NCBI RefSeq assembly: GCF_000013345.1
Contig: NC_007777.1
Location: forward strand, 124,001-188,000
From: Frankia casuarinae
GTDB lineage: Bacteria; Actinomycetota; Actinomycetes; Frankiales; Frankiaceae
Direction: 5' to 3'
Length of the DNA stretch: 64,000 bases
Shown here in pieces: positions 1-64,000 of the stretch. The notes beneath the pieces are model-generated. The model ran no database searches. It was given only the letters and a program-made list of their open reading frames with translations, and was not told the DNA's origin. The position numbers were made by a program, and so were the translations under genes. Within the stretch, counting starts at the first letter, position 1, and every line of letters begins with the position of its first letter.

Positions 1-507
1 CATGTTCGGGGTGTCCTCGACCCGGCCGGCGCCCCACAACGGACTGGAGTCCAACGCCGCCCGTAACGCCCGCGGCCCGAACCCCCCGCTCACCATGGCG
101 ATCTCGATGGTGCGTGCGATCAGCCGCCGATCCCACCCAGCGTTGATCAGCCGGGTACGGAATCCCACCAGGGTGCCCTTGGCAAACGGGGGACGGTCGG
201 TGTCCAGGCAGTCCAGCACCAGCTGCCAGCGCCGGTCCATCACCGTCGCCTCGATCACCTCGTCGTCGGAGATACCCGTGTAGGCCTGCAGGATCAGCGC
301 CAACGCCAGCTGCGCCGGCGGCACCGGCGGCTGGCCCTTCGGACTGTCGCGGTAGACCTCGGCCAGCTCGGTCTGGAACGCCTCGTCGAACAGCTCATGC
401 CGATACCGGCGCAGGAACACGAACAGCTTCGCCCGCCGCACCAGCCTGATCACTGTTTGTTCCGCAGCCGAGGGCTCCACCGGTGGACGCCACACCCCAG
501 GACGCAT
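1..507 (-). CDS. IS1182-type transposase, N-terminal part (runs off left edge)
   Basis: The minus-strand frame is open from an ATG at 505-507 to the window edge, about 169 codons. The protein begins MRPGVWRPPVEPSAAEQ and contains FVFLRRYRHELFDEAFQ and PPAQLALALILQAYTGISDD, the usual N-terminal region of IS1182/IS4-like DDE transposases in actinobacteria. Catalytic residues would lie outside the window. A hairpin, GGCAGCACC at 510-518 with GGTGCTGCC at 555-563, sits just upstream of the start and may belong to the IS end. Whether the element is intact cannot be seen. Confidence 0.75.
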   Translation of the reverse strand, partial: MRPGVWRPPVEPSAAEQTVIRLVRRAKLFVFLRRYRHELFDEAFQTELAEVYRDSPKGQPPVPPAQLALALILQAYTGISDDEVIEATVMDRRWQLVLDCLDTDRPPFAKGTLVGFRTRLINAGWDRRLIARTIEIAMVSGGFGPRALRAALDSSPLWGAGRVEDTPNM

Positions 508-766
508 CAGGCAGCACCTTCCGATCAGAGGCTGGCACCCGGCACCCACCCACCGGTGCTGCCTACCACAGATCACACACGGCTACTTGACCGGCGCACT
601 AGCCGCCCGTCCGTCCCGAGCCCACTGAAATCCGCCGCGGAGCGTGCGCGCCGACCGCGGCTCGATTACCTGGGCGGTAATCGACCATCCCGGCGACTGT
701 GGCACACGCTGTACGTGGCACAGCACCCTGCGGCCTGTGCCACGCACGATCACGTTGAGGAGGCTG
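508..766. other. Intergenic, IS leader and promoter region
   Basis: No gene is seen here. It holds the hairpin 510-518/555-563 upstream of the transposase and the leader of the next gene, with a Shine-Dalgarno GAGGAGG-like stretch at 757-763. Long open frames crossing it have poor codon structure and look like shadows. Confidence 0.5.
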
Positions 767-1201
767 ATGTCAATGACCACGAGCCAACCCTCGGTCCGTG
801 CCGGGGCCGAGGTCAGGACGGACGGGGCCACCTGGCTACAGCGTTTCCTCGCCCTCGACGCCGTCGTCACCACGGTGAACGGAATCGCCTATCTGGTGGC
901 GTCGGGGCCGTTGGGGCGGCTGTTCGACGTCAGCGGCGATCTGCTGCTCGCTCTGGGCGCTTTCCTGCTCCTCTACGGCCTGGCTGTCGGTTGGCTCGCC
1001 AGCAGGCCGCGGCCATCGGTACTGGCCGTCAACGCGGTGATCGAGGCCAATCTCGCCTGGGCGGTGCTCAGCATCGTCGCGTTGTTGTTCTGGTTCGACG
1101 ATCCCAGCATCGCCGGGCAGGTCTGGATTCCGCTGCAGGCGGCGACGGTCGGCGGTCTCGCCGTGCTGCAGTTCGCCGCCCTGCGTCGCAGTCGGGTGTG
1201 A
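767..1201 (+). CDS. Small four-helix membrane protein
   Basis: 144 residues, unknown function. The ATG at 767 is preferred because GAGGAG lies five bases upstream; the frame stays open further 5' but without membrane or domain character. After a polar N-terminus there are four hydrophobic segments: around FLALDAVVTTVNGIAYLVAS, LLLALGAFLLLYGLAVGWLA, AVIEANLAWAVLSIVALLFW and IPLQAATVGGLAVLQFAAL. The pattern resembles small SPW/DoxX-like membrane proteins but no family is asserted. It is 40 nt upstream of the SnoaL-like gene on the same strand, so the two may be co-transcribed. Confidence 0.75.
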   Translation: MSMTTSQPSVRAGAEVRTDGATWLQRFLALDAVVTTVNGIAYLVASGPLGRLFDVSGDLLLALGAFLLLYGLAVGWLASRPRPSVLAVNAVIEANLAWAVLSIVALLFWFDDPSIAGQVWIPLQAATVGGLAVLQFAALRRSRV

Positions 1202-1241
1202 CTCCGAACACCATCCAGCACGATTTTGAAAGGGTACTGAG

Positions 1242-1610
1242 TTGACTTCGTACAACGACGCTGTCCAGCGGTACTTCGCCGCCTGGAACGCCGCCACTCC
1301 CGAGGACTTGAAGGACGCGGTCGCCGCCGCGTTCACAGAAGAAGGCACCTACACCGACCCGCTGGCCGACGTCAGCGGGCACGACGGCATCGCCGCCGCG
1401 ATCAGCGGAGCGCACGAGCAGTTCCCCGGTTTCGAGTTCAGGCTCGCCGGCTCCCCTGACGGGCACCACAACATCGCTCGTTTCTCCTGGGAACTGGTCT
1501 CGAAGGCCGATGGCTCGGCTCCGGCGGCCGGCTTTGATGTGATCACTCTCGCCGAGGACGGACGAATCAGCTCGGTGAGCGGCTTCCTGGACCGGCTTCC
1601 GGGAGCCTGA
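1242..1610 (+). CDS. SnoaL/NTF2-like protein
   Basis: 122 residues starting at a TTG with GAAAGGG eight bases upstream. The sequence has the layout of the NTF2-like/SnoaL-like cone fold: N-terminal helix (VQRYFAAWNAATPEDL), a turn with YTDPLADVSGHDGIAAAIS, then beta strands with FRLAGSPDGHHNIARFSWEL and ending ISSVSGFLDRLPGA. Members are ligand-binding or isomerase-like proteins, often with no defined substrate. The neighbouring membrane protein gives no strong clue to its job. The family call is good; the function is unknown. Confidence 0.8.
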   Translation: MTSYNDAVQRYFAAWNAATPEDLKDAVAAAFTEEGTYTDPLADVSGHDGIAAAISGAHEQFPGFEFRLAGSPDGHHNIARFSWELVSKADGSAPAAGFDVITLAEDGRISSVSGFLDRLPGA

Positions 1611-1719
1611 CCCCGGAGGTCCGGGCACGGCCCGGTGGAGACGTGCCGACCGGACATCCGTGCCACGGATGCCCGGCCGGCACGCACTTTCGCCTGGGTC
1701 TTTCTCCGGGCCTGGGGGC

Positions 1720-2293
1720 TCATACCACGGGTGCGCCTTTCATGGCGACCTGAAGCGCCTGTGCCGTCTCCGGATCGGCTGGCAGGAAAGTCTCTACCGC
1801 CAGTTCGGAGACGGTCACGTCCATAGGCGTGTTGAACGTGGTGACCGTCGAGATGAGAGACAGGATCGTTTCGCCTGCCTGGATCTGCAGTGGCAGCGCG
1901 AGCGGGTAATGCTCCGCGCCGAGGGAGGCGTGCGCCTGGCCGTCTCCGTCCGAACCAGGCGCCGGGTACGCCGAGACCTCGTTGAACAATTCCTTGAGTT
2001 CACTCGATGGCCGTAGCGTGACCTGTCGGTCGATACGCTCCAGCAGGTGTGCGCGCCACTCGGAAAGGTTACGGATCCGGGGAGCTAGCCCTTCCGGGTG
2101 AAGGGTGATCCTTATGGCATTCATCGGCGGTTCGAGCAGGAATTTTGGAAGGTCCCCGAGCAGTGCCTGGACACCGCGGTTGGCGGTCAGGATGTCGTAC
2201 CTGCCATCCATGATCAACGCGGGATTGGGCTCGTAGGCGGCCAGCAGCCGCTCCAGCCCCGTCCGGAGCACGTACATCTGCGGGTCCTGGAGG
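1720..2293 (-). pseudogene. MmyB-like HTH regulator, 5' half lost to an IS
   Basis: About 190 C-terminal residues remain of an XRE-family regulator with an MmyB-like ligand-binding domain. Typical pieces are visible: LRTGLERLLAAYEPNPALIM, ILTANRGVQALLGDLP, ITLHPEGLAPRIRNLSEWRA and the C-terminal ending MKGAPVV. The helix-turn-helix part that should precede them is absent, because at 2294 the sequence switches to the terminal repeat of an IS701-type element. The remnant cannot bind DNA as encoded. Residues in the same open frame upstream of 2293 belong to the IS. Confidence 0.8.
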
Positions 2294-3148
2294 CTAGAGT
2301 TTCGCAGTTTTCTTGATCGTCTCGCGGTGGTTAGCGAGGCGAGTTGATTTAACCTATTGATGGGACGAGTTGTGTCCGGGTGTGGCACGGCTGCGGCGTG
2401 CCGGTAGAGGAAGCAGGCTTCCCGACGGGCTGATGGCGGGAGCATCGACGCTTCCTAAACCAGCTCGAATGAGTGGACGCCGATGCTCCCGGATGTCACT
2501 GTACCGTTTTCCCTGGCCGTTCTCCTGGCTGATTTCCGACCGTGCTTCACCGTGCCGACCTTCCGGGTTTTCCGCGCCCTGGTGGCCGGGATGCTCGCGG
2601 CCACGGGCCGGCGCACGGTGTGCGGGATGCTCGTCGGCGCCGGGCTGTCGCGGGTGTGGCCGCACGACCGGGTGCACCGGTTCTTCTCCGCCGCGGTCTG
2701 GTCCGCCGACGAGCTCGGGGTGACCCTGGCCCGGCTGGCGGTGCGCCTTCTGATCCCCGCCGGGGCACCGGTGACCGTGGCGGTCGACGACACGCTGTTC
2801 CACCGCAGAGGCACCAAGGTCTGGGCCGCGAGCTGGTTCCACGACGGCTCGGCCGTCGACACCCGCCAGATCGGCTACGGCAACAACTGGGTCCTCGCCG
2901 GAATCATCGTCACCCTACCCTGCCTCGACCGGCAGATCTGCCTGCCGGTGATGGCCCGACTGGTCCGCAAGGACACCACATCGGCCTCCCGGCTGTGGCT
3001 GGCCGCCCGCATGGTCGAGAAACTGGCCACCGCACTGCCCGGACATACGATCCACGCCGTCGCCGACGCCGCCTACGCCGGCGACGAGCTACGCACCCTA
3101 CCCGCCCCGGTGACCTGGACCACCCGACTACGCAAGAACGCCGCCCTC
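2294..3148 (+). mobile_element. IS701-type element, 3'-truncated copy
   Basis: Starts at the terminal repeat CTAGAGTTTCGCAGTTTTCT, identical over its first 25 bases to the left end of the full copy at 25001. Similarity to that copy stops near 3148, after the segment coding TTRLR and an AAL, so about half the transposase and the right end are missing. The left flank is the MmyB-like remnant and the right flank a different broken gene, so the insertion was followed by a deletion. Confidence 0.85.
2483..3148 (+). pseudogene. IS701-family transposase, C-terminally truncated
   Basis: Begins MLPDVTVPFSLAVLLADF at the same ATG as the intact copy at 25198. It retains the first catalytic Asp region (VAVDDTLFHRR) and the second (AVADAAYAGDE), but the region with the catalytic Glu (SIEVAIADAKQ in the full copy) is gone. 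The open frame runs on to 3232 through unrelated sequence. Not expected to be active. Confidence 0.85.
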
Positions 3149-3361
3149 GACGGTGGACTCGCGCAGGAACCTGCGGCGCCAGTACCGGTCGGCGCAGATC
3201 AGCCAGGGGTCGGTGACGAAGTCCGCCGATGAGACCCGGAAGGGAGGTTCGATGTTCGCGTCGATCAGCTCGGCGGCGACGTCCTCGCAGACCCGGTCCA
3301 ACTCGCGGGAGTCGGCTGAGGCTGCCTGACCGAGCCGCGCATTGATCGATGCGACGTCCAT
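3149..3361 (-). pseudogene. Unknown protein, N-terminal fragment
   Basis: About 70 residues starting MDVASINARLGQAASADSRE with codon use like a real gene (FVTDPWLICADRYWRRRFL). It is cut at its 3' end by the junction with the truncated IS701 copy near 3149. The arrangement slightly resembles small phage-type head or tail assembly proteins, but no family is claimed. It diverges from the glycosyltransferase gene and shares a 72-bp promoter region with it. Confidence 0.5.
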
Positions 3362-3390
3362 GTGCCCCCTCCGTCAGATCTTCTCCGGAT

Positions 3391-3424
3391 ATGTACCACA
3401 CGGCTGCGGGGCGGATCGGTACAT
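3391..3424. promoter_or_regulatory. Symmetrical divergent promoter/operator
   Basis: ATGTACC at 3391-3397 and GGTACAT at 3418-3424 form a perfect 7-bp inverted repeat with a 20-nt spacer. Each half extends to GGTACATA on the strand it would serve, so a -10-like TACATA box points at each of the two divergent genes. This suggests shared control of the fragment at 3361 and the glycosyltransferase at 3434. Confidence 0.4.
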
Positions 3425-3433
3425 ACTGCGAAC

Positions 3434-4207
3434 ATGCGGGTCGATGTGGTCACCGCGGTACACGCCGAGTACGCGGGTTACCTGCCCGCGGCGTGGGACT
3501 CGCTGCACCGGCAGAGCCATCCCCACTGGACGTGGCGGGTTCACCTCGACGGGTCGCCCGACGAGGTCCTCGACGTGCTGACCGCCTGCGGAGCGGCGGA
3601 CGACGGCCGGGTCCGGATCGCCGCGCACGGCACCCAGGAAGGCCTCGGGGTCGCCCGCAACATCGCCCTCGGCGCGTGCACCGCGCCGCTGGTCCAGAAC
3701 CTCGACGCCGACGATGAGCTCGAACCCGGCGCGCTCGCCGACCTCAGCGGCGCGCTCGCCGCCCATCCCGCGGCAGGCTACGCGGTCGGCCATGCCCGCG
3801 ACCTGCACGCTGACGGCACCCTGCGCACCGCGCCGCTGGCAGTGCCCGCCGGGCCGCTGGCCCGCGGTGCGCTGGCCGTCGCGTGGGCGTCCGCCTTACC
3901 CGACCGCACCCTGCCACCCGTGCATCCGGCCGGGGTGATGTGGCGCCGAAACCTGCTCCTCGTCGTCGGGGGATGGGCGGCGCTGCGCGGTGTCGAGGAC
4001 ACCGCGACCCTCATTGCCGGCTCCGCCCTCGCCACCGGAATACTGCTCGACGTCCCCACATTGCGCTACCGACGCCACGACGCACAGCGTTCCCGCCAGA
4101 ACGGCAATTTTTCGGAGGGCAATATTTGCTCATCTGGCGGTGTGCCGCCCTACTCGCCGGCGGACCCCCCTGGGAAGAGCGGTAACCAGCAGGGCCGTGT
4201 GGGATGA
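3434..4207 (+). CDS. Family 2 glycosyltransferase
   Basis: 257 residues, GT-A fold. The ATG at 3434 begins MRVDVVTAVHAEYAGYLPAA, the normal N-terminal nucleotide-binding strand, so the 24 extra codons upstream are rejected. Further motifs are LGVARNIALGACTAPLVQNL followed by the metal-binding DADDELEPGA (the DxD region), and VMWRRNLLLVVGGWAALRGVED, the acceptor-side W/ED region of GT2 enzymes. It should transfer a sugar from an NDP-sugar in the cytoplasm; the acceptor is unknown. The last 40 residues (after LRYRRHDAQRSRQ) are low in typical domain character and may reflect a changed 3' end. Confidence 0.8.
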   Translation: MRVDVVTAVHAEYAGYLPAAWDSLHRQSHPHWTWRVHLDGSPDEVLDVLTACGAADDGRVRIAAHGTQEGLGVARNIALGACTAPLVQNLDADDELEPGALADLSGALAAHPAAGYAVGHARDLHADGTLRTAPLAVPAGPLARGALAVAWASALPDRTLPPVHPAGVMWRRNLLLVVGGWAALRGVEDTATLIAGSALATGILLDVPTLRYRRHDAQRSRQNGNFSEGNICSSGGVPPYSPADPPGKSGNQQGRVG

Positions 4208-4267
4208 TCGGCTGAATAGCATTCGTGGTCCACGAGCAAAGAGGCTGAGTTCACCAGAGTTCGGTTT
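4208..4267. repeat. Short direct duplication at the SGNH 3' end
   Basis: ACCAGAGTTCGGT occurs at about 4254-4266 and again at 4271-4283, the second copy covering the stop region of the SGNH hydrolase. It is a small recent-looking duplication. No other feature is seen here. Confidence 0.4.
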
Positions 4268-5806
4268 TTACCAGAGTTCGGTGAGCGCGGCGAACAGCTG
4301 GAGCCGGTGCTGTAGCCAGCCGAGGGTGCGGAAGTCGCCGCCGAGGCTGGCGGGCGGGTTGCTGACCAGGGTGTCCCGACGCAGGAGATCAGCAAAGTCG
4401 ATGGTGGCGCCCACGGCTCCGGGTACGTTCGCGCGGGCCAGGATCGCGAGCATTTCGCTGGCCATGATGCCGTAGCCGATGCTGGTGGGATGGACGCCGT
4501 CGAGCGCGATAAGACCTCCCTGGGTACGACCCCGGGCGTCGGAGAGGAAGAATCGGGTGTCGGGCCGGGGGTGCAGCTCGCGGAGTGCCTGGGGTAGCGG
4601 ATAGGGGCCGTACCGGTTCCACCAGCTCGGTCGGGTGGTCGGGTCGTCGAGATAGCGGCGGTAGGCGAGCCGGTCCAGCAGGGCGCACAGGTCGAAGACC
4701 CGCCAGTCGTCACCGGCCTGCCGGTGCGCCCTGACGTGTTCGATGATGACCTGGTTGTACATGTCGATGGCGCTGTCGATCTGCCGGCACTGCGTCCCGG
4801 TGAGGCAGGGGTCGGCGGTGTCGAACTGGTCGTCGCTGATCCAGGCGTAGGTGTAGCGGGCGAAGTATCGCGAGCCTTCCGGCTTGTCGCCGACCCCGCG
4901 GGCGAGCGGTGCGACGGTGACGTGGGGGACGGTGACCAGCACGACATGCCGGGCTCCCACCTTTTCGATTTCGGTGACGAGCTGGTCGTACTCCTGCTGG
5001 AAGTGGGCGGGGCGCCATACCGTGTAGGCCTTCTTCCCGTTCAGGTCGGCGAAGTTGTCTCCGCTCCAGACCAGCCGCAGCCGCAGAACGCTGGACAGCG
5101 CGTTGTTGGCCCCGAGAGCGACCACGAGCGTGCCGACGCCCTCGGCACCGAGCTGCCGCGCCGCCGTCAGCTGGGTGGTACCCGGGTCGCCGGGGCCGGC
5201 CAGGGCACGCAGGGCAGCGATCGGCCCGTCGTTCTGGACCAGGAGCCTGCGCGGATTCCAGGACCGGCGGGCGGGGCGCTCGGCCAGCTGTTCCTGGCAC
5301 CAGCCGACGTTCTTCGAGAGTGCGTCGCGGACATCCCAACCGTAGATTGCGAGATTGTGGTTGAATTCCGCCTGCTCGACGGGGAGCCGGCCCGGGCCGA
5401 AGCCCCAGTAGCGTTGCACCCCCCGCGCCTGGGTGTACAGCGCGACTATCAGGCGTAGCGCGTGCGCCGGTAGCGGCCGGCCCTTGGTAATGGTGTCCGC
5501 GTGGCGCAGCAACTCCTCCATGTTGAGGGGGAGGCCGGCGCAGCCATCCGGCCCGGGATAGACCGGATAGCGAAACGGCGTCACCCCCATCGCCTCGGCC
5601 AGCAGAGCCGGCCACGACCGGTCGGTGTTGCGGACCGCCAGATTCTGGAAGCCATGGGTGAGCGAATCACCGATCGTCACGAGCGGATGGGCGACATCCA
5701 CGTCGGACTCGATGGTGAACTCTAGGCCGAGGTCGTCCCGAACGGGCTCCGGAGCCTCCACGCTAATCACCAGCTCGTCCGGCGCTGGCACCTCCGGTAC
5801 GGACAT
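4268..5806 (-). CDS. SGNH/GDSL-family hydrolase
   Basis: 512 residues from the ATG at 5804-5806, which has GGAAGGAG ten bases upstream; the longer open frame is proline/arginine-rich shadow. The nucleophile block is VTIGDSLTHGF (Ser in GDS near residue 48), an Asn block is VVALGANNALSS, and the catalytic Asp/His block is ALDGVHPTSIGYG near the C-terminus. This is the Ser-Asp-His arrangement of SGNH esterases/lipases. At over 500 residues it is long for the family, with an insert between the blocks. There is no signal peptide in the chosen start. Substrate unknown. It is convergent with the glycosyltransferase and is followed upstream by the dioxygenase-like gene on the same strand. Confidence 0.85.
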   Translation of the reverse strand: MSVPEVPAPDELVISVEAPEPVRDDLGLEFTIESDVDVAHPLVTIGDSLTHGFQNLAVRNTDRSWPALLAEAMGVTPFRYPVYPGPDGCAGLPLNMEELLRHADTITKGRPLPAHALRLIVALYTQARGVQRYWGFGPGRLPVEQAEFNHNLAIYGWDVRDALSKNVGWCQEQLAERPARRSWNPRRLLVQNDGPIAALRALAGPGDPGTTQLTAARQLGAEGVGTLVVALGANNALSSVLRLRLVWSGDNFADLNGKKAYTVWRPAHFQQEYDQLVTEIEKVGARHVVLVTVPHVTVAPLARGVGDKPEGSRYFARYTYAWISDDQFDTADPCLTGTQCRQIDSAIDMYNQVIIEHVRAHRQAGDDWRVFDLCALLDRLAYRRYLDDPTTRPSWWNRYGPYPLPQALRELHPRPDTRFFLSDARGRTQGGLIALDGVHPTSIGYGIMASEMLAILARANVPGAVGATIDFADLLRRDTLVSNPPASLGGDFRTLGWLQHRLQLFAALTELW

Positions 5807-6056
5807 CGCGGCTCTCCTTCCCCCAACCCACGATTTCCCCGACCTATGATTTCCCCCAACCCGCGATGCGTGAGTCGCCCCCGAGGTCGAGAGCGCCATT
5901 GTGCACCCACGCACCTGTCCAGCCCCCCGAGTCCCCAGCCCCCGAGTCCCCCGAGTCCCCGGAGACCTCTCGACCACCGGGATCGTCGAGTTCGACTCCG
6001 TGAACCGGAGGGGGTTGGCCGTGACGACGGGGTGTCCTCCCGATGCGTCGTGTGGG
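5807..6056. other. Intergenic with C-rich microrepeats
   Basis: No gene seen. Around 5925-5965 the unit CCCCCGAGTCCC is repeated imperfectly three or four times. The Shine-Dalgarno of the SGNH gene lies at the left end. Confidence 0.4.
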
Positions 6057-7040
6057 TCAGCTCGGCGCACCCGGCGGCCGCCCGCCGGGCCCGCCGGACG
6101 GTGGCTGGCCGCCGGGCGCACCGGCGGGCTGGCCGCTGGACGGGGTGGTCGTGGTGTCGACGCCGACGGCGAGGGAGACCGTGTAGCCGCTGGTGACGTT
6201 GCCGGTCACGGTGGCGAGCTGGCGGGCGCCACCGTCGTCCCCGAAGACGTTGTCGCTGTCGAGACTGGCCTGAGACAGGTTCGCGATCGACGCCTTGTAG
6301 CCCTGCTGCGCGTAGACTTGGTCGCAGACGTTCTTCGGCAGGGCGACCTGGGACGTGGCGATCGCTTTGGTGGCGTCGGTGATGCTGGCCTGGTCGGGGT
6401 AGACCTCGAAGTGGATGTGTGGCCAGCGTCCGCTGTAGCAGGCCGGGAAGATGCTGGTGAAGCGTACCTTCCCGGCCTTGTCGGCGATCTGGACGCCGCG
6501 CAGGTAGTTCTGGTCGGTGATGCCGTTGGTGTACATCGAGTAGCGGCCTTCGCGGTCACAGTGCCACACGTAGACGGCCACTCCCGCGAAGGGGACGCCG
6601 TCGGCGAGATCGGTGATGGTCAGCTCCAGCGTCATGGGAACGCCCTCGGCGGTGCCGGTCGCTCCGCCGAAGCTGGACCGGATGTCGCTGCGGACCACGC
6701 CGCTCTGCTCGAGCACGTCCGGCCCGTTGGAACCGTCGCCCGGGTAGGGGCCAGCCGTCTCCTGGGGGATCTCCCCGGACGCCCCGCTGGTCGAGGCGGA
6801 TGACGACGTGCTGGGCGACGCGGTGGAGCCGGACGATCCCGAGGCTTCGGCCCCGCCTGTTCCGCAGGCAGTCAGGCCCGCCGTCGCGGCACCGAGGCCG
6901 AGAAAGGTCAGCATCCGCCGCCGGCTCAGCAGCGTGCCGAGGTCGAAGCCCAGTCCCTGGTCGACGGCCTCCTCCTCGGGCCGGGGCAGGGGACGCCCCT
7001 CGTACGTCGGCCTCCGGCCGTCCCGCTGGTAATCCGTCAT
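6057..7040 (-). CDS. Exported intradiol ring-cleavage dioxygenase-like lipoprotein
   Basis: 327 residues. N-terminal twin-arginine segment SRRRMLTFLGLGAATAGL (about residues 39-56) runs into a lipobox LTACG, so the protein is probably exported by Tat and lipidated. A Ser/Thr linker follows. The core has ETAGPYPGDG, VAVYVWHCDREGRYSMY, NYLRGVQ and PACYSGRWPHIHFEVY. The Tyr in the GRYS motif, the Tyr in ACYSGR and the two His of PHIHF are the Fe(III) ligands of intradiol dioxygenases, all present. The C-terminal 35 residues are Pro/Gly-rich. The usual role is aromatic ring cleavage, but exported members have unknown substrates. Upstream, at 7041-7257, no gene is seen. Confidence 0.88.
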   Translation of the reverse strand: MTDYQRDGRRPTYEGRPLPRPEEEAVDQGLGFDLGTLLSRRRMLTFLGLGAATAGLTACGTGGAEASGSSGSTASPSTSSSASTSGASGEIPQETAGPYPGDGSNGPDVLEQSGVVRSDIRSSFGGATGTAEGVPMTLELTITDLADGVPFAGVAVYVWHCDREGRYSMYTNGITDQNYLRGVQIADKAGKVRFTSIFPACYSGRWPHIHFEVYPDQASITDATKAIATSQVALPKNVCDQVYAQQGYKASIANLSQASLDSDNVFGDDGGARQLATVTGNVTSGYTVSLAVGVDTTTTPSSGQPAGAPGGQPPSGGPGGRPPGAPS

Positions 7041-7257
7041 GCGCTCTCCCTGAAATCGACTGATCTTGTGCCTTCACCATGGCGGGACAGTTTTTGCCCG
7101 CGCTGTGCGTCCGCTGTGCCTCGGCTGTGCGCGCCAGGTCCCCATCACGGCGGCGGCGGGAAGACCGGCAGGCACGAGCCGGCAGGCACGAGCCGGCCGG
7201 ATCGGGCCGGCCGGCACGGATCGGGCCGCATGACGGTACCGGTGGGGCTGAGGCTGA
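7041..7257. other. Intergenic
   Basis: No gene recognised. It contains a CGGCAGGCACGAGC-type microrepeat (about 7168-7195) and the presumed promoter region of the dioxygenase gene. Confidence 0.4.
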
Positions 7258-7513
7258 CTACGGGATGGTCCACTCGCGCACGGTGACGATGTCCAGCCGT
7301 CGTTCCACGACGGCGCCTGCCGGCCAGCCGTTGACGAGCCGGGTCAGCTCGTCGGCCAGCGATTCGGAGCCGACGGCGTGCCACCTCTGCGCGGCTAGGC
7401 CTGCCCGTAGCGCCTCGGCGTAGGAGCTCCGGCTCATCTCGGCGATGTCGCGAACCATCGCCGTCGTCGTCGCGTTGGCCCTGGGTGGCCGCGGTCGCGG
7501 TCAGGATCTTCAT
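7258..7513 (-). pseudogene. Small actinobacterial protein with internal deletion
   Basis: The ATG at 7513 has a strong GAGGAG site and encodes MKILTATAATQGQR, the characteristic start of a small actinobacterial family (remembered as DUF7715-like). Immediately afterwards the reading frame changes: frame 2 continues NATTTAMVRDIAEMSRSSYA and runs to a normal C-terminus VVERRLDIVTVREWTIP. In the family, tens of residues normally separate the TQGxR start from the xATTTAMV block. The simplest reading is an internal deletion that also shifted frame, near 7470. The peptide encoded in the first frame is then meaningless. Confidence 0.65.
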
Positions 7514-7747
7514 GTCGGCTCCTCGGAGCAGGGAGGTGTCGGGTGCACGGGCAAGCGAGCGGTCACAACCGCGGGCCGTTGAGTCGTGACCGCGGGCTGT
7601 TGAACGGACGGGCCCCGAACGCAGTCGGGCCCCGAACGCAGTCGGACCCGCGCATCGAAGCACCCGGGAGCTCAATCGACGAGGAGTAAATCCGGCTGTG
7701 GGCGCCCTCGACGGACGTCACCGCAGGTCAGGTGCCCTATATCGAGC
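7514..7747. repeat. Intergenic with short tandem duplications
   Basis: GGCCCCGAACGCAGTCGG is present twice in tandem with a 17-bp period (7611-7645). A second duplication, GCCGAACGCCGAGAA, follows at about 7757-7784 at the edge of the next remnant. No gene is seen in this stretch. Confidence 0.5.
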
Positions 7748-8400
7748 GTGCGCCGCCGAACGCCGAGAAGCCGAACGCCGAGAAAACGCGCTCATCTGCA
7801 GTTCCTTGACTCCGGGGGCGGCGACGGCGTCCAGCTCGCGCGGAGCGCCCTCGGCGAGTTCGACCCGTCGTTGCTCCGGGTCGCGGCGGGATCGGGTGCG
7901 CTGTCGGTGCGTCGGTCGGTCCAGCTCGATGCCGAGACCTCGGTCTGGATCGGGACGTCGTCCGGTGCGCATCCCGGGGCGGCTGTCGAGGTAACCGGCC
8001 CGGCGCAGCAGCAGCAGCCGGCGGCGGTCGGGCCCGCGTGGCAGGCGGTGCTCAGGCTGATCACCGCGACGGAGCCGGGGCTGGTCGAGCTGGTGCGGGA
8101 GCTGGCGGCGCGGGATGTGCCGGTACCGGAGGTCGGGTACGAACTCGGGGACGCGGCCTGGCAGGCGGAGCTGGCCTGGCCGGCCGCCAGGATCGGGGTC
8201 GTCACCGCGGCCGGGCCGGGCGACCCCGAAGGCTCGGGACGCGACGCCGCCTACGCGGCGGCAGGCTGGCTGGTGCGGACCGTGTCCGAATGGCAGGCAT
8301 CCGATCTCGCCTCGAACCTCACATTGAATCTCGTAGCGAACCTCGCAACGAACCTCGCAACGAACCCCGCATCAAGGATCGATGGTCCACTCGGCTCACG
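7748..8400 (+). pseudogene. Helicase/nuclease-type protein, C-terminal remnant
   Basis: The frame from about 7790 to 8380 has strong coding character: LDSGGGDGVQLARSALGEFD, then AWQAVLRLITATEPGLVELV, then VPEVGYELGDAAWQAELAWP and DAAYAAAGWLVRT. The last blocks resemble the nuclease-like C-terminal ends of large DEAD/DUF1998-type helicases. No start or helicase motifs precede them. After 8310 the protein degenerates into NL-T/A-rich repeats coded by GAACCTCGCAAC units, and the open frame then runs out of phase under the UvrD gene. I read this as the 3' end of a larger gene whose 5' part is gone; the family is a guess. Confidence 0.4.
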
Positions 8401-10361
8401 GAGGGACAGCCAGTCGTGCGGAACGGCAGCTGACCCACACCCGGGTCAGGCCCGCCCAGGTCAGGCCAGAGCCGGCGCCGGGAGTCGGCGACACCGCAGG
8501 GGGGGAGCCGGGCGGCCAGAAGGACGTCGAACGGCCGTTGTTCGAGGCCTTCACCGACCAGGACCTGGTCGACCTCGGTGTGGTTCCGGCCCTGCTTCCG
8601 CTGATCAGACGGATCGTTGACGAGGACGAGCTGCTCGGGCTCGCCGAGGTCGCCCCGCAGCTCACGTCCGACGTGCTCCTGGCGCTGCACGACGGCAAGA
8701 GCGTCGAAGAAGTACTCGAACACGTCACCGTGCCGGTGAAGGCCGACAGCCCGGTCGACCCGGAGGACTTCGCTGCGGCGGTTGCCCGGCCGGCGACCCA
8801 GGTGACCAGCGACGATGCCGCGCTGCAGGCGGTGCTGGGCGAGTCGTTCGCGCGGTGGCAGGTCTTCCTGCATCCGACCCAGCGCCAGCTCGTGGACCGG
8901 GTCTACGGCGGACCGGCGCGGGTCAGCGGCGGGCCGGGAACCGGGAAGACGATCGTCGCGCTGCACCGGGCCGGGCACCTCGCCGCCCGGCTGCCGCCGG
9001 GCGATGACAAGCCGATCCTGCTCACCACGTTCAACCGCAACCTTGCCGCCGACCTGCGGGCCCGGTTCCTCGACCTGGTCGGCCCCGACCTCGTCGATCG
9101 GGTCGATATCGTCAACATCGACAAGCTCGCGAGCCGGGTTGTCGGTGAGGCCGGGGCGAGCCGTCGCCGGCGGACGATCGACGATGACGCCGCCGTGCGG
9201 GAGTGGGCCGCGATGCTTGACGAGGTCGGTGAACGACGGTGGGACGCCGAGTTTCTCGCGGCCGAGTGGGCCGAGGTCGTTCTGGGCCAGGTGCTCCGTT
9301 CCCGCACCGACTACTTCAAGGCCCGGCGACCAGGTCGAGGGCGGCCACTGTCCCGAGCCGACCGCGACGCGGTGTGGCAACTCGTCGAACGTTTCACCAA
9401 GCGCCTGGACGACGCCGGTGTGTGGACGTGGCGCCAGGTAGCCGAATACGCCGCCCGCACCGAACAGGACCGCGCGGCCGCGGTGGTGAGCGCGGCCGGT
9501 CAGCCCACCGCTTCCGGCTCCCTGCCCAGGTACCGCTATCGGCATGTCGTCGTGGATGAGGCCCAGGACCTCAACCCGGCGCACTGGAAGATGCTGCGGG
9601 CCATGGTCGCGCCAGGTCGGGACGACATCTTCCTCGTCGGCGACACCCACCAGCGAATCTACGATAATTACGTCACGCTTGGTAGTCTCGGCGTGAATAT
9701 CCGTGGTCGCAGTGCCAAGTTGACGCTGAGCTACCGCACCACCCGTCAGATCCTGTGGACAGCGCTTCGGCTGCTTGCCGGTGAGACGTACGACGACCTC
9801 GACGGCGGCGACGACAACCTCGCGGGGTACCGGTCGCTGCTCAGTGGCGGAGAACCCGTGCTCGGTGAGGCCGTCACCTGGGCGGATGAACTGAAGCTCA
9901 TCAGCGGGCAGATCAGGGTCTGGGAGAGCGCCGGCGACGGTTCGACCAGTGCCGGCGACGGTTCGACCGCCGTGTGCGTGCCGACTCGACGGATGGTGGA
10001 GGACGTCGTCACACACCTCGAGGCGAGCGGGATTTCTGCCATCGAGATCGGGCCGGACGGGCCGAAGCGAGCCGGCGGCGTCCACGTGGGCACCATGCAC
10101 CGTTTCAAGGGCCTGGAGTATCGGCGGATCATCATCGGAGGTGCCAGCGCCGGGCTTGTGCCCCGTGGCGTGGTCGAGCGGTACCAGGACGTCGACCCAA
10201 AGCGGTACCAGCAGGAACGGGCACGAGACCGGTCACTGCTGTTCGTCGCGGCGACCCGCGCCCGCGACGACCTGGCGATCTTCTGGCACGGCCGGCCAAG
10301 CCCGTTCCTGGCCGCCGCCTGGACGCGGCGTCGCGCCGTTGGGTCGAGCTTGCGCAATTGA
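8382..10361 (+). CDS. UvrD/Rep-type superfamily 1 helicase
   Basis: Up to 659 residues. All main SF1A motifs are visible: Walker A VSGGPGTGKTIVAL (near residues 182-195), Ia-like LLTTFNRNLA, Walker B VVVDEAQDLNPAHW, motif III FLVGDTHQRIYDN, motif IV LTLSYRTTRQI, motif V GTMHRFKGLEYRRI and motif VI LFVAATRARDDL. It should be an ATP-driven DNA-translocating helicase in repair or in a defence-like system. The ATG at 8382 lacks a clear ribosome site, and recognisable protein starts near residue 47, so the N-terminus may be a fusion with the remnant upstream. A duplicated AGDGST heptapeptide (codons at 9930-9968) is an in-frame 21-bp tandem duplication. Confidence 0.88.
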   Translation: MVHSAHGGTASRAERQLTHTRVRPAQVRPEPAPGVGDTAGGEPGGQKDVERPLFEAFTDQDLVDLGVVPALLPLIRRIVDEDELLGLAEVAPQLTSDVLLALHDGKSVEEVLEHVTVPVKADSPVDPEDFAAAVARPATQVTSDDAALQAVLGESFARWQVFLHPTQRQLVDRVYGGPARVSGGPGTGKTIVALHRAGHLAARLPPGDDKPILLTTFNRNLAADLRARFLDLVGPDLVDRVDIVNIDKLASRVVGEAGASRRRRTIDDDAAVREWAAMLDEVGERRWDAEFLAAEWAEVVLGQVLRSRTDYFKARRPGRGRPLSRADRDAVWQLVERFTKRLDDAGVWTWRQVAEYAARTEQDRAAAVVSAAGQPTASGSLPRYRYRHVVVDEAQDLNPAHWKMLRAMVAPGRDDIFLVGDTHQRIYDNYVTLGSLGVNIRGRSAKLTLSYRTTRQILWTALRLLAGETYDDLDGGDDNLAGYRSLLSGGEPVLGEAVTWADELKLISGQIRVWESAGDGSTSAGDGSTAVCVPTRRMVEDVVTHLEASGISAIEIGPDGPKRAGGVHVGTMHRFKGLEYRRIIIGGASAGLVPRGVVERYQDVDPKRYQQERARDRSLLFVAATRARDDLAIFWHGRPSPFLAAAWTRRRAVGSSLRN

Positions 10362-10395
10362 CGAAGCGCATGCGGGGTTATGCCGACCGGGTACC

Positions 10396-10935
10396 TCATA
10401 CCAGGCCGAGGTCGGCCTTTACCTTGTCCCATGGAACTACCTTGTCCCATGGAACGGGCGTCTGCCCGGTAGCCGCCATCTCCTCGACGTAGACCACTTG
10501 GTTATCGCGGACCAGTCGAGCGGCAAGCTTGTGATGATGATCCCGGCGGGTTTCGCGCACTTTCCGGTGCAACACCGCTACCCGCCGCACCGCCTTCCGA
10601 CGGTCCGCGGAACCTTTCCGTGCGCGGGCCAGCGACCGCTGGGCGCGGGCGAGATGCCGCCGCTTCGACCGCGGCGGGCGAGGGTTCGCCACGATCTCAC
10701 CCGTGGACATGGTCACCAACCGATCGAGCCCAAGATCGACCCCCACCTCGGCGGGCACGACCGGGTACGGCTCGTCGGTCACATCGACCACGAACGACAC
10801 GTAGTACCGGCCGTCCGCTTCCCGGATCACCGTGGCCGACGACGGAACCGACGGCAACCCCCGAGACCAGGCGAGTTCGACATCTCCGACCTTCCTGATC
10901 CGAGTTCTTAACGCGACTGGGCGACACTCGCCACC
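10396..10935 (-). pseudogene. TnpB-type (IS200/IS605) protein, truncated at both ends
   Basis: About 180 recognisable residues: RTRIRKVGDVELAWSRGLPS, VSFVVDV, then RuvC-I GVDLGLDRLVTMSTGEIVAN with the catalytic Asp, the basic RSLARARKGSADRRKA stretch, and RuvC-II QVVYVEEMAATG with the catalytic Glu. The zinc finger and RuvC-III that should follow are missing: the gene ends in a duplicated VPWDKVVPWDKV from a 16-bp tandem repeat (CCTTGTCCCATGGAAC, 10425-10455). The N-terminal part is also lost; residues upstream in the frame are unrelated. Not a functional guided nuclease. Confidence 0.75.
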
Positions 10936-11221
10936 TGGTCCGTCAGCATGCTTGAGCGGGAGGTGTTCACCGAAGCGGGGTCGCGGCCCGGCTTCTCGGC
11001 CTGCCGCAGAACACCTTCCACTACTGCTTGGCGGGTGGCACGGTCGGTGACCGGGCCTACAAGCCGGTGATCCGTGTCGCACCCCGGGCGGCCGGCCTCG
11101 ACTACAAGAAGACTGCCAACCGTACGTCTGGCCGGCCCCTCGTGCTTCTTGCGGGAACGGCCGCCGCATGTCGGATCACGAGGAGTAAGCGTCGTGAACC
11201 CGGACCTGCTGTCCGGGGCGT
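10936..11221. other. Intergenic; possible unrecognised fragment
   Basis: A plus-strand open frame encodes GLPQNTFHYCLAGGTVGDRA and then KPVIRVAPRAAGLDYKKT, which has mildly protein-like composition but no start and no family that I recognise. Probably a remnant. Nothing else is seen. Confidence 0.3.
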
Positions 11222-15001
<3,780 letters not shown>

Positions 15002-15210
15002 CAGACCACCTCCCGGTTATGGGAGGCGCCCTTACTGAACGGTGCGGGCCGAGCGTGGCGGACCTGGGCCCGTCGCAGCGCCTCTCGACCTGTGAGTGAC
15101 GATACCGTGCCATCGTGATCACTTCACGCCGGCTCGAGCGTTTCGCTGTCGCTGTCGCTTGAGAGTCGTATGCTACCCGGGCGGGACACCGGTCCGCGCC
15201 GCGCATGAGC
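15002..15210. other. metH leader and intergenic region
   Basis: Contains the metH ribosome site and presumably its promoter. I looked for a cobalamin or SAM/SAH riboswitch and could not make a convincing one by eye. No gene is seen. Confidence 0.4.
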
Positions 15211-15660
15211 TCATCCGGACCTGGCAGAGGTGTCGGCATACAGCGCACGGATCTGGGCGTCGCTCGGATGGTGGCCCGTGCCCGGGAAACCGACCATCCA
15301 ACCGGCGACAAGCACCGCGTGGTCCAGTACGTCGTCATCCGTGATCATCTGGTTGACCAGCCCGAGCTCGGCCGCCTCGGTGGCGCTGACGGCGTGGCCG
15401 GACAGCAGGAAGTCCGAGACCCGGGCGGTGCCCATGATCTGGGGAAGATGCCAGGACAGACCGTATTCGACGGCCAGGCTGAGGCGGGAGAAGCCGGAGC
15501 CGACGAAGGCGGAGGCCGCGATGAACCGGACCTCCGGGTCGGCGTCCGCGGCACACAGGGCCTGCGCCTAGGCGGTGGCCATCGGCAGGGTGAACGCGCT
15601 CATGACCTCGGGCCGGTTCAGGGTGGCGACGGCGACCCCGTCATCGGACCCGGGTCAGAA
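15211..15660 (-). pseudogene. Enoyl-CoA hydratase/isomerase, broken
   Basis: The minus strand reads GVAVATLNRPEVMSAFTLPM, then a TAG stop near 15568, then in the same frame AASAFVGSGFSRLSLAVEYG, LSWHLPQIMGTARVSDFLLS and ATEAAELGLVNQMI, the crotonase fold core. The N-terminal strand and the oxyanion-hole region are truncated at about 15660, and the C-terminus ends early in FPGTGHHPSDAQIRALY. With the in-frame stop plus missing ends, this is a pseudogene of a CoA-dependent hydratase. Confidence 0.75.
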
Positions 15661-15981
15661 CGGGATCGGCAACGGCGGTCTGGATCGACTCCGTGCTGCT
15701 GCGCACCTTTCGCTCGGTTCCCGCGAGGTCGGCGGCGTGCCTGGCATTCCCGGGTGCGCCCCGGCGTGCCGTCGCGCCCGCCGCGTGGACTCCGCGGATC
15801 TCATGCCGATGTCGCGTCTCCATAGCGGATCGCGAGTGATCGGGTGCGTGGACTGTTGGGCAAGAATCCTGGGCTCCCGGCCCTTCGAGTGGTCCCGGTG
15901 TCGTGTAGCATGACCTCCAGATCCGGACAGGGCCCGTGGCTGGCACCTGGAGGGCGACAACTGAAGATCGATCTAGAGCAT

Positions 15982-16056
15982 GGTCCCGTGGTGAAGCCTG
16001 GAGTTCACGCCGCCCTGTCAAGGCGGAGGTCGCGGGTTCGAATCCCGTCGGGACCG
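15982..16056 (+). tRNA. tRNA-Asp (GTC)
   Basis: Acceptor stem GGTCCCG pairs with CGGGACC (16049-16055), with discriminator G. The D arm is GTGA/TCAC, the anticodon stem CCGCC/GGCGG encloses CTGTCAA with anticodon GTC, and the T loop is GGGTTCGAATCCC. No CCA is encoded. A long minus-strand frame across it is an antisense artefact. Confidence 0.92.
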
Positions 16057-16108
16057 CGTTCGTAGGGCTAACAGTGCGCTGTGGCTCATGCGAGAGTCGC
16101 ACTGCCCG

Positions 16109-16182
16109 GGGCAGGTAGCTCAGTCGGTACGAGCGTCCGCCTGAAAAGCGGAAGGTCGGCGGTTCGACCCCGCCCCTGCCCA
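16109..16182 (+). tRNA. tRNA-Phe (GAA), integration target
   Basis: Acceptor GGGCAGG pairs with CCTGCCC (16175-16181), discriminator A16182, followed by an encoded CCA at 16183-16185. TAGCTCAGTCGG is the D arm, CTGAAAA carries anticodon GAA, and GGTTCGACCCC the T arm. Its 3' half is repeated exactly at 35255-35308, so it is the attachment site of the following element and is left intact by integration. Confidence 0.94.
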
Positions 16183-16192
16183 CCACCTCTGA
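16139..16192 (+). repeat. attL core, 54-bp direct repeat in the tRNA-Phe 3' end
   Basis: From the anticodon stem (GCCTGAAAAGCGGAAGG) to ACCACCTCTGA, 54 bases match 35255-35308 without mismatch; the flanking bases differ on both sides. This is the standard product of site-specific integration by an actinomycete integrative element into a tRNA gene. Confidence 0.93.
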
Positions 16193-16245
16193 CCTGCGGT
16201 TTTGCTCGTTCACGGGTCTCCTTGCAGGACGTTGGAGATCATTTT

Positions 16246-16265
16246 GTAGCAACGGGTGTAGCAAC
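16246..16265 (+). promoter_or_regulatory. Doubled GTAGCAAC motif, candidate integrase arm sites
   Basis: GTAGCAAC at 16246-16253 and 16258-16265, a 12-bp period. The same doubled motif is found at 35154, 35363 and, inverted, at 45369, always at an end of one of the two elements. Spacing close to a helical turn and location beside the att core fit arm-type recombinase binding sites; binding itself is inference. Confidence 0.5.
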
Positions 16266-16304
16266 GGCCCCGCACGCCAGCGCACGTGGGCGGCCAGTGG
16301 CGTC

Positions 16305-17645
16305 CTACGCCAGCTCGTCGACGAGCTTCTGGAGCGCCGCCCGCTTGTCGTCCAGCGAGGCATGGGCATAGATCTCCATCGTAACGTCGATCGCGGAGTG
16401 CCCCGCGATCTCGCGGACGACGTGCGGGGGCACGCCCGCGTTCAGCAGCAGCGTGACGCAGGTGTGGCGGATGTCGTGGAAGCGCACGCCCTCCAAGCCG
16501 AGTACGCCGCACAGCGGCAGCCAGCTACGTCGAAGGTTGTCCGGCTCGATCGGCGTACCAATCGCCGTGGTGAACACGAAGCCAGTCTCCCGCCAGTTCA
16601 CATCGGCTGTCTCGCGTTCCGCGTCCTGCCGTGCCTGGTGCTCGCGCAGGACCTTCGCGATCAGCGGCAGCAGCGGCAGGGTTCGCTCCGAGGTCCGCGT
16701 CTTCGGCGCTACCACCCTCAGATGCCCACCGACCCGCTGCAACGAGTGCCGCACGGCAAGGGTCTCGTCCTCGAAGTCGATGTCCTCCCAGCGCAGGCCA
16801 AGGATCTCCCCTCGCCGCAGCCCCAGGTACAGGGCCAGGACGTAGAGCGCGTATAGCCGGTCGTGCGCGGCGGCCTTGAGCAAGTGGCTGGCCTGGTCGG
16901 CGCTGAGCCCCCGGTGCACCTTGTAGGTCGGGCCGGAGACCTTCGCGAGCTTCGCGACATTGCGGCCGACCAGTTCCTCGCGTACTGCGGCGCCGAGGAC
17001 GTTACGCAGAACGCTGTGGACCTGCTGCACGAGCCGGGCGGACGGCGCCTGGTGGCAGCAGCGCCCAACGGCGCAGCAGCGACGCTGCTTCACAGGGCGG
17101 CGGCGGTCGGTGCCGTGCAGGCAGCACAGGCAGGTGCCGCGCACCCGCTTGAGCAGGTTCCGCACATCGACGCCGTTCAGCTTGTTCAGCCGCTTCTTGC
17201 CGATCGCCGGGATCAGGTAGTTCCGGACGATGACCTCGTAGCCCTGCACCGTGCGCGGTTTGCAAGCCGGCGTCACGATGTCGCTGAGCCAATAGGTGAG
17301 GAACCGCTCCATGGTCCACCCGGTTGCCTCGGCTGGGATGCCCTGGTCCGACTGGGCCTGCATCTTGGTGAGCTTCTCGCGGACGATGTCGGCAGTCTTC
17401 CCGTATACCGGCCGGCGTCGCTGCGTTCCGTCGGGCATGAGGACGTAGGCAGCCCCCACCCACATCCCGTCGCTCTCGCGCTGGTAGATCGAGCCCCAGG
17501 GCCATTTCGTAGTCGATAGGCCAAGTTGATCATTCTTGGCATCGGCCGATGCATGGTCTGACCTGGACGGATACCGGCGACACGCCGGAGGTAGACGCAC
17601 GGCAGGCACGACCCCCCACCGATCATGGAGTTCTCGACGCTTCAT
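16305..17645 (-). CDS. int: Tyrosine site-specific integrase of element 1
   Basis: The clear homology begins at WGSIYQRESDGMWVGAAYV (AP2-like arm-binding domain), continues through SAM-like core binding (FLTYWLSDIVTPACKPRTVQ) with an unusual Cys/Arg-rich insert CLCCLHGTDRRRPVKQRRCC, then the catalytic domain with LGLRRGEILGL (Arg I), FHDIRHTCVTLLL (HxxR), AGHSAIDVTMEIYAHAS (His and the Tyr nucleophile). All catalytic residues are present. The true start is uncertain because the N-terminal 45 codons look foreign and the ISAs1-type element begins just upstream; the given start is the first ATG. It ends 113 bp from the attL core. Confidence 0.9.
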   Translation of the reverse strand: MKRRELHDRWGVVPAVRLPPACRRYPSRSDHASADAKNDQLGLSTTKWPWGSIYQRESDGMWVGAAYVLMPDGTQRRRPVYGKTADIVREKLTKMQAQSDQGIPAEATGWTMERFLTYWLSDIVTPACKPRTVQGYEVIVRNYLIPAIGKKRLNKLNGVDVRNLLKRVRGTCLCCLHGTDRRRPVKQRRCCAVGRCCHQAPSARLVQQVHSVLRNVLGAAVREELVGRNVAKLAKVSGPTYKVHRGLSADQASHLLKAAAHDRLYALYVLALYLGLRRGEILGLRWEDIDFEDETLAVRHSLQRVGGHLRVVAPKTRTSERTLPLLPLIAKVLREHQARQDAERETADVNWRETGFVFTTAIGTPIEPDNLRRSWLPLCGVLGLEGVRFHDIRHTCVTLLLNAGVPPHVVREIAGHSAIDVTMEIYAHASLDDKRAALQKLVDELA

Positions 17646-17651
17646 GTTCGC

Positions 17652-18940
17652 CAGGGAAGGCCGTGCCCGCCGATGCCATCATCCCCCGTCGCCGCCGTGG
17701 TCGACGAGCTTGCCGCGCAGCTTCCGGACAGGATCAACCAGCCGCGTCTGATCACCGAAGGTGATCAGACGGCGTTGCTAGAAGCTCTCGCGCGGGTACC
17801 GGATCCTCGTCGACGGCGCGGGGTGCGTTACCGGTTCGCCGCGGTCCTGGCGATCGCGGTGTGCGCCATGCTCAGCGGAGCCCGGTCGTTCGCGGCGATC
17901 GGGGAATGGGCCGCCGACCTGCCCGCGGACGCCCGCGCCGGCCTGGGGTTGACCGGGCGGGTCCCGGGCCCGGTGACGATCTGGCGGGTGCTGGTACGTG
18001 TGGACCGGGCGGCGTTGGAAACCGCGATCGGAGCCTGGATCCAGGCCCGCCTCGACACCATCGACACCGCCGGGCACCAGCCGCCACAGCGCCGACGCCG
18101 GGTCCGGCGGGTGCTCGCGGTGGACGGCAAAGCGATGCGCGCCACCCGGCACGGCACCCACCCCGTGCATCTCCTCGGTGTTCTCGACCATGCCCGGGGC
18201 GTGGTCCTGGCACAGGTCGACGTCGACGAGAAGACCAACGAAATCCCTTTGTTCTCCACGGTTCTCGATCAGATTCCGGACCTGACCGACGTCCTGATCA
18301 CCGTCGACGCGATGCACGCGCAGACCGCGCACGCCGACCACCTACACGCCCGGGGAGCGCACCTGCTGGTCACCGTGAAACGCAACCAGCCCACCGTCCA
18401 TACCCGGTTGAAGACACTGCCCTGGAAAGACGTCCCGGTCGGGCACACCACCACCGGCCGTGGCCACGGCCGGATCGAGACACGCACCCTCAAGGCCGTC
18501 ACCGTCCCGGCCGGGCTCGGGTTCCCCCACGCGGCCCAGGCCATCGGAGATCACCCGCACCTCCCGTCCGATCAGCACGAACAAGAAGAAGACCGAGGGC
18601 AAGCGCCGCCAGCGACGTGAGACCGTCTACGCGATCTGCGCCCTGCCCGCCGAGGACGCCCTACCCGCCGAACTGGCCACCTGGATCCGAGGCCACTGGT
18701 CCATCGAGGTCCGCCTGCACTGGGTCCGCGACGTCACACTGGGTGAAGACCTCCACCAGGCTCGCACCGGCAGCGGACCCCAGGTCATGGCCGCTCTCCG
18801 CAACCTGGTGATCAGCCTGCTCCGGCTCGCCGGCTTCACCAACATCGCCCGAGCCCTACGCCACCACGCCCGCCATCCCGACCAGGCCATCACCCTCGTG
18901 ACCAGCACAAACGCGACTTTGCAATGACCCTGGGAGCACC
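17652..18940 (+). mobile_element. ISAs1-type element between two recombinase genes
   Basis: The right end GCGACTTTGCAATGACCCTG (18918-18937) is a typical CAGGG-type ISAs1 terminus; the left end is not clear, only CAGGG at 17652. The element separates the integrase start from a C-terminal fragment of a second tyrosine recombinase, which it has probably truncated. Boundaries are approximate. Confidence 0.6.
17673..18927 (+). pseudogene. ISAs1-family transposase, frameshifted
   Basis: First part: MPSSPVAAVVDELAAQLPDR, RVPDPRRRRGVRYRFAAVLA, VLAVDGKAMRATRHGTHPVH (first catalytic Asp), LITVDAMHAQTAHADHL (second Asp), LLVTVKRNQPTVHTRLKTL. Near 18546 the frame shifts by one and the rest is ITRTSRPISTNKKKTEGKRR, ETVYAICALPAED, and IRGHWSIEVRLHWVRDVTLG with the catalytic Glu. 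Together the two frames make a full-length ISAs1 transposase; separated, neither is active. A programmed shift is not known for this family, so I call it broken. Confidence 0.8.
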
Positions 18941-19365
18941 CCGAGCGCGGTGACATCGACCTGGAGCGCCGCGAGCTGCGCGTGACGGGCAAGGGCCGCA
19001 AGGAACGGATGATCAAGCTCGGCTACAACGCCGCGCGGGCCATCGACCGGTACCTTCGGCTGCGCGGCAAGCACAGCTACGCGCACAGCCCGAAGCTGTG
19101 GCTCGGGATCAACAACCGCCAGCCCATGACCGCGAACGGCATCTACCAGATGATCTCCCGGCGCGGAGACGAAGCCGGCGTCGTGGTCCACCCGCACAAG
19201 TTCCGGCACCACTTCTCCCACTCGTGGCTCGACAAGGGCGGCAACGAGGGCGACCTCATGGAGCTGAACGGCTGGACCTCCCCGCAGATGCTCCGCCGCT
19301 ACGGCGCCAGTGCCCGCAACGTCCGCGCCCGCCGCACCTACGACCGGATCATGAACGGCGAGTAG
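18931..19365 (+). pseudogene. Second tyrosine recombinase, C-terminal fragment
   Basis: About 140 residues: RGDIDLERRELRVTGKGRKE, HPHKFRHHFSHSWLDKGG (HxxR), MELNGWTSPQMLRRYGAS (Trp and Tyr). This is the end of a phage-integrase-family catalytic domain; the part with the first Arg and the DNA-binding N-terminus is replaced by the ISAs1 element. It differs clearly from the element integrase next door, so the locus once had two recombinases. Confidence 0.75.
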
Positions 19366-19541
19366 GGCAGCATCAATTCTGCAGTGGTCACCGTCGACCG
19401 ACCTCGCTTCGGCGAATAGGCTGTGTGGCTCCGGCCGGGAGTGCCGGCCGGAGCCTACCGGCGGGCATCCCAATGAGCATCGCGGGATATCCCCCGTACT
19501 CATCAGCAACGCGCTACAGAGCTTGAATGGTCAGGGTCTGG

Positions 19542-20165
19542 CTACGGCGGTTCCGGGTCGATGATCAGTTCGGTCTGGCCGAGGAAGCCGGCGATCAGGT
19601 CGGGCCGGTACTGGACGCGTTTGAGCAGGGTCTTGATCGTGGCGGTGAGCTGGTCGACGGTGACCCGGACGTGGTTGCCCAGGTCGCGTTTGACGTGGGC
19701 CCACACGCCTTCGACGGGGTTGAGGTCGGGGGCGTAGGCGGGCAGGGGGATCACGGTCAGCCAGTGGGCGTGGCGGGTGAGGAACCTGCGCATCGCGGCG
19801 CTGCGGTGGGTGTTGAGGTTGTCCCAACACAGGATGATCGGAGCACGGGGCTGGTGGTGCGCGGCGACGAGCAGGGTGGCGTAGTCGTCCTCGGAGAAGC
19901 TACGACGCTCGCCCTTACGGCCGTGGTGGGTCAGGACCCGGTAGAACAGCCGGGGCCGCTGGCCGGGCCGGTAGCAGACCAGGGCTGCCATCGAGACCCG
20001 CCCGGAGCCCTTCCCGGACACTCGCACGGTCGGGGTGTGTCCCCGTGGGGCCCAGGTCCGGGCCTTCGGGGGTCGCAGGCTCTGCCCGGCTTCGTCCTCG
20101 AAGACGATCCACGCGCCGGTCGTCGCCGCTAGCCTCGTACCTTCGCCCAGGTCTCGGCCCGCCAC
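19542..20165 (-). CDS. IS630-family transposase, DDE part
   Basis: 207 residues with the three catalytic blocks in order: GAWIVFEDEAGQSLRPP (Asp), APIILCWDNLNTHRSAAM (Asp) and YAPDLNPVEGVWAHVKR (Glu). It overlaps the upstream HTH frame by 37 bp, and the pair is probably translated as one protein by frameshifting, as is usual in IS630-type elements. Together with the frame at 20129-20650 it forms a plausible complete transposase. Inverted repeat ends were not located. Confidence 0.88.
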   Translation of the reverse strand: MAGRDLGEGTRLAATTGAWIVFEDEAGQSLRPPKARTWAPRGHTPTVRVSGKGSGRVSMAALVCYRPGQRPRLFYRVLTHHGRKGERRSFSEDDYATLLVAAHHQPRAPIILCWDNLNTHRSAAMRRFLTRHAHWLTVIPLPAYAPDLNPVEGVWAHVKRDLGNHVRVTVDQLTATIKTLLKRVQYRPDLIAGFLGQTELIIDPEPP

Positions 20166-20650
20166 GCGGTGATCTTCTCCTCGTCGCGTTCGGTGGCCCG
20201 GCGGGCGGGGACCTGAGGGCTGTAACCCATGCGGTGCAGCAGGTACGACGTACCGCGCAGGGTGTAGCGGGTGCGGAACAGCCGGCCGATCAGCAGGGTC
20301 ACCCGGGCCAGGGTCCAGCGCTGGTCGGGCCAGCCGTGCGCGGCCGGACCGCGGTCCAGTTCGACCCGTAGCCGGTCACGCTGACTGTCCGACAGGCGGC
20401 ATGACGCACCACTGGGTCCTCGTGAGGCCAGCGCCGCCGTGCCACCGGCCTGCCAGAGCCGTTTCCACTGGTAGGCCGACTTCGTACTCACCCGCAGCCG
20501 CCCGGCGACCTCGACCGGATCGACCCCGGCGGCGAACAGGTCCGCCGCCTGCACCCGGACCACTTCCCGACGGGCACGACCCTGCGCGGTAAGCCCGCCA
20601 CCATCCGCATACCTCATGCCCGATACAAGCGTCGGACACGGCCGGGTCAT
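20129..20650 (-). CDS. IS630-family transposase, HTH part
   Basis: 173 residues. A winged-helix pair is visible in VQAADLFAAGVDPVEVAGRL followed by RVSTKSAYQWKRLWQAGGT, then a typical linker with HGWPDQRWTLARVTLLIGRL and YLLHRMGYSPQVPARRA. Its 3' end overlaps the DDE frame. The true start may be internal at MRYADGGGL, because the first 11 codons are poor. Confidence 0.82.
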   Translation of the reverse strand: MTRPCPTLVSGMRYADGGGLTAQGRARREVVRVQAADLFAAGVDPVEVAGRLRVSTKSAYQWKRLWQAGGTAALASRGPSGASCRLSDSQRDRLRVELDRGPAAHGWPDQRWTLARVTLLIGRLFRTRYTLRGTSYLLHRMGYSPQVPARRATERDEEKITAWRAETWAKVRG

Positions 20651-20897
20651 ACCCGGACAGACCGGATGTGATCAAACAGACCCCGACCATTCAAGATCTG
20701 TAAGCGGGCCATCACTATCGGAAGCAACTTTCGGTCCTCGATCGGCCGGCCTCGTCGATGTTGTCGCGATGGGCGACCAGCGGAAGGCCTCTACGCGTCG
20801 TGCGGTATGGATCGGAGCTCCCGGGCCAAGCAGCGTACAATACGACATCTCTGAGTAGAGGCGTCAGCAAGATCGACTAGATCGACGAGAGTGGCCT
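20651..20897. other. Leader of the nuclease-NACHT gene
   Basis: No gene. GC content drops here compared with the IS630 element to the left. GTACAATACGA at about 20835 is a possible -10 region (TACAAT) some 60 bp before the GTG start; no obvious operator is seen. Confidence 0.4.
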
Positions 20898-23800
20898 GTG
20901 AGTGGGCAAGGGAACGAGGCGGGCAGCCTGCATCGAGCCGGTGTCGCCGCTTGGCTGGTGTCGCATGGAATTAATGGAAATCCTATTCCTCTGGACGACA
21001 CGGCGAATTCTGGAACGATTCAGAGCGTCGACTTTGAAACAAATGATGCTATCGACGACATACATTGTAAGCTAACGGACGGCCGTACACTGCTAGTACA
21101 GGCGAAGCGAGCTTGCGGTGACGATCGACATTTGAAGGATACCGTCTACCAGTGGGCACGCCAACGGCCCGAAGCCGGTGTAATATTCGGCCTCGCTGTT
21201 GCTGAGCCGAAAGGACCAGTTCGGCATCTCCGTACGGCCTTAAACCGGCGTAGGAGGTCGATACCAGGAAACCCAAGCTCTGGAGAGAAAAGCGCGCTGG
21301 CAGCACTCGCCAAAGCATTCCCTGTAGACATCTCAACCTCCCGACGCGAAGAAATCTTGGACTCCGCTTATGTGCTGGTCGTCGATGCGCATGAGCCGGG
21401 GTTGCCCCATTTTCAAGCTGCAGCTTCCTGGTTGGTAGCTGCAGGTGTTCCACATGAGCGCGGGGCCGAAGCATTCGAGGCATTGAGATCGCGGCTTCAG
21501 GCCGACGCGGCGAAGGCACGCGGGAGTGATCTGGACGATTGGCTCGAAATACTTGCTAAGGCTGGATACCCGCTCGCAGAGGAATATCGTGGGTCACGCG
21601 GCCAGCGCCGCCAGTTCGACTTGGGAGTTCTGGCGCGATATTGCGACCGCTTTCAAGCCGACCGCGGAATGCTATCTTTCGCGCTACTCGCCGATGACCT
21701 ACCGCCGATGAAGGTCGAGGGCCTGGCGAAATCATTCACGGTTAGTTGGTCGTCGACCTTCGAAAATCGGAAGTATGCTTCGGAACCCTTGCTTGACGTC
21801 GCTCGGCGCTGGGGCCGGCTAGTGGTTACCGGTCTGCCTGGTTCTGGAAAGTCGACAGCCATAAGACAGCTTGCGGCGGAATGGGCAGCCACGTCGGACG
21901 CGCCCATACCTATTTTGGTGTCGCTAAAGGTCGTAGCCGAGAATCCTCCCGAGCCGGCTTCATTCACTCCGGCTATGCTCGTCGATGCCGCGCTTCCTAA
22001 GCTCGGAGGAGACGAGAGGAGAGCCTTGCACGCCACTCTACTGGCTAAAATCGGAGACGGAGACGCTGCGCTTCTCCTCGATGGCCTTGATGAGTGCGGG
22101 ACCGCAACCAGCACGATAGCTGATGGAATAACTCGACTCCTCGAACAGCTACACCCGGATACCGACGTAATAGTTACGGCGCGAGGGAGCGCCCTTCCTG
22201 CCGCTTCGAAGACAGGACTTCCTACCGTTGAGTTGACTGAACCGCAAGGTCTCACGTCTCAGCTTGACAATCTGATCCGCCATGCGGCAAAAATTCGAGC
22301 GAACGGCCAGCAAGAGGCCGAGTGGGCGGCCGCGCGTATCTCGTGGCTAGAGTCCGTCCGCCGCGCGGATGGTCATGGTGGCGGTCCGTTGCTGGTTCGA
22401 TCAAACAGCCTTTGGCAGGTTCCGCTACTTGCGACAATGGTTACACTTCTGGCGACATTGCGGCCGACCGAAAAGATTCCTACCAATAGATCACTTTTGT
22501 TCATGGCGGCAGTGGAGGAATCGGTCACCAAATGGGAATCACGGCGTGCCATACAGCGCGTGCCATGGAACGTAAGTGACCCTCGGATGCTCGTCGACGG
22601 CTTTGCCGTGATCGCGCATGAGCTCGCCCATCGTAGCGGTCGCTTGTCGGTTGAAATCGCTAGAAAATCGATCAGAGACCGCGCGGTTCAATATTGGGGA
22701 ATGTCGCGGGGGCCAGCAGAGTCGGCCTCTGCAGACATTGTTAGGTTCTGGGACGAAGTTATCGGGGCCTTTCCGAGAAATTCAGATGGAATGCTTCTTT
22801 CGCGAGCGCAGTATCTTGTGGATATTGGCGACGCGATGTGGGCCGCTCACGTTCTCGAAGACGAAGAGGAAAGAAAGGCTTGGGTGAATCGTGCGCTCGA
22901 GGATCCGAACCGCCGCGAGGCTTTTATTCTAGCTGTTTTGTACGCGCCGTCGATTTTGCATAGTATCGAAACCTTCCATGGTAGTGGAAATGATCGCGGG
23001 CGAAGGGCGCTTGTTTGGGCCGCTGACGCCATCAGAGAGGGTGGTAGATCTCTGATGAATGTTGTCACCCCCGCCCTGATGGCAGCACTTGCAGATGCTG
23101 CAGGCAAAGGATTGGCCCTCCCCGATATCGGTAGCAACAGTGCAGGTCAGAGGAGCGGGCGAGACCCCAAGGAGTGGGAGTACGTCCTACGGCTGGCTGG
23201 TCTGCCGGTCGTCCCCCAACTCCGCAAGTTGCGGGACGACTTGCTTGCCGGACTGCGGTTGAACAAGGAGCACCGTTTGGTGTCCCAAGCGCTCACTTCA
23301 CTTACCGATGCGGTGGTAGACGGGCATACCGAAATACCAAACTCTTCCTTGGCTGCGCTTAAAGAAATGCTGGCCGTTCCGGCGCCACGGCGAGTAAATC
23401 GTCCACCGCGCAGAAATTCGCGTGGAGTTATGAGCTTCACTCTACCGGAACGCCGGCGTCCGATAGGATATGCCGACGTGCTCAAACTTGCAGCCGAGTA
23501 CGCTGGAAGTCTCGATTCATCGACCCGAACGGCTATCTACAGCGAGGCTCGGGAAGCTAGTGTTCGCGACTATTTTGAAATCGTAGCCGTTTTGCAGGCA
23601 AAGGGATTCTCTGATCCGCAACCATTTTTCAGAGTCCCTGAACTTATTCGCCTAACCGAGGAGTTTCCCAGTCATTGGGCGGCTGTCGAATGGCTGTTTC
23701 GCCCTATGGAAAATATCTCGGAAGGTACGCAGCTGCGGCGGGTGCAGCGGTGGAGACCCGCCGAGATTCTAGAGTTCACCGAACTCATCGGTCTACGTGC

Positions 23801-24125
23801 ATCTGGTCTTGATGATCTGAGGGCCGGCAGGAATGAGGCCACGACGACCATAGAATCTCTAGTTAAATGTGTTTGCTCATCCTATAGAATTTCGGAATCT
23901 CATATCGCGGCTCAAGCGGCCTACATTGCAAGTATCGCATCGACTGGGGACCAGCAGATTGTCCGAATTATTCTGGGGATTCCCCCTGCTCGCGAAGTGC
24001 GTTTCGTAGTGCCAAGTACGGAATTTCGGCTCGAGGGCCTTGAGTCTTTGCTTGCTGGGTACGCAAGTACATGCCAGATACTGAGCCTTTTCAATCTCTG
24101 TTTGTCTGATTCTTTCGGCCGTTGA
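20898..24125 (+). CDS. PD-(D/E)xK-like nuclease fused to a NACHT NTPase (candidate Avs/STAND antiviral protein)
   Basis: 1075 residues from a GTG with a modest GACGAGAG site. N-terminal domain (about 1-160): AIDDIHCKLTDGRTLLVQAK, with Asp53/54 and the Q-x-K at 68-70, the D-(QxK) core of Mrr/Cap4-type nucleases. NACHT domain: Walker A VVTGLPGSGKSTAIRQLA (near 310-326), Walker B AALLLDGLDECG (near 390-401) and a later VIVTARGSALP sensor-like strand. The remaining 600 residues are mostly helical and should form the sensor. This architecture matches bacterial STAND NTPases that detect phage proteins and activate a fused nuclease. GC is well below the surrounding genes and codons are less biased, indicating recent acquisition. 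In-frame codons after the TGA (GSPIDELNGHWFRSFRHLA) hint that the stop may be secondary. Confidence 0.85.
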   Translation: MSGQGNEAGSLHRAGVAAWLVSHGINGNPIPLDDTANSGTIQSVDFETNDAIDDIHCKLTDGRTLLVQAKRACGDDRHLKDTVYQWARQRPEAGVIFGLAVAEPKGPVRHLRTALNRRRRSIPGNPSSGEKSALAALAKAFPVDISTSRREEILDSAYVLVVDAHEPGLPHFQAAASWLVAAGVPHERGAEAFEALRSRLQADAAKARGSDLDDWLEILAKAGYPLAEEYRGSRGQRRQFDLGVLARYCDRFQADRGMLSFALLADDLPPMKVEGLAKSFTVSWSSTFENRKYASEPLLDVARRWGRLVVTGLPGSGKSTAIRQLAAEWAATSDAPIPILVSLKVVAENPPEPASFTPAMLVDAALPKLGGDERRALHATLLAKIGDGDAALLLDGLDECGTATSTIADGITRLLEQLHPDTDVIVTARGSALPAASKTGLPTVELTEPQGLTSQLDNLIRHAAKIRANGQQEAEWAAARISWLESVRRADGHGGGPLLVRSNSLWQVPLLATMVTLLATLRPTEKIPTNRSLLFMAAVEESVTKWESRRAIQRVPWNVSDPRMLVDGFAVIAHELAHRSGRLSVEIARKSIRDRAVQYWGMSRGPAESASADIVRFWDEVIGAFPRNSDGMLLSRAQYLVDIGDAMWAAHVLEDEEERKAWVNRALEDPNRREAFILAVLYAPSILHSIETFHGSGNDRGRRALVWAADAIREGGRSLMNVVTPALMAALADAAGKGLALPDIGSNSAGQRSGRDPKEWEYVLRLAGLPVVPQLRKLRDDLLAGLRLNKEHRLVSQALTSLTDAVVDGHTEIPNSSLAALKEMLAVPAPRRVNRPPRRNSRGVMSFTLPERRRPIGYADVLKLAAEYAGSLDSSTRTAIYSEAREASVRDYFEIVAVLQAKGFSDPQPFFRVPELIRLTEEFPSHWAAVEWLFRPMENISEGTQLRRVQRWRPAEILEFTELIGLRASGLDDLRAGRNEATTTIESLVKCVCSSYRISESHIAAQAAYIASIASTGDQQIVRIILGIPPAREVRFVVPSTEFRLEGLESLLAGYASTCQILSLFNLCLSDSFGR

Positions 24126-24196
24126 GGATCACCAATTGACGAATTGAACGGGCACTGGTTCCGGTCGTTCCGTCATCTGGCGGCGGCGATAGTTGT
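24126..24196. other. Short tail between NACHT gene and IS5-type element
   Basis: In frame with the NACHT gene after its TGA, about 22 further codons read without a stop up to the IS boundary near 24196. Either the gene once extended further and was cut by the IS, or this is chance. Confidence 0.35.
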
Positions 24197-24288
24197 TCGG
24201 GCGGTGGCCGGAGGGGTGCCGTAAATAGAGAAGTCCCCGGTAGATCACAGGGTGTCTACCCCACTGTGCCCTTGACCGAGGACTTCCG

Positions 24289-25000
24289 TTGCTAACCTAC
24301 CCTGGTGTCGTCGACCTGCCCGAGTCGACCCTGACCTTCCTCGCGGGGCTGCTGGCCGAGGATCGCGCCCAGCGTCGGACCTGGCGCAAGCTGCCCCCAC
24401 CCGAGCAGGCACTCCTGGTGCTCGTCCACCTCCGCAAGGGTGAACGCTACGAGCAGCTCGCCGAGGGCTTCCAGGTCAGTGTCGGCACCGTCCACAACTA
24501 CATCCGCGAAGCCGTCCGCCTGCTCGCCACTCACGGCCGGACCCTGCTCGCCGCGGTCTGGATCTTCGCGTGGACCCAGAGCAACTTCCTCATCCTCGAC
24601 GGCACCGTCGTGCGTACCAACCGTGTCCGCGCGCACAACAAGCTGTACTACTCGGGCAAGCACAAGTACCACGGCATCAACCTGCAGGGCCTCACCGACC
24701 CCTACGGCCGGCTGATCTGGATCTCCGAAGGGCTTCCCGGCTCCGTCCATGACCTCACCGCGGCCCGGATGCACGACATTCTCGATCTGATCGACCGCTC
24801 GGAGCTCTACCTCTACGCGGACAAGGGCTACGTCGGCGGCGAGGGCGACCGCCTCCTCGTCCCGATCAAGAAACCCAAGAACAACGACCTCCCCGACCGT
24901 GACAAGGAGGCCAACCGGACCCACGCCACCACCCGCTCACAAGGCGAACGAGGATTCGCGGTCCTCAAGAACTGGCACATATTCGACCGTTTCCGTGGCT
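24289..25000 (+). pseudogene. IS5-type (DDE_Tnp_4) transposase, split by IS701
   Basis: Identical in protein sequence to the intact copy at 46920-47693 up to NWHIFDRFRG: HTH region QLAEGFQVSVGTVHNYIREA, first Asp LILDGTVVRTNR, second Asp YADKGYVGGEGD, Glu region TRSQGERGFAVLKNW. The last 23 codons (from CPRRVGTFAQ) lie beyond the inserted element at 26696-26764. Confidence 0.88.
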
Positions 25001-26695
25001 CTAGAGTTTCGCAGTTTTCTTGATCCAGATCAGTGTCTGGCAACGGCTGGATAATTTTCCCGATTGCTTTCGGGTGGATGATTCCCTGGTGCCTGCCGGT
25101 GGTATCGCGGTGCGTGGCGGAGGGGTGGAAGGCCAGCGCGAGGGGCTGGTGGCGGGAGCATCAGCGTTTCCTGTACCAACCCGAAAGTTGGACGCCGATG
25201 CTCCCGGACGTGACGATACCGGTTTCTCTGGCGGTGCTGCTGGAGGGTTTCCGGCCGTGTTTCACCGCGCCGTCGTTCCGGACGTTCCGGGCGCTCGTCG
25301 TGGGGATGCTCGCCACCGGCGGGCGGCGCACGGTGTGCGGGATGCTCGTCGGCGCGGGCCTGTCCACGCTGTGGCCGCACGACCGGGCGCACCGGTTTTT
25401 CGCGCGGGCGGTCTGGTCGCCGGAGAAGGTCGGCCTGGCGCTCGCCCGGCTCGTCGTCGACCGCCTCGTCCCGGCCGGGCCGCTGCACGTCGTCGTCGAT
25501 GACACCCTGTTCCACCGGGCGGGGAAGAAGGTGTGGGCGGTGGGCTGGTTCCACGACGGATCCGCGAAGGGGCCAGACCAGGTCGGGTTCGGCAACAACT
25601 GGGTGATCGTCGGCCTCGTCGTGCCGGCGCCGCTGCTCGGCCGGCCGGTCTGCCTGCCGGTCCTGGCCCGCCTGGTCCGCAAGGACACCGTCTCGGCCTC
25701 GCGGCTCTGGCTGGCCGCCCGCGCGGTCGAACAGCTGGCCGGGGCGTTCCCCGCCCGCCGGGTCCACGTCGTCGCGGATGCCGCCTACGCCGGCGACGAG
25801 CTCAGGGGACTGCCGGCCTCGGTGACCTGGACGACCCGGCTCCGCCGCGACGCCGCCCTGTTCGCCCCCGCCCCACCCCGCACCGGGAGACGTGGCCGGC
25901 CCCGACTCAAGGGCGACCGGTTGCCCTCCCTCGCCCAGCTCGCCGCGGCCGCGACGTTCCGCCCGACGGCCGTGACCCGCTACGGCCGCGCCGGGACCGT
26001 GCACACGGCGGTCATCCGCTGCCTGTGGTACGGAGTGTTCGGCCCCCGCCCCGTCACCGTCGTCCTCGTCCGCGACACCGACCGGCCCGGGACCTACGAC
26101 CTCGCGCTCGTCACGACCGACACCCTGACCAGGCCCGCCGAGCTCGTCGCCCGCTATGCGGCCCGCTGGTCGATCGAGGTCGCGATCGCGGACGCGAAGC
26201 AGATCTTCGGGGTCGGCCAGGCCCGCAACCGACTCACCGCCGCCGTCGAACGCACCGTCCCGTTCGGCCTGGCCTGCCAGACCCTCGCCTTCGCCTGGTA
26301 CCTCACCACCGGCCACCACCACGGCGACGCCGCCGACCACCGCGCCCGCACCCCCTGGTACACCACCAAGACCCGCCCCTGCACCGCCGACCTCGCCGTC
26401 AAGCTCCGCCGCGTCCTGATCACCACCCAATATCAGCCCACACGGCCCGCGAACCCGACCGACGCGGAAATCCACACCCTCCGCCTCGCCTGGGCCACCA
26501 CCGACAGCGCCCTCGCGGCCTGACCAGCCCCCATCCCGGCCCCACAGCCCGGGAACCAGACAAAACAGACATCGACCCGAGACCGCAAACCAGCTCAAAC
26601 ACCCCACCACGAACCAGCACACCAAACACGCACAGAACACGTCTCACGCGACGTCAACCATAAAATTGGAGATCAAGAAAACCGCGAAAGTCGAG
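25001..26695 (+). mobile_element. IS701-type element, full length
   Basis: 1695 bp. Left end CTAGAGTTTCGCAGTTTTCT and right end, read inward, CTCGACTTTCGCGGTTTTCT form imperfect inverted repeats of about 25 bp. Ends are fixed by the 6-bp target duplication. It carries one transposase gene. The truncated relative at 2294 shares its left end. Confidence 0.93.
25198..26523 (+). CDS. IS701-family transposase, complete
   Basis: 441 residues from the ATG at 25198 (MLPDVTIPVSLAVLLEGFRP), the start shared with the other copy. Catalytic blocks: HVVVDDTLFHRAGKKVWAVG (Asp), VHVVADAAYAGDELRGL (Asp), and ARWSIEVAIADAKQIFG (Glu). This is the DDE_5-type fold. Length and ends appear intact, so this copy is probably active. 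Upstream in-frame codons to 25033 are leader sequence without a ribosome site. Confidence 0.92.
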   Translation: MLPDVTIPVSLAVLLEGFRPCFTAPSFRTFRALVVGMLATGGRRTVCGMLVGAGLSTLWPHDRAHRFFARAVWSPEKVGLALARLVVDRLVPAGPLHVVVDDTLFHRAGKKVWAVGWFHDGSAKGPDQVGFGNNWVIVGLVVPAPLLGRPVCLPVLARLVRKDTVSASRLWLAARAVEQLAGAFPARRVHVVADAAYAGDELRGLPASVTWTTRLRRDAALFAPAPPRTGRRGRPRLKGDRLPSLAQLAAAATFRPTAVTRYGRAGTVHTAVIRCLWYGVFGPRPVTVVLVRDTDRPGTYDLALVTTDTLTRPAELVARYAARWSIEVAIADAKQIFGVGQARNRLTAAVERTVPFGLACQTLAFAWYLTTGHHHGDAADHRARTPWYTTKTRPCTADLAVKLRRVLITTQYQPTRPANPTDAEIHTLRLAWATTDSALAA

Positions 26696-26788
26696 GTGGC
26701 TGCCCACGCCGCGTCGGCACCTTCGCCCAGGCCGCCCTCGTCCTCGCCACCGAGGGCCTTTAGGAAAACCAACTTTGAAATGGCTCAC

Positions 26789-27120
26789 TGTCGGAGGTGG
26801 CATTTTCGATTCTACGAGTTGACAGGGATCGACGTGTCGGCCTGGAAGTCCGCAAAGCCATGACGGCGCTTAGTCCCAGCAGACGAGGCAGAGCAGCAGC
26901 GCTCACAATCGGTCATTCGGAGGACAGATCAGCAACTGCCGAGGAGCTTCTTGAATCCTCAGACCCGAACGTCCGAGTAGCGGCAGCGAAGGCACTCACA
27001 CGAATCGCGAGCACTGATGTAGGCGCGGCTCCGCTCGTGGCTCTGGCGCGCAACGACCAAGACCTAGCGGGCAAACATTCAGCCCGGGCCGCGTGGGTGT
27101 CGTTTGATGGCATGACGTGA
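26789..27120 (+). pseudogene. HEAT-repeat protein, C-terminal fragment
   Basis: Directly after the IS5-type end the plus frame reads SEVAFSILRVDRDRRVGLEV, ending in two HEAT-like helices, TAEELLESSDPNVRVAAAKA and LTRIASTDVGAAPLVALARN, and a stop at 27120. There is no start. Composition is lower in GC than the IS elements and similar to the NACHT gene. It may be the end of the NACHT protein's sensor region or of a separate partner gene; the IS insertion prevents deciding. Confidence 0.5.
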
Positions 27121-27177
27121 TGCCGGTCGGCGCGGGTGCGCCTCCGGTCGGTGGTGTTGTCGGGTGGGGGTTGTGTT

Positions 27178-27333
27178 TCAGGCCGGGGTGGCGGGCGGCC
27201 AGTCGGGGATCCAGGCCCGGCCGGTGACGACCTCGCGCAGGGTCGTCATGACGTCGCGGCCGTGCTTCGCGGCGGTGCGCAGGTAGCCGAGGATCGTGTA
27301 CCGGTCCTGGGTGACCGTGTCGCTGGTCAGCCG
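27178..27333 (-). pseudogene. Transposase C-terminal fragment (IS66-like?)
   Basis: The minus frame reads SDTVTQDRYTILGYLRTAAK, MTTLREVVTGRAWIPDW and ends PPATPA at a TGA at 27180-27178. The style matches the C-termini of IS66-type transposases of Streptomyces and Frankia, though not the IS66 copy in this window. The 5' side is cut off by the ISAs1 element at 27334. Confidence 0.45.
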
Positions 27334-28895
27334 CAGGGCTCCGGCACGTTCGCGTTATGACCGGCTCGTCCGCGCGCCGACGGGACGGCCTGGATGTCCG
27401 TATCGTCAGGGAAAGCCGTGCAGGTCGAGCGCGGCGGTGGCGGTCTTGCAGGCCCGGCGCCCGGCCGGAACGTAGCGGTGGCCCGCGGCGCGGACCGCGT
27501 GCGCGACAGTGGCGCGGAAGATCGCGAGGTTGGCCGGGCCGCGGCGGGTCCGGCTCCGGCTCGCGTCCTCACCGAAAGTGACGTCACGGACGTGGTGCTG
27601 ACGGTTCTCGATGATCCACTGGCCGCGGGCGGCGTCGGCGAGGAACCCGGCCGAGGCCTGCTCGAAGGCCAGATCCGTGATGCCGTAGACCGTCTCCCGG
27701 CTGGGTTTCCTGCCCTTCTCCCGGCGCCAGCGCTGGATCCGGACGGCCTGGCGGGCGTGCGGGAACTCGGCGTGCTCGACGGTCGCGGCCTTCAGCGTGC
27801 GGGTCTCGTCACGGCCGTGGCCATGGTCGTGGGTGGTGTCGGCGACCGGGACGTCCGCCCACGGCAACGCGGCCAGGAACGCGCGCAGCGTTGGCTGGTT
27901 GCCCTTCACGACCGCAAGGTAATGGGCCTTCTTGTCGGTGACCAGCCAGTCGAGATGGTCGCGCACGGTATGCAGAGCGTCGAAGGTCAACAGGTCGCAG
28001 GCAAGGTCGAGGGGCTCGAGGACAGGGCGGAACGCCTTCGTCTCATTGCTCTTCGAGTCCACCTCGTGCTGGTTGACCAGCCGGCCGGTCGCCTGGTCGG
28101 CGACCCCGACCAGTTGGACCTGCCGCCCGTCGGCGCGCTTCGCGCCGCGGCTGGTCTTCCCATCCAGTGCGTAGACCGCCCGCACCGCTTCTCCCGCCGC
28201 CTCGGGTGACGCCGGCTTCGGCGGGGCCGGGTCGGCCAGCGGCGGATCGAGCAGTGCGCGGGCGAGCCGCGCGTCGTCGGTGTCGTTGAGGAACCGGCGG
28301 ATCGTCGACTCGCTCGGCAGCCGGTAGCCGTCAAACGGGTCGTACGGCAGCCGCAGCCGGCGCCGTTCCTCCTCCGTGGTGCCGGCGAGCCATTCGATCA
28401 CGGCGGTGACCCGGTCATGGCCCGCCGCGGTCAGCGCGCACAGCCACACCGCCGCCAGCACCGCCAGCGGGTAGACCCGCCCACGTCGGCCCCGGTGCTC
28501 GCCCATCGCGTGCAGCCGCTGCCAGATTCCCTCACGCGACACCGCGCCGGCTCCCACCACACCGGCCGCGTCACGCGACAATGCCCCCACAGGCACGTGC
28601 GCTCCCGGACCACGAAGACGTTAGACACCTCCGTGATCTACAGGCGCCGTGCCTGTCTTCTTCTCAGCGACGCGTGACCTGGCCGTGTCCGCCCGCCGAC
28701 CCCCGCGCCCGCCCGATCAGGGCATACCGGGACCCCACCAGCCAACTCCGGGCGGACCGGGACCTCAGCTGACAGAACCGGCCAGGGCACCGCCCAGCAG
28801 GCCAGAACAACGAACACCTGGATCGATCACGCGATCAGCGCCACCCAGGACGCACGGCCACGATCACACCAAAGCGCGAACGTGCCGGAGCCCTG
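27334..28895 (-). mobile_element. ISAs1-type element, complete
   Basis: Perfect 21-bp terminal inverted repeats: CAGGGCTCCGGCACGTTCGC at 27334 and its complement ending at 28895. One transposase gene is read on the minus strand. No target duplication is obvious in the flanks (CAGCCG on the left, CGGGTT on the right). Confidence 0.9.
27406..28596 (-). CDS. ISAs1-family transposase, complete
   Basis: 396 residues. Motifs in order: RGRVYPLAVLAAVWLCALTA (N-terminal), YALDGKTSRGAKRADGRQVQ (first Asp), ACDLLTFDALHTVRDHLDWL (second Asp), HYLAVVKGNQPTLRAFLAAL, and ARGQWIIENRQHHVRDVTFG (Glu). This is the standard ISAs1/H-repeat protein. It is uninterrupted and the element has intact ends, so transposition is plausible. 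It is more diverged from the ISAs1 copy at 17673 than a recent duplicate would be. Confidence 0.92.
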   Translation of the reverse strand: MPVGALSRDAAGVVGAGAVSREGIWQRLHAMGEHRGRRGRVYPLAVLAAVWLCALTAAGHDRVTAVIEWLAGTTEEERRRLRLPYDPFDGYRLPSESTIRRFLNDTDDARLARALLDPPLADPAPPKPASPEAAGEAVRAVYALDGKTSRGAKRADGRQVQLVGVADQATGRLVNQHEVDSKSNETKAFRPVLEPLDLACDLLTFDALHTVRDHLDWLVTDKKAHYLAVVKGNQPTLRAFLAALPWADVPVADTTHDHGHGRDETRTLKAATVEHAEFPHARQAVRIQRWRREKGRKPSRETVYGITDLAFEQASAGFLADAARGQWIIENRQHHVRDVTFGEDASRSRTRRGPANLAIFRATVAHAVRAAGHRYVPAGRRACKTATAALDLHGFP

Positions 28896-28984
28896 CGGGT
28901 TTTTCGGGGGTTCCGGTGTTCTGGATGGCTGCTCGTGATCTTGCGCGCCGGACACGGCATCAGGGCCGTCGATCGCCCATCCGG

Positions 28985-29010
28985 GGCACGGTGTGGTTAC
29001 ACGCCGTGCC
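28985..29010 (-). terminator. Hairpin downstream of the CBASS operon
   Basis: GGCACGG (28985-28991) pairs with CCGTGCC (29004-29010) around a 12-nt loop with further partial pairing. It lies 55 bp beyond the Cap4 stop codon in the direction of transcription. There is no clear U-run on the minus strand, so it is only a candidate terminator. Confidence 0.4.
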
Positions 29011-29064
29011 GACGGGTAGCTCGTTGCCGCAGGTCCCGGCGGAGATCGATGCTGCGGGCGTTGT

Positions 29065-30531
29065 TCAGTTGGGCAGGAAGAACGCCGGCTCGTAGCCGGA
29101 CGCGGCGAGGTCTTCGTAGGTCTGGGTGGCGGGAACCCGATCCCACACGCCGCCGAGTAGCACCGCAAAGCCGGATGGCGCCGCCATGAAGAGGTGGAGT
29201 ATTGGCGGATTGACACGGCGCGCGATCTGCCGGCTCAGGTCGCGAACGGCCAACGCGACGGCATATGCGTGATCTCTGTCGGCGATGCTACTACCCGAGA
29301 TTCCGGAGGGCAGGCTGATCGTGATGATGGGTATATCGCGTCCAGTGCTAGCGATGTAGCTGGTGACGTCTGGGGTCAGGTCGGCGGAGATCGCGAGCGC
29401 GAGTGCGACCTCGCTGCCTGGCCGAAGTTCAGCGATCGATGACGAGAGGCAGATGGAAGCGGGCATGATCGTTCCGCCGGGTTTGAGCCACAGTTGGCCG
29501 TCCTTGGTCTTGGCGGGGATAAATCCGGCTGTCTCCTGGAACATGACGGCAGCGGTGAACCAGGTCGGCAGTCGCATGGTGCCGGTGATGAGGATGCGTT
29601 TCGCGCCGAGGCTGCGCAACGTCCGCTGAGCGTCGATGAGTTGTGGCCGAAGAACTGTTTCCCATTCCTTGGGGTTCTTGAGACCGCGTCGGCTGCGGGC
29701 CTCGCTTCCTCGGAATCGGTCCACCCAGTCGAGCGTCACGCGGGCGTCCGGGTTTGTGAAGCCTTCGTCGAGGGCGTTGATGGCAACCATGGTGAATGGC
29801 TCTTGCGCCCGGATGCCGAGGCGGTCGATGGCGGCCGCGATGTCGGCTGGTCGTTTCTGGCTGCGGCTGGTTTTGACCCACTCTCGAACTTCGGCGATTC
29901 CGAGCCGGTAGGCGACTTCGTCTGCTTGGACACCCGCCGCGTGGCTTATGTCTCGGATATGATAGTCGCGCCAGGCAGCTTCGGATGCGTCGGTGTGTAG
30001 CCGCAGGTTGGACAGGAATTCGTACAGCTCGTCGTCGGTGCAGTCGAGGTGACGGAGTAGGTTTCGACGTCCGGCCGCTGTAGCTGCATTAGTCGCGGTG
30101 CACAGCCGATCCGCCAAGTGATCATTGCGGTCTCGCAGGGTGAGCACCGGGTCGTCGGGGTGGATGGACCGATTCGTGACCAGGGTCAGCCTCGGGTGGG
30201 CACCGTCGACCCGCAGCTGCTGCGAGGTGCGGTAGAACCGCTGGAGAATGCTGGGGCCTCGCTTGCCCGACAGCGCGGTCAGCCACTCAATGGTCGCTGC
30301 TTTCTCGGCTGTGACGCTGGCCTTGACCTGCATGTAGTCGTCCGGCCCGTGGGCCTTCCCGATGACGACGTCGTCCACGTTGCCGGCCGTCACCGCCTCG
30401 ACAGTGACGGCGTTGGCGCCCGAGTGTGGCACAAGGGTGCGCAGCGCGGCGTGCCAGGCGACTGCGTACTGGAGGTCATCGCCGGTGACGCGTGCGCCGC
30501 TCGCGCTGGGCCTGCCGCTGTCGGCTGCCAT
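29065..30531 (-). CDS. cap4: CBASS effector: endonuclease-SAVED protein (Cap4)
   Basis: 488 residues. The N-terminal nuclease has VTGDDLQYAVAWHAALRTL, then NVDDVVIGKAHGPDDYMQVK with Asp53/54 and Q-x-K at 68-70, the PD-(D/E)xK core of Cap4. The C-terminal SAVED domain starts after WETVLRPQLIDAQRTLRSL and shows SEVALALAISADLTPDVTSY, then RRVNPPILHLFMAAPSGFAV and a YEDLAASGYEPAFFLPN end. Cap4 proteins bind a cyclic oligonucleotide with SAVED and then cut double-stranded DNA, killing the infected cell. It is last in the operon, 6 bp after cap6. Confidence 0.9.
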   Translation of the reverse strand: MAADSGRPSASGARVTGDDLQYAVAWHAALRTLVPHSGANAVTVEAVTAGNVDDVVIGKAHGPDDYMQVKASVTAEKAATIEWLTALSGKRGPSILQRFYRTSQQLRVDGAHPRLTLVTNRSIHPDDPVLTLRDRNDHLADRLCTATNAATAAGRRNLLRHLDCTDDELYEFLSNLRLHTDASEAAWRDYHIRDISHAAGVQADEVAYRLGIAEVREWVKTSRSQKRPADIAAAIDRLGIRAQEPFTMVAINALDEGFTNPDARVTLDWVDRFRGSEARSRRGLKNPKEWETVLRPQLIDAQRTLRSLGAKRILITGTMRLPTWFTAAVMFQETAGFIPAKTKDGQLWLKPGGTIMPASICLSSSIAELRPGSEVALALAISADLTPDVTSYIASTGRDIPIITISLPSGISGSSIADRDHAYAVALAVRDLSRQIARRVNPPILHLFMAAPSGFAVLLGGVWDRVPATQTYEDLAASGYEPAFFLPN

Positions 30532-30537
30532 GGCGCG

Positions 30538-31449
30538 TCAGTGGCGCGAGGTGAACGGGGGCGTGGGCGGGTTCGCCTTGACCTGGCTGATGATCATCTG
30601 TGCGGTGACAGGCTGGTCGGGGTAGGCGGCCAGGCAGGTGGAGGCAACGAGGCGGTCGGTGAGGTCGGAGTAGGTGAAGCCGTAGCCACGTCCATTCGGG
30701 CCAGTGAGCCGCACGAGAGTTGCGATCTCCCCCTCGCTGAGGGTGACGCCATCGAAGATCCTTGCGAGGACCGCGCCGCGTTGGCTGTCGTCTGGCCGGC
30801 TGAAGTCGAATTCGGCGGCGGCCCGGCGGCGGATGGCGGGATCGAGCGCGTCCCCACGGTTGGTACACATGATCACCAGAACAGCGAGCTCTTCCGCGGC
30901 GATCTGGCTAATACCGCGGATCAGCGCGTTCACGCCGGCCCGATCCTCGTGGTGCATCTGGCTGGCTTCGCGGGACTGTGCGAGGGCGTCGGCCTCGTCG
31001 ATCACCAGGATGAGTGGCCGGCGGCCACGGTTTGCTCGGGCTTCGGCAATGATCGTGTCGAACGCTGTCCCGATCAGACGGGTCATCTCGCCGACGATGC
31101 CACTCCCGCGGGTGCGCAAGCTGAGCCGTTTGACGCGCACGGTGATGTGATGCTCGCGAGCGATGGCGTCGGCGAAGGTCTCGGCGAGCGTCGTCTTTCC
31201 GGTTCCGACATCTCCGCTAAAAATGATCAAAGGTGGGCGGTGGGCCATCAGCCTCACGGCGGGCAGCACGGCCCCGTGCATGGCGGTGCTCCAGTCCTCC
31301 AACAGCGAGGGCTTGAGGATGACCTCCGCTTCCTTGAGGAGGCGGGTCTTGATGTGGTCGAGCCCGACCAGCGCCGTGTAGCGCCGGAGGGCGAGCGGGT
31401 CTGGGAGATCGAGGTCGTCGTCGAAGATCTCGGCGGGTGTTGTGCTCAT
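30538..31449 (-). CDS. cap6: CBASS TRIP13/Pch2-like AAA+ ATPase (Cap6)
   Basis: 303 residues from the ATG at 31447-31449, which overlaps the HORMA stop as ATGA; the 101 codons open upstream are shadow of the HORMA gene. Walker A FSGDVGTGKTTLAETFADA (near residues 78-96), Walker B RPLILVIDEADALAQSR (near 144-160), sensor 1 VLVIMCTNRGDALDPAI and Arg-finger-type RRRAAAEFDFSRPD. In type III CBASS this ATPase remodels the HORMA protein and so keeps the synthase silent without infection. Neighbour order and the tight coupling support that role here. Confidence 0.9.
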   Translation of the reverse strand: MSTTPAEIFDDDLDLPDPLALRRYTALVGLDHIKTRLLKEAEVILKPSLLEDWSTAMHGAVLPAVRLMAHRPPLIIFSGDVGTGKTTLAETFADAIAREHHITVRVKRLSLRTRGSGIVGEMTRLIGTAFDTIIAEARANRGRRPLILVIDEADALAQSREASQMHHEDRAGVNALIRGISQIAAEELAVLVIMCTNRGDALDPAIRRRAAAEFDFSRPDDSQRGAVLARIFDGVTLSEGEIATLVRLTGPNGRGYGFTYSDLTDRLVASTCLAAYPDQPVTAQMIISQVKANPPTPPFTSRH

Positions 31450-31955
31450 AGCGGGCGGTAGCTGCTCCTGGTGAACCCCGTCCCCTGGGCGGAGTAGGTG
31501 CGGTCGGTGGTGTGGAAGCCGCCGGAGTACCCCGGCGCCGCCGCCGGGGTCCGCACGATCGGCAGCGACTTCTCGATCGTGTCGCGGATCGCGGCGTCCA
31601 GGCGCCACCAGGCGGGTGAATGGATCAGGTAGCTGGTAAACGTGGCGTCGACGACGTCGGCGTGCCGGCACACGCCTCCGGCGCGGTCGTCGGTTGTGAG
31701 TGTGCCGTTGACGAAGACGTACTCCAGGGTCAGAATCCAGGCGCCGCGACATTGGAAGCCATAGATGACCTTGTCCACGTGGCCCCCGTGGGCCAAGGCT
31801 GTGGCTTCCGCTGCGAGGTCAATGATCTCTGTGTCGGACGGCTTGCCGTAGTACCGCTGGAGCTGGGCCAGGTCGGTAGCAATCTTGGATGCGACATACC
31901 GCGCCGAGGCGATGCTGAAGGTCTCGTTGGTGGTGAGCGTGGCGGTGATGGTCAT
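31446..31955 (-). CDS. cap7: CBASS HORMA-domain protein (Cap7)
   Basis: 169 residues from the ATG at 31953-31955, two bases after the synthase stop. Starts MTITATLTTNETFSIASARY, then VASKIATDLAQLQRYYGKPS with the N-terminal helices of bacterial HORMA proteins, IYGFQCRGAWILTLEYVFV and VDATFTSYLIHSPAWWRLD; the tail IVRTPAAAPGYSGGFHTTDR is flexible, like the closure/safety-belt region. Bacterial HORMA proteins bind peptide signals and activate the partner CD-NTase. Identification rests on sequence pattern and on position between the synthase and TRIP13 genes. Confidence 0.82.
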   Translation of the reverse strand: MTITATLTTNETFSIASARYVASKIATDLAQLQRYYGKPSDTEIIDLAAEATALAHGGHVDKVIYGFQCRGAWILTLEYVFVNGTLTTDDRAGGVCRHADVVDATFTSYLIHSPAWWRLDAAIRDTIEKSLPIVRTPAAAPGYSGGFHTTDRTYSAQGTGFTRSSYRPL

Positions 31956-31957
31956 AA

Positions 31958-32923
31958 TCAACCCCGGAACCGGTCGCCGAGGACGACCTGCCAGCACTCG
32001 ATGGCCTGGGCCCTCGTCGTGGCGTGCCGGGCTTCAGTGATCGCGTCCAGTGCCCGCTCGGCGGCCGTGACGATCCTCTGCTGGTCCTTCATCGTGTAGA
32101 GGCGTGCCGCGTTGTTCTCCGGGTTCACCGGGTCGAAGATCTCGATCACGTCGGTCCGCTGCCGTGGGAGGGCGTAGGCCGGGTAGTAGTCGGTGAAGGC
32201 GATTCGCTCGTTCAGTTCGGTCCGGACCACCAAGTCGAAGAAGCCGTCCAGGGCCGTGACGTAGTCACTGAACACGATCTTGTCTGTGTCGAGCAGGTGG
32301 GCGCACAGCAGCTCGACCATGAACGACTTGAAGCGGAAGTCCGCGTCTCGGTCTTTCTGCGCGTGGACCCACCACTTCACCAGCCGCACGACCTGCGCCC
32401 AGTCCGTAGGGCAGGCGCGCTTGCGGGCGCGGACGAAGTCGAGGTGGAGTCGCACACTGGTGAGCAGCCGGCGCCCATCGCTCTTGGAGACGAGGTAGCC
32501 CCGGTCGTCCGGATCGCCTTCGTACAGCACCGGGACGACGTCGACGTCGATGCCGCTGGACTTGAAGTGGATGTTGACGCAGTGGGTCGTCGCCTCGATC
32601 TGTGACGGGTCGATCAAGCCGCCGTATGCCTCCCGGAGCCGCTCCGCGAGCCAGTCCACCAGCTCCGCGCCGTCCTGCGGGGCTTCCGCCAGGCGGACGT
32701 ACACGGCGACGTCGTAGTCGAGGACGTTCCGAAGCGCGGTCCCCTTGGCGACCGAGCCCGCGTGAAGCATCTTCACCAGCGAGAAGTTTGGGTGCTTGGC
32801 GATATGCGCGTGCAGGCGCTCGCGGAGGTGGTTCACCTGCTTCCGATCCTCGTCCGCAGTCGCCTTCGGCAGGTTCACGACGCGTCCGGCAAACACCGCG
32901 AGATCGTCATGAGTGATCTTCAT
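31958..32923 (-). CDS. cdn: CD-NTase, cyclic oligonucleotide synthase of CBASS
   Basis: 321 residues, ATG at 32921-32923. The nucleotidyltransferase signature is intact: KMLHAGSVAKGTALRNVLDY then DVAVYV, giving Gly56-Ser57 and Asp69/Asp71, and the third acidic residue in SSGIDVDVVPVLYE (near 126-128). A C-terminal helical domain holds RLVKWWVHAQKDRDADFRFK and SFMVELLCAHLLDT. The enzyme should make a cyclic di- or trinucleotide when activated by the HORMA partner, feeding the Cap4 SAVED sensor; with Cap4, a trinucleotide is most likely (inference). It is first in a four-gene operon with spacings of 2, -4 and 6 bp. Confidence 0.93.
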   Translation of the reverse strand: MKITHDDLAVFAGRVVNLPKATADEDRKQVNHLRERLHAHIAKHPNFSLVKMLHAGSVAKGTALRNVLDYDVAVYVRLAEAPQDGAELVDWLAERLREAYGGLIDPSQIEATTHCVNIHFKSSGIDVDVVPVLYEGDPDDRGYLVSKSDGRRLLTSVRLHLDFVRARKRACPTDWAQVVRLVKWWVHAQKDRDADFRFKSFMVELLCAHLLDTDKIVFSDYVTALDGFFDLVVRTELNERIAFTDYYPAYALPRQRTDVIEIFDPVNPENNAARLYTMKDQQRIVTAAERALDAITEARHATTRAQAIECWQVVLGDRFRG

Positions 32924-33062
32924 GTCGTTCGGGTGCCCCCCTCCAGGAGTCGATCAAAGGGCGGCGCAACCGTACCACGGATGTTGACAAGGACAGCAAG
33001 CCTGGTCCAGGATGTTTGTATCAATCACATGATGTTGGCGTCACTCGCACACGGGGTCAAGG
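32924..33062. promoter_or_regulatory. Divergent control region of CBASS and its putative regulators
   Basis: 139 bp between two divergent starts. It contains TTGACA at 32984, the perfect palindrome CCTGGTCCAGG at 33001-33011 and, around it, the loosely mirrored arms TTGACAAGGACA (32984-32995) and TGTTTGTATCAA (33013-33024). A HTH repressor bound here could control both directions. Promoter positions are not certain. Confidence 0.5.
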
Positions 33063-33398
33063 ATGACAATCGAGCCCGCCTACCAGGAGTTCGGAGAGCG
33101 GCTAGCCCAGACACGTCGACATGCTTCGCTGACCCAGCGCGACGTCGCCGAGCGTTCAGGTATCAGCCGCCCGACTATCGCCAACATTGAGAAGGGGCGG
33201 CAGCGCCTGCTCTACCATCAGCTCCTCGACTTGGCGCACGCGATCGGGGTCGATCCACGCGACCTCCTGCCCGCCCCGCCGACACCGTCGCCGGCTCTCG
33301 CGCACCTCGATGACCTGGCGCCACCTGCTCATGTGCTTGACTGGGTCCGTCGGGGCGTAGATAGAACAGGCAGACAGGACCGTGGCGAGCAACGCTGA
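33063..33398 (+). CDS. HTH (XRE) regulator, CapH-like
   Basis: 111 residues. A complete XRE helix-turn-helix is visible in FGERLAQTRRHASLTQRDVA then ERSGISRPTIANIEKGRQRL and LLDLAHAIGVDPRDLLP. The C-terminal 30 residues are a short dimer or cleavage region. It is divergent from the CD-NTase gene and overlaps the ImmA/IrrE-type gene by 17 bp. CapH repressors of CBASS have the same size and the same partner, so I read it as the repressor of the operon. A plain toxin-antitoxin pair is the alternative. Confidence 0.82.
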   Translation: MTIEPAYQEFGERLAQTRRHASLTQRDVAERSGISRPTIANIEKGRQRLLYHQLLDLAHAIGVDPRDLLPAPPTPSPALAHLDDLAPPAHVLDWVRRGVDRTGRQDRGEQR

Positions 33399-33909
33399 GC
33401 GCGCAGCTCATGACCTCCTCGCCCGTCATGCCGTCGCCGCTCCACCCGTGCCAGTCGACAAGATCGCAGCGGCCGAGGGGATCTCCGTCGTTCAGGAACC
33501 GTTCCGCGACGACGAGGTCTCGGGCGTACTCCTCCGCGAGCCCGACCGGACGATGATCATCGTCAATGCGGCCAACGCTGTCGTCCGACAAAGATTCACT
33601 ATTGCCCATGAAATTGGACACTTCACGTTACATCGTGGAACTGTCTACCTAGACGGACGCGCCCGCGTGAACTTCCGGGATGGCCTGTCGTCTATGGCTA
33701 CAGACCAGGAAGAGATCGAGGCGAACTCATTCGCCGCAGCACTTCTCATGCCCACCAAATGGGTCAGAACAGCATTCGAGACCACAGTCCGAAACAGCCC
33801 GGTCGGCAGCGAGGAAGAGTTGGCCGGGCTGCTCGCTGGGCGCTTCGTCGTAAGCCGTCAAGCGATGCTCTTCAGGCTCATCTACCTCGGGCTTATTGCC
33901 GCACCTTAA
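33382..33909 (+). CDS. ImmA/IrrE-family metallopeptidase, CapP-like
   Basis: 175 residues. The zinc motif is RFTIAHEIGHFTLH (HEIGH at 76-80), and the third ligand is the Glu in EEIEANSFAAALLMP (near 113). In CapP, such a protease cleaves the HTH repressor CapH when DNA damage or infection is sensed, releasing CBASS expression. Here the gene overlaps the HTH gene, so they are translated together, and the pair faces the CBASS operon. The start overlapping in the HTH gene is the only ATG near the beginning of homology (NAERAAHDLLARHAV). Confidence 0.85.
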   Translation: MASNAERAAHDLLARHAVAAPPVPVDKIAAAEGISVVQEPFRDDEVSGVLLREPDRTMIIVNAANAVVRQRFTIAHEIGHFTLHRGTVYLDGRARVNFRDGLSSMATDQEEIEANSFAAALLMPTKWVRTAFETTVRNSPVGSEEELAGLLAGRFVVSRQAMLFRLIYLGLIAAP

Positions 33910-33960
33910 AGACATCCCAGCTTCCATAACTGGCCGGCAGCCCTACAGGGGAAGCTCGGC

Positions 33961-34005
33961 AGCGATGCCCGTGCCACCAGACCAGCTGCGGGCACGGGCA
34001 TCGCT
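33961..34005. terminator. Strong bidirectional hairpin
   Basis: AGCGATGCCCGTGCC (33961-33975) and GGCACGGGCATCGCT (33991-34005) form a perfect 15-bp stem with a 15-nt loop. It lies between the convergent metallopeptidase and SpdB-like genes and probably stops transcription from both. Confidence 0.7.
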
Positions 34006-34018
34006 CAGTCTCTGTCGA

Positions 34019-34840
34019 TCAGAATGCTTGCTGGGGCTCACCGCCGACTGACCTTGCATTGCCTTCGATCTGGGCGTGGATGTCGCTGCGTAGCTGCGCG
34101 ACCAGTCTGCGGGCAGTACCGGCGCCGACATGCAGCCGTTTACGCAGCGTCTCAGCGGAGATCGGGCGCTGGTGCTGCTGCCAGTGCAGCACGTCTTCGG
34201 CTCGCGCCCGGTGGAGCAGGTCCTGCTCCCGCGCACCCAGACCGTTCCGACAGGGTGTCTCGTCTGCCGAGAGCACTTCCGCCCTGCCATCCTGACCAGG
34301 CTGCGCGGGCACCGGTGGTTGGTCCATCAGCATCGACTCATACGAATCATCCGCGGTTCGTGAGGTCGGCAGGGGCGCGCGCGCCCCGGTAGTCTGCATG
34401 GCCTGAATCAGACCTGGGCCAACCTCGGCCCAGCCGATCATCAGAAGTGGGCCGACGGCGTCGAACGCGGCTTTGCCGTACTGGCCGGCAATCAGGGGCT
34501 CGGCGACGTTGAGAGCCAAGGTGACCAGACTGGCGAAGATGAGCAGGCGCCGGGCGGATCGCTGCACGTCGGCGGGGCCGCCGTACAGAGCCATCTGACG
34601 GGTACCCAGCAGCAGCCCGACAACGGACAAATCCACCGCGGGAGCTACCAAGGGGGCGATGAAAACCGGAACTCCCAAACGCAGGCCGAGGGCGAAAGAG
34701 TTCCCGAACCCGAACAGAAACGTCAATCCCACGACGATCCCGATCATTGTGGTCACGAGCTTCACGGCGTACGCGGGCCCAGCCGAGCCCGAGGAGTCCT
34801 CGCAGGGCGAGGCGGCTGAGGTTTCGCTCTGGCCGTTCAC
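34019..34840 (-). CDS. SpdB/DUF2637-like membrane protein of integrative elements
   Basis: 273 residues from the GTG at 34838-34840, with AGGGGTGG seven bases upstream. Transmembrane segments: AVKLVTTMIGIVVGLTFLFG, LGVPVFIAPLVAPAVDLSVV, LLIFASLVTLALNVAEPLIA and AAFDAVGPLLMIGWAEVGPG, the usual DUF2637/SpdB layout. The C-terminal part REQDLLHRARAEDVLHWQQH and ISAETLRKRLHVGAGTARRL is a winged-helix-like domain. These proteins help spread of actinomycete conjugative elements in the mycelium. A longer open frame upstream reaches back through attR (GGVEPPTFRFSG) and is an antisense tRNA artefact. Confidence 0.82.
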   Translation of the reverse strand: MNGQSETSAASPCEDSSGSAGPAYAVKLVTTMIGIVVGLTFLFGFGNSFALGLRLGVPVFIAPLVAPAVDLSVVGLLLGTRQMALYGGPADVQRSARRLLIFASLVTLALNVAEPLIAGQYGKAAFDAVGPLLMIGWAEVGPGLIQAMQTTGARAPLPTSRTADDSYESMLMDQPPVPAQPGQDGRAEVLSADETPCRNGLGAREQDLLHRARAEDVLHWQQHQRPISAETLRKRLHVGAGTARRLVAQLRSDIHAQIEGNARSVGGEPQQAF

Positions 34841-35153
34841 TGGGTACCACCCCTGACCGACAGCAATACGGCCATCCCGATCGGCCAGCCTGCGGCGGCG
34901 TTGCACCGAAGCCAGCCAGTGATCGCAGATGGCCGGCGGCTTGTCCCCGGCATCCGCAAAACCGATCTTCTTGGAGTGGGGGAGGACAGGGCAGTGAGTA
35001 GGACGGTGCCTCGTGCTGAGTTCGGGCTCGGGGCGGCCCCAGGCGACGTCGGAGGGGCACAGACACCGGCAAGTCGCGCGGACCCACACGGGCGTGGGGT
35101 CGAGCGGATGCGCTGCCGTGCGAGCCGCACCCTCGTCAAGGACGGGTCGAGGT
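34841..35153. other. Non-coding region before the right end of element 1
   Basis: Open frames exist but have no starts with ribosome sites and no domain character. It probably holds the promoter of the SpdB-like gene and decayed sequence. Confidence 0.4.
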
Positions 35154-35254
35154 GTAGCAACGGGTGTAGCAACGCCGGCGAACCGGCGCGTACGTCGGCG
35201 GCCTTCCACGGCCGAAAACGTACGTCCGCGGACGTCGAAATGACGGTCATTTCG
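35154..35254 (+). promoter_or_regulatory. Right-end arm region of element 1
   Basis: GTAGCAAC at 35154-35161 and 35166-35173 repeats the doubled motif near attL. Between it and the att core are two perfect palindromes: ACGTCCGCGGACGT (about 35223-35236) and the 19-bp CGAAATGACGGTCATTTCG (about 35236-35254). Such dense symmetry beside a core site fits recombinase or excisionase binding. Confidence 0.5.
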
Positions 35255-35308
35255 GCCTGAAAAGCGGAAGGTCGGCGGTTCGACCCCGCCCCTGCCCACC
35301 ACCTCTGA
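35255..35308 (+). repeat. attR core, copy of the tRNA-Phe 3' end
   Basis: Perfect 54-bp copy of 16139-16192. Without the 5' half of the tRNA it cannot fold as a tRNA and is not counted as an RNA gene. Confidence 0.93.
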
Positions 35309-36041
35309 TCAGGGGTTTTACCTCGCGACTGAGATCGTTTGAGGCCATTTGAAGATCGTTATGTAGCAACGTCTGTAGCAACGGCGACCGCAGTTAGACG
35401 GCGGACGGTCGCCCGCGCACCCCGCTGACCTGCACAGACACTTCCGACAGACCGTCCGCTTTGCGGCAAAACAGTCGAGCCAGCTCGATCGCCTCGGCAC
35501 CGCGCCCCATCGCATCCGGCGTCGCGCAAAAGCCCTGGTCAAGCGTTCGTCACGAGGCGCAGATCCGGCGCCGCACCGCTCTGAACGGGCCGTTGAAGCC
35601 TCATGACCTGCGATGTTCGCACTCGCGGTCCGGCGCGCCGCATCACTCCCGGATGGTCGTGGGCCGCTGCTACACCGGTAGCTACAGATGGGCCGGAGAA
35701 CCTGACGGAATCCGCTGATGTAGCCGTCTGACCTGCCCCGACTCGGGAAGCGTCGCGGCCGGACCGTCCGTTTCAACGGCGGACGGTCCAGGGAGCGCGT
35801 GCTGGTGTCAGATTGACACGCTGCTACCACACGAGTCCTCGTGATCTGACCGGAAATACCAACTGAACGTGGGCACGCTCGCGCCCGCCAGGGCACTTGG
35901 CCGCTGGTGCGCGCGACAGCGGCGGATCCCGTGGGCTGCCGGCTGGCCGTTCTGACGGTGAGCGGTGCTGGCGTGTCCGGTCGTCGCCCCGACAGAGCGG
36001 CCGTCAGGCCGCCGGGTCGGGCGTTCCGCTCGCGGCGGCCG
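35309..36041. other. Left end of element 2: arm motif and inverted repeats, no gene
   Basis: Doubled GTAGCAAC at 35363-35370 and 35375-35382. Inverted pairs of one 9-10-mer follow: CGGACGGTC at 35402-35410 with GACCGTCCG at 35450-35458, and GGACCGTCCG at 35761-35770 with CGGACGGTCC at 35780-35789 (9-nt loop, able to form a hairpin). Open frames on both strands are arginine/cysteine-rich and look non-coding; an integrase gene would be expected here but only unrecognisable sequence is present. Confidence 0.5.
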
Positions 36042-37406
36042 TCAGGCCGCGGCGAGCAGGGCGGTGATCTCCTGTGCGCTCAGGTTGAGGCTCTTGAGCT
36101 CGCGCAGGGCGTTGCGCTTGCGGCGTTCCCTGCTCTGCAGGCTGGCGTGGTAGTCGACTCCGAGGTCATGGAACCGCGCGGTGGGGTCGTTCAGCAGATG
36201 CCAGACGATGGTCAGGATGGAGCGGGCGACGGCGACGAGGGCCTTGAGATGGCCGCGGCGTTTGACGAGGCGCCGGTAGCGGGAGCCGAGGAAGGTCTTC
36301 GTCTTCGCCGCCGCCATGGCGGCCTCCCCGAGGGCGCCGCGCAGGTAGGGGTTGCCCTTGCCGGTGCGCCCGGTGCGGCTTTTCGCGCCGGACTGGATCG
36401 TCTGGGGGGTCAGTTTCGCCCACGAGTTCAGGTGGCCGGAGGTCGGGAACTGGGCCATGTCGGTCCCGATCTCGGCGATGATCACCTGGGCGGCGTGGCG
36501 GGCGATGCCGGGGATCTCGTCGAGCCGGTCGAGGATGTCCAGGCCGGGCCGGGCCGCGGCGCCACCGCCGCCCTGGCCGGTCCCGGTGGTGGCGTCCCCG
36601 TCGGGGCCGGTCTCGCCACCGCGGGCGGCGTCGGCGGCGGCGTGGGCCGGGGCAGGCAGGGCGGCGATCGCGGTGTCGATCCGCTCGGTGAGCTCGGCGA
36701 TCCGCCGATCGAGGCCGTCGATCTGGGCGAGCAGCACCGAGAGCAGGTAACCGTGGTGCTCGGTGAACTGGCCGGTCAGCGCGGTCGCCAGCTCGGCCTG
36801 GGTGGCCTTGACCCGGCCGCGGGCAAGCGCCGCGAGCTTCTTCGGATCACGTTCGCCCGCGACGAGCGCGTCGAGCATCGCCCGACCGGAGACCCCGAAG
36901 ATGTCCGACAGCACCGTCGACAGTTTGATCAGGGCGTCCTCGAGGAGCTTCTCGACCCGCAGCCGGTGCCGGGTGCACTCGGCGGTCAGGTCCAGGCGCA
37001 GCCGGGTGAGGTTACGGATCTCGCGGATCTCGGGTGGCGGCACGAAGGAGGGCCGTAGCATGCCACGCTCGTTGAGTTTGGCCAGCCAGATCGCGTCGAG
37101 TTTGTCCGTTTTGGGTCTTCCCGGGACGTTCTTGACGTCCCGGGCGTTAACCAGCCACACCGTGAGACCGCGGGCCTCGAGCAGGTAGTAGAACGGGCGC
37201 CAGTAGTCAGGCGTGGATTCCATACCCACCAGAGAAACCCGCTGTTCCGACAGCCACCCGGCCAGCCGGGTCAGTCCCGCTCCCGTCGTGGCGAAGGTCC
37301 GCACCTCCCCCCGCCGGCCGCCACCACGCCCGCCAACCCGGACCGCCGCCACGACCGTGTCCCGGTGCACGTCCAACCCGGCGACCCGGTCGATCAGCAC
37401 ATCCAT
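36042..37406 (-). CDS. IS110-family transposase (DEDD recombinase)
   Basis: 454 residues from the ATG at 37404-37406 with GGAAGGAGG upstream. N-terminal RuvC-like domain: VLIDRVAGLDVHRDTVVAAV (Asp), VSLVGMESTPDYWRPFYYLL (Glu), GRPKTDKLDAIWLAKLNERG (Asp-Asp). The C-terminal Transposase_20 domain has LDRLDEIPGIARHAAQVIIA, FPTSGHLNSWAKLTPQTIQS and KGNPYLRGALGEAAMAAAKT with the catalytic Ser region. A Gly/Ala-rich insert (about 285-310) lies between. IS110 enzymes are guided by a bridge RNA from the non-coding leader, which here would lie at 37407-37641. Confidence 0.92.
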   Translation of the reverse strand: MDVLIDRVAGLDVHRDTVVAAVRVGGRGGGRRGEVRTFATTGAGLTRLAGWLSEQRVSLVGMESTPDYWRPFYYLLEARGLTVWLVNARDVKNVPGRPKTDKLDAIWLAKLNERGMLRPSFVPPPEIREIRNLTRLRLDLTAECTRHRLRVEKLLEDALIKLSTVLSDIFGVSGRAMLDALVAGERDPKKLAALARGRVKATQAELATALTGQFTEHHGYLLSVLLAQIDGLDRRIAELTERIDTAIAALPAPAHAAADAARGGETGPDGDATTGTGQGGGGAAARPGLDILDRLDEIPGIARHAAQVIIAEIGTDMAQFPTSGHLNSWAKLTPQTIQSGAKSRTGRTGKGNPYLRGALGEAAMAAAKTKTFLGSRYRRLVKRRGHLKALVAVARSILTIVWHLLNDPTARFHDLGVDYHASLQSRERRKRNALRELKSLNLSAQEITALLAAA

Positions 37407-37641
37407 GAAAGACCGCCTCCTTCCCTTACGATCAGTGATCCACACGGACCGCCCGGGGAGGGCCTGTCATCAAAGATTCTGAGGTACGCGCTCGTGGCAG
37501 CAGGACAGGATTCCTCAGGACCTCCGCGCCACACTGACCTACGGGCTCGCAGGCACCACAGAGGGACGACGTCGGACCGGACGGCACCAACATCCTCATC
37601 AGGACAGGGTGCCGGCGCAAGCCGGCATGATCACTGACCTG
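37407..37641 (-). ncRNA. IS110 leader, candidate bridge RNA region
   Basis: About 235 bp between the transposase start and the presumed left end at 37641. It is not coding, contains GCCGGCTTGCGCCGGC-type stem sequence near 37610-37625, and its outer 110 bp (37532-37641) are repeated at 46788-46897 where another insertion occurred. In IS110 elements the 5' non-coding end encodes the bridge RNA; the exact RNA is not delimited here. Confidence 0.45.
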
Positions 37642-37701
37642 CGACGATTCGCCGAGCGTCGGGCCTCGCCGAGCGTGTCGACCTATTAATATTACCAGCT
37701 A
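37642..37701. other. Short intergenic region
   Basis: AT-rich tail (CTATTAATATTACC near 37682) before the Nudix stop codon. It may contain the right flank of the IS110 target. No gene. Confidence 0.3.
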
Positions 37702-38172
37702 TCAGCCAATATACGGTTCACTCCTTTCTTCGAGATAATGATCAACTCGCAGTCGGATCGACGGATGCATTTTATATGAAGGGAGATCGCTAATTGCTAC
37801 GAACCTCACCTGTGAAGATTCGTCACTCGTTCTAGGTTCACCACCGGTCATCCTGGTTCGAAAACAGATGGAGAATTGTTGCCGCACCTCGCCATTGTCG
37901 TAGGCCGCTACGTGGCCAGGATTGGAGTAGATCCCAACCACTCCGGTTACTTCGCAGGATATCCCGGTCTCTTCCATGACTTCACGCGCGGTAGCCTGCC
38001 TGACTGATTCGCCAGGCTCAACACCCCCGCCAGGGATGGCCCAATATCCGTTGTCGGTACGACGGATCAGGAGAATCCGTCCTTCGCTATCGGGAACGAT
38101 CGCACTTACAGCCGGAACAATGCTGTTAGCCGCTGGAGCTTCGGGATCGTTCAAGTAGTCAACACGAGGCAC
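37702..38172 (-). CDS. Nudix hydrolase
   Basis: 156 residues from the GTG at 38170-38172, with AAGGAGGGG nine bases upstream. Nudix box: GGGVEPGESVRQATAREVME followed by ETGISCEV, matching Gx5Ex7REUxEExGU. N-terminal strand RILLIRRTDNGYWAIPG is standard. It should hydrolyse a nucleoside diphosphate-linked substrate; the substrate is unknown. It is 3 bp behind the XRE-type regulator, so they form an operon, and Nudix genes are common cargo of actinomycete integrative elements. GC is lower than the surroundings. Confidence 0.9.
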   Translation of the reverse strand: MPRVDYLNDPEAPAANSIVPAVSAIVPDSEGRILLIRRTDNGYWAIPGGGVEPGESVRQATAREVMEETGISCEVTGVVGIYSNPGHVAAYDNGEVRQQFSICFRTRMTGGEPRTSDESSQVRFVAISDLPSYKMHPSIRLRVDHYLEERSEPYIG

Positions 38173-38175
38173 AGG

Positions 38176-38924
38176 TCACCCCTCCTTGTTTTCCAGCACT
38201 CGGCTCTGCGCCCAAATTCGCTCAAAACATTCAGCGTAGGTCTCGAACAGGGGTCCGCCGTCGATCTTACGCAGATGGACAATCGGGGCGCGGAATGCGG
38301 GCATGCTGTAGATGTGCGGATTGATCAACATCTGATCGTCGAATCGGATGATCGAATTATACAGCACCGTTGCATGAAAGCGGACCTGAAGGTTTTCTAC
38401 TCCGAGTATCGGTTGATACCAGGAGAGCGCATATCTAATGCGCGCAGCCATCCCAGCGCCAACCCCTTCCTCCTCTCCGCGCGTTCGCACTTCCTCTGAT
38501 TCGGGGTCGCCGAACGCGATGCGTACTTGCACCCCATCGCCACAACGCCTCTGGATTTCCGGCACCCAGGACGGGTTGGCTTCAGGTAGGTGTAGACCTG
38601 CATAGACGAGGATATCGAGCACGCTCGAAGTTTCTTGTAGAAGGGCGAGCCACAGAGCATTCGGGACGGCGCTTCGCTCCGTGTAGACCGTGACGACTTC
38701 GCCGTGTCGTTCATCCATGGCGACACGCTTACCCACATTGGGCCATAGATAGTCGCTTCCTCCCCGAGTAGTCGCGCGGCCTTCATCGCGGTGGTTCGGT
38801 GCGGAGTCCGCCCCTTCGTGATCCATCGTTCAACCGTTTTCGCGTCGACACCCAGAGCCTCACCGAGCGTGGGCGGTGTCCAGCTACGGCGAGTGAGCGC
38901 GGTTCGCAATCTTTCGTTGGGCAC
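38176..38924 (-). pseudogene. XRE-family regulator with a frameshift
   Basis: The start is a GTG at 38922-38924 with GGGAG upstream: VPNERLRTALTRRSWTPPTL, then GVDAKTVERWITKGRTPHRT and TTAMKAARLLGEEAT. At about 38752 the frame moves by one base (the family reads GExATYLWPN; here AT is followed by YLWPNVGK only in the other frame). The second frame continues LDILVYAGLHLPEANPSWVP, VQVRIAFGDPESEEVRTRG, and IIRFDDQMLINPHIYSMPAF to 38176. The layout is that of actinomycete XRE regulators with a C-terminal PLD-like domain. One missing base explains everything; sequencing error is possible. Confidence 0.75.
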
Positions 38925-39156
38925 GTTGCGGCTCCCGAGACCGAGGGCATGGGACGTTTCGATCTTAGAACGTCCCAGCATGTCCCTTGCGGGGGGTGAC
39001 CGCGTCCCTCGCTATCTGTCATGTTCTGTCGTAGGGCGCTTCGGGTCACCTTGGGCTACACACGACGGGGTGCCCTACCTAGACGTCCCCGGGTGTGCTG
39101 CCGCCGACGATGCCGGTGCGCCCGGGGACACCCATGTGAGCCGCGAGGGGGACGGG
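38925..39156. other. Divergent promoter region
   Basis: Separates the XRE/Nudix operon from the rightward small-gene cluster. CATGTTCTGTCG (about 39020) is AT-richer than its surroundings. No gene is evident. Confidence 0.35.
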
Positions 39157-39372
39157 ATGCCGTACATAAAGATCGTTTACAAGGGGGCCGCGCCGACCAC
39201 GACCTACATGCAGTGGGCTCCGGTCGTGGCGGCCGGTCTGCGGCGGATCGTGGGCGAGGCTCTGGAGGAACCGGGGGTGGCGTCCGTGGAGCTGACGGAC
39301 GACGCGGGCTCACGCGTTCTGGTTGCGGAGAAGCCACGCGATCTTCTTGCTTTGGAGTGCGGGGGATGCTGA
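39157..39372 (+). CDS. Small protein of element 2, unknown
   Basis: 71 residues from an ATG with GAGGGGGA upstream: MPYIKIVYKGAAPTTTYMQW, then VVAAGLRRIVGEALEEPGVA and SVELTDDAGSRVLVAEKPRD. Predicted as a beta-alpha-beta small soluble protein. I do not recognise a family. The next small gene (39401) has a comparable tail (ERVQIFDGERPVAD), so the two may be distant paralogues. Confidence 0.55.
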   Translation: MPYIKIVYKGAAPTTTYMQWAPVVAAGLRRIVGEALEEPGVASVELTDDAGSRVLVAEKPRDLLALECGGC

Positions 39373-39400
39373 ACGCAGCTGCGATCAGGGACCTTCCGCC

Positions 39401-39628
39401 ATGTTGACGATCTTGGTTCGTTATGAGGATGATCGAGGGCCGTCCGCAACCATCGCGAGTCCGGACGTGCTCCGTAACGCCGACCTTCCGGCGCTGGCCT
39501 CGCGGTTGCTGCGGATGCTTCCGGCGGTCGAACGGGTGCAGATCTTCGATGGTGAACGGCCGGTCGCCGATACCGCCTCGCGGGGGCAGGGTGAGGTGAG
39601 TCGGGGCTCATGCCGTTCGTCCGGCTGA
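39401..39628 (+). CDS. Small protein of element 2, unknown
   Basis: 75 residues: MLTILVRYEDDRGPSATIAS, then NADLPALASRLLRMLPAVER and VQIFDGERPVADTASRGQGE. Shares with its left neighbour the order of a first strand, a helix with LxxLxRxL, and a strand ending in an acidic turn. Function unknown. Its 3' end overlaps the next small gene by 19 bp. Confidence 0.55.
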   Translation: MLTILVRYEDDRGPSATIASPDVLRNADLPALASRLLRMLPAVERVQIFDGERPVADTASRGQGEVSRGSCRSSG

Positions 39629-39738
39629 TCGCGGCGCCTGGTAGGGCCGGAGCGTTGTACTACGTTCCTGCGTGGAAGGCCCGAAGGATGGACCTTCCCG
39701 ACGGGCCCGGCGTGCGCTGGTCGAAGATCCGACTGTGA
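39610..39738 (+). CDS. Very small basic protein of element 2
   Basis: 42 residues: MPFVRLIAAPGRAGALYYVP then AWKARRMDLPDGPGVRWSKI. Strongly basic, no family. The gene overlaps both neighbours by a few bases, a pattern of translational coupling typical of compact plasmid-like operons. Too short to be certain. Confidence 0.45.
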   Translation: MPFVRLIAAPGRAGALYYVPAWKARRMDLPDGPGVRWSKIRL

Positions 39739-39797
39739 CCCGCGTCGACCTGCTGTCGGATACCTACGAGGTAGAGCAGATGATCAACAGAGAGTAG
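39735..39797 (+). CDS. Possible 20-residue peptide
   Basis: A GTG overlapping the previous stop (TGTGACC) opens VTRVDLLSDTYEVEQMINRE and stops. It is acidic, unlike its neighbour. It could be a real coupled peptide or the truncated start of a longer gene. Weak evidence. Confidence 0.3.
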   Translation: MTRVDLLSDTYEVEQMINRE

Positions 39798-40064
39798 CTG
39801 CCTCGTCGCGTCTCTATCGGAGTGAGGCTCTGCCTGTGGCGCGGTGCCTGCCGGTAGCGGTGCGGGTGGGAGCGTAGCGGCGCCACACGCTGTCGTCTTG
39901 TCCGGTGCATCCGCTGTGACCTGCATCGATAGCGATACGGGCGACCCCGGCCCATGCCGGCCCCGGTCCGACGGGCGACCCCAACCCGGGCGGCCCCGGT
40001 CCGTGCGGTCTCCTAGAAATCAACTGGGTAGTGTGTTATGCCTCTCGTATTAGGCCTGGACATA
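39798..40064. other. Intergenic
   Basis: About 270 bp with no convincing gene on either strand; repeats of CCCCGGCC/GGGCGACCCC type around 39945-39985. The convergent gene clusters end here, so a terminator may be present, but I see no strong one. Confidence 0.35.
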
Positions 40065-40190
40065 TTATCGGGTGAGCCATCCTAGCCATGCTCCGGCGAT
40101 AACGGACGGCACGGCGACGAAAAGGACGACTACGGCGATAAAATACCAGGGGATTTTTCCGTCGGGCTCCTGGTAGAACCGGCTGAACAT
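40065..40190 (-). CDS. Single-helix membrane peptide
   Basis: 41 residues: MFSRFYQEPDGKIPWYFIAV, then VVLFVAVPSVIAGAWLGWLT. A short polar N-terminus and one strong transmembrane segment. Its ATG overlaps the stop of the gene upstream as ATGA, so the two are coupled. Function unknown; small membrane proteins are usual in transfer regions. Confidence 0.6.
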   Translation of the reverse strand: MFSRFYQEPDGKIPWYFIAVVVLFVAVPSVIAGAWLGWLTR

Positions 40191-40720
40191 CACGGACCTC
40201 CTTTTGCTTCCCTCTTTGCAAGGGGACGGAAGGTGCTTGCGGGTGGCGGTGGGTTTTTGGGTCCGGGACGCGTGGATGGCATGCGGCCGTGCCCGTCTCC
40301 GGCATGATCACCGCGTGTGGTGTCATGCCCGGTGGTGAGTCGGTGGTCGATTTCGATCGCGAGCGCGGTTATCAGGTTTTTCTCGTGTGTCTTGCGGAAG
40401 GTGTCTCCCTCAATCCGGTAGTAGACGCTGGCGGCGTGGCGCCGTTCCGTTTTTGTGAGCCGCACTCCCATGCCACGCGGCGCGGGGTCCAGCGCGAGTA
40501 GTGCCCGCAGGGCTGACCCGCGTGGGTGACCGAGTGCCTGTGTGGCCGCGTGCAGCAGCCTCACGACCCCCCGCGCGCGCGCCCACTCGCCTCCCTGCGC
40601 TGCCACGAGGGCTAGCAGGCGTGGCGCGGCGTTGATGATGTCTTCGGGACCCCGGACGCCGTGATCGGCAAGCCTCCCAAGATCTTCTATGAGTCGCCGT
40701 TGGCGGTCATCGCCCGTCAT
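40190..40720 (-). CDS. Helical protein of element 2, possible regulator
   Basis: 176 residues from the ATG at 40718-40720: MTGDDRQRRLIEDLGRLADH, NAAPRLLALVAAQGGEWARA, RGSALRALLALDPAPRGMGV, and RLTKTERRHAASVYYRIEGD followed by TFRKTHEKNLITALAIEIDH. The last part is the RR(xx)AAxxxxxxxxTFRKxxExxLI pattern seen at the ends of many actinomycete regulatory and defence-associated proteins. The longer upstream frame is rejected as it lacks a site. A low-complexity proline tail ends the protein. Confidence 0.6.
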   Translation of the reverse strand: MTGDDRQRRLIEDLGRLADHGVRGPEDIINAAPRLLALVAAQGGEWARARGVVRLLHAATQALGHPRGSALRALLALDPAPRGMGVRLTKTERRHAASVYYRIEGDTFRKTHEKNLITALAIEIDHRLTTGHDTTRGDHAGDGHGRMPSTRPGPKNPPPPASTFRPLAKREAKGGP

Positions 40721-41030
40721 GATCCGTCTTCCCGTCGTCCCGTGCATACGCCGTTGCGCCTGCACACAGCAGGCCAGTGATCGCACGCTCACGCATCCGG
40801 GTTTTTTCCGGGTTTGGTCAGGGTTGAGTCCGGGGTGTCCGCGCGCTGATGATCGTTCCGGGTTTGGTCCGGGTCCGGTCCCCCGGAATTCCGGCTCCCA
40901 GCCACTAATACCCCCCGGATTTGCCGGTCTAATACCTGCGGTGCGGCTTTTCATCGGGAAACATGGGCGGTGTCCGGCGGGGCTGACAGAAACGGCCCCG
41001 AAGGCTTGCCCCCATCCCTCGGGAGTTCCT
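40721..41030. promoter_or_regulatory. Divergent control region with 14-bp direct repeats
   Basis: TTCCGGGTTTGGTC at 40806-40819 is repeated at 40856-40869, a 50-bp spacing (about five helical turns), with the related GGGTTGAGTCCGGGG and GGTCCGGGTCCGGTC alongside. It lies between divergent small-gene operons. A regulator operator or an origin-type iteron set are the possible readings. Confidence 0.45.
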
Positions 41031-41240
41031 GTGTTCCTACTTCTTCTATTCCTTTTCCTGCTGGTTCTGGCCGTGCCGCTGTGGCGTTTCCTCGCGGTGT
41101 TCGTGCCGGTTTCCCTGGCCCTCTGGACATTTTCGTGGGCGGCCACGACATCCACCCCCGGATACGGCAAGTACTTCATCGCTATCATTTTCATTCTTCT
41201 GGCCGCGCGGGCTATTACGAAGTGGACACACAAGCCGTGA
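41031..41240 (+). CDS. Small two- or three-helix membrane protein
   Basis: 69 residues from a GTG with GGGAG five bases upstream: FLLLLFLFLLVLAVPLWRFL, AVFVPVSLALWTFSWAATT, and YFIAIIFILLAARAITKWTH. First gene of a tightly packed run of four; the next gene starts inside its stop codon (GTGA). Unknown function, probably linked to the transfer module. Confidence 0.6.
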   Translation: MFLLLLFLFLLVLAVPLWRFLAVFVPVSLALWTFSWAATTSTPGYGKYFIAIIFILLAARAITKWTHKP

Positions 41241-41440
41241 CCAGAATGCACCGCGTTCTCTTCTGGACAGCCCTTGCAGTCTGGCTCGCCGATCTTTTTC
41301 TGCTAGGCGTCCTAGCCGGATACAACCTGCAGCATGAATACCGCCCGCGGCCGTGCCCGACGCCGGTTGGCCGTGCCATTCCCGCGTTTTCTTTCTCCCC
41401 TCTCCCTTCCCTTTCGCGAGGTGACTGCCGTGTTCGATGA
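41237..41440 (+). CDS. Small membrane-anchored protein
   Basis: 67 residues from a GTG overlapping the previous stop: VTRMHRVLFWTALAVWLADL, then FLLGVLAGYNLQHEYRPRPC. One transmembrane helix and a Pro/Arg-rich tail. The tail overlaps the start of the next gene by 11 bp. Unknown family. Confidence 0.5.
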   Translation: MTRMHRVLFWTALAVWLADLFLLGVLAGYNLQHEYRPRPCPTPVGRAIPAFSFSPLPSLSRGDCRVR

Positions 41441-41717
41441 TCGCGAGCTCGCCGTCCTTGAGAAGCGCGCGGCCGACGCCTTCGACACCCATATGGACGG
41501 CTACACGGCAAGCGCAGTCCTCCACGACATCTTCATGGACATTCTGGGCCAGGACGAAAAAGGTATCGAAGCAATCCGGTACGTACAGAGCCTGCTGAAA
41601 GCCCACCGGGACAAGACCCTCGCGGAATGGCTGACCGCCCAGGATCTGTGGTTGTTCGCGGCAGGCATCGCCTATGACACCAACTTTGACGATGACGAAG
41701 ACGAGGCCAACCACTGA
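41430..41717 (+). CDS. Small acidic soluble protein of element 2
   Basis: 95 residues from the GTG at 41430, seven bases after GAGG: FDDRELAVLEKRAADAFDTH, ASAVLHDIFMDILGQDEKGI, AIRYVQSLLKAHRDKTLAEW and an acidic end NFDDDEDEANH. All-helical by composition. Not recognised. Its TGA overlaps the ATG of the next gene (TGATG). Confidence 0.6.
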   Translation: MFDDRELAVLEKRAADAFDTHMDGYTASAVLHDIFMDILGQDEKGIEAIRYVQSLLKAHRDKTLAEWLTAQDLWLFAAGIAYDTNFDDDEDEANH

Positions 41718-41908
41718 TGATTCCCTTTTCCATTCTCTTCCTGCTTCTTATCGTTGTCATCGTCATGATCCGCGCGTTTGACCTCAACCCGTGGCAAGCG
41801 TTCGTCTGCGCCGCGCTCGGTTTCTACGTCGCACAGTCCAATTTCTCGGACACGTTTCAGGGCATTCTCAACCAGATTTTCGGCATATTTTCCTCTATTC
41901 ATCTGTAG
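41717..41908 (+). CDS. Small membrane protein, last of the cluster
   Basis: 63 residues: MIPFSILFLLLIVVIVMIRA, DLNPWQAFVCAALGFYVAQS and FSDTFQGILNQIFGIFSSIH. One or two transmembrane helices with an amphipathic end. The motif NPWQAFxCAxxGFYxAxS recurs in small proteins next to Tra genes in Streptomyces-type elements (from memory). Followed by a strong terminator. Confidence 0.65.
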   Translation: MIPFSILFLLLIVVIVMIRAFDLNPWQAFVCAALGFYVAQSNFSDTFQGILNQIFGIFSSIHL

Positions 41909-41915
41909 GCCGCGC

Positions 41916-41942
41916 GGGGGTGTCCGGCTTCCGGACACCCCC
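41916..41942 (+). terminator. Rho-independent terminator
   Basis: Perfect 12-bp stem GGGGGTGTCCGG/CCGGACACCCCC with a 3-nt loop, then GTTTTCC. It ends the small-gene cluster just before the translocase gene. Confidence 0.85.
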
Positions 41943-41965
41943 GTTTTCCTCTGAGAAGAGAAGCC

Positions 41966-43696
41966 ATGCCACGAACCCACACCAACGATCAGCGTCGGAT
42001 GACACGGGAAATACGGCGGATGCGCCGCTACATGCGCCGTTCCACCCGACGAAAACTCCGGGAGAACCACTCCGGCCCGATGGCCGTGACCAGTATCACC
42101 GGTTTCTTCTGGCGGTTCCGCAGCGAATTTCTCCCGTTCTATATCGCTCTGTTCCTGGCGGTGTCCGCCACGGTGGCACACCGGGCGTGGGGCGCCGGTG
42201 CCGTGGTGCTGATGACCCTGTTCAGCCTGGCTACGGCGTGTGTGGTAGCACGCAGGATGCCGCGCCGGATCGAACGCGCCTACGCCGTGACCGTGGCCAT
42301 CCTCGCGTCCGGATGGTGGTCAGCCGCCGCGATTCTCAGCCCTGGCCACCCACCCCTTCCCACCCTGCTCGTCACAGCCGGCACTGTGGCCGCTATCCCA
42401 TGGTGGGCACATCGGCGCCGACGTGAACGGGTCCGGGTCGAGCGCACCATGCAGGCGTGGCCTGTCCTCGCCGAAAACGCGGGGCTTTCCGGTTCACGGG
42501 TGATGTCCGCGATAGTAGATGCGTGGGGATATACCGCGCGAGTGGCGCTACGCCGTGGCATGTCCGCCCGTAGCGCCATCGCCCGGAGCGACGAAATAGC
42601 CTCCATGCTCGGTGTCCGGCCAAACTCGGTACGGGTGACCGCCGATCCCGACCGTGAAGACCATGTCATCGTCCGAGTGACAGAAACCGATCCTCTGGCA
42701 CGCCCGAACCCCTGGCCCGGACACGACCACCCCGCGACGATCACCAAACCGATTGCTATCGGCGTTTCCGAGGATGGCACGGCCGTAACCGTTCTTCTCC
42801 TCCGCCGCCATGTCCTCATCGGTGGCGTCGTCGGCGCGGGGAAATCGGGCCTGGTGAACACGATCCTCGCCGGGCTCATTCCCGCAGACGATGTGACCGT
42901 CTGGGGAGTGGACCTGAAAGGCGGCATGGAACTCGGCCCGTGGGCGCAATCACTCGGCAGGCTCGCGACCACACCGGACGATGCCCTAACCCTCTTCACC
43001 GCCGCATGGGAAGAACTGAACCGGCGCACCCGCGAGCAAGCACAGCGCGGGGAAAGGACCTGGAACCCCACCCGGGAACGCCCAGCACTCGCGATCTTGG
43101 TCGACGAATTCGCGGAACTCCCCCCGGAAGCACTGGACATAGCTGATTCTCTGGCCCGTCTCGGCCGCGCAGTCGCGGTCACGCTCATCGCTGCCACGCA
43201 ACGACCAACCCAAGACGCGACGGGAAACGGCGCTATCCGTAGCCAGATGGACGTCCGGATAGCGCTGCGAGTCCGGGAACGCGCCGACACAGACCTCATC
43301 CTCGGCGCAGGCGCCTACAAAAGTGGTTGGCGAACCGACGCCTTCACCCTTCCCGGCGTGTTCCTCATCCTTGACCCCGACCACACCACGCCCACACCCC
43401 ACCGTGCCTACCTGCTAGACGACGACACCGTGGCGGATATCACCAGCCGCTATCCCACGCCACCGGCTCTACCCGCCCGGTCGGACGGGCCGCACACGGA
43501 CCATAACCCCGACCCCAACAGTGCCCTGTGGACTGCCCTCACGGCAACACCGGACGGCGCCAGCGTGCCCGACCTGGTGACCGCCACCGGCCGGCCCCGT
43601 CGATGGGTGTACTATGCCCTACAGCAGCTCCAGGAAGCCGGCAAGGTGCGCCAGGCCGCGCCCGGCCGTTGGCACGCCACCCCCCACCGCCCATGA
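41966..43696 (+). CDS. FtsK/SpoIIIE-type DNA translocase (TraB/TraSA-like)
   Basis: 576 residues. N-terminal transmembrane pair: FYIALFLAVSATVAHRAWGA and VVLMTLFSLATACVVARRM, then ILASGWWSAAAILSPGHP. The motor domain has Walker A VLIGGVVGAGKSGLVNTILA, Walker B PALAILVDEFAELPPEALD and the TQRPTQDATGNG sensor. The C-terminal winged helix ATPDGASVPDLVTATGRPRR and WVYYALQQLQEAGKVRQ is the DNA-recognition domain. TraB-type proteins move double-stranded DNA between hyphae in actinomycetes by binding short repeats at a cis locus. The ATG has AGAAGAGAAG upstream. Confidence 0.93.
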   Translation: MPRTHTNDQRRMTREIRRMRRYMRRSTRRKLRENHSGPMAVTSITGFFWRFRSEFLPFYIALFLAVSATVAHRAWGAGAVVLMTLFSLATACVVARRMPRRIERAYAVTVAILASGWWSAAAILSPGHPPLPTLLVTAGTVAAIPWWAHRRRRERVRVERTMQAWPVLAENAGLSGSRVMSAIVDAWGYTARVALRRGMSARSAIARSDEIASMLGVRPNSVRVTADPDREDHVIVRVTETDPLARPNPWPGHDHPATITKPIAIGVSEDGTAVTVLLLRRHVLIGGVVGAGKSGLVNTILAGLIPADDVTVWGVDLKGGMELGPWAQSLGRLATTPDDALTLFTAAWEELNRRTREQAQRGERTWNPTRERPALAILVDEFAELPPEALDIADSLARLGRAVAVTLIAATQRPTQDATGNGAIRSQMDVRIALRVRERADTDLILGAGAYKSGWRTDAFTLPGVFLILDPDHTTPTPHRAYLLDDDTVADITSRYPTPPALPARSDGPHTDHNPDPNSALWTALTATPDGASVPDLVTATGRPRRWVYYALQQLQEAGKVRQAAPGRWHATPHRP

Positions 43697-44190
43697 CCCA
43701 CCGTCACGGAACCGCCGTGCACACCCCCGTGCAACGCCGTGCACCCCGGCGTGCATGCACGGCCCTACGCGCGCGCGTGCGTGCGCGCCTACGCGCGTAG
43801 GCACCCACACACCCCCACCCGTGCACACCACGGCACATCGCCACAGACAGTCACATCACCGGGCGGACCCACCCCGCACCCCTACACGCGGGTAGGGCAC
43901 ACCCACACCCACACCGCGCACGCCCGCGCAGCGACCACCCCCGCCACACCGCACCCAACCCCGGGAACGCCGCCCGCTAGCACCACGCCCGCGACCAGGT
44001 AGCGGCAACACCCCATGCCCGCACCCCGCGCACCCCCGGTGATCTGAACAAACACAGCACGGTCGCGGTAGCCGTCCACCCCCGGGTGCCACGCGACCGT
44101 CCCGAACCACCCCCGCCGACCCCCACCCGGCGCAACCGCAACCCCCCTCCGGTCGTCACGTGACGACCGGCGGGGGGTCAGGGAGCCGCG
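43697..44190. other. GC-alternating, palindrome-rich region, candidate cis transfer locus
   Basis: No gene. From 43730 to 43800 the sequence is dominated by alternating purine-pyrimidine runs (CGCGCGCGTGCGTGCGCGCC) and contains the palindromes CGTGCATGCACG (about 43750-43761) and CCTACGCGCGTAGG (about 43789-43802). CACACCCCC and ACACCCAC units are scattered to 43930. A second palindrome-like segment CGTCACGTGACGACCGG is at about 44153-44170. Its position directly after the translocase gene would fit a clt-type site. Confidence 0.45.
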
Positions 44191-44370
44191 ATGACCAGCA
44201 CGCCGGACCACCCTGCCGACGAACCGGACGACGAACACACGGCGATCCGCCGCGCCGTATGGGCGATGCCCCCACTGACCGATGAACAGATCAACGCCCT
44301 CGCGGTGCTGCTCGCCACCATGCGGGACCATCCACGCCCCCGACCCCCCGACCCACCCCCCACCGACTGA
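44191..44370 (+). CDS. Small helical protein of integrative elements
   Basis: 59 residues, ATG with GGGAG five bases upstream: DEPDDEHTAIRRAVWAMPPL, then TDEQINALAVLLATMRDHPR and a proline-rich tail. The RRAVWxMPPLTxEQxxxLAxLL pattern is frequent in small proteins of actinomycete integrative elements, function unknown. A strong terminator follows. Confidence 0.65.
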   Translation: MTSTPDHPADEPDDEHTAIRRAVWAMPPLTDEQINALAVLLATMRDHPRPRPPDPPPTD

Positions 44371-44383
44371 CCCCAACATGCGG

Positions 44384-44419
44384 CAGGCCCCCCGCACCGT
44401 ATCCGGTGCGGGGGGCCTG
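44384..44419. terminator. Strong bidirectional hairpin
   Basis: CAGGCCCCCCGCACC (44384-44398) pairs with GGTGCGGGGGGCCTG (44405-44419), a perfect 15-bp stem with a 6-nt loop, followed by TTCCTGT. It lies between convergent genes. Confidence 0.8.
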
Positions 44420-44443
44420 TTCCTGTAAGCGTCTAGCAAGCGG

Positions 44444-44617
44444 CTACGGGCGTGGGGTCCGGGGGACGAGACCGATGCCACGGATCACTCCGCCGCTGGC
44501 CCGCAACATGGCCTCGTGGCATAGGGCGCACGCCAACGCCGTTTCTCTCCCATCGGAGACGATCACCAGTGCGGGTGCGGCACAACGGGGTGTCTCACAC
44601 GTCGGCACGTCGCTCAT
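44444..44617 (-). CDS. Small zinc-ribbon-like protein
   Basis: 57 residues from the ATG at 44615-44617: MSDVPTCETPRCAAPALVIV, then SDGRETALACALCHEAMLRA. Four cysteines in CX5C and CX2C pairs suggest one bound zinc. The start overlaps the stop of the upstream gene as ATGA. Such small zinc-finger proteins are common accessory genes; function unknown. Confidence 0.6.
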   Translation of the reverse strand: MSDVPTCETPRCAAPALVIVSDGRETALACALCHEAMLRASGGVIRGIGLVPRTPRP

Positions 44618-45264
44618 CGCGCGTCCCCCGGTCCGGCCGTGACCAGATGCGCCCGTGTCTGCCTGCCGTAGCGCACGGTGAACCCCAGCGCGTCGAGCGT
44701 GGCCGCTACCGCGTAGGTCAGCACATCACCCACCCCGGCCGGGACGGGCCGATTCGCCGTGGGGATGGTGGCCATCCGGGGATGGGTAGCCCACCCCAAC
44801 GCCACCCCCCGGTACGCACCCGTGCGCACCGGGACAAGCAGGACCCCGCCGGTTGCCTCCCGCCCGGTAGTGTCCGCCACCGGCACCCCCGCCAGCACGA
44901 GCGCACGCGCTACCCGCACCGTGAGCAGCGCGGTAGCGTCCCGGGTCGCGCGCACCCTCCCCCCATGGTCATCGGTGAGCCGCGCGACCTGTTCGGACCA
45001 CAGGCGATTAAACGCGAGATCATCCGGTGCGGAACGGCTCGTCAGCGTCCCGTCCGCCGCTACCACCCCGTAGCCGACGGCGCTACCGGGATGGTCATCC
45101 CCCGCCCGGACTGCGTCATACCGGTCCGCCCACGGGCCGGCAACCACCCGCCCGTCCACCACCGTCCAGAACGCCGGAACCGACGCCCGGTCGTGGCGGG
45201 CACGCGGTCCGCGCGTCGCATCCTGCGAGGGATCGGTGCGCCCCGCATGCGGCACGGTCGGCAC
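44614..45264 (-). CDS. Unknown protein of element 2
   Basis: 216 residues; start tentative. Core: SVPAFWTVVDGRVVAGPWAD, RYDAVRAGDDHPGSAVGYGV, ALLTVRVARALVLAGVPVAD and VGDVLTYAVAATLDALGFTV. It looks like a folded mixed alpha/beta protein with normal codon bias. No family recognised. It is coupled to the zinc-ribbon gene and transcribed away from the right-end arm sequence at 45284-45388, which would contain its promoter. Confidence 0.55.
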   Translation of the reverse strand: MPTVPHAGRTDPSQDATRGPRARHDRASVPAFWTVVDGRVVAGPWADRYDAVRAGDDHPGSAVGYGVVAADGTLTSRSAPDDLAFNRLWSEQVARLTDDHGGRVRATRDATALLTVRVARALVLAGVPVADTTGREATGGVLLVPVRTGAYRGVALGWATHPRMATIPTANRPVPAGVGDVLTYAVAATLDALGFTVRYGRQTRAHLVTAGPGDAR

Positions 45265-45283
45265 CCACCCGCCGGACGCGAGG

Positions 45284-45388
45284 GGACCGTCCGGGACGGT
45301 CGGCGCGTCGTTCCCGGCGGTCGGGAACGGAAGTGGAAGGCCGTCGACGTGCGTGGTCGGTTGCCTCTGTTGCTACACCCGTTGCTAC
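45284..45388 (-). promoter_or_regulatory. Right-end sequence of element 2, inverted arm motif
   Basis: GACCGTCCGGGACGGTC (45285-45301) is a palindrome of the same 9-mer that is repeated near 35402-35789; a second palindrome CGTTCCCG/CGGGAACG surrounds 45311-45331. GTTGCTAC at 45369-45376 and 45381-45388 is the doubled GTAGCAAC motif on the minus strand. Read on that strand, the adjoining sequence (ACGTCGACGGCCTTCCAC) matches ACGTCGGCGGCCTTCCAC at the right end of element 1. Confidence 0.55.
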
Positions 45389-45564
45389 ACCTCCCCATGA
45401 TCGCTGCGGCGCCCCAGACTGTCGCGCTGGGCTTACCGGGTTGATCGTGTCGTCATGGTCGGTCTGGGGTTCCCGGATCCGGCTGGCCAGATCGGGGTGC
45501 GGCCCGTGACACCCGAAAACGTCCGCCATCGACGTATGGCAGCAGCCTCGCCGCCCCGGCTGGG
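45389..45564. other. Intergenic
   Basis: No gene and no strong signal. This is the probable boundary between element 2 and ordinary sequence. Confidence 0.35.
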
Positions 45565-46032
45565 TTAGGGCTTCCTCTCGTGGGGCAATGGCGGCCTCGT
45601 GACGGGGACCGTGCGTAGGAGCCGTTCCAGGCCGGTGTAGTCGCCGGGGTTGGTGGTGAACAGTGGAAGGTCCTCCGCGACCGCCGTGGCGGCGATCATC
45701 AGGTCCGCGGTCCGGCGGCGCGGTTTGCGGCCCGCGGCGACGACGGCCGCGGTCAGCCGGCCGTAGACCCGCGCCGCCTCGGCGTCGAACGGGATCGGAT
45801 CGAACTCGTTCTCGGCACGTTGGAGGATCTCCATCCGCCGTGCCCGTTCCTCATGCTCGTCGTACAGGTCCTGCTCGTCGTTACGCCGCACCTGGTGTGG
45901 CCCGGCGGACAGCTCCGCCAGCGTCACCACGCTGATCGCCATCTCGTCCGGAAGCTCGGCCACGTTCACCCAGCGGCGCAGGATCAGGATGTTGGTATCC
46001 AGCAGGCCCTGCCGGACGGGCTCACTGGTCAT
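45565..46032 (-). CDS. vapC: PIN-domain toxin (VapC family)
   Basis: 155 residues from the ATG at 46030-46032, inside the antitoxin 3' end (11-bp overlap). Acidic active-site residues: QGLLDTNILILRRWVNVAEL (first Asp), ISVVTLAELSAGPHQVRRND (Glu), RRTADLMIAATAVAEDLPLF (Asp) and TTNPGDYTGL (last Asp). VapC toxins are Mg-dependent RNases acting on tRNA or rRNA. Length and motifs are complete. The longer open frame upstream lies over the antitoxin and is rejected. Confidence 0.92.
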   Translation of the reverse strand: MTSEPVRQGLLDTNILILRRWVNVAELPDEMAISVVTLAELSAGPHQVRRNDEQDLYDEHEERARRMEILQRAENEFDPIPFDAEAARVYGRLTAAVVAAGRKPRRRTADLMIAATAVAEDLPLFTTNPGDYTGLERLLRTVPVTRPPLPHERKP

Positions 46033-46291
46033 AGGCATCCGTCGCCTCGTGGTCGGCCGCGGCCTCCTGGTCGGCGCGGAACGCCTCCAGGCCGGTGTCA
46101 GGTGCGTTGCGTGACATCGCGGCGAACTCCTGCCGCGAGACGAACCGGCGCCGGCGCCGGATCGGGACGAGCTGCCCGATCTGGTGACCATCCCGAGTGA
46201 CCGTGAACGACTGCCCATGCTCGACGGCGTCCATGATCTCCCGCGACCTCGACCGCAGGTCCCGCTGCGTGATCTCAGGAGTGCTCACCAT
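46022..46291 (-). CDS. Phd/YefM-type antitoxin
   Basis: 89 residues from the ATG at 46289-46291: EITQRDLRSRSREIMDAVEH, GQSFTVTRDGHQIGQLVPIR is the Phd/YefM DNA-binding fold, and the C-terminal FVSRQEFAAMSRNAPDTGLE the toxin-wrapping helix. It is first in the operon with the PIN toxin and should autoregulate it. Confidence 0.9.
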   Translation of the reverse strand: MVSTPEITQRDLRSRSREIMDAVEHGQSFTVTRDGHQIGQLVPIRRRRRFVSRQEFAAMSRNAPDTGLEAFRADQEAAADHEATDAYDQ

Positions 46292-46652
46292 GCCAGCGTA
46301 GCACCCGGTGCTACAGCGTGCCGCGACGAAGATCCAGAGTCTGGCCAGGCGATGTTGACCGCCCGGCTTCGCCATACCGCCGTGTGCCTGCGGTCGCCTC
46401 CTGCACGAAAGACGCTATCCGCAGCGCTCAAGAATATTGCGGATCCGCCGGGCGCCTGGATGATCGTCGTCATACGCGGCTTCGACGATTCGACGATTCC
46501 CATTACCTGCCGCGTCAGGTCCTTCCTGCATTCGGCGGCCCCACGATCCGGCTATCCGGATGAGGCCGAGTAGTTTGCGCGTCAGCGATGCTGCTGTGAG
46601 CTACTCATCTACCTGATTCCGCCCAATTTGCCGGACGCCGTGAGGTGGTCCT
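46292..46652. other. Intergenic, 360 bp
   Basis: Promoter region of the toxin-antitoxin operon at the left end. Elsewhere only short open frames without support; no gene called. Confidence 0.4.
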
Positions 46653-46787
46653 GTGTCGCGTCCAACCAAACCCAACGAGCGCCAGCTCGCGGTTCTCCGC
46701 TGGATTGGCGACGGATGCCCGCCGCGAGATTGGCCCGACCAGAGCCACAAGCTCACCGCGCGGGTCTTGGAGGGACGCGGTCTGGTC
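46653..46787 (+). pseudogene. Small winged-helix-type protein cut by an IS110 end
   Basis: 45 codons of clear coding sequence, MSRPTKPNERQLAVLRWIGD then CPPRDWPDQSHKLTARVLEG and RGLVQ, a pattern common in small actinomycete proteins (QLAVLRWIxDGCP...HKLxAxxLxxRGLV). The next bases are the IS110 leader sequence at 46788, so the C-terminal half is lost. The frame stays open to 46898 by chance. Confidence 0.65.
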
Positions 46788-46897
46788 CAGGTCAGTGATC
46801 ATGCCGGCTTGCGCCGGCACCCTGTCCTGATGAGGATGTTGGTGCCGTCCGGTCCGACGTCGTCCCTCTGTGGTGCCTGCGAGCCCGTAGGTCAGTG
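46788..46897 (+). mobile_element. IS110 left-end fragment (110 bp)
   Basis: Matches 37532-37641 (complement) over 110 bases: CAGGTCAGTGATCATGCCGG at one end, GCCCGTAGGTCAGTG at the other. It is what remains of an IS110 insertion after the IS5-type element entered at 46897. It gives an independent estimate of the IS110 left end. Confidence 0.75.
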
Positions 46898-47787
46898 AGC
46901 CATTTCAAAGTTGGTTTTCCTAAAGGCCCTCGGTGGCGAGGACGAGGGCGGCCTGGGCGAAGGTGCCGACGCGGCGTGGGCAGCCACGGAAACGGTCGAA
47001 TATGTGCCAGTTCTTGAGGACCGCGAATCCTCGTTCGCCTTGTGAGCGGGTGGTGGCGTGGGTCCGGTTGGCCTCCTTGTCACGGTCGGGGAGGTCGTTG
47101 TTCTTGGGTTTCTTGATCGGGACGAGGAGGCGGTCGCCCTCGCCGCCGACGTAGCCCTTGTCCGCGTAGAGGTAGAGCTCCGAGCGGTCGATCAGATCGA
47201 GAATGTCGTGCATCCGGGCCGCGGTGAGGTCATGGACGGAGCCGGGAAGCCCTTCGGAGATCCAGATCAGCCGGCCGTAGGGGTCGGTGAGGCCCTGCAG
47301 GTTGATGCCGTGGTACTTGTGCTTGCCCGAGTAGTACAGCTTGTTGTGCGCGCGGACACGGTTGGTACGCACGACGGTGCCGTCGAGGATGAGGAAGTTG
47401 CTCTGGGTCCACGCGAAGATCCAGACCGCGGCGAGCAGGGTCCGGCCGTGAGTGGCGAGCAGGCGGACGGCTTCGCGGATGTAGTTGTGGACGGTGCCGA
47501 CACTGACCTGGAAGCCCTCGGCGAGCTGCTCGTAGCGTTCACCCTTGCGGAGGTGGACGAGCACCAGGAGTGCCTGCTCGGGTGGGGGCAGCTTGCGCCA
47601 GGTCCGACGCTGGGCGCGATCCTCGGCCAGCAGCCCCGCGAGGAAGGTCAGGGTCGACTCGGGCAGGTCGACGACACCAGGGTAGGTTAGCAACGGAAGT
47701 CCTCGGTCAAGGGCACAGTGGGGTAGACACCCTGTGATCTACCGGGGACTTCTCTATTTACGGCACCCCTCCGGCCACCGCCCGAAC
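46897..47787 (-). mobile_element. IS5/ISL2-type element, intact copy
   Basis: Second copy of the element at 24197, reversed. Ends set by comparison: GAGCCATTTCAAAGTTGG on the left, GGCCACCGCCCGAAC on the right. It carries a complete transposase. It is inserted at the IS110 fragment and directly abuts the IS66 element on its right. Confidence 0.85.
46920..47693 (-). CDS. IS5-type (DDE_Tnp_4) transposase, complete
   Basis: 257 residues. HTH: LRKGERYEQLAEGFQVSVGT then VHNYIREAVRLLATHGRTLL. DDE residues: FLILDGTVVRTNRVRAHNKL (Asp), ELYLYADKGYVGGEGDRLLV (Asp), RSQGERGFAVLKNWHIFDRF (Glu). The C-terminus CPRRVGTFAQAALVLATEGL is intact, unlike the copy split at 25000. Start is a TTG or the next codon; the first residues LTYPGVVDLPESTLTFLAGL are shared by both copies. 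Confidence 0.92.
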   Translation of the reverse strand: MLTYPGVVDLPESTLTFLAGLLAEDRAQRRTWRKLPPPEQALLVLVHLRKGERYEQLAEGFQVSVGTVHNYIREAVRLLATHGRTLLAAVWIFAWTQSNFLILDGTVVRTNRVRAHNKLYYSGKHKYHGINLQGLTDPYGRLIWISEGLPGSVHDLTAARMHDILDLIDRSELYLYADKGYVGGEGDRLLVPIKKPKNNDLPDRDKEANRTHATTRSQGERGFAVLKNWHIFDRFRGCPRRVGTFAQAALVLATEGL

Positions 47788-49692
47788 GTACGTAGTCGGA
47801 AGTCCCGTTGAGTTGATCGACGTTGGCGGTGGCTGCGGGGGCTGGGTGTGGCCTGATGGTCTCCGTGGGTGATGGTTCGCTGGTCGGGATGGTTTGCTGT
47901 GGTGCGTGGCGGTTGTCGAGTCGGGTGTTTGCGGCGTTGCTGGTGGTGAGGCGCTGGCGGATGTGTTGGTGGAGAACGGCCGTCTGCGAGTCGAGCTCGC
48001 GGAGCTGGGGACGGAGCATGCCCGGCTGCTCGCGCGGGAGACCGCGGCCGCGGCCGAGCTTGAGGCGTTGCGGGCGGAACTGGCGACGTTGCGTCGGATG
48101 CTGTTCGGCCGGTCGTCGGAGCGCGCGTCGGGCGGGCCGCCGGCCTGCGCCGGCGCAGGGGACAGCGGTGATGGTCGGGACGGGGCGGCTGGTGAGGGGG
48201 CTGGTGGGTCGACGGGCCGGCCGCGGGGGCCGGGGGCGCGTTCGGGCCGGCGCAGCTACGACCACCTGGCGCGTGACGAGGTCGACGGCGACTTCGAGGG
48301 CGGGGGTTACACGTGCCCGTCGTGCGGGGCGTCGTTCACGCCGTGGGGTGAGCACGTCGTCGAGCAGCTCGACTGGGTGGTGTCGGTGCGGCTGCGGGTC
48401 ACGCGGCGTCGCCGCTACCGGCGAGGCTGCCGGTGCGGGGGGCCGGTGACGGTGACCGCGCCGGGCCCGTCGAAGGCGATCGGGAAGGGTCTGTTCACGC
48501 ACCGGTTCCTCGCCCTGCTGGTCGTGGAGCGCTATGTCGCGGGCCGTTCCCAGAACTCACTGGTCACCGGCCTGTCCCGGCAGGGGGCGGAGATCTCGCC
48601 GGCGACGCTGACCGGGGCGTGCGCCCAGGTCGGCGACCTACTCGCCCCGCTCGCGGAGAAGATCGCCGGGCGGTCGCGGGGGGCGTGGCACCTGCACGCC
48701 GACGAGACGACCTGGCGGGTGTTCACCCCGACCGGCGGGGACGGCTCGGCGCGCTGGTGGCTGTGGGTGTTCCTGGGGCCGGACTCGGTGTGTTTCGTGA
48801 TGGACCCGACCCGCTCGGCCGCGGTGCTCGCCGACCATGTCGGGATCGATGCCGAGACCGGGCAGCTGACGGGCGACGACGGCGCCGGCGGCCCGCGCCG
48901 GCTGGTGATCTCCTCGGACTTCTACGCCGTCTACGCGTCCGCGGGGGCGAAGGCGGACGGGATCGTCAACCTGTTCTGCTGGGTCCACGTCCGGCGGTAC
49001 TTCCTGCGCGCGGGCGACGCGAACCCCGCGCAGCTGGGGATCTGGGCCCGGCAGTGGCGCGAGCGGATCGCCGCGCTCTACGCGGCGCACGCCGAACTCG
49101 CCGCCGCCTGGCAGGCGGCGATCACGGCCCCGAGCCCGCCGGCCGAGCGGCGTCTCGCGACCGCCTACACCGGTTGGGACCGCGCGATCGACGCGATCGA
49201 CACCGCCCGCCGCGAGCACATGGCGTCCCCCGGCCTGCCCGAACCCGCGCGCAGGGCGCTGGCCACGATGGACCGGGAGTGGACCGGGCTGGTCGCCCAC
49301 CGCAACCATCCCATGATCGGTCTGGACAACAACCCGGCCGAGAGGATCATCCGCAAACCGGTGATCACACGGCGGAACACCGGCGGCTCCCGCACCGACG
49401 ACGCCGCCCGCCGCGCCGCCACGATCTTCACCGTCACCGCGACCGCCGACCTGCACGGCCTCAACCCACTGACCTACCTGGCCGACTACCTCGACGCCTG
49501 CGGTCGCGCCGGCGCCAGAGCACCCACCGGGACGGACCTCGACCGGTTCCTGCCCTGGGCTGCCAACCCCGACGACCTCGCCCGCTGGAGGAAGCCTCCC
49601 GGCTGACCCAGCCACGCCAGCCCGACTCCAGCGGTGTCACACCCGGTGACACCGCCCGTCAGCATTCCCCCACGCGACTTCCGACTACTTAC
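47788..49692 (+). mobile_element. IS66-type element, complete
   Basis: About 1.9 kb. Left end GTACGTAGTCGGAAGTCC and right end, read inward, GTAAGTAGTCGGAAGTCGCG are imperfect inverted repeats. It contains a single transposase gene; the small accessory genes of classical IS66 are absent. It lies against the IS5-type copy with no intervening base that I can assign. No clear target duplication. Confidence 0.8.
47894..49606 (+). CDS. IS66-family transposase
   Basis: Up to 570 residues; a later GTG start is possible. N-terminal leucine-rich coiled coil (LVENGRLRVELAELGTEHAR, ALRAELATLRRMLFGRSSER), then zinc-finger region YTCPSCGASFTPWGEHVVEQ and GCRCGGPVTVTAPG, then the DDE core WHLHADETTWRVFTPTG (Asp), RLVISSDFYAVYASAGAKAD (Asp) and MIGLDNNPAERIIRKPVITR (Glu in the NNPAER motif). 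Complete and uninterrupted. Confidence 0.93.
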   Translation: MLWCVAVVESGVCGVAGGEALADVLVENGRLRVELAELGTEHARLLARETAAAAELEALRAELATLRRMLFGRSSERASGGPPACAGAGDSGDGRDGAAGEGAGGSTGRPRGPGARSGRRSYDHLARDEVDGDFEGGGYTCPSCGASFTPWGEHVVEQLDWVVSVRLRVTRRRRYRRGCRCGGPVTVTAPGPSKAIGKGLFTHRFLALLVVERYVAGRSQNSLVTGLSRQGAEISPATLTGACAQVGDLLAPLAEKIAGRSRGAWHLHADETTWRVFTPTGGDGSARWWLWVFLGPDSVCFVMDPTRSAAVLADHVGIDAETGQLTGDDGAGGPRRLVISSDFYAVYASAGAKADGIVNLFCWVHVRRYFLRAGDANPAQLGIWARQWRERIAALYAAHAELAAAWQAAITAPSPPAERRLATAYTGWDRAIDAIDTARREHMASPGLPEPARRALATMDREWTGLVAHRNHPMIGLDNNPAERIIRKPVITRRNTGGSRTDDAARRAATIFTVTATADLHGLNPLTYLADYLDACGRAGARAPTGTDLDRFLPWAANPDDLARWRKPPG

Positions 49693-49981
49693 ATCGAATC
49701 GACGGTTTCGAATAGGTCGCCACTGCCGTCGCCGCGCAGCGGCATAGGCTTTCTACGTCACCACGTAGGACGCGTGAGCCATCACGCCCGGGCACTTACC
49801 AGACGTAGTTGATCGTAACCGACAGCTACCTCCGCGCAGCCCTGCGTCCGCACCAGAGACAGCCGACGTCGACCGGGCAACGCCCCACCATCATCCCAGA
49901 CACAACCCCGAACGCGACAAACAGGCCACCGCAGCCCCACAGAATTCTCATCCGATCAGGTGGCGGCCACGCCGCCAGGAA
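49693..49981. other. Intergenic
   Basis: No gene seen; AT-richer patches (ATAGGCTTTCTACGTCACCA near 49745) and otherwise featureless. Upstream flank of the tandem repeat. Confidence 0.35.
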
Positions 49982-50081
49982 TGCTCAAAAAGACGCACCC
50001 TCTACGTGCTCAAAAAGACGCACCCTCTACGTGCTCAAAAAGACGCACCCTCTACGTGCTCAAAAAGACGCACCCTCTACG
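49982..50081 (+). repeat. Four perfect tandem copies of a 25-bp unit
   Basis: The unit TGCTCAAAAAGACGCACCCT + CTACG starts at 49982, 50007, 50032 and 50057 without a mismatch, followed by a partial TGCT. Because 25 is not a multiple of three, each copy is read in a different frame (KKTHPLRA, KDAPSTC, KRRTLYV); all three frames are open. It stands directly before the truncated SARP-type remnant. Confidence 0.95.
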
Positions 50082-50713
50082 TGCTGCATATCCGGCGGAG
50101 TCTCCGGCTGCCGTCGGTCCAGGATTCTCGCGAGGTTCTCGTCACCCGGAACCATGCATACCAGATCGTGGCGGACGGATACGACTTCGACCGGTGCCGA
50201 TTCGATGATCTATATCGGGCCGGGCGGACTGCCGCGGCTCGGCGCGATGCCGAGGCGGCGAGCCGGCTGTTGGGCCAGGCGCTGCGCGAGTGGCGCGGCC
50301 CTGCCCTCGCGGATGTCAAACGTGGCAGCCTCAGCGCACCGCACGTCATGGCGCTGGAGGAGGCCAGGCTGCACGCGACCGAGCTCAGGATCGAGGCCGA
50401 CCTGGCGCTCGGGCGGCACCACGAGCTCGTGCCCGAACTGGAAGACCTGATCAGCCTGCATCCGATGCACGACCTGCACGCCCAGCTCATGGTGGCCCAC
50501 TCCCGGTCCGGCCATCCGAAGCGAGCCGCCTCGGTCTTCCGTCGCCTCCGCTCCACGCTCATCGACACGATGGGCATCGAGCCGACGTTCCGGACGTCCA
50601 ACCTCATGCGTGCCATCCTCGCCGGCAGCGACCTGCTGCTGGGCGACCGGTGGGAGTCGTCGCCGCAGGCGTTTCGGCAGGGAACGGGCCGCCAGCTGAC
50701 CCGCGCCCGCTGA
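50082..50713 (+). pseudogene. SARP/AfsR-type regulator, N-terminally truncated (BTAD domain)
   Basis: About 210 residues. LVTRNHAYQIVADGYDFDRC is the end of the OmpR-type DNA-binding domain, and FDDLYRAGRTAAARRDAEAA, LREWRGPALADVKRGS, ALEEARLHATELRIEADLAL and DLHAQLMVAHSRSGHPKRAA form the bacterial transcriptional activation domain. The first two thirds of the winged helix are missing: coding begins abruptly at the tandem repeat. It has no own start with a ribosome site and is probably non-functional. Confidence 0.7.
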
Positions 50714-50884
50714 TCCTGGGCGCTCCGTCGCGGCCTGCGGCCTGGGCCGTCGAGTGCCAGGCCTGTCCTCCACGGGCAGGCCGGCACCCGGCGGCCGCAG
50801 CGACTCCCGCCGGACCGAACCCCGTCACGCCTGGTGGGTCATGCCGGTCGGGTGCGGCGCGCTGCTACCCGGGCGCGGTGTTTG
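50714..50884. other. Intergenic
   Basis: Between convergent genes. Nothing recognised. Confidence 0.35.
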
Positions 50885-51619
50885 CTACCAGGCTACGATG
50901 CCGTTCTGGTCGAAGAACGTGCCCGAGGGGGCGTCGTCGGGCAGGGTCGCGGCCCGGACGACGACCTGCGCGGCTTGGTCGGCGGTGAGTTGAGCCTGCT
51001 CTCTGTTGATCGGGGTCAGGTCGGTCTGCACGAAGCCCGGGCAGACTGAGCTGATCTTGATGGGGGTGTCGGCGAGCTTCTTGGCGAGCGAGATCGTGAT
51101 GCTGTTCAGCGCCGCCTTCGAGCTCTGGTACGCCGGCACGATCAGGCCGTAGTAGGGCGATGCGGGGTTCGCCTGGTCGCTGAGCGAGCCCATCGTGGTG
51201 GAGACGTTGACGATGCGGCCGGCCGGGCTCCTGCGCAGCAGCGGAAGGAGCGCCTCGGTGACGGCAACCGGGCCGAAGACGTTGGTCGCGTACGTCTTCC
51301 CGAACAGATCGAGGGAGGCGAACTCGTGCTGCTCGCCGTCCGTGGCCTCGGGCAGGATCCCCGCGTTGTTGACCAGAATGTCCAGGCCGGCCGGCAGCTC
51401 CGCGACCCGCCTGGTGGCTGCCGCGATGCTGTCGGGGGAGGTGACGTCGAGCGCGATGGCGTCGGCGTCGAATCCCTGCGCCGTCAGATCGGCCGCGGCC
51501 TTGTCCGCCGCGGCCTGCTCCCGCGCGGTCACGAGGACCCGGTGCCCGAGCCGCGCCAACGCCTGCGCGGTTGCGAAGCCCAATCCACGGTTGCTCCCGG
51601 TGACAAGTGCTGCAGACAT
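50885..51619 (-). CDS. Short-chain dehydrogenase/reductase
   Basis: 244 residues. Rossmann start SAALVTGSNRGLGFATAQAL (GxxxGxG), then LDVTSPDSIAAATRRVAELP, LDILVNNAGILPEATDG (NNAG), GRIVNVSTTMGSLSDQANPA (catalytic Ser) and VPAYQSSKAALNSITISLAK (YxxxK). PICPGFVQTD-type tail present as SVCPGFVQTDLTP. An NAD(P)H-dependent oxidoreductase of the classical SDR family; substrate unknown. Stand-alone gene, with the alkyltransferase gene 142 bp upstream on the same strand. Confidence 0.93.
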   Translation of the reverse strand: MSAALVTGSNRGLGFATAQALARLGHRVLVTAREQAAADKAAADLTAQGFDADAIALDVTSPDSIAAATRRVAELPAGLDILVNNAGILPEATDGEQHEFASLDLFGKTYATNVFGPVAVTEALLPLLRRSPAGRIVNVSTTMGSLSDQANPASPYYGLIVPAYQSSKAALNSITISLAKKLADTPIKISSVCPGFVQTDLTPINREQAQLTADQAAQVVVRAATLPDDAPSGTFFDQNGIVAW

Positions 51620-51761
51620 GCGTTGTCCCGTCCAGGGGTTCGGCCCGCCGCCGGGGCGGCGGCGAGAGCGTTGACGAGGCTCTCGGCAAGGAGACGCCCG
51701 GACAGGCCGGAACGTGAGGTGTCGATTGCGATCCGATGCCCTGTGACCTCTCCGCGCCGCG

Positions 51762-52376
51762 TCAGAGTGCCCCCTCGAGCCGCAGCAGGGATTGCTTGGC
51801 CTGCTCGCCGCCCAGGTAGCGGCCGATCCGGCCGTCGCTGTATATGACGCGATGACATGGAAGGATCACGGGCAGTGGATTCGTCGCGCAGGCCGTCCCC
51901 ACTGCCCGGACCGCGCGAGGGCTGCCCGCCAGCGCGGCGACCGCCGCGTAGCTGGCCGTGCTGCCATAGGGGATGTCGCGCAGGTGCTCCAGCACCGAGA
52001 GCCGGAATCCCGTCGCGAGCCGCAGATCGAGGCTCAGTGTGAAGCGTGACCGGGCCCCGGCGAAGTACGCGTCGAGCTGAACGGCGACGGGATCGAGCCG
52101 CCCGTTCGCCCGCAGAACGCGGGGGCTGATCCGCTCGGACAGCGACGCGAGCACGGCGTCGTGGTCCTCCACCTCATAGGCGACCCGGACCAGCCCCTGC
52201 GGGGTCGCTGCGAGCAGGAGCCGCCCGACGGGCGAGTCCACGCTGCGGTAGGCCACGTCCAGCAGACCCTCCCGCTCGGCCTCGGCCGCGAGCCGTTGGC
52301 GCAGGCGACTGAGCCGGGCATCGAGGTCCGGCATGGCGGCGAACGGATCGGGCGCCCGAAGATCGTCGCTGGTCAT
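51762..52376 (-). CDS. ogt: O6-alkylguanine-DNA alkyltransferase
   Basis: 204 residues. The active-site block LPVILPCHRVIYSDGRIGRY holds the acceptor Cys in PCHRV; before it FRLSVLEHLRDIPYGSTASY and RAVRAVGTACATNPLPV form the helix-turn-helix and Asn hinge. It removes O6-alkyl groups from guanine in a suicidal reaction. Its start overlaps the sigma factor stop (ATGA), so both are expressed together. N-terminal RNase-H-like part VGRLLLAATPQGLVRVAYEV is standard. Confidence 0.93.
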   Translation of the reverse strand: MTSDDLRAPDPFAAMPDLDARLSRLRQRLAAEAEREGLLDVAYRSVDSPVGRLLLAATPQGLVRVAYEVEDHDAVLASLSERISPRVLRANGRLDPVAVQLDAYFAGARSRFTLSLDLRLATGFRLSVLEHLRDIPYGSTASYAAVAALAGSPRAVRAVGTACATNPLPVILPCHRVIYSDGRIGRYLGGEQAKQSLLRLEGAL

Positions 52377-52858
52377 CGCGACTCGTCCTCCTTCGCCAGT
52401 GCAAGCATGCTCCGCAGCGATGCGATGGCGTCAGCGCCCGCGCGCCGCGCGGCGGCGGGATTGCCACCGACGAGCCGGGCGACCTCGGCGTACGGGAGTC
52501 CGGCGAGATAGTGGAGCGCGACGGCCTCCCGTTGCCTGGGCGTGAGCCGTTTCAGCGCGTCCCACAGATCCAGCTGCGCGTCACGCTCCTCCCACCGGGC
52601 CGGCTCCGGGAGGCGCTCCGTCGGCGCGGGCCGCCGTGACTGGGCCCGCAGCTGGTCGATCGCCTTGTTGCGCGCGATCGTCACCAACCACGCCTCGACG
52701 TTGCTGCCCGCAGGCAGCTCCGGATACGCCCGCAGCGCCGCGAGAAACGTCTCCGACCAGGCATCCTCGGCCAGATCCGGCCCGGCGACCGCCCAGCAGA
52801 CCCGCAGCACCATCGGCCCGCACCGCTGGACCACGGCGTCGAACGGTTCGCGCTCCAT
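52373..52858 (-). CDS. ECF-type sigma-70 factor
   Basis: 161 residues from the ATG at 52856-52858 (MEREPFDAVVQRCGPMVLRV). Region 2: DLAEDAWSETFLAALRAYPE and EAWLVTIARNKAIDQLRAQS. Region 4: LTPRQREAVALHYLAGLPYA and EVARLVGGNPAAARRAGADA. It should direct RNA polymerase to a small regulon, presumably including the coupled ogt gene. No anti-sigma gene is adjacent. It diverges from a second alkyltransferase-type gene. Confidence 0.9.
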   Translation of the reverse strand: MEREPFDAVVQRCGPMVLRVCWAVAGPDLAEDAWSETFLAALRAYPELPAGSNVEAWLVTIARNKAIDQLRAQSRRPAPTERLPEPARWEERDAQLDLWDALKRLTPRQREAVALHYLAGLPYAEVARLVGGNPAAARRAGADAIASLRSMLALAKEDESR

Positions 52859-53009
52859 GCCAGAAGAACGATCCACACGGCCCAAGTGTGAGCCCGGGCT
52901 CGGGCCGGGTCGGATCCGGTCGGCGCAGCGGCCGGGGCCCGTCCCGGGCGGACGAGGACGCGAGGACCTGCCCGGGGCTCACAAACAGCCCGGCCCGGAC
53001 GTCGTAGGG

Positions 53010-53582
53010 GTGAACGCACGAACCGTCGCATTCCGGAGGCCGGCGATCAGCGAGATGCCTGTGCGCCGAGCCCCGCTTCACGCCGCCGTGACCCACCGCC
53101 ACGTGGACACGGCTGTCGGCCGGCTCTTCCTCGTGCGGACCCAGCGGGGTGTGGTGCGCGTGGCCTTCCGCGACCAGGACGCCGACTTCGTGCTGGACAG
53201 CGTGACCAGGCAGGTCGGGCCGGCCGCCGAGGCCAGGTGCGGCCAGCTCGACGACGTGTACCGCCAGATCGTGGAGTACCTGGACGGCGACCGCCGGGAG
53301 TTCGCGGTGCCGCTGGACACGTCGCTGGTTGGCCCGGCCCAGCGGGAGGTCCTGCGTGCCCTGTGCGCCGTGCCCTTCGGCGCCGCGGTGACGGTCGGTG
53401 AGCTGGCTGTCGCGGCGGGTCGACCGGCGGAGGCGGCGGCGGTGGGGCTGGAGGTAGCGGCCAATCCACTGCCGATCCTCATCCCCTGCCACCGGGTGCT
53501 GCGCGTGGGGCCGGATGCCGCCGTCTATCCGGGTGGCTGCCATGTGCGCCATCAGCTGCGGGCCCTGGAGGCCCGAGGGTGA
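53010..53582 (+). CDS. Second alkyltransferase-type protein (Ogt-like)
   Basis: About 190 residues; GTG at 53010 (with GTAGGGG before it) or ATG at 53055. VDTAVGRLFLVRTQRGVVRV is the N-terminal domain and AQREVLRALCAVPFGAAVTV, EVAANPLPILIPCHRVLRVG the active-site domain with Cys in PCHRV. The helix-turn-helix part is less conserved than in the gene at 51762. Same family and fold, in divergent orientation from the sigma-ogt operon; it may be a regulator-like paralogue or a second repair protein. The longer open frame on this strand is antisense to the sigma gene. Confidence 0.8.
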   Translation: MNARTVAFRRPAISEMPVRRAPLHAAVTHRHVDTAVGRLFLVRTQRGVVRVAFRDQDADFVLDSVTRQVGPAAEARCGQLDDVYRQIVEYLDGDRREFAVPLDTSLVGPAQREVLRALCAVPFGAAVTVGELAVAAGRPAEAAAVGLEVAANPLPILIPCHRVLRVGPDAAVYPGGCHVRHQLRALEARG

Positions 53583-53774
53583 GCGCGGCCCGGGCCGGCT
53601 CTCGAGCGTCGCTGTAGCCGAGCCGCACAGTCTGGTCTGGCGCTACCGCTACCGCTGCCACGGCAGGCGCCCGACCGGGCGGCGGAGGCGGCGAGTGCAC
53701 ATCGCCCGGACCGGTCCGCCCCGCACTCGGCCGTGACCGCGACCGGACCTCCGTCTGCGAGAGGAAGCGGCACG
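53583..53774. other. Intergenic
   Basis: Contains GAGAGGAAGCGGC just before the next ATG as a weak ribosome site. Nothing else. Confidence 0.3.
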
Positions 53775-55004
53775 ATGGACGACCTACGACACGGTGACGG
53801 GCGGGCGGCGTCCTGGGCCGGAACTCTCATCGATACGGCGACGAGCGGTGCGGCGTGGCTGCGGGCGATGCTGGACGTGGAGGCGGCCGTCGTGCGTGCG
53901 GAGGGCCGGCTGGGTCTGGTGCCTGCCGCCTGCGTCGCCGCGATCGACAAGGCCGTCGCGGAATGCTCCGCGGACGTCGAGCGGCTCGCCACCGGCGGGC
54001 AGTGGTCCGCGAGTCCGGTGGGTGGGCTGGTGGCGACCCTGACCGAGACCACGCGGCGCATCCACCCCGCCGCCGCCGAGCATGTGCACCGCCATCTCAC
54101 CGATGCGGATGTCGTTGCAGCCGCGTCGCTGGTCGTAGCGACCCATGTCCTCGCCCTCGCCGACGCCGATCTGCAGCGGGTGGCCGCGGGACTCGCCGAA
54201 CTGGTCGACCGACGGCGGCCGGGCGGGTCGGCCGTGGACGGGGCCGGTGCACCGGGCCGGGCGGCGCGCAGTCTTCCGACGGTCGCCGCCGGTTGGCTCA
54301 ACGACGTCCTCGACGCCCGTGACCGCCTGGCCCGCCTCGTCGCCGACGGCCTGCCCGCCCCGTTCGAGGGGATCCTGACCCTCCAGGTACCGGCGCCGCT
54401 CGCGGCGGCGCGGGAAGAGGTACCGGGCCCGATCGACGGGGCCCTGGCCGCGGTGTTCGCTGCCGAAGCGGGCCTGTCCGAGCCGTCACTGCCATGGCGT
54501 GGGCCTCGTACCATTCTGCTCGATCTGATGGCTTTCGCCGTCTTCGTCACGTCCACGGCGGCCACGGTGTCCGCCGGGATGCGGCGCTGGGCTCCCGCAC
54601 GCCCCGAACCGGCTGGCGTGAGGGACGCAGCCGCGGCACGCCACTCGGCTGCGGCGGTCGACGTCATGGTGATCTCCTCGGCCATCCGGACGCCCGTGCT
54701 GGTCGTCTCCCTCGTCCACGACCTGGCAGCCGAGCTGTGGAACGACAACGACCGGCACGTCGAGTGGGAGACGCTGCGCGGGGCACTGCGTGCCCTCGGC
54801 GGTTCCGCGCACGCTGTCGCGGAGCTGGTCGAGCATGAGGTGACGGACGGCCTGTTCGCCGACCCGGACCGGTACCGACGCGCGGCCGACGCCGAGACCG
54901 AGGTCGACGCCGACGCCGACCCCCAGGCAGAGGCCGGCGGCCCTGGTGTCGGCCGGATATTCGTCGATCGGGTACTCGAGCGCTATCTCTTCAGCGCGCG
55001 GTGA
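53775..55004 (+). CDS. Lyase-family (fumarase/adenylosuccinate lyase-like) protein lacking the signature
   Basis: 409 residues from an ATG following GAGAGGAAG. The N-terminal half follows the family, with MLDVEAAVVRAEGRLGLVPA, VGGLVATLTETTRRIHPAAA (the TSQD/H-type region degenerated) and VVAAASLVVATHVLALADAD, as in 3-carboxy-cis,cis-muconate cycloisomerase-type PcaB proteins. The diagnostic GSSxMPxKxNP loop is absent: the middle reads LSEPSLPWRGPRTILLDLMA. The catalytic Ser is therefore missing, so activity is doubtful. The acidic low-complexity stretch ADAETEVDADADPQAEAGG is near the end. Confidence 0.65.
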   Translation: MDDLRHGDGRAASWAGTLIDTATSGAAWLRAMLDVEAAVVRAEGRLGLVPAACVAAIDKAVAECSADVERLATGGQWSASPVGGLVATLTETTRRIHPAAAEHVHRHLTDADVVAAASLVVATHVLALADADLQRVAAGLAELVDRRRPGGSAVDGAGAPGRAARSLPTVAAGWLNDVLDARDRLARLVADGLPAPFEGILTLQVPAPLAAAREEVPGPIDGALAAVFAAEAGLSEPSLPWRGPRTILLDLMAFAVFVTSTAATVSAGMRRWAPARPEPAGVRDAAAARHSAAAVDVMVISSAIRTPVLVVSLVHDLAAELWNDNDRHVEWETLRGALRALGGSAHAVAELVEHEVTDGLFADPDRYRRAADAETEVDADADPQAEAGGPGVGRIFVDRVLERYLFSAR

Positions 55005-55131
55005 GCGCGATGCCCAGTCGTCCGAAACTTCAGCGCTGTCGCGGAGAATTGCAGGGTGACGAGCCACTCACGCCGAAGACCACGGGAGAGGTGGATGTAT
55101 GTCCGTTGCGCTGTCGACCGGCAAGGCTCCA
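55005..55131. other. Intergenic
   Basis: Flank between the lyase-like gene and the IS5-type left end at 55132. No gene. Confidence 0.35.
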
Positions 55132-56098
55132 AGAGCCTGTTTTGGATCTTTTTGCATATGCGGAGCGTGACGGAAAGTTGGTGTGGATGTTGGTGGTGGG
55201 GTTTGGACGGGGGTGATGGCGGCAGGGGCTGGTCATGGTACGTACACACCGGTATCCATCGGATCTGACCGACGCCGAGTGGGCGCTTGTCGAAGCTGTG
55301 TTGCCGCCGGTATCGAAGGACGGCCGGCCCGGGGCGCACTCTCGCCGGGACATCGTGGACGCCATCCTGTACGTGACACACAACGGGATCGTGTGGCGCG
55401 CGCTGCCGGCGGGCTTCCCGCCGTGGCAGACGGTCTACGGCTTCTTTGACCGGTGGAAGAAAAAAGGCGTGACCGCCGGGATCCATGACGCGCTGCGGGG
55501 CAGAGTCCGGCTCGCGCGGGGCCGGGAGGCGGAGCCGACCGCGGGGGTGGTGGACTCCCAGTCGGTCAAGGGCGCCCAGACGGTCGGCGCCGACTCCGGC
55601 GGCTACGATGCCGGCGAGAAGGTCAACGGCCGCAAGCGGTTCGTGATCGTCGACACGCTGGGTCTCCTGCTGACCGTCCTCGTCGTCCCTGCCAACGTCC
55701 AGGACCGCGACGGCGGCCGGCGCCTCCTGATAGACCACTACTTCACCCATCATCGCTGCCGTCATCTGTTCGCCGACGGCGGTTTCGCTGGCCAGCCTGT
55801 TGCATGGGCGCGGACCATCATGAGGACCACCGTCGAGATCGTTCGGAAGAAACCCGGTCAGAAAACCTTCGAGGCCCTGCCGAAACGATGGGTGGTCGAA
55901 CGTACCCTTGTCTGGCTCACCGCCCACCGGCGGCTTGCCCACGACTACGAACGCCACCCCGCCACCTCCGCATCGTTCATCCACTGAGCGATGATCCGCA
56001 CCATGGTCCGCCGTCTCGTTCGCGGGAATCCCGTCCCACGCCGGCAACCCCGCGACACTACAGGGCGTTAACATCACTCAAGATCCAGGACAGGCTCT
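55132..56098 (+). mobile_element. IS5-family element (IS427/ISL2-like group)
   Basis: 967 bp between AGAGCCTGTTTTGGATCTT at 55132 and its imperfect complement AAGATCCAGGACAGGCTCT ending at 56098. One transposase gene. Flanks show no clear duplicated target. Confidence 0.85.
55235..55987 (+). CDS. IS5-family transposase
   Basis: 250 residues. N-terminal VRTHRYPSDLTDAEWALVEA and VDAILYVTHNGIVWRALPAG, then TAGVVDSQSVKGAQTVGADS (Asp), RCRHLFADGGFAGQPVAWAR (Asp), KRWVVERTLVWLTAHRRLAH (Glu in VERT). A complete single-frame transposase of the IS5 family with the typical ending LAHDYERHPATSASFIH. Confidence 0.93.
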   Translation: MVRTHRYPSDLTDAEWALVEAVLPPVSKDGRPGAHSRRDIVDAILYVTHNGIVWRALPAGFPPWQTVYGFFDRWKKKGVTAGIHDALRGRVRLARGREAEPTAGVVDSQSVKGAQTVGADSGGYDAGEKVNGRKRFVIVDTLGLLLTVLVVPANVQDRDGGRRLLIDHYFTHHRCRHLFADGGFAGQPVAWARTIMRTTVEIVRKKPGQKTFEALPKRWVVERTLVWLTAHRRLAHDYERHPATSASFIH

Positions 56099-56629
56099 CA
56101 GTAGCCATGGCCACGCCGTGGCGGGAGTCAGGTCCACCGGGTCGTGGAGGGCACGGCCGGTGGATCTGTGAACCACGAATACCCGGCGTCTGTCACCCGG
56201 TCGTGTTCTCGCTGCCTGCGGATGCCCGAATCGCGATCGTGATCTCGTTACCGGCCGCGGGGGCGACGGTGCAGTGCAGCCCGAGATCGGTGACACGGCC
56301 GTCGCGGGCGTTCCATTCGCGGGCGCCGTCGTCTTGGTGTGACCTGGCATTTTGTTGAACTTTTTTCTTGGTGCAAAATTCGCACAATCCGAACCGTCGC
56401 CTGATTCGCCCGGCGGGCGCTGTGGTCCAGAGCTCGTTTGCCGGTGTTGAGTTAACCCCTTAACCGCCTCGGGGTGCCGCTGGCCTCGGTCCGAGTCGCC
56501 GGGGCGGGCGTGATGCCAGTGAGTCGCGGTTTGCCCGTGCGGCTGGTCAACGGGCAGTCATGATCAGCGGCGATGCGCGTTGGAACGGTGCGCCCTGGAC
56601 CTTGAGCTTCCTGCGGCTACCCTTGACCT
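56099..56629. other. Intergenic with a possible decayed gene
   Basis: On the minus strand, REWNARDGRVTDLGLHCTVA and PAAGNEITIAIRASAGSENT read like coding sequence (56193-56340) but have no family I can name and no partner frame. TTGTTGAACTTTTTTCTTGG at about 56352 is an AT-rich patch that could be a promoter. Otherwise empty. Confidence 0.35.
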
Positions 56630-56932
56630 GTGGGGTCCATCGCCGGAGTAGAGATCGACAGGGCACGCCTGGCCGCGATCTGCGCTCGTTACGGGATCGC
56701 GGAACTCCAGGTGTTCGGCTCGCAGGCGCGCGGCACCGCGACCGCTGACAGCGACATCGACATCCTGTACACCCTTGCGCCGGGCCGGCGTCTGGGCTGG
56801 GACATCGAGCAGCTCGCCGATGACCTCACCGGCCTGTTCGGACGGCCCGTCGATTTGGTCTCCGCCCGCGGGCTCCACCCGCTGCTCCGCTCGTCCGTCC
56901 TGGCTGAGGCACGGCCCGTCTATGCGGCGTGA
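56630..56932 (+). CDS. mntA: MNT-type nucleotidyltransferase antitoxin
   Basis: 100 residues from a GTG; TACCCT about nine bases before it suggests a leaderless start. The minimal nucleotidyltransferase motif LQVFGSQARGTATADSDIDI (GSxxxGxxxxxSDxD) is intact. In HEPN-MNT modules this protein adds AMP units to the HEPN toxin and blocks it. The toxin gene starts 11 bp before its stop. Confidence 0.92.
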   Translation: MGSIAGVEIDRARLAAICARYGIAELQVFGSQARGTATADSDIDILYTLAPGRRLGWDIEQLADDLTGLFGRPVDLVSARGLHPLLRSSVLAEARPVYAA

Positions 56933-57269
56933 CGTCCTCCTTCTCAGCGAGATGATCGAAGCGGCCGACCAGGCACAGAAACTCACCGACGGAATCACCG
57001 TCAGCGCCCTGGAAGCGGACCGGCAGCGCCGCGACGCACTCCTGTGGAACTTCACCGTGCTCGGCGAAGCCGCCAGTCAGCTCTCCGAAGAGATCACCAA
57101 GAGCTATCCCGACATCGCCTGGAAGCAGCCCGTCCGGCTACGCAACCGGATCGTCCACGGCTACTGGTCCGTCGACCTCGAGATACTGCACACCGCGGCC
57201 AGAGAGCAACTACCCCAGTTCTCTGTCGACCTGCGTCGAGTCCTCGCAGCTGTACGCGAAGGCACCTGA
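56922..57269 (+). CDS. hepT: HEPN toxin (DUF86)
   Basis: 115 residues from the ATG at 56922. Helical HEPN fold with the RNase motif VRLRNRIVHGYWSVDLEILH: R-N-R-I-V-H gives the RxxxxH site and the adjoining Tyr is the usual AMPylation target. Overlap with the MNT gene shows they are one operon. Such pairs act as toxin-antitoxin and are reported in phage defence. Confidence 0.92.
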   Translation: MRRDVLLLSEMIEAADQAQKLTDGITVSALEADRQRRDALLWNFTVLGEAASQLSEEITKSYPDIAWKQPVRLRNRIVHGYWSVDLEILHTAAREQLPQFSVDLRRVLAAVREGT

Positions 57270-57353
57270 ACCCACCGAGGGCTGGAGCGTGAGTGGCCTG
57301 GTCGCCTGATGTCGGGCGCGGGCACAGGCAGTCGGTGAGGGCCACCGACGGGG

Positions 57354-58257
57354 TCAGCCGACCGGGGCGACCGACTCGATGTTGGCCACGGTGAAGTCCC
57401 GTTGTGCGTCCCGCAGGTGACACCACGCCTCGAGCCATCGGCCGTACAGCTGGTGCGGCTGGATCTCCCGGGCAGTCCGGTTTCCTGCCTTGTTCCGGTA
57501 GCTGATCAACACGTCGCGCTGGGCCTCGATCGCGTCGGCAAGCAGGATGATCTCGGTATCGGTCAGGCCAGGGTTCAGCTGCGCCAGCCGCGCGGACGTC
57601 TCCGAGATATCCGACCCGCCGCTGTCCGTGCCATCCGGGTCCGCGAGCAGCCGTGCGGCCAGCTTCTCCGCGTCCATCCGGGGCCGGACCCGGGACGCGG
57701 CCCGCGTCGGCGACCGGGGCGCAGCCGCGCGGTGCTCCTGCTGCTTCTCGACGATCACTGTGCCCGTCGCGTCCTCGGCGACCGGGGACAGCCCGGCCGC
57801 ACGCAGCCGTGCCAGCACCTCGTGCGGCTCGTGCGAGCTGGACAGCACCGTCGGCGCCACCCGCGCCAAGGACAGCTTCGCCAATGACCGGGTATGCAGA
57901 ATCTCGCTGATCAAGGCCTCTTCGGCCATGACGCACGAGCGCATTCCCCGCACCCGGATCTTCCCGTGGAGGCGAGCCACATCCTTGACCAGATATTCCA
58001 ACTCCCGTATCGCGGCGGCCGCCTTGTCCCGCAGCTCGCCTGGCCCGTATAGATGCAGCGGGAAGAACCAGTCGACGTGCTCGCCGGCCACCCGCAACGA
58101 CAGCCCACCGCGCGCCGCGCACAGCATGGCGCGTCGTAGCCCACCGGCGGCCGAGGCCAGGGGCAGCGGCGGGGCCAGTTCCTTGTCTCCGCGGATCTCC
58201 CGGCTGGTCGGAGCATGTTCCAACATCAACCATGCGGTCACCAGCGCGGACCACTGA
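57354..58257 (-). pseudogene. Helicase-associated/WYL-domain protein, C-terminal fragment
   Basis: About 300 residues, ending DVLISYRNKAGNRTAREIQP and HQLYGRWLEAWCHLRDAQRD, a WYL-type ligand-binding domain. Before it, VLARLRAAGLSPVAEDATGT and LEYLVKDVARLHGKIRVRGM belong to the Helicase_C_3-type region of actinomycete XPB-associated proteins. At 58258 the frame enters the IS66 remnant read backwards, so the N-terminal part is lost. Not a complete gene. Confidence 0.65.
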
Positions 58258-59266
58258 TGGGCCGGCGGAACTATGACCATCTCACCCGTGACGAGGTCGA
58301 CTGCGATTTCCCCGGCGGCGGGCCGGCCCGCTTCTGGCTGTGGGTCTTCCTCGGTGAGGACTCGGTGTGCTTCGTGATGGACGCGACCCGTTCGAGTGCG
58401 GTCCTCGCCGACCATGTCGGCCTCGACCCGGACACCGGCCAGCTCAGCGACACCCCCGGCGGCGCGGCGCGCCGGCTCGTGCTGTCGTCGGACTTCTACA
58501 CCGTCTACGCCTCCGCCGGCCGGCGGGCTGACGGCCTGGTCAACCTGTACTGCTGGGCGCAGGCCCGGCGGCACTTCGTACGAGCCGGGGACGCGAACCC
58601 CGCCCAGCTCGGGATCTGGGCCCGCCAGCGGGTCGACCGGATCCGCGATCTCTACACCGCGCACGACGCGCTCGCCGCGGCCTGGCACACCCCCGCCACG
58701 GCCCCGTCCCCGCGCGCCGAGCGCGCCCTGGCCGCCGCCTACGCCGGCTGGGACACCGCGATCGGCGTGATCGACACCGTCCGACAGGAACAGATGACCT
58801 CCCCGGGCCTGCAGGAACCCGCGAAGAAGGCCCGGGCCACGATGGACCGGGAATGGGACGGCCTGACCGCCCACCGCGGCTATCCCATGATCGGTCTGGA
58901 CAACAACCCGGCCGAGAGAGCGATCAGGGGGCCAGTCGTGACCCGGCGCAACGCCGGCGGCTCCCGCACCGAGGACGCCGCCCGCGACGCCGCCACGATC
59001 TTCACGGTCACCGCGACCACGACGCTGCACGGACTGAACCTGCTGACCTACCTGGAAAGCTACCTCGACGCCTGCGGCCGGACCGACGACACAGCGCTCA
59101 CCGGCACCGACCTCGAACGGTTCCTGCCCTGGGCCGCCAGCCCCGACGACCTTGAGGCGTGGAAACAGCCACCCAGCTGACCAGCGAACTCCTCGCAACA
59201 CCCAGCGGCGTGACCGACCGTCACGCCGCCCGCGACCATGCACCCACGGGAATTCCGACTACGTAC
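58258..59266 (+). mobile_element. IS66-type remnant with internal deletion
   Basis: Right end TTCCGACTACGTAC at 59253-59266 matches the IS66 end at 49692; the left end is missing. Transposase coding (58258-59180) starts GRRNYDHLTRDEVDCDFPGG then jumps to ARFWLWVFLGEDSVCFV: relative to the intact copy about 150 residues, including the zinc finger and the first catalytic Asp, are deleted in frame. The frame then runs clean to QPPS, including LDNNPAER. It is not autonomous. Confidence 0.88.
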
Positions 59267-60350
59267 GTCTGAATCGACGGAGGTCGAACGTGACAACGGG
59301 TTTCACGGCTTCTAGATCGTAAGGGTTGGGTGAGACTTCCGCGCCCAGCTCGGGCAGGCATCCGATCGGATCGGTGACTCGGTCGAGTTCAAGGCTCGCC
59401 TCGAACAGGGATCGTTCGGGTTCGAGACTTACCAGATGGTAGAGAGTGTCTTTGCTGGTCGTGGGTGCTACATCGATGACGGTTCCGTTGAAGACAACAA
59501 CATCGATGAGGTCAAGCGTCTTCGTGGCCTCGAAGACTTCGTGCACTATCCGCAACGTCATCCAGGCAACGAGCTGCGCATATAGCTTCTTGGCTTCAGG
59601 CTCTTTCCACTTTACCGGCCTGACCTCGGGTGCGGTCTTGAATAGCTTGTATTCCCTGATTTCGGGGATCACGGATCGTTGTGGGAATTCGATCTCGATG
59701 ACGATGTCGTGTTCCTGGGGCCGGTAGGCGATTTTGCGTGCTACGGGGAAGCCGTCGGGATAGGACGTGGCCGCGAGCGCTTGGCCGACGAACCACTCGA
59801 CCGCTTCCGGGTCACCGTCCAGACACGCCGCCCACTGTGCCGCGATGCGGGCGTTGTGCGCCGCGGCACGGTCGAGGGCCGCAGCCACCTGCTGGTCGTG
59901 TCTGGTTCGAGCCGCAGTGAGTTGTCGTAGCCGGTCGGTCTCGACCCGCTGGAACTCGGCCGTGTCGGCTTCCCACGTGCTTCGGGCCGCGTCGAACTCC
60001 CGCTGGTATCGACCCGACCCGCCCACCAGCCGGCTGGCCCGACCAGGAGCCGGGGGCTTGTATTGCTCCCAATCCGGCGCCCTACCAGCGATCGCCAGCG
60101 ATCCCGGCTGAAAGATCGACTGCTTCGGTACTACCTCCAGCGCGGCCACGGTGAAGGCAGGGAGGCCCAAGACGTTGAGTAGCAGGTTCCTGCCCAGCTC
60201 TGCGATGTGAGCGGCTGCGGCGGCGGGGCTGGTCGTGCCAGCGGCCCGCCCGGCGGGCGGTTGAACGCGACGACGGTGCGGTGGGGGTGTGGCGGCGGGA
60301 GACGTGGCCGCGGGAGACGTGGCCGCGGGCAAAAAAATCGTTGCGGCCAC
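59259..60350 (-). pseudogene. Mrr-like restriction endonuclease, catalytic domain cut off by IS66
   Basis: Conserved N-terminal and middle parts: VPKQSIFQPGSLAIAGRAPD, WEQYKPPAPGRASRL, coiled coil REFDAARSTWEADTAEFQRV, EWFVGQALAATSYPDGFPV, VFNGTVIDVAPTTSKDTLYH and SPNPYDLEAVKPVVTFDL. In actinomycete homologues this is followed by an Mrr-type nuclease domain; here the frame stops a few codons after VTFDL at the IS66 junction (59262-59266). The likely start is GTG at 60149 (MAALEVVPKQ); the longer N-terminal extension is repeat-coded Ala/Pro sequence. Confidence 0.6.
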
Positions 60351-60384
60351 AGGGTCCTGGATCGTCTTCGAGGACGAGGCCGGG
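60343..60384 (+). pseudogene. Tiny IS630 transposase fragment
   Basis: Plus-strand codons AATGSWIVFEDEAG are nearly the AATTGAWIVFEDEAG of the IS630 transposase at 19542. Only this block, around the first catalytic Asp, is left; it is joined to a different transposase on its right. Adjacent GGGAGACGTGGCCGC is duplicated in tandem (about 60298-60327). Confidence 0.6.
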
Positions 60385-60386
60385 GC

Positions 60387-61030
60387 TTTCGGACGGGCCG
60401 TAGAAGCAGTCGGCGATCACCGCGCGGAACGGGATCCCGGCTGTGCGGGCGTCGGTGACCAGGCCGGCGGCGATCTGCCCCTTGGTCTGGAACGACGGGT
60501 CGTTGCGCCCCTCGGGTAGGCAGGGGGCCGGCAGGTAGAGCCGGGTGTGCAGCGGGTGGTAGGCCCGCTCGTCGGCCCATGCCGTGGTCACCGCGACGAC
60601 GCCACGCTCGATGGCCCCGCGGGAACCGAGGTACTGGCGGGAGACTCCCGCGGTGGCGTGCCCGCTCTTGCGGTCCCCGGAGTCGTCGATGACCAGGGCC
60701 CCGCCCGGCTGCGGGGCTGTGCCTGGCGCTCTGGCGAGCAGCTCAACCCGCCTACTGTTGATCTTCTGGTGGTCCCAGGAGGACTCCGAGACGAACCACT
60801 GCAGCCGCTGGGCCTGCCGGTGCTGGGCGCCGACCACCGGCTCCGCCCCGGCCAGGCAGGTCAGTGTCTTGTTCCGGTCCCGCGGCGCCAGCCAGACCAA
60901 CCAGACAGTCCCGGAACCCCTGCCGCTGCGCCCGCGACGCGAACAGGTCATCGAACCGGGACGCGTACGCCTCCACGGCGCCGGTGCCGGCGGGCACGGC
61001 AGCCGCGCTGTCATCACTGCTCACCCCCAT
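60387..61030 (-). pseudogene. DDE_5-type transposase, frameshifted and truncated
   Basis: N-terminal frame (to 61030): MGVSSDDSAAAVPAGTGAVE and YASRFDDLFASRAQRQGFRD CLVGL; the protein must change frame near 60900 to continue LAPRDRNKTLTCLAGAEPVV, LQWFVSESSWDHQKINSRRV, GALVIDDSGDRKSGHATAGV (Asp), and PFRAVIADCFYGPSES (Asp). The C-terminal third, with the Glu, is missing. An IS701/SRSO1-type transposase different from the two copies at 2294 and 25001. Confidence 0.8.
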
Positions 61031-61246
61031 GACCGCAGGCGATCACTTCTCCTTATTCCCTGTTCCCGCTCCCATTACCGATCACAACAAACCACCGCCA
61101 GTTACTTTCGCTCCCGGCGCAGGCCTGCCGGTGACCGGATTCGGAACCCCCGCCCGGGCGCTCTGTGCACCTCCTGTCGCCGCGACGGCTTGTCAAGAAC
61201 CTCACGTAGCAGCTTGGTGGGCTGCTACGGTGTGGGCGTGGCGGCG
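61031..61246. other. Intergenic
   Basis: AT-richer than the genes around it; no coding sequence seen. It separates the transposase remnant's start side from the end of the CHAT gene. Confidence 0.35.
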
Positions 61247-64000
61247 TCAGGCGCCGACGTGGATGTGGGACGCCCACTGTGACGGGGATCGCGGCGCGTA
61301 GTTGCGCTGGGCACGGGTGGCGTTGTGAACGGCCGCGGCCACGTCGCTACCGTCGGCTAGGAACCTGTAGATATTTTCCGCGAGGTCGACGGCGATCTGG
61401 TCGTTGATGGGCCACAGCGTGGCGATGACATGCCGATAGCCGGCGAGCTGGAAGGCGGAGGCGAGGTGCATCGCCTCGTCGGAAAGCTCGCCGCCCGGGC
61501 GGGCGGTTTCGCACGCGGACAGGTATGCAAGTTCGGCGTCGGTGAGCCTGAGGCGGTTGACGTCCAGAACGGTGAGGGGCTGGTCGTGTAGTAGCAGACG
61601 GCTGGTCGATGGGGCGGAGATGGCTGCCTCGCCATGGCAGGCGAAGTGCACCCAGCGTGCCTGCGGCAGGGCGGCCAGCACCGCAGCGCGGGTCGCTTTG
61701 TCCTGGACCAGCGTGCTCACCCGTTCGTGCAGAATCCGCGTGAGGATGGCGGCTTCGAGGTGTGCGCCGGGCAGGTCGCCGGCGTCGGGGGTGTGGGGCA
61801 TCACCACGACCAGCGCGCGCCTGCCCTCGTCGTTCGCTGACGGAAGGCCGACAAGCGTCGCCGCGTCGGGCGCGGTGCGCCGAGCATGGCCCAAGGCGCG
61901 GATCGTTGGAGTGTACGAACAGATCACTCTATCGATCAGCGTGTCCGGCGCCGGATCGAATCGAGCCTGGTGATGGCCTGCCGCGTGCACGGGAAGGAAC
62001 GACAACAGCCCCGACAGGCACCACCACATCCGCGGCCACGAGGTGCCCGTTGCCGGTGGTCCGTGGATGTCCAGGCGTTCCAACACCGGTCCGGCGAGGA
62101 CGTCCCACAGCCAGCCGAAGACGTTCGAGAGCCCCTTCTCGTCGCCGCGTTCGACAGCCGTCAGGAAAGCGAGGACCTGGTCACCAACGGCTTCTTCAGT
62201 GAGGTCCGGCAGGGGTAGGAGCTGCACGCCGGCCGTGGTCAGGATCAGGGCATCGCAACGGATCTCGCTGACGTTGACGGCCACGATCGGCCCCTGGCTC
62301 GCGGCGTGCCGAAGATCGTCGATGGTTGGTGGCAGAAGAAAACGCTCGAAGTCCGGCAGGCTGCGGATCTCGGAGACGAGGCTTGCGAACCGCGCCGCGC
62401 GGGCATGCCGCCGGTCGGCACCGCGTCGTGCCGTGCCCGTCGCGTCGTTTCCGACGAATGGCGGGGATGCCTGCTCCGCCAGCGGTATGTCGGATCCGTC
62501 GAAGGCGGGAGGAGCGTCGAACTCATCCTGAAGCCGCCTGAACAGCGCGGCCTTCTCCGGGTCTCTTGCGGCAAGGAGGGCGAGGTCCGTACGGGCGTCG
62601 AGAATCTGGCCGAGGATGACTCCGCGTCCTTGCTCCCAGAGTTCCAGGGCGCGTTCGACCTTGCCGACCTGTAAACACGCTGCGGCGGCCTGCGATCCCA
62701 GCCGGGACAGGGTGACGAGACGATACTCCTGGTCTTCGCGGTCAAGGCTGCGCGGCGCGACCTGTCCCAGCAGGTCCACAGCGGTGCTGTAGCCGGCGAC
62801 AGCCTGCTGCCAGTCGCCCGCGGTGGCCGCCAGGCTCGCCCATGCTCCCGCCGCCTTCGCTCGGATGCTGGGTGCTGCCGTTGCCAGCGCGGCGGCACGT
62901 CGAAACACGGCGATACTGACATCCCGATCCGCCGGCCTCCCAGTGTGTTCGAAACGGTTCCACAAACTAAGACCGAGGCCGGACAGGGAAGTGGCAGCAT
63001 CCGGGTCATCGCCGCGAGCATCGACCGCCATCCGGTACGCCGCCACGGAACCGTCCAGGTCGGGCATGTCTTCTGTCCGGTCAAAGCGGAGATGGAGGGT
63101 CTCGCCGAGATTCGACGCCGCGGCCGCGACAAAGGCTCTGTTCTCTTTGGCCTCGGCGGCGGCGAGCGCCGCGCGGGCAGTTTCCACCGCCTCGTCCAGA
63201 TCTGCGGAGGTACCAGCCAGCCGGGCGCGTCGTGACAGCGCCCTGCAGAGGTTCACCATGACGGGGACCCAAGCCGTGTGCTCCGTCGAGGTGGCAGCCG
63301 CCGCCTGCCGGCCGACGGTGACTGCCTCGTCCAGGTCGGCCGCGCGCCCGATTCGATCCGCGCGCAGACCCACCACGGCCCCAAGATTGGTCAGTATCAC
63401 GGCCCGTTCCGCGTGGCTGGCCGGCGTCGCCACTACCGCCTGCCGGCAGACCTCCACAGCCTCATCCAGGTCAACCAGCAGCCCGACCCGATCAAAACGT
63501 GCCCGGAGAATGTTGCCCAGATTGGAGAGACGCCGGGCACGGTCCGGGCTGCCGGGAGGAGTCACAGCCACTGCCCGCCGGGCCGTCTCCACCGCCGTGG
63601 TGAGGTCGGAGTCCGTCCCGGTGTGCAGCGCCCGGACCAGCAGCGCAGCACTCAAGTTTCCCAAGACGACCGGAAAGTGCGGATGGCTGGGAGGCGTTAC
63701 TGTGGCCGCGCGGCCAAAGATATCGATGGCGGCCGTTAGATCCGTCGAGACCCCGGCCTGCACGAAACGCGTCTGCAGCGCGACGGCCAGATTGGTGAGC
63801 ATCGTCGCGTACTGAGGATGGTGGGCCGGCGTCACATCGACGGCGCGTCGACCCTGTTCCACTGCCTCGTCGAGATCGGCTCGCGCGCCCGTCCACTCGA
63901 ACCGGGAACGCAGAATGTTACTTAGGTTTGACAGATAACGGCCGCTATTAGGATCTTGTGGCGGGATGACCGCGACCGCCTGCCGGATTGCCTGCAGGGA
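61247..64000 (-). CDS. TPR-CHAT caspase-like protease (runs off right edge)
   Basis: At least 917 residues; the frame is open to the window edge, so the N-terminus is missing. A series of TPR-type repeats of about 45-50 residues, each with the theme LSNLxxxLRxRFxxxGxxxDLDEAVExxRxAVxxTP, occupies the first 450 residues. The C-terminal CHAT domain has the catalytic His in ARWVHFACHGEAAI and the Cys in AELAYLSACETARPGGEL, followed by HVIATLWPINDQIAVDLAEN. CHAT proteases are caspase-like enzymes, some of which act in antiphage systems (for example with gasdermins or type III-E CRISPR). No partner gene is within view. Confidence 0.9.
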   Translation of the reverse strand, partial: SLQAIRQAVAVIPPQDPNSGRYLSNLSNILRSRFEWTGARADLDEAVEQGRRAVDVTPAHHPQYATMLTNLAVALQTRFVQAGVSTDLTAAIDIFGRAATVTPPSHPHFPVVLGNLSAALLVRALHTGTDSDLTTAVETARRAVAVTPPGSPDRARRLSNLGNILRARFDRVGLLVDLDEAVEVCRQAVVATPASHAERAVILTNLGAVVGLRADRIGRAADLDEAVTVGRQAAAATSTEHTAWVPVMVNLCRALSRRARLAGTSADLDEAVETARAALAAAEAKENRAFVAAAASNLGETLHLRFDRTEDMPDLDGSVAAYRMAVDARGDDPDAATSLSGLGLSLWNRFEHTGRPADRDVSIAVFRRAAALATAAPSIRAKAAGAWASLAATAGDWQQAVAGYSTAVDLLGQVAPRSLDREDQEYRLVTLSRLGSQAAAACLQVGKVERALELWEQGRGVILGQILDARTDLALLAARDPEKAALFRRLQDEFDAPPAFDGSDIPLAEQASPPFVGNDATGTARRGADRRHARAARFASLVSEIRSLPDFERFLLPPTIDDLRHAASQGPIVAVNVSEIRCDALILTTAGVQLLPLPDLTEEAVGDQVLAFLTAVERGDEKGLSNVFGWLWDVLAGPVLERLDIHGPPATGTSWPRMWWCLSGLLSFLPVHAAGHHQARFDPAPDTLIDRVICSYTPTIRALGHARRTAPDAATLVGLPSANDEGRRALVVVMPHTPDAGDLPGAHLEAAILTRILHERVSTLVQDKATRAAVLAALPQARWVHFACHGEAAISAPSTSRLLLHDQPLTVLDVNRLRLTDAELAYLSACETARPGGELSDEAMHLASAFQLAGYRHVIATLWPINDQIAVDLAENIYRFLADGSDVAAAVHNATRAQRNYAPRSPSQWASHIHVGA

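Follow-up and report, generated by a model that had tools for sequence, protein, structure and literature searches.

The 64,000-nucleotide stretch of the Frankia casuarinae genome analyzed here (the window; C1:124001-188000 of a single-contig genome of 5,433,628 bp) carries two overlapping plus-strand genes, predicted to encode an XRE-family repressor and an M78-family zinc peptidase, which diverge from a CBASS operon on the minus strand. The features of this locus, in window coordinates, are as follows.

29065-30531, minus strand: SAVED effector with a Cap4-like nuclease domain (PADLOC SAVED3/Effector 4e-191, 1e-172; SAVED 1e-31)
30538-31464, minus strand: TRIP13-like AAA ATPase, Cap6-like (PADLOC TRIP13 7e-118)
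31446-31952, minus strand: HORMA protein, Cap7-like (bacHORMA_1 6e-56; PADLOC HORMA)
31958-32923, minus strand: CD-NTase, with which the divergent CBASS operon begins (NF041116 CBASS_cyclase_a at 408 bits, cut-off 200; PADLOC Cyclase 4e-122)
33001-33011, no strand: palindrome CCTGGTCCAGG, flagged in the preliminary description, probably due to chance
33012-33030, no strand: predicted operator ATGTTTGTATCAATCACAT, fitting a 19-bp inverted repeat from the upstream regions of relatives
33032-33050, no strand: a second, lower-scoring candidate copy of the operator (8.2-8.3 bits, same matrix), lying 20 bp downstream
33063-33398, plus strand: XRE-family repressor, CapH-like, 111 aa (ORF; Pfam HTH_31, 9e-15, and HTH_3; PADLOC capH)
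33382-33909, plus strand: M78 metallopeptidase of 175 aa, GTG start, compact and CapP-like but lacking the C-terminal sensor domain (Pfam Peptidase_M78 2e-21; PADLOC capP)
33607-33621, plus strand: HEIGH zinc motif (H76-H80) of the peptidase, with the third ligand E111 at 33712-33714

The preliminary description had reported a 17 bp overlap between the two plus-strand genes, a divergent spacer of 139 bp and a HEIGH motif followed by a downstream Glu ligand, an anatomy that is confirmed by the open reading frames, by Pfam and by conservation. The spacer separates the repressor gene from the CD-NTase gene, whose start lies at 32923, and a scan of it for promoters and terminators revealed no consensus promoter and no terminator. 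The identification of the neighbor as CBASS was likewise borne out: CD-NTase, HORMA, TRIP13 and effector genes are all present, and PADLOC, Pfam and NCBIfam together describe a complete type III operon. Transposase-like genes are found on both sides of the CBASS/regulator unit (25033-26523, 27406-28596 and 36042-37445; families assigned by eye).

The peptidase possesses the HExxH motif and Glu zinc ligands of a CapP: residues H76, E77, H80 and E111 show no variation among 69 relatives, and E111 aligns with the equivalent Glu of IrrE. In an AlphaFold2 model (pLDDT 90), the chain stops after a helical module, and the loop at residues 94-104 is of low confidence yet conserved. Of the chains compared to this model with VIA-align, the closest was CapP from Thauera sp. 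K11 (7T5T; Z 18.2, rmsd 2.6, 153 residues), ahead of PprI with ssDNA (Z 13.8), other M78 proteins and an M. tuberculosis regulator (Z at most 13.8). Foldseek likewise points to CapP, and the modeled core shares the catalytic fold of that enzyme. The structural alignment reaches only CapP residues 6-186, however, and the peptidase measures 175 aa as compared to 289 aa in Thauera and 288-295 aa in canonical CapP proteins generally. Its best PADLOC match is capP (1.6e-31, 107.7 bits) over profile positions 3-153 of 242, whereas Thauera K11 CapP scores 274 bits over positions 2-241. Length, profile coverage and structural alignment all indicate that the C-terminal sensor domain of CapP is missing, and the GAF-like domain through which PprI senses ssDNA is absent from both the model and the structure comparison.

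The repressor was modeled (pLDDT 87) as an HTH core at residues 5-68, with pLDDT of about 97, followed by a flexible linker at about 69-88 and a single C-terminal helix at 89-104. Recognition-helix residues R36, S/T38, N41, E43, G45 and Q47 are near-invariant across 59 relatives. The protein is similar in length to Thauera CapH (111 versus 107 aa) and its top PADLOC match is capH (6.6e-8, 31.6 bits), but the alignment is confined to the HTH part (profile positions 4-74 of 103) and does not extend to a full-length match, whereas Thauera K11 CapH scores 115 bits over positions 3-100.

CapH/CapP, known structurally from Thauera sp. K11 (7T5T) and from the N-terminal domain of E. coli MS115-1 CapH (7T5U), is the nearest described system: in both cases an XRE repressor and an M78 peptidase are encoded divergently from a type III CBASS operon, and the CD-NTases of the two operons are homologous, so that the placement typical of CapH/CapP is also found in the window. 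Using the window CD-NTase as a probe, CBASS loci with 48-49% identity were recovered from Thauera K11, Klebsiella and Burkholderia, in which the same divergent slot is taken by a canonical CapH/CapP pair, consisting of an HTH gene and a gene for a peptidase of 288-295 aa. A CBASS locus with a nearer CD-NTase (L092, 56% identity) contains no such pair, which means that the pair is not obligatory for CBASS; a survey centered on the CD-NTase within the window's own class yielded just one relative, which has no pair. The expectation that such pairs accompany homologous CBASS loci held for the first three loci and failed at L092. In homologous CBASS loci of alphaproteobacteria (L098, L100 and L101), short regulator and GNAT genes lie between the cyclase gene and the HTH-peptidase pair, whose HTH protein is longer (156-166 aa).

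Despite this shared position, the proteins themselves are only weakly similar. The window peptidase matches canonical CapP with E-values of about 3e-10 to 7e-8 as compared to 3e-48 for its best compact relative, and the repressor matches CapH of Thauera, Klebsiella and Burkholderia with 7e-5 to 2e-4 as compared to 2e-22. Judged from sequence, the window pair is not orthologous to canonical CapH/CapP and falls in a separate compact family. Since canonical and compact pairs score weakly together, a single CBASS lineage has two versions of its control module that are only distantly related. A comparison with the CapH and CapP families, proposed in the preliminary description, did return capH and capP as best matches, with partial profile coverage and a distinct family. 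Control of a CapH/CapP-like kind is well supported as a mechanism, by PADLOC, by structure and by the common slot, while strict family membership fails on the profiles. Derivation of the peptidase from a phage or prophage was rejected: the closest phage protein scores just 2e-16 against 1e-48 to 1e-44 for relatives from immune operons.

When four compact peptidases were used to scan 84,980 genomes, 80 loci from many phyla were returned. All 80 fetched relatives are compact, extending at most 19 residues beyond the query end, and an HTH gene lies immediately upstream of the peptidase gene in nearly all compact loci. A simple codon-model finder predicted the neighboring genes, and BLAST clustering grouped them by single linkage, which may have left a few wrong labels; representatives of the resulting classes were verified by HMM. 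E1/ThiF or ubiquitin-like (Bub-type) genes adjoin about 33 of 84 compact loci, and a CD-NTase (CBASS) or Pycsar cyclase adjoins 15 of the 84. At nine loci the neighbors are small proteins, which either carry DUF2188 or DUF3892 or belong to an unnamed family about 55 aa long, and some of the remaining loci sit at contig ends. On a peptidase tree, which is a quick build with many open forks, the CBASS label must change 10 times, and well-supported branches force at least 7 of these changes; such repetition argues that the compact pair moves between immune systems; the rows nearest to the window peptidase are Bub-associated. Among the small-protein neighbors, which make up a third class besides Bub-type and cyclase operons, DUF3892 occurs at L018, L020 and L066 and DUF2188 at L030, L039, L053 and L069. 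The unnamed family, ending in FKGVRKE(K/R), is found at L018, L030, L034, L048, L066, L074 and L080 as the first gene divergent from the compact pair, preceding the CBASS cyclase at L048 and L080, and the one member compared with Pfam gave no match.

The preliminary description had also drawn attention to a perfect palindrome in the spacer. CCTGGTCCAGG is indeed present, but shuffles of the spacer contain a perfect palindrome with 5-bp arms by chance in 25% of cases at gap 0-1 and in 65% at gap 0-8, and the sequence occurs in 0 of 78 other upstream regions scanned; it was therefore rejected as an operator. Inverted repeats were then counted in 79 upstream regions against shuffles. Those with odd gaps were strongly enriched, with GTTTG-N5-CAAAC in 13 loci (shuffle maximum 2) and ATGT-N11-ACAT in 20 loci (shuffle maximum 8). 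Expectation maximization converged on a 19-bp palindrome, ATGTYWRYNNNRYWRACAT, common to relatives across phyla. When motifs were trained with the scored locus left out, the palindrome reaches p<0.01 in 49 of 72 upstream regions, and for 46 of 61 loci (about 1 expected) the top-scoring site of the whole locus lies in the 260 bp preceding the HTH gene; a strong operator is wanting in about 15 compact loci. The window site ATGTTTGTATCAATCACAT, which adjoins CCTGGTCCAGG, has a leave-one-out score of 17.5 bits in its upstream region, reached by 0 of 2000 shuffles, and ranks first across the 64-kb window when the motif is trained without the window locus. Tandem sites, such as the weaker copy listed above would form, are common among relatives. 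The half-site form TTGAC coincides with the -35 consensus, a possible confounder of the motif, and a protein site is favored over a -35 element because of the GTTTG form and the fixed spacing. One half-site form resembles the ATGTCA half-sites of the DdrO motif.

The motif scores at best 2.0-2.3 bits in the canonical capH spacers of Thauera and Klebsiella and 7.8 bits in that of Burkholderia. Unlike the window-type operator ATGTYWRYN3RYWRACAT, the Klebsiella spacer (L096) holds the palindrome AAGTTCG-N6-CGAACTT, of which the Thauera spacer (L095) has a less perfect near copy, and this sequence could possibly be the canonical CapH operator. A genome-wide scan with an IUPAC pattern (at most 2 mismatches) found 17 sites in F. 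casuarinae as compared to 8 for the reversed control pattern, which is too noisy for defining a regulon, and included one further single-mismatch site at C1:3933030.

Two further pairs are present in the same genome. The first is compact (L005 6312-7207; C1:1027311-1028206), with a peptidase 53% identical to that of the window, and diverges from a Bub operon (7389-9254) encoding Multi_ubiq, DUF6791-ThiF and DUF6527 proteins, across a spacer with the same operator class at L005 7254-7274. The other is a distant HTH-M78 pair with 31% identity (L007 2258-5437; C1:4802257-4805436), facing another Bub operon, which encodes Multi_ubiq and includes an E2-like gene as well as one that is ThiF-like by inspection of its translation. 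It is tempting, though still speculative, to regard compact pairs as a pan-bacterial immune controller with one operator code, in which repressors may read each other's sites and the trigger is sensed without the known ssDNA-sensing domain.

We propose, with a probability of roughly three in four, that the pair is a two-gene repressor-protease switch which governs the type III CBASS next to it in the manner of CapH/CapP, but with a trigger that is sensed differently. Repression, cleavage and derepression are proposed because they are known in CapH/CapP, PprI/DdrO and ImmR/ImmA. The 111-aa HTH protein would bind ATGTTTGTATCAATCACAT as a dimer between the divergent transcripts and silence CBASS as well as its own operon, promoter occlusion being an assumption since the spacer lacks a consensus promoter. 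Once infection or damage is signaled, the zinc peptidase would cut the repressor in the linker or the C-terminal helix after the HTH, whereupon the cut dimer would leave the DNA and CBASS would be expressed. Because the peptidase consists of a catalytic core and a helical module without the CapP sensor domain, the signal must arrive another way: the peptidase core may receive it directly, a partner may relay it as for ImmA, or basal proteolysis may be balanced against repressor synthesis.

The alternative that the pair is a divergent but true CapH/CapP, whose peptidase is directly activated by single-stranded DNA, draws on the same slot, the same fold and the top capH and capP matches in PADLOC; moreover, many Bub operons are reported to have CapW or CapH+CapP (PMC13373217), a count that may include compact pairs. 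We consider it unlikely, since the sensor domain is missing from the window peptidase and from every compact relative fetched and since similarity to canonical CapP is weak when compared to about 1e-48 for compact relatives. In addition, PprI deprived of its GAF-like domain still cleaves at a basal level but neither binds ssDNA nor is stimulated by it (PMC10904395), which makes direct ssDNA sensing by the PprI route unlikely here. The PprI(IrrE)/DdrO system of Deinococcus does share the zinc peptidase core and an XRE repressor, with 35-37% identity between DdrO and the window HTH, but DdrO controls dispersed repair genes with no adjacent immune operon.

A mobile-element leftover resembling the ImmR/ImmA switch of ICEBs1, with partner- or RecA-dependent activation and no control of CBASS, seems improbable. 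Compared by description, ImmR/ImmA also combines a repressor with a metallopeptidase that inactivates it, responds to DNA damage and cleaves ImmR in its C-terminal part at F95-M96 (PMC8960796), and IS elements and plasmid-type genes do occur nearby in the window. ImmR/ImmA controls a conjugative element, however, whereas relatives of the window pair adjoin several kinds of immune operons and not conjugation modules, phage matches are far weaker, and the predicted operator is situated between the pair and CBASS, in their common spacer. A toxin-antitoxin pair (peptidase as toxin, HTH protein as antitoxin) that merely neighbors CBASS is very improbable: XRE/M78 pairs such as Brucella ZnMP/HTH-Xre are termed type II toxin-antitoxin (PMC10538038) and NCBIfam gives a match to the spr1629 repressor/antitoxin model, weak and far under its cut-off, but recurring divergence from immune operons and a dedicated operator suit a regulator better, and the repressor-first order is also that of CapH/CapP and ImmR/ImmA.

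CapK/CapS and CapW are likewise controllers beside CBASS and Bub operons (PMC13373217), but with unrelated chemistry, a kinase with a STAS-wHTH protein and a WYL-domain regulator respectively. The literature found neither separates a compact sensor-less family nor gives its operator; the founding description of CapH/CapP, outside that search, may include some members. The principle of the switch is already known.

As CBASS kills the cell, the control that keeps it off or turns it on matters. The compact pair shows that the CapH/CapP layout is widely used in a form lacking the presumed DNA-damage sensor domain, so that the question of the trigger becomes testable. The conserved operator provides a sequence handle for finding immune operons under this type of control and, within one cell, for studying cross-talk between CBASS and ubiquitin-like defenses. 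If compact pairs do share an operator code, the presence of the motif in both the CBASS and the Bub spacer of F. casuarinae would mean that one trigger could raise both defenses.

What the first reader, a model, noticed from the sequence alone, without database searches (positions are those of the whole stretch)
49982..50713. Four 25-bp tandem repeats fused to a headless SARP regulator
A perfect 4 x 25-bp array stands exactly where the DNA-binding half of the regulator should be. All three frames through the array are open because the unit rotates frame, so a chimeric protein of 235 codons is possible. Perfect identity means the array is very young or under length-change selection, a possible contingency locus.
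Basis: seen in the sequence. Interest (0 to 1): 0.5.

Follow-up and report, generated by a model that had tools for sequence, protein, structure and literature searches.

The report
Young minisatellite at broken regulator gene
A mobile DNA element appears to have cut a regulatory gene in half, and a 25-letter stretch spanning the join was then copied four times in a row, most likely by replication slippage; this is an ordinary genetic scar in a genome that holds many such short arrays.

Summary
In detail: TGCTCAAAAAGACGCACCCTCTACG is repeated four times without a mismatch at 49982-50085 (with a 4-bp TGCT stub) and runs in frame into a SARP/BTAD regulator that has lost its DNA-binding half. The array sits on a junction. 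The DNA to its left (49845-49988/9) is the left non-coding end of an IS110-family element; two other loci show that its tip reads ...GGAATGCTCAA, so each unit begins with IS110 tip. The end of each unit (TACG) plus the following TGCTGCAT is regulator coding sequence (YVLHIRR). TGCT lies on both sides of the junction, 25 bp apart, and the array is exactly four such periods plus TGCT. Best explanation: IS110 (later IS66) events decapitated the gene, and slippage between the TGCT pair made a minisatellite. The contingency-locus idea is not supported: no in-frame start upstream of the array, no convincing ribosome-binding site, and the winged-helix half is not in the window. Perfect arrays of 3 or more copies are common in this genome (23 in a 400-kb sample). 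Copy number in other isolates could not be tested. Interest is low.

The parts
49982..50085 (+). Perfect 25-bp array, four units plus TGCT; each unit starts with IS110 tip (TGCTCAA) and ends with regulator coding DNA (TACG); the middle AAAGACGCACCCTC is of open origin
49845..49989 (-). Left non-coding end of an IS110-family element, tip at its right edge; its transposase gene is missing here
   Evidence: 90% identical over 145 bp to DNA upstream of an IS110-type gene in G006 (L010), 91% to L015 over 107 bp, 40 bp exact in L018; families of the related elements' proteins
50079..50713 (+). Rest of a SARP-type regulator: end of the winged helix (YVLHIRR) and complete BTAD domain, no N-terminal part
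49693..49846 (.). Remnant of another repeated sequence, unidentified, with copies in G005
   Evidence: 81% to G005 contig 71 and 85-87% to six contig ends of G005; no gene assigned
47787..49692 (+). IS66-family element with transposase gene 47894-49606; no matching 8-bp flank duplication
   Evidence: Pfam DDE_Tnp_IS66; 100% identical, internally deleted copy in L082; flanks

Best explanation
This is a decayed gene with a slippage-born minisatellite on its break point. An IS110-family element inserted into, or mediated a deletion up to, helix 3 of the winged helix of a SARP-type regulator, leaving its left tip ...GGAATGCTCAA next to the remaining coding DNA. The join happened to carry TGCT in the IS tip and TGCT in the gene (GTG CTG CAT), 25 bp apart. 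Replication slippage or unequal recombination between these 4-bp copies duplicated the 25-bp segment, and further slippage between perfect units raised it to four. Other events (an IS66 element and another remnant) removed the rest of the IS110 and separated or lost the gene's 5' half. Shown: the array, the chimeric make-up of the unit at both its ends, and the flanking TGCT. Inferred: the order of events, the slippage step, and the lack of function.
For: The IS110 end continues without a break into the first unit: alignments to L010 run to 49989 and to L018 to 49988, and in both loci GGAATGCTCAA is followed by different DNA. A related IS110 element in three near-identical copies ends at the equivalent point. 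The other end of the unit runs into YVLHIRR, which aligns with YVLHIRK and YILHLRR of homologues. The array is 4 x 25 + 4 bp, the 4 bp being the TGCT found on both sides; a stub of 4 or more has a chance of about 3%. IS110 and IS66 have been caught moving in CcI3, where a single-base deletion in a run of seven Gs was put down to replication slippage (PMC11946415, passages), and a 9-bp tandem-repeat deletion was seen in a laboratory stock of CcI3 (PMC5745019, passage). Short perfect arrays are common in the genus.
Against: The middle of the unit (AAAGACGCACCCTC) has no known source: homologues align only from YV on unless a two-residue gap is allowed, and a 19-mer covering it hits only the array. 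The pre-insertion gene was not found, and the lost half was not found in the window. The flank after the tip here differs from the CAGAYTTGAG-like context shared by L010 and L018, so it may be a deletion join and not a simple insertion. A TGCT stub alone is weak statistical evidence.
Confidence: 0.8

Rival explanations
1. Contingency locus: copy-number changes by slippage shift the frame and switch a BTAD protein, or a fusion to it, on and off.
For: 25 is not a multiple of 3 and all frames of the array are open. By arithmetic coordinates, 3 or 6 copies would put GTG 49960, and 2 or 5 copies TTG 49809, in frame with the BTAD part.
Against: No in-frame start before the array and no Shine-Dalgarno-like leader; no DNA-binding domain; the upstream starts lie in IS remnants; arrays of this kind are widespread in the genus, 6 of 23 in the own sample with periods not divisible by 3.
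Confidence: 0.05
2. The array is older than the IS110 end: it was part of the regulator gene, and the element inserted into it.
For: The units run in frame with the regulator and contain part of its coding sequence. A read-through of the last units resembles a homologue weakly (tblastn E 0.028).
Against: It needs the first seven bases of the unit to equal the IS110 tip by chance (about 4^-7, inference); the tip with these bases is present in two other loci that have no array.
Confidence: 0.08
3. Assembly artefact: the copy number is wrong, or the array does not exist.
For: Deletions in repeats may be missed by short reads, as the CcI3 resequencing paper notes (PMC5745019, passage).
Against: The array is 104 bp, within the span of a single classical read (recalled), in a single-contig genome that shows many other arrays.
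Confidence: 0.04

Closest known systems
Bacterial minisatellite/VNTR formed by slippage between short flanking direct repeats (general model, recalled)
   Same: Perfect units, period defined by the spacing of a 4-bp direct repeat, partial last copy equal to that repeat
   Different: The unit is a chimera of an IS tip and a host gene; variation between isolates not tested
SARP / BTAD regulators (Pfam PF03704 with an N-terminal winged helix)
   Same: Complete BTAD domain and end of the winged helix
   Different: The first part of the winged helix is gone; best homologues are only 44% (genus) and 48% (class sample) identical
IS110-family insertion sequences (PF01548 + PF02371 recombinase, long left non-coding end)
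   Same: The left flank is homologous to the left end of such elements; IS110-group elements have a long left end that encodes the bridge RNA (PMC11208160, passages)
   Different: Only about 145 bp remain, with no recombinase gene

Membership tests
SARP transcriptional activator | BTAD domain | tested here: met
   PF03704 E 6.9e-37, profile positions 2-146 of 146
SARP transcriptional activator | N-terminal winged-helix DNA-binding domain | tested here: not met
   Only helix 3 and the wing remain; no PF00486 hit in the ORF; no other half found in the window
IS110-family element (left flank) | Left non-coding end next to a recombinase gene in other copies | tested here: met
   L010 and related copies
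IS110-family element (left flank) | Complete element with recombinase gene at this locus | tested here: not met
   Homology stops at 49845, followed by another remnant and IS66
Contingency locus | Copy number varies between isolates or cells | not testable with these tools
   One genome per species is held; no reads
Contingency locus | Array lies between a usable start and a functional reading frame, or in its promoter | tested here: inconclusive
   No in-frame start upstream and no Shine-Dalgarno-like leader; transcription not testable

The most novel reading that the evidence does not exclude
Frankia genomes have an unusually active process that turns chance short repeats into perfect 12-25-bp arrays. 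This locus is one case caught at a junction whose parents are known, and copy-number changes there decide which upstream start reads into a stand-alone BTAD protein.
Probability: 0.05. Interest if true: 0.5.

Novelty: new member of a known kind. Interest (0 to 1): 0.15.

Why it matters
As a locus it matters little: it is a gene broken by mobile elements. It is a clean example of how a minisatellite can start, because the ends of the unit can be assigned to a mobile-element tip and a host gene, and the founding 4-bp repeat is visible. The sampling control also suggests that Frankia makes short perfect arrays much more often than the few other actinobacteria sampled, which would be worth a proper survey.

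Tried and rejected
Array as a mobile or dispersed repeat family: rejected. The unit is at one locus only, absent from the other 145 of 146 genomes, and exact scans of genome contigs and viral contigs gave 0 (records very near the own genome may be left out there).

Recovering the lost half of the regulator: a PF00486 scan of the own genome gave 20 matches, none an obvious severed half beside an IS110 end judging from the table alone (their neighbourhoods were not inspected one by one). tblastn with N-terminal pieces of the homologues against the window gave nothing credible, the best unrelated hit being E 0.006.

Finding an orthologue to read the original sequence: best 44% in the genus, 48% among 393 class genomes, none confirmed in genome contigs.

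Origin of the middle of the unit: a 19-mer covering it with up to 3 mismatches hit only the array, and the backward control pattern hit 3 places, so weak matches would mean nothing. Rfam found no family in 46500-51000.

Literature: none of the papers listed by searches looked to be about this array (titles and abstract starts, plus the passages cited). [quoted passage not shown] supplements were not available.

Full report
What is there. The window lies in a 5,433,628-bp single-contig genome. That size, and the 7,497,934 bp of relative G006, match my recollection of Frankia casuarinae CcI3 and Frankia alni ACN14a, so I take the host to be CcI3 (names recalled, not given by a tool). At 49982-50085 the unit TGCTCAAAAAGACGCACCCTCTACG is repeated four times exactly, followed by TGCT. 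Allowing 3 mismatches, the unit occurs only here in the genome and in none of the other 145 genomes searched.

The right side. From about 50079 to 50713 runs the rest of a SARP-type regulator, with a complete BTAD domain (E 6.9e-37) and coding-like third positions (GC3 0.86 from 50084 on). Aligned with homologues of 35-48% identity, its first residues YVLHIRRSL match YVLHIRK or YILHLRR in the third helix of the winged helix. The codons TAC GTG CTG of this motif cover the end of the last unit and the TGCT stub. Residues before YV do not align without a two-residue gap, so the source of the middle of the unit (AAAGACGCACCCTC) is open: native but diverged gene sequence, or filler.

The left side. 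It is a pile of mobile-element pieces. 47787-49692 is an IS66 element; an internally deleted but otherwise 100%-identical copy lies in L082. Its flanks do not show the 8-bp duplication reported for newly moved IS66 in CcI3 (PMC11946415, passages), so the region has been rearranged. 49693-49846 matches repeated DNA of G005 that I could not name. 49845-49989 is 90% identical to the DNA upstream of an IS110-type transposase gene in G006 and matches two further places in the own genome over 107 and 40 bp. A related IS110 element in the own genome, with both transposase domains, exists in three near-identical copies whose left end stops at the equivalent point. In the two other loci with this tip, L010 and L018, GGAATGCTCAA is followed by different DNA. 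Hence the first seven bases of the repeat unit, TGCTCAA, most likely belong to the IS110 tip.

Mechanism. The single-copy ancestor can be read as ...GGAATGCTCAA-[AAAGACGCACCCTC]-TACGTGCTGCAT..., with TGCT on both sides 25 bp apart. Slippage between them gives a 25-bp duplication with a TGCT stub, which is what is seen; further steps between perfect units give four. A stub of 4 or more would arise by chance in about 3% of cases, so this point supports the model without proving it. The order of events is inference.

Is it unusual? In 400 kb sampled evenly from the own genome there are 23 perfect arrays with period 12 or more and at least 3 copies, 9 of them with at least 4. G006 has 19 and G003 24 in the same amount. 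400 kb from four other actinobacterial genomes (three of one genus) have 1; Markov-shuffled versions have 0. The sampled own-genome periods with 3 or more copies are all 12-18, so the 25-bp unit is the longest of its kind in sample and window. A perfect array as such is ordinary for this genus.

Contingency? Against: no in-frame start before the array, only GTGs inside it with an A/C-rich leader; no DNA-binding domain; IS debris all round. For: copy-number changes would alter which upstream start is in frame. I put it at 5%. A SARP without its winged helix cannot bind DNA in the known way (established for the family, recalled). Copy number in isolates, reads and expression could not be tested here. 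CcI3 does move IS110 and IS66 and does change repeat length in the laboratory (PMC11946415 and PMC5745019, passages), so the proposed steps are plausible for this organism.

Verdict. A real array, an understandable origin, no evidence for a function: a new member of a known kind, interest 0.15.

Noticed in passing
L105-L124 (own genome), L129-L148 (G006), L149-L168 (G003) against L169-L188 (G118, G194, G384, G355): Perfect tandem arrays of period 12 or more and at least 3 copies: 23, 19 and 24 per 400 kb in three genomes of the genus, 1 in 400 kb of other actinobacteria; periods peak at 15 and 18, the units share no obvious motif, and about a quarter have periods not divisible by 3.
   Followed up: partly
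L079:3966-7326 (G000:C1:4083966-4087326): Two near-identical IS110-family copies stand head to tail with a 1679-bp period, sharing an AG core at the junction; a third copy is in L080.
   Followed up: partly
L081:1214-3748: An IS110-like copy is split by about 1.7 kb that holds a reverse-transcriptase gene (RVT_1), possibly a group II intron or similar retroelement inside the insertion sequence.
   Followed up: no
L082:2948-3696: A 748-bp internally deleted derivative of the window's IS66 element, 100% identical in what remains, with both terminal repeats.
   Followed up: no
45565-46375: PIN-domain toxin-like gene overlapping a Phd/YefM-like antitoxin gene beside the IS cluster; the antitoxin hit is below Pfam's cut-off.
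   Followed up: no
L018:1501-1540 (G000:C1:3922004-3922043): A lone 40-bp exact copy of the IS110 left tip lies between two convergent genes without the rest of the element; it includes a GC-rich hairpin-like stretch.
   Followed up: no
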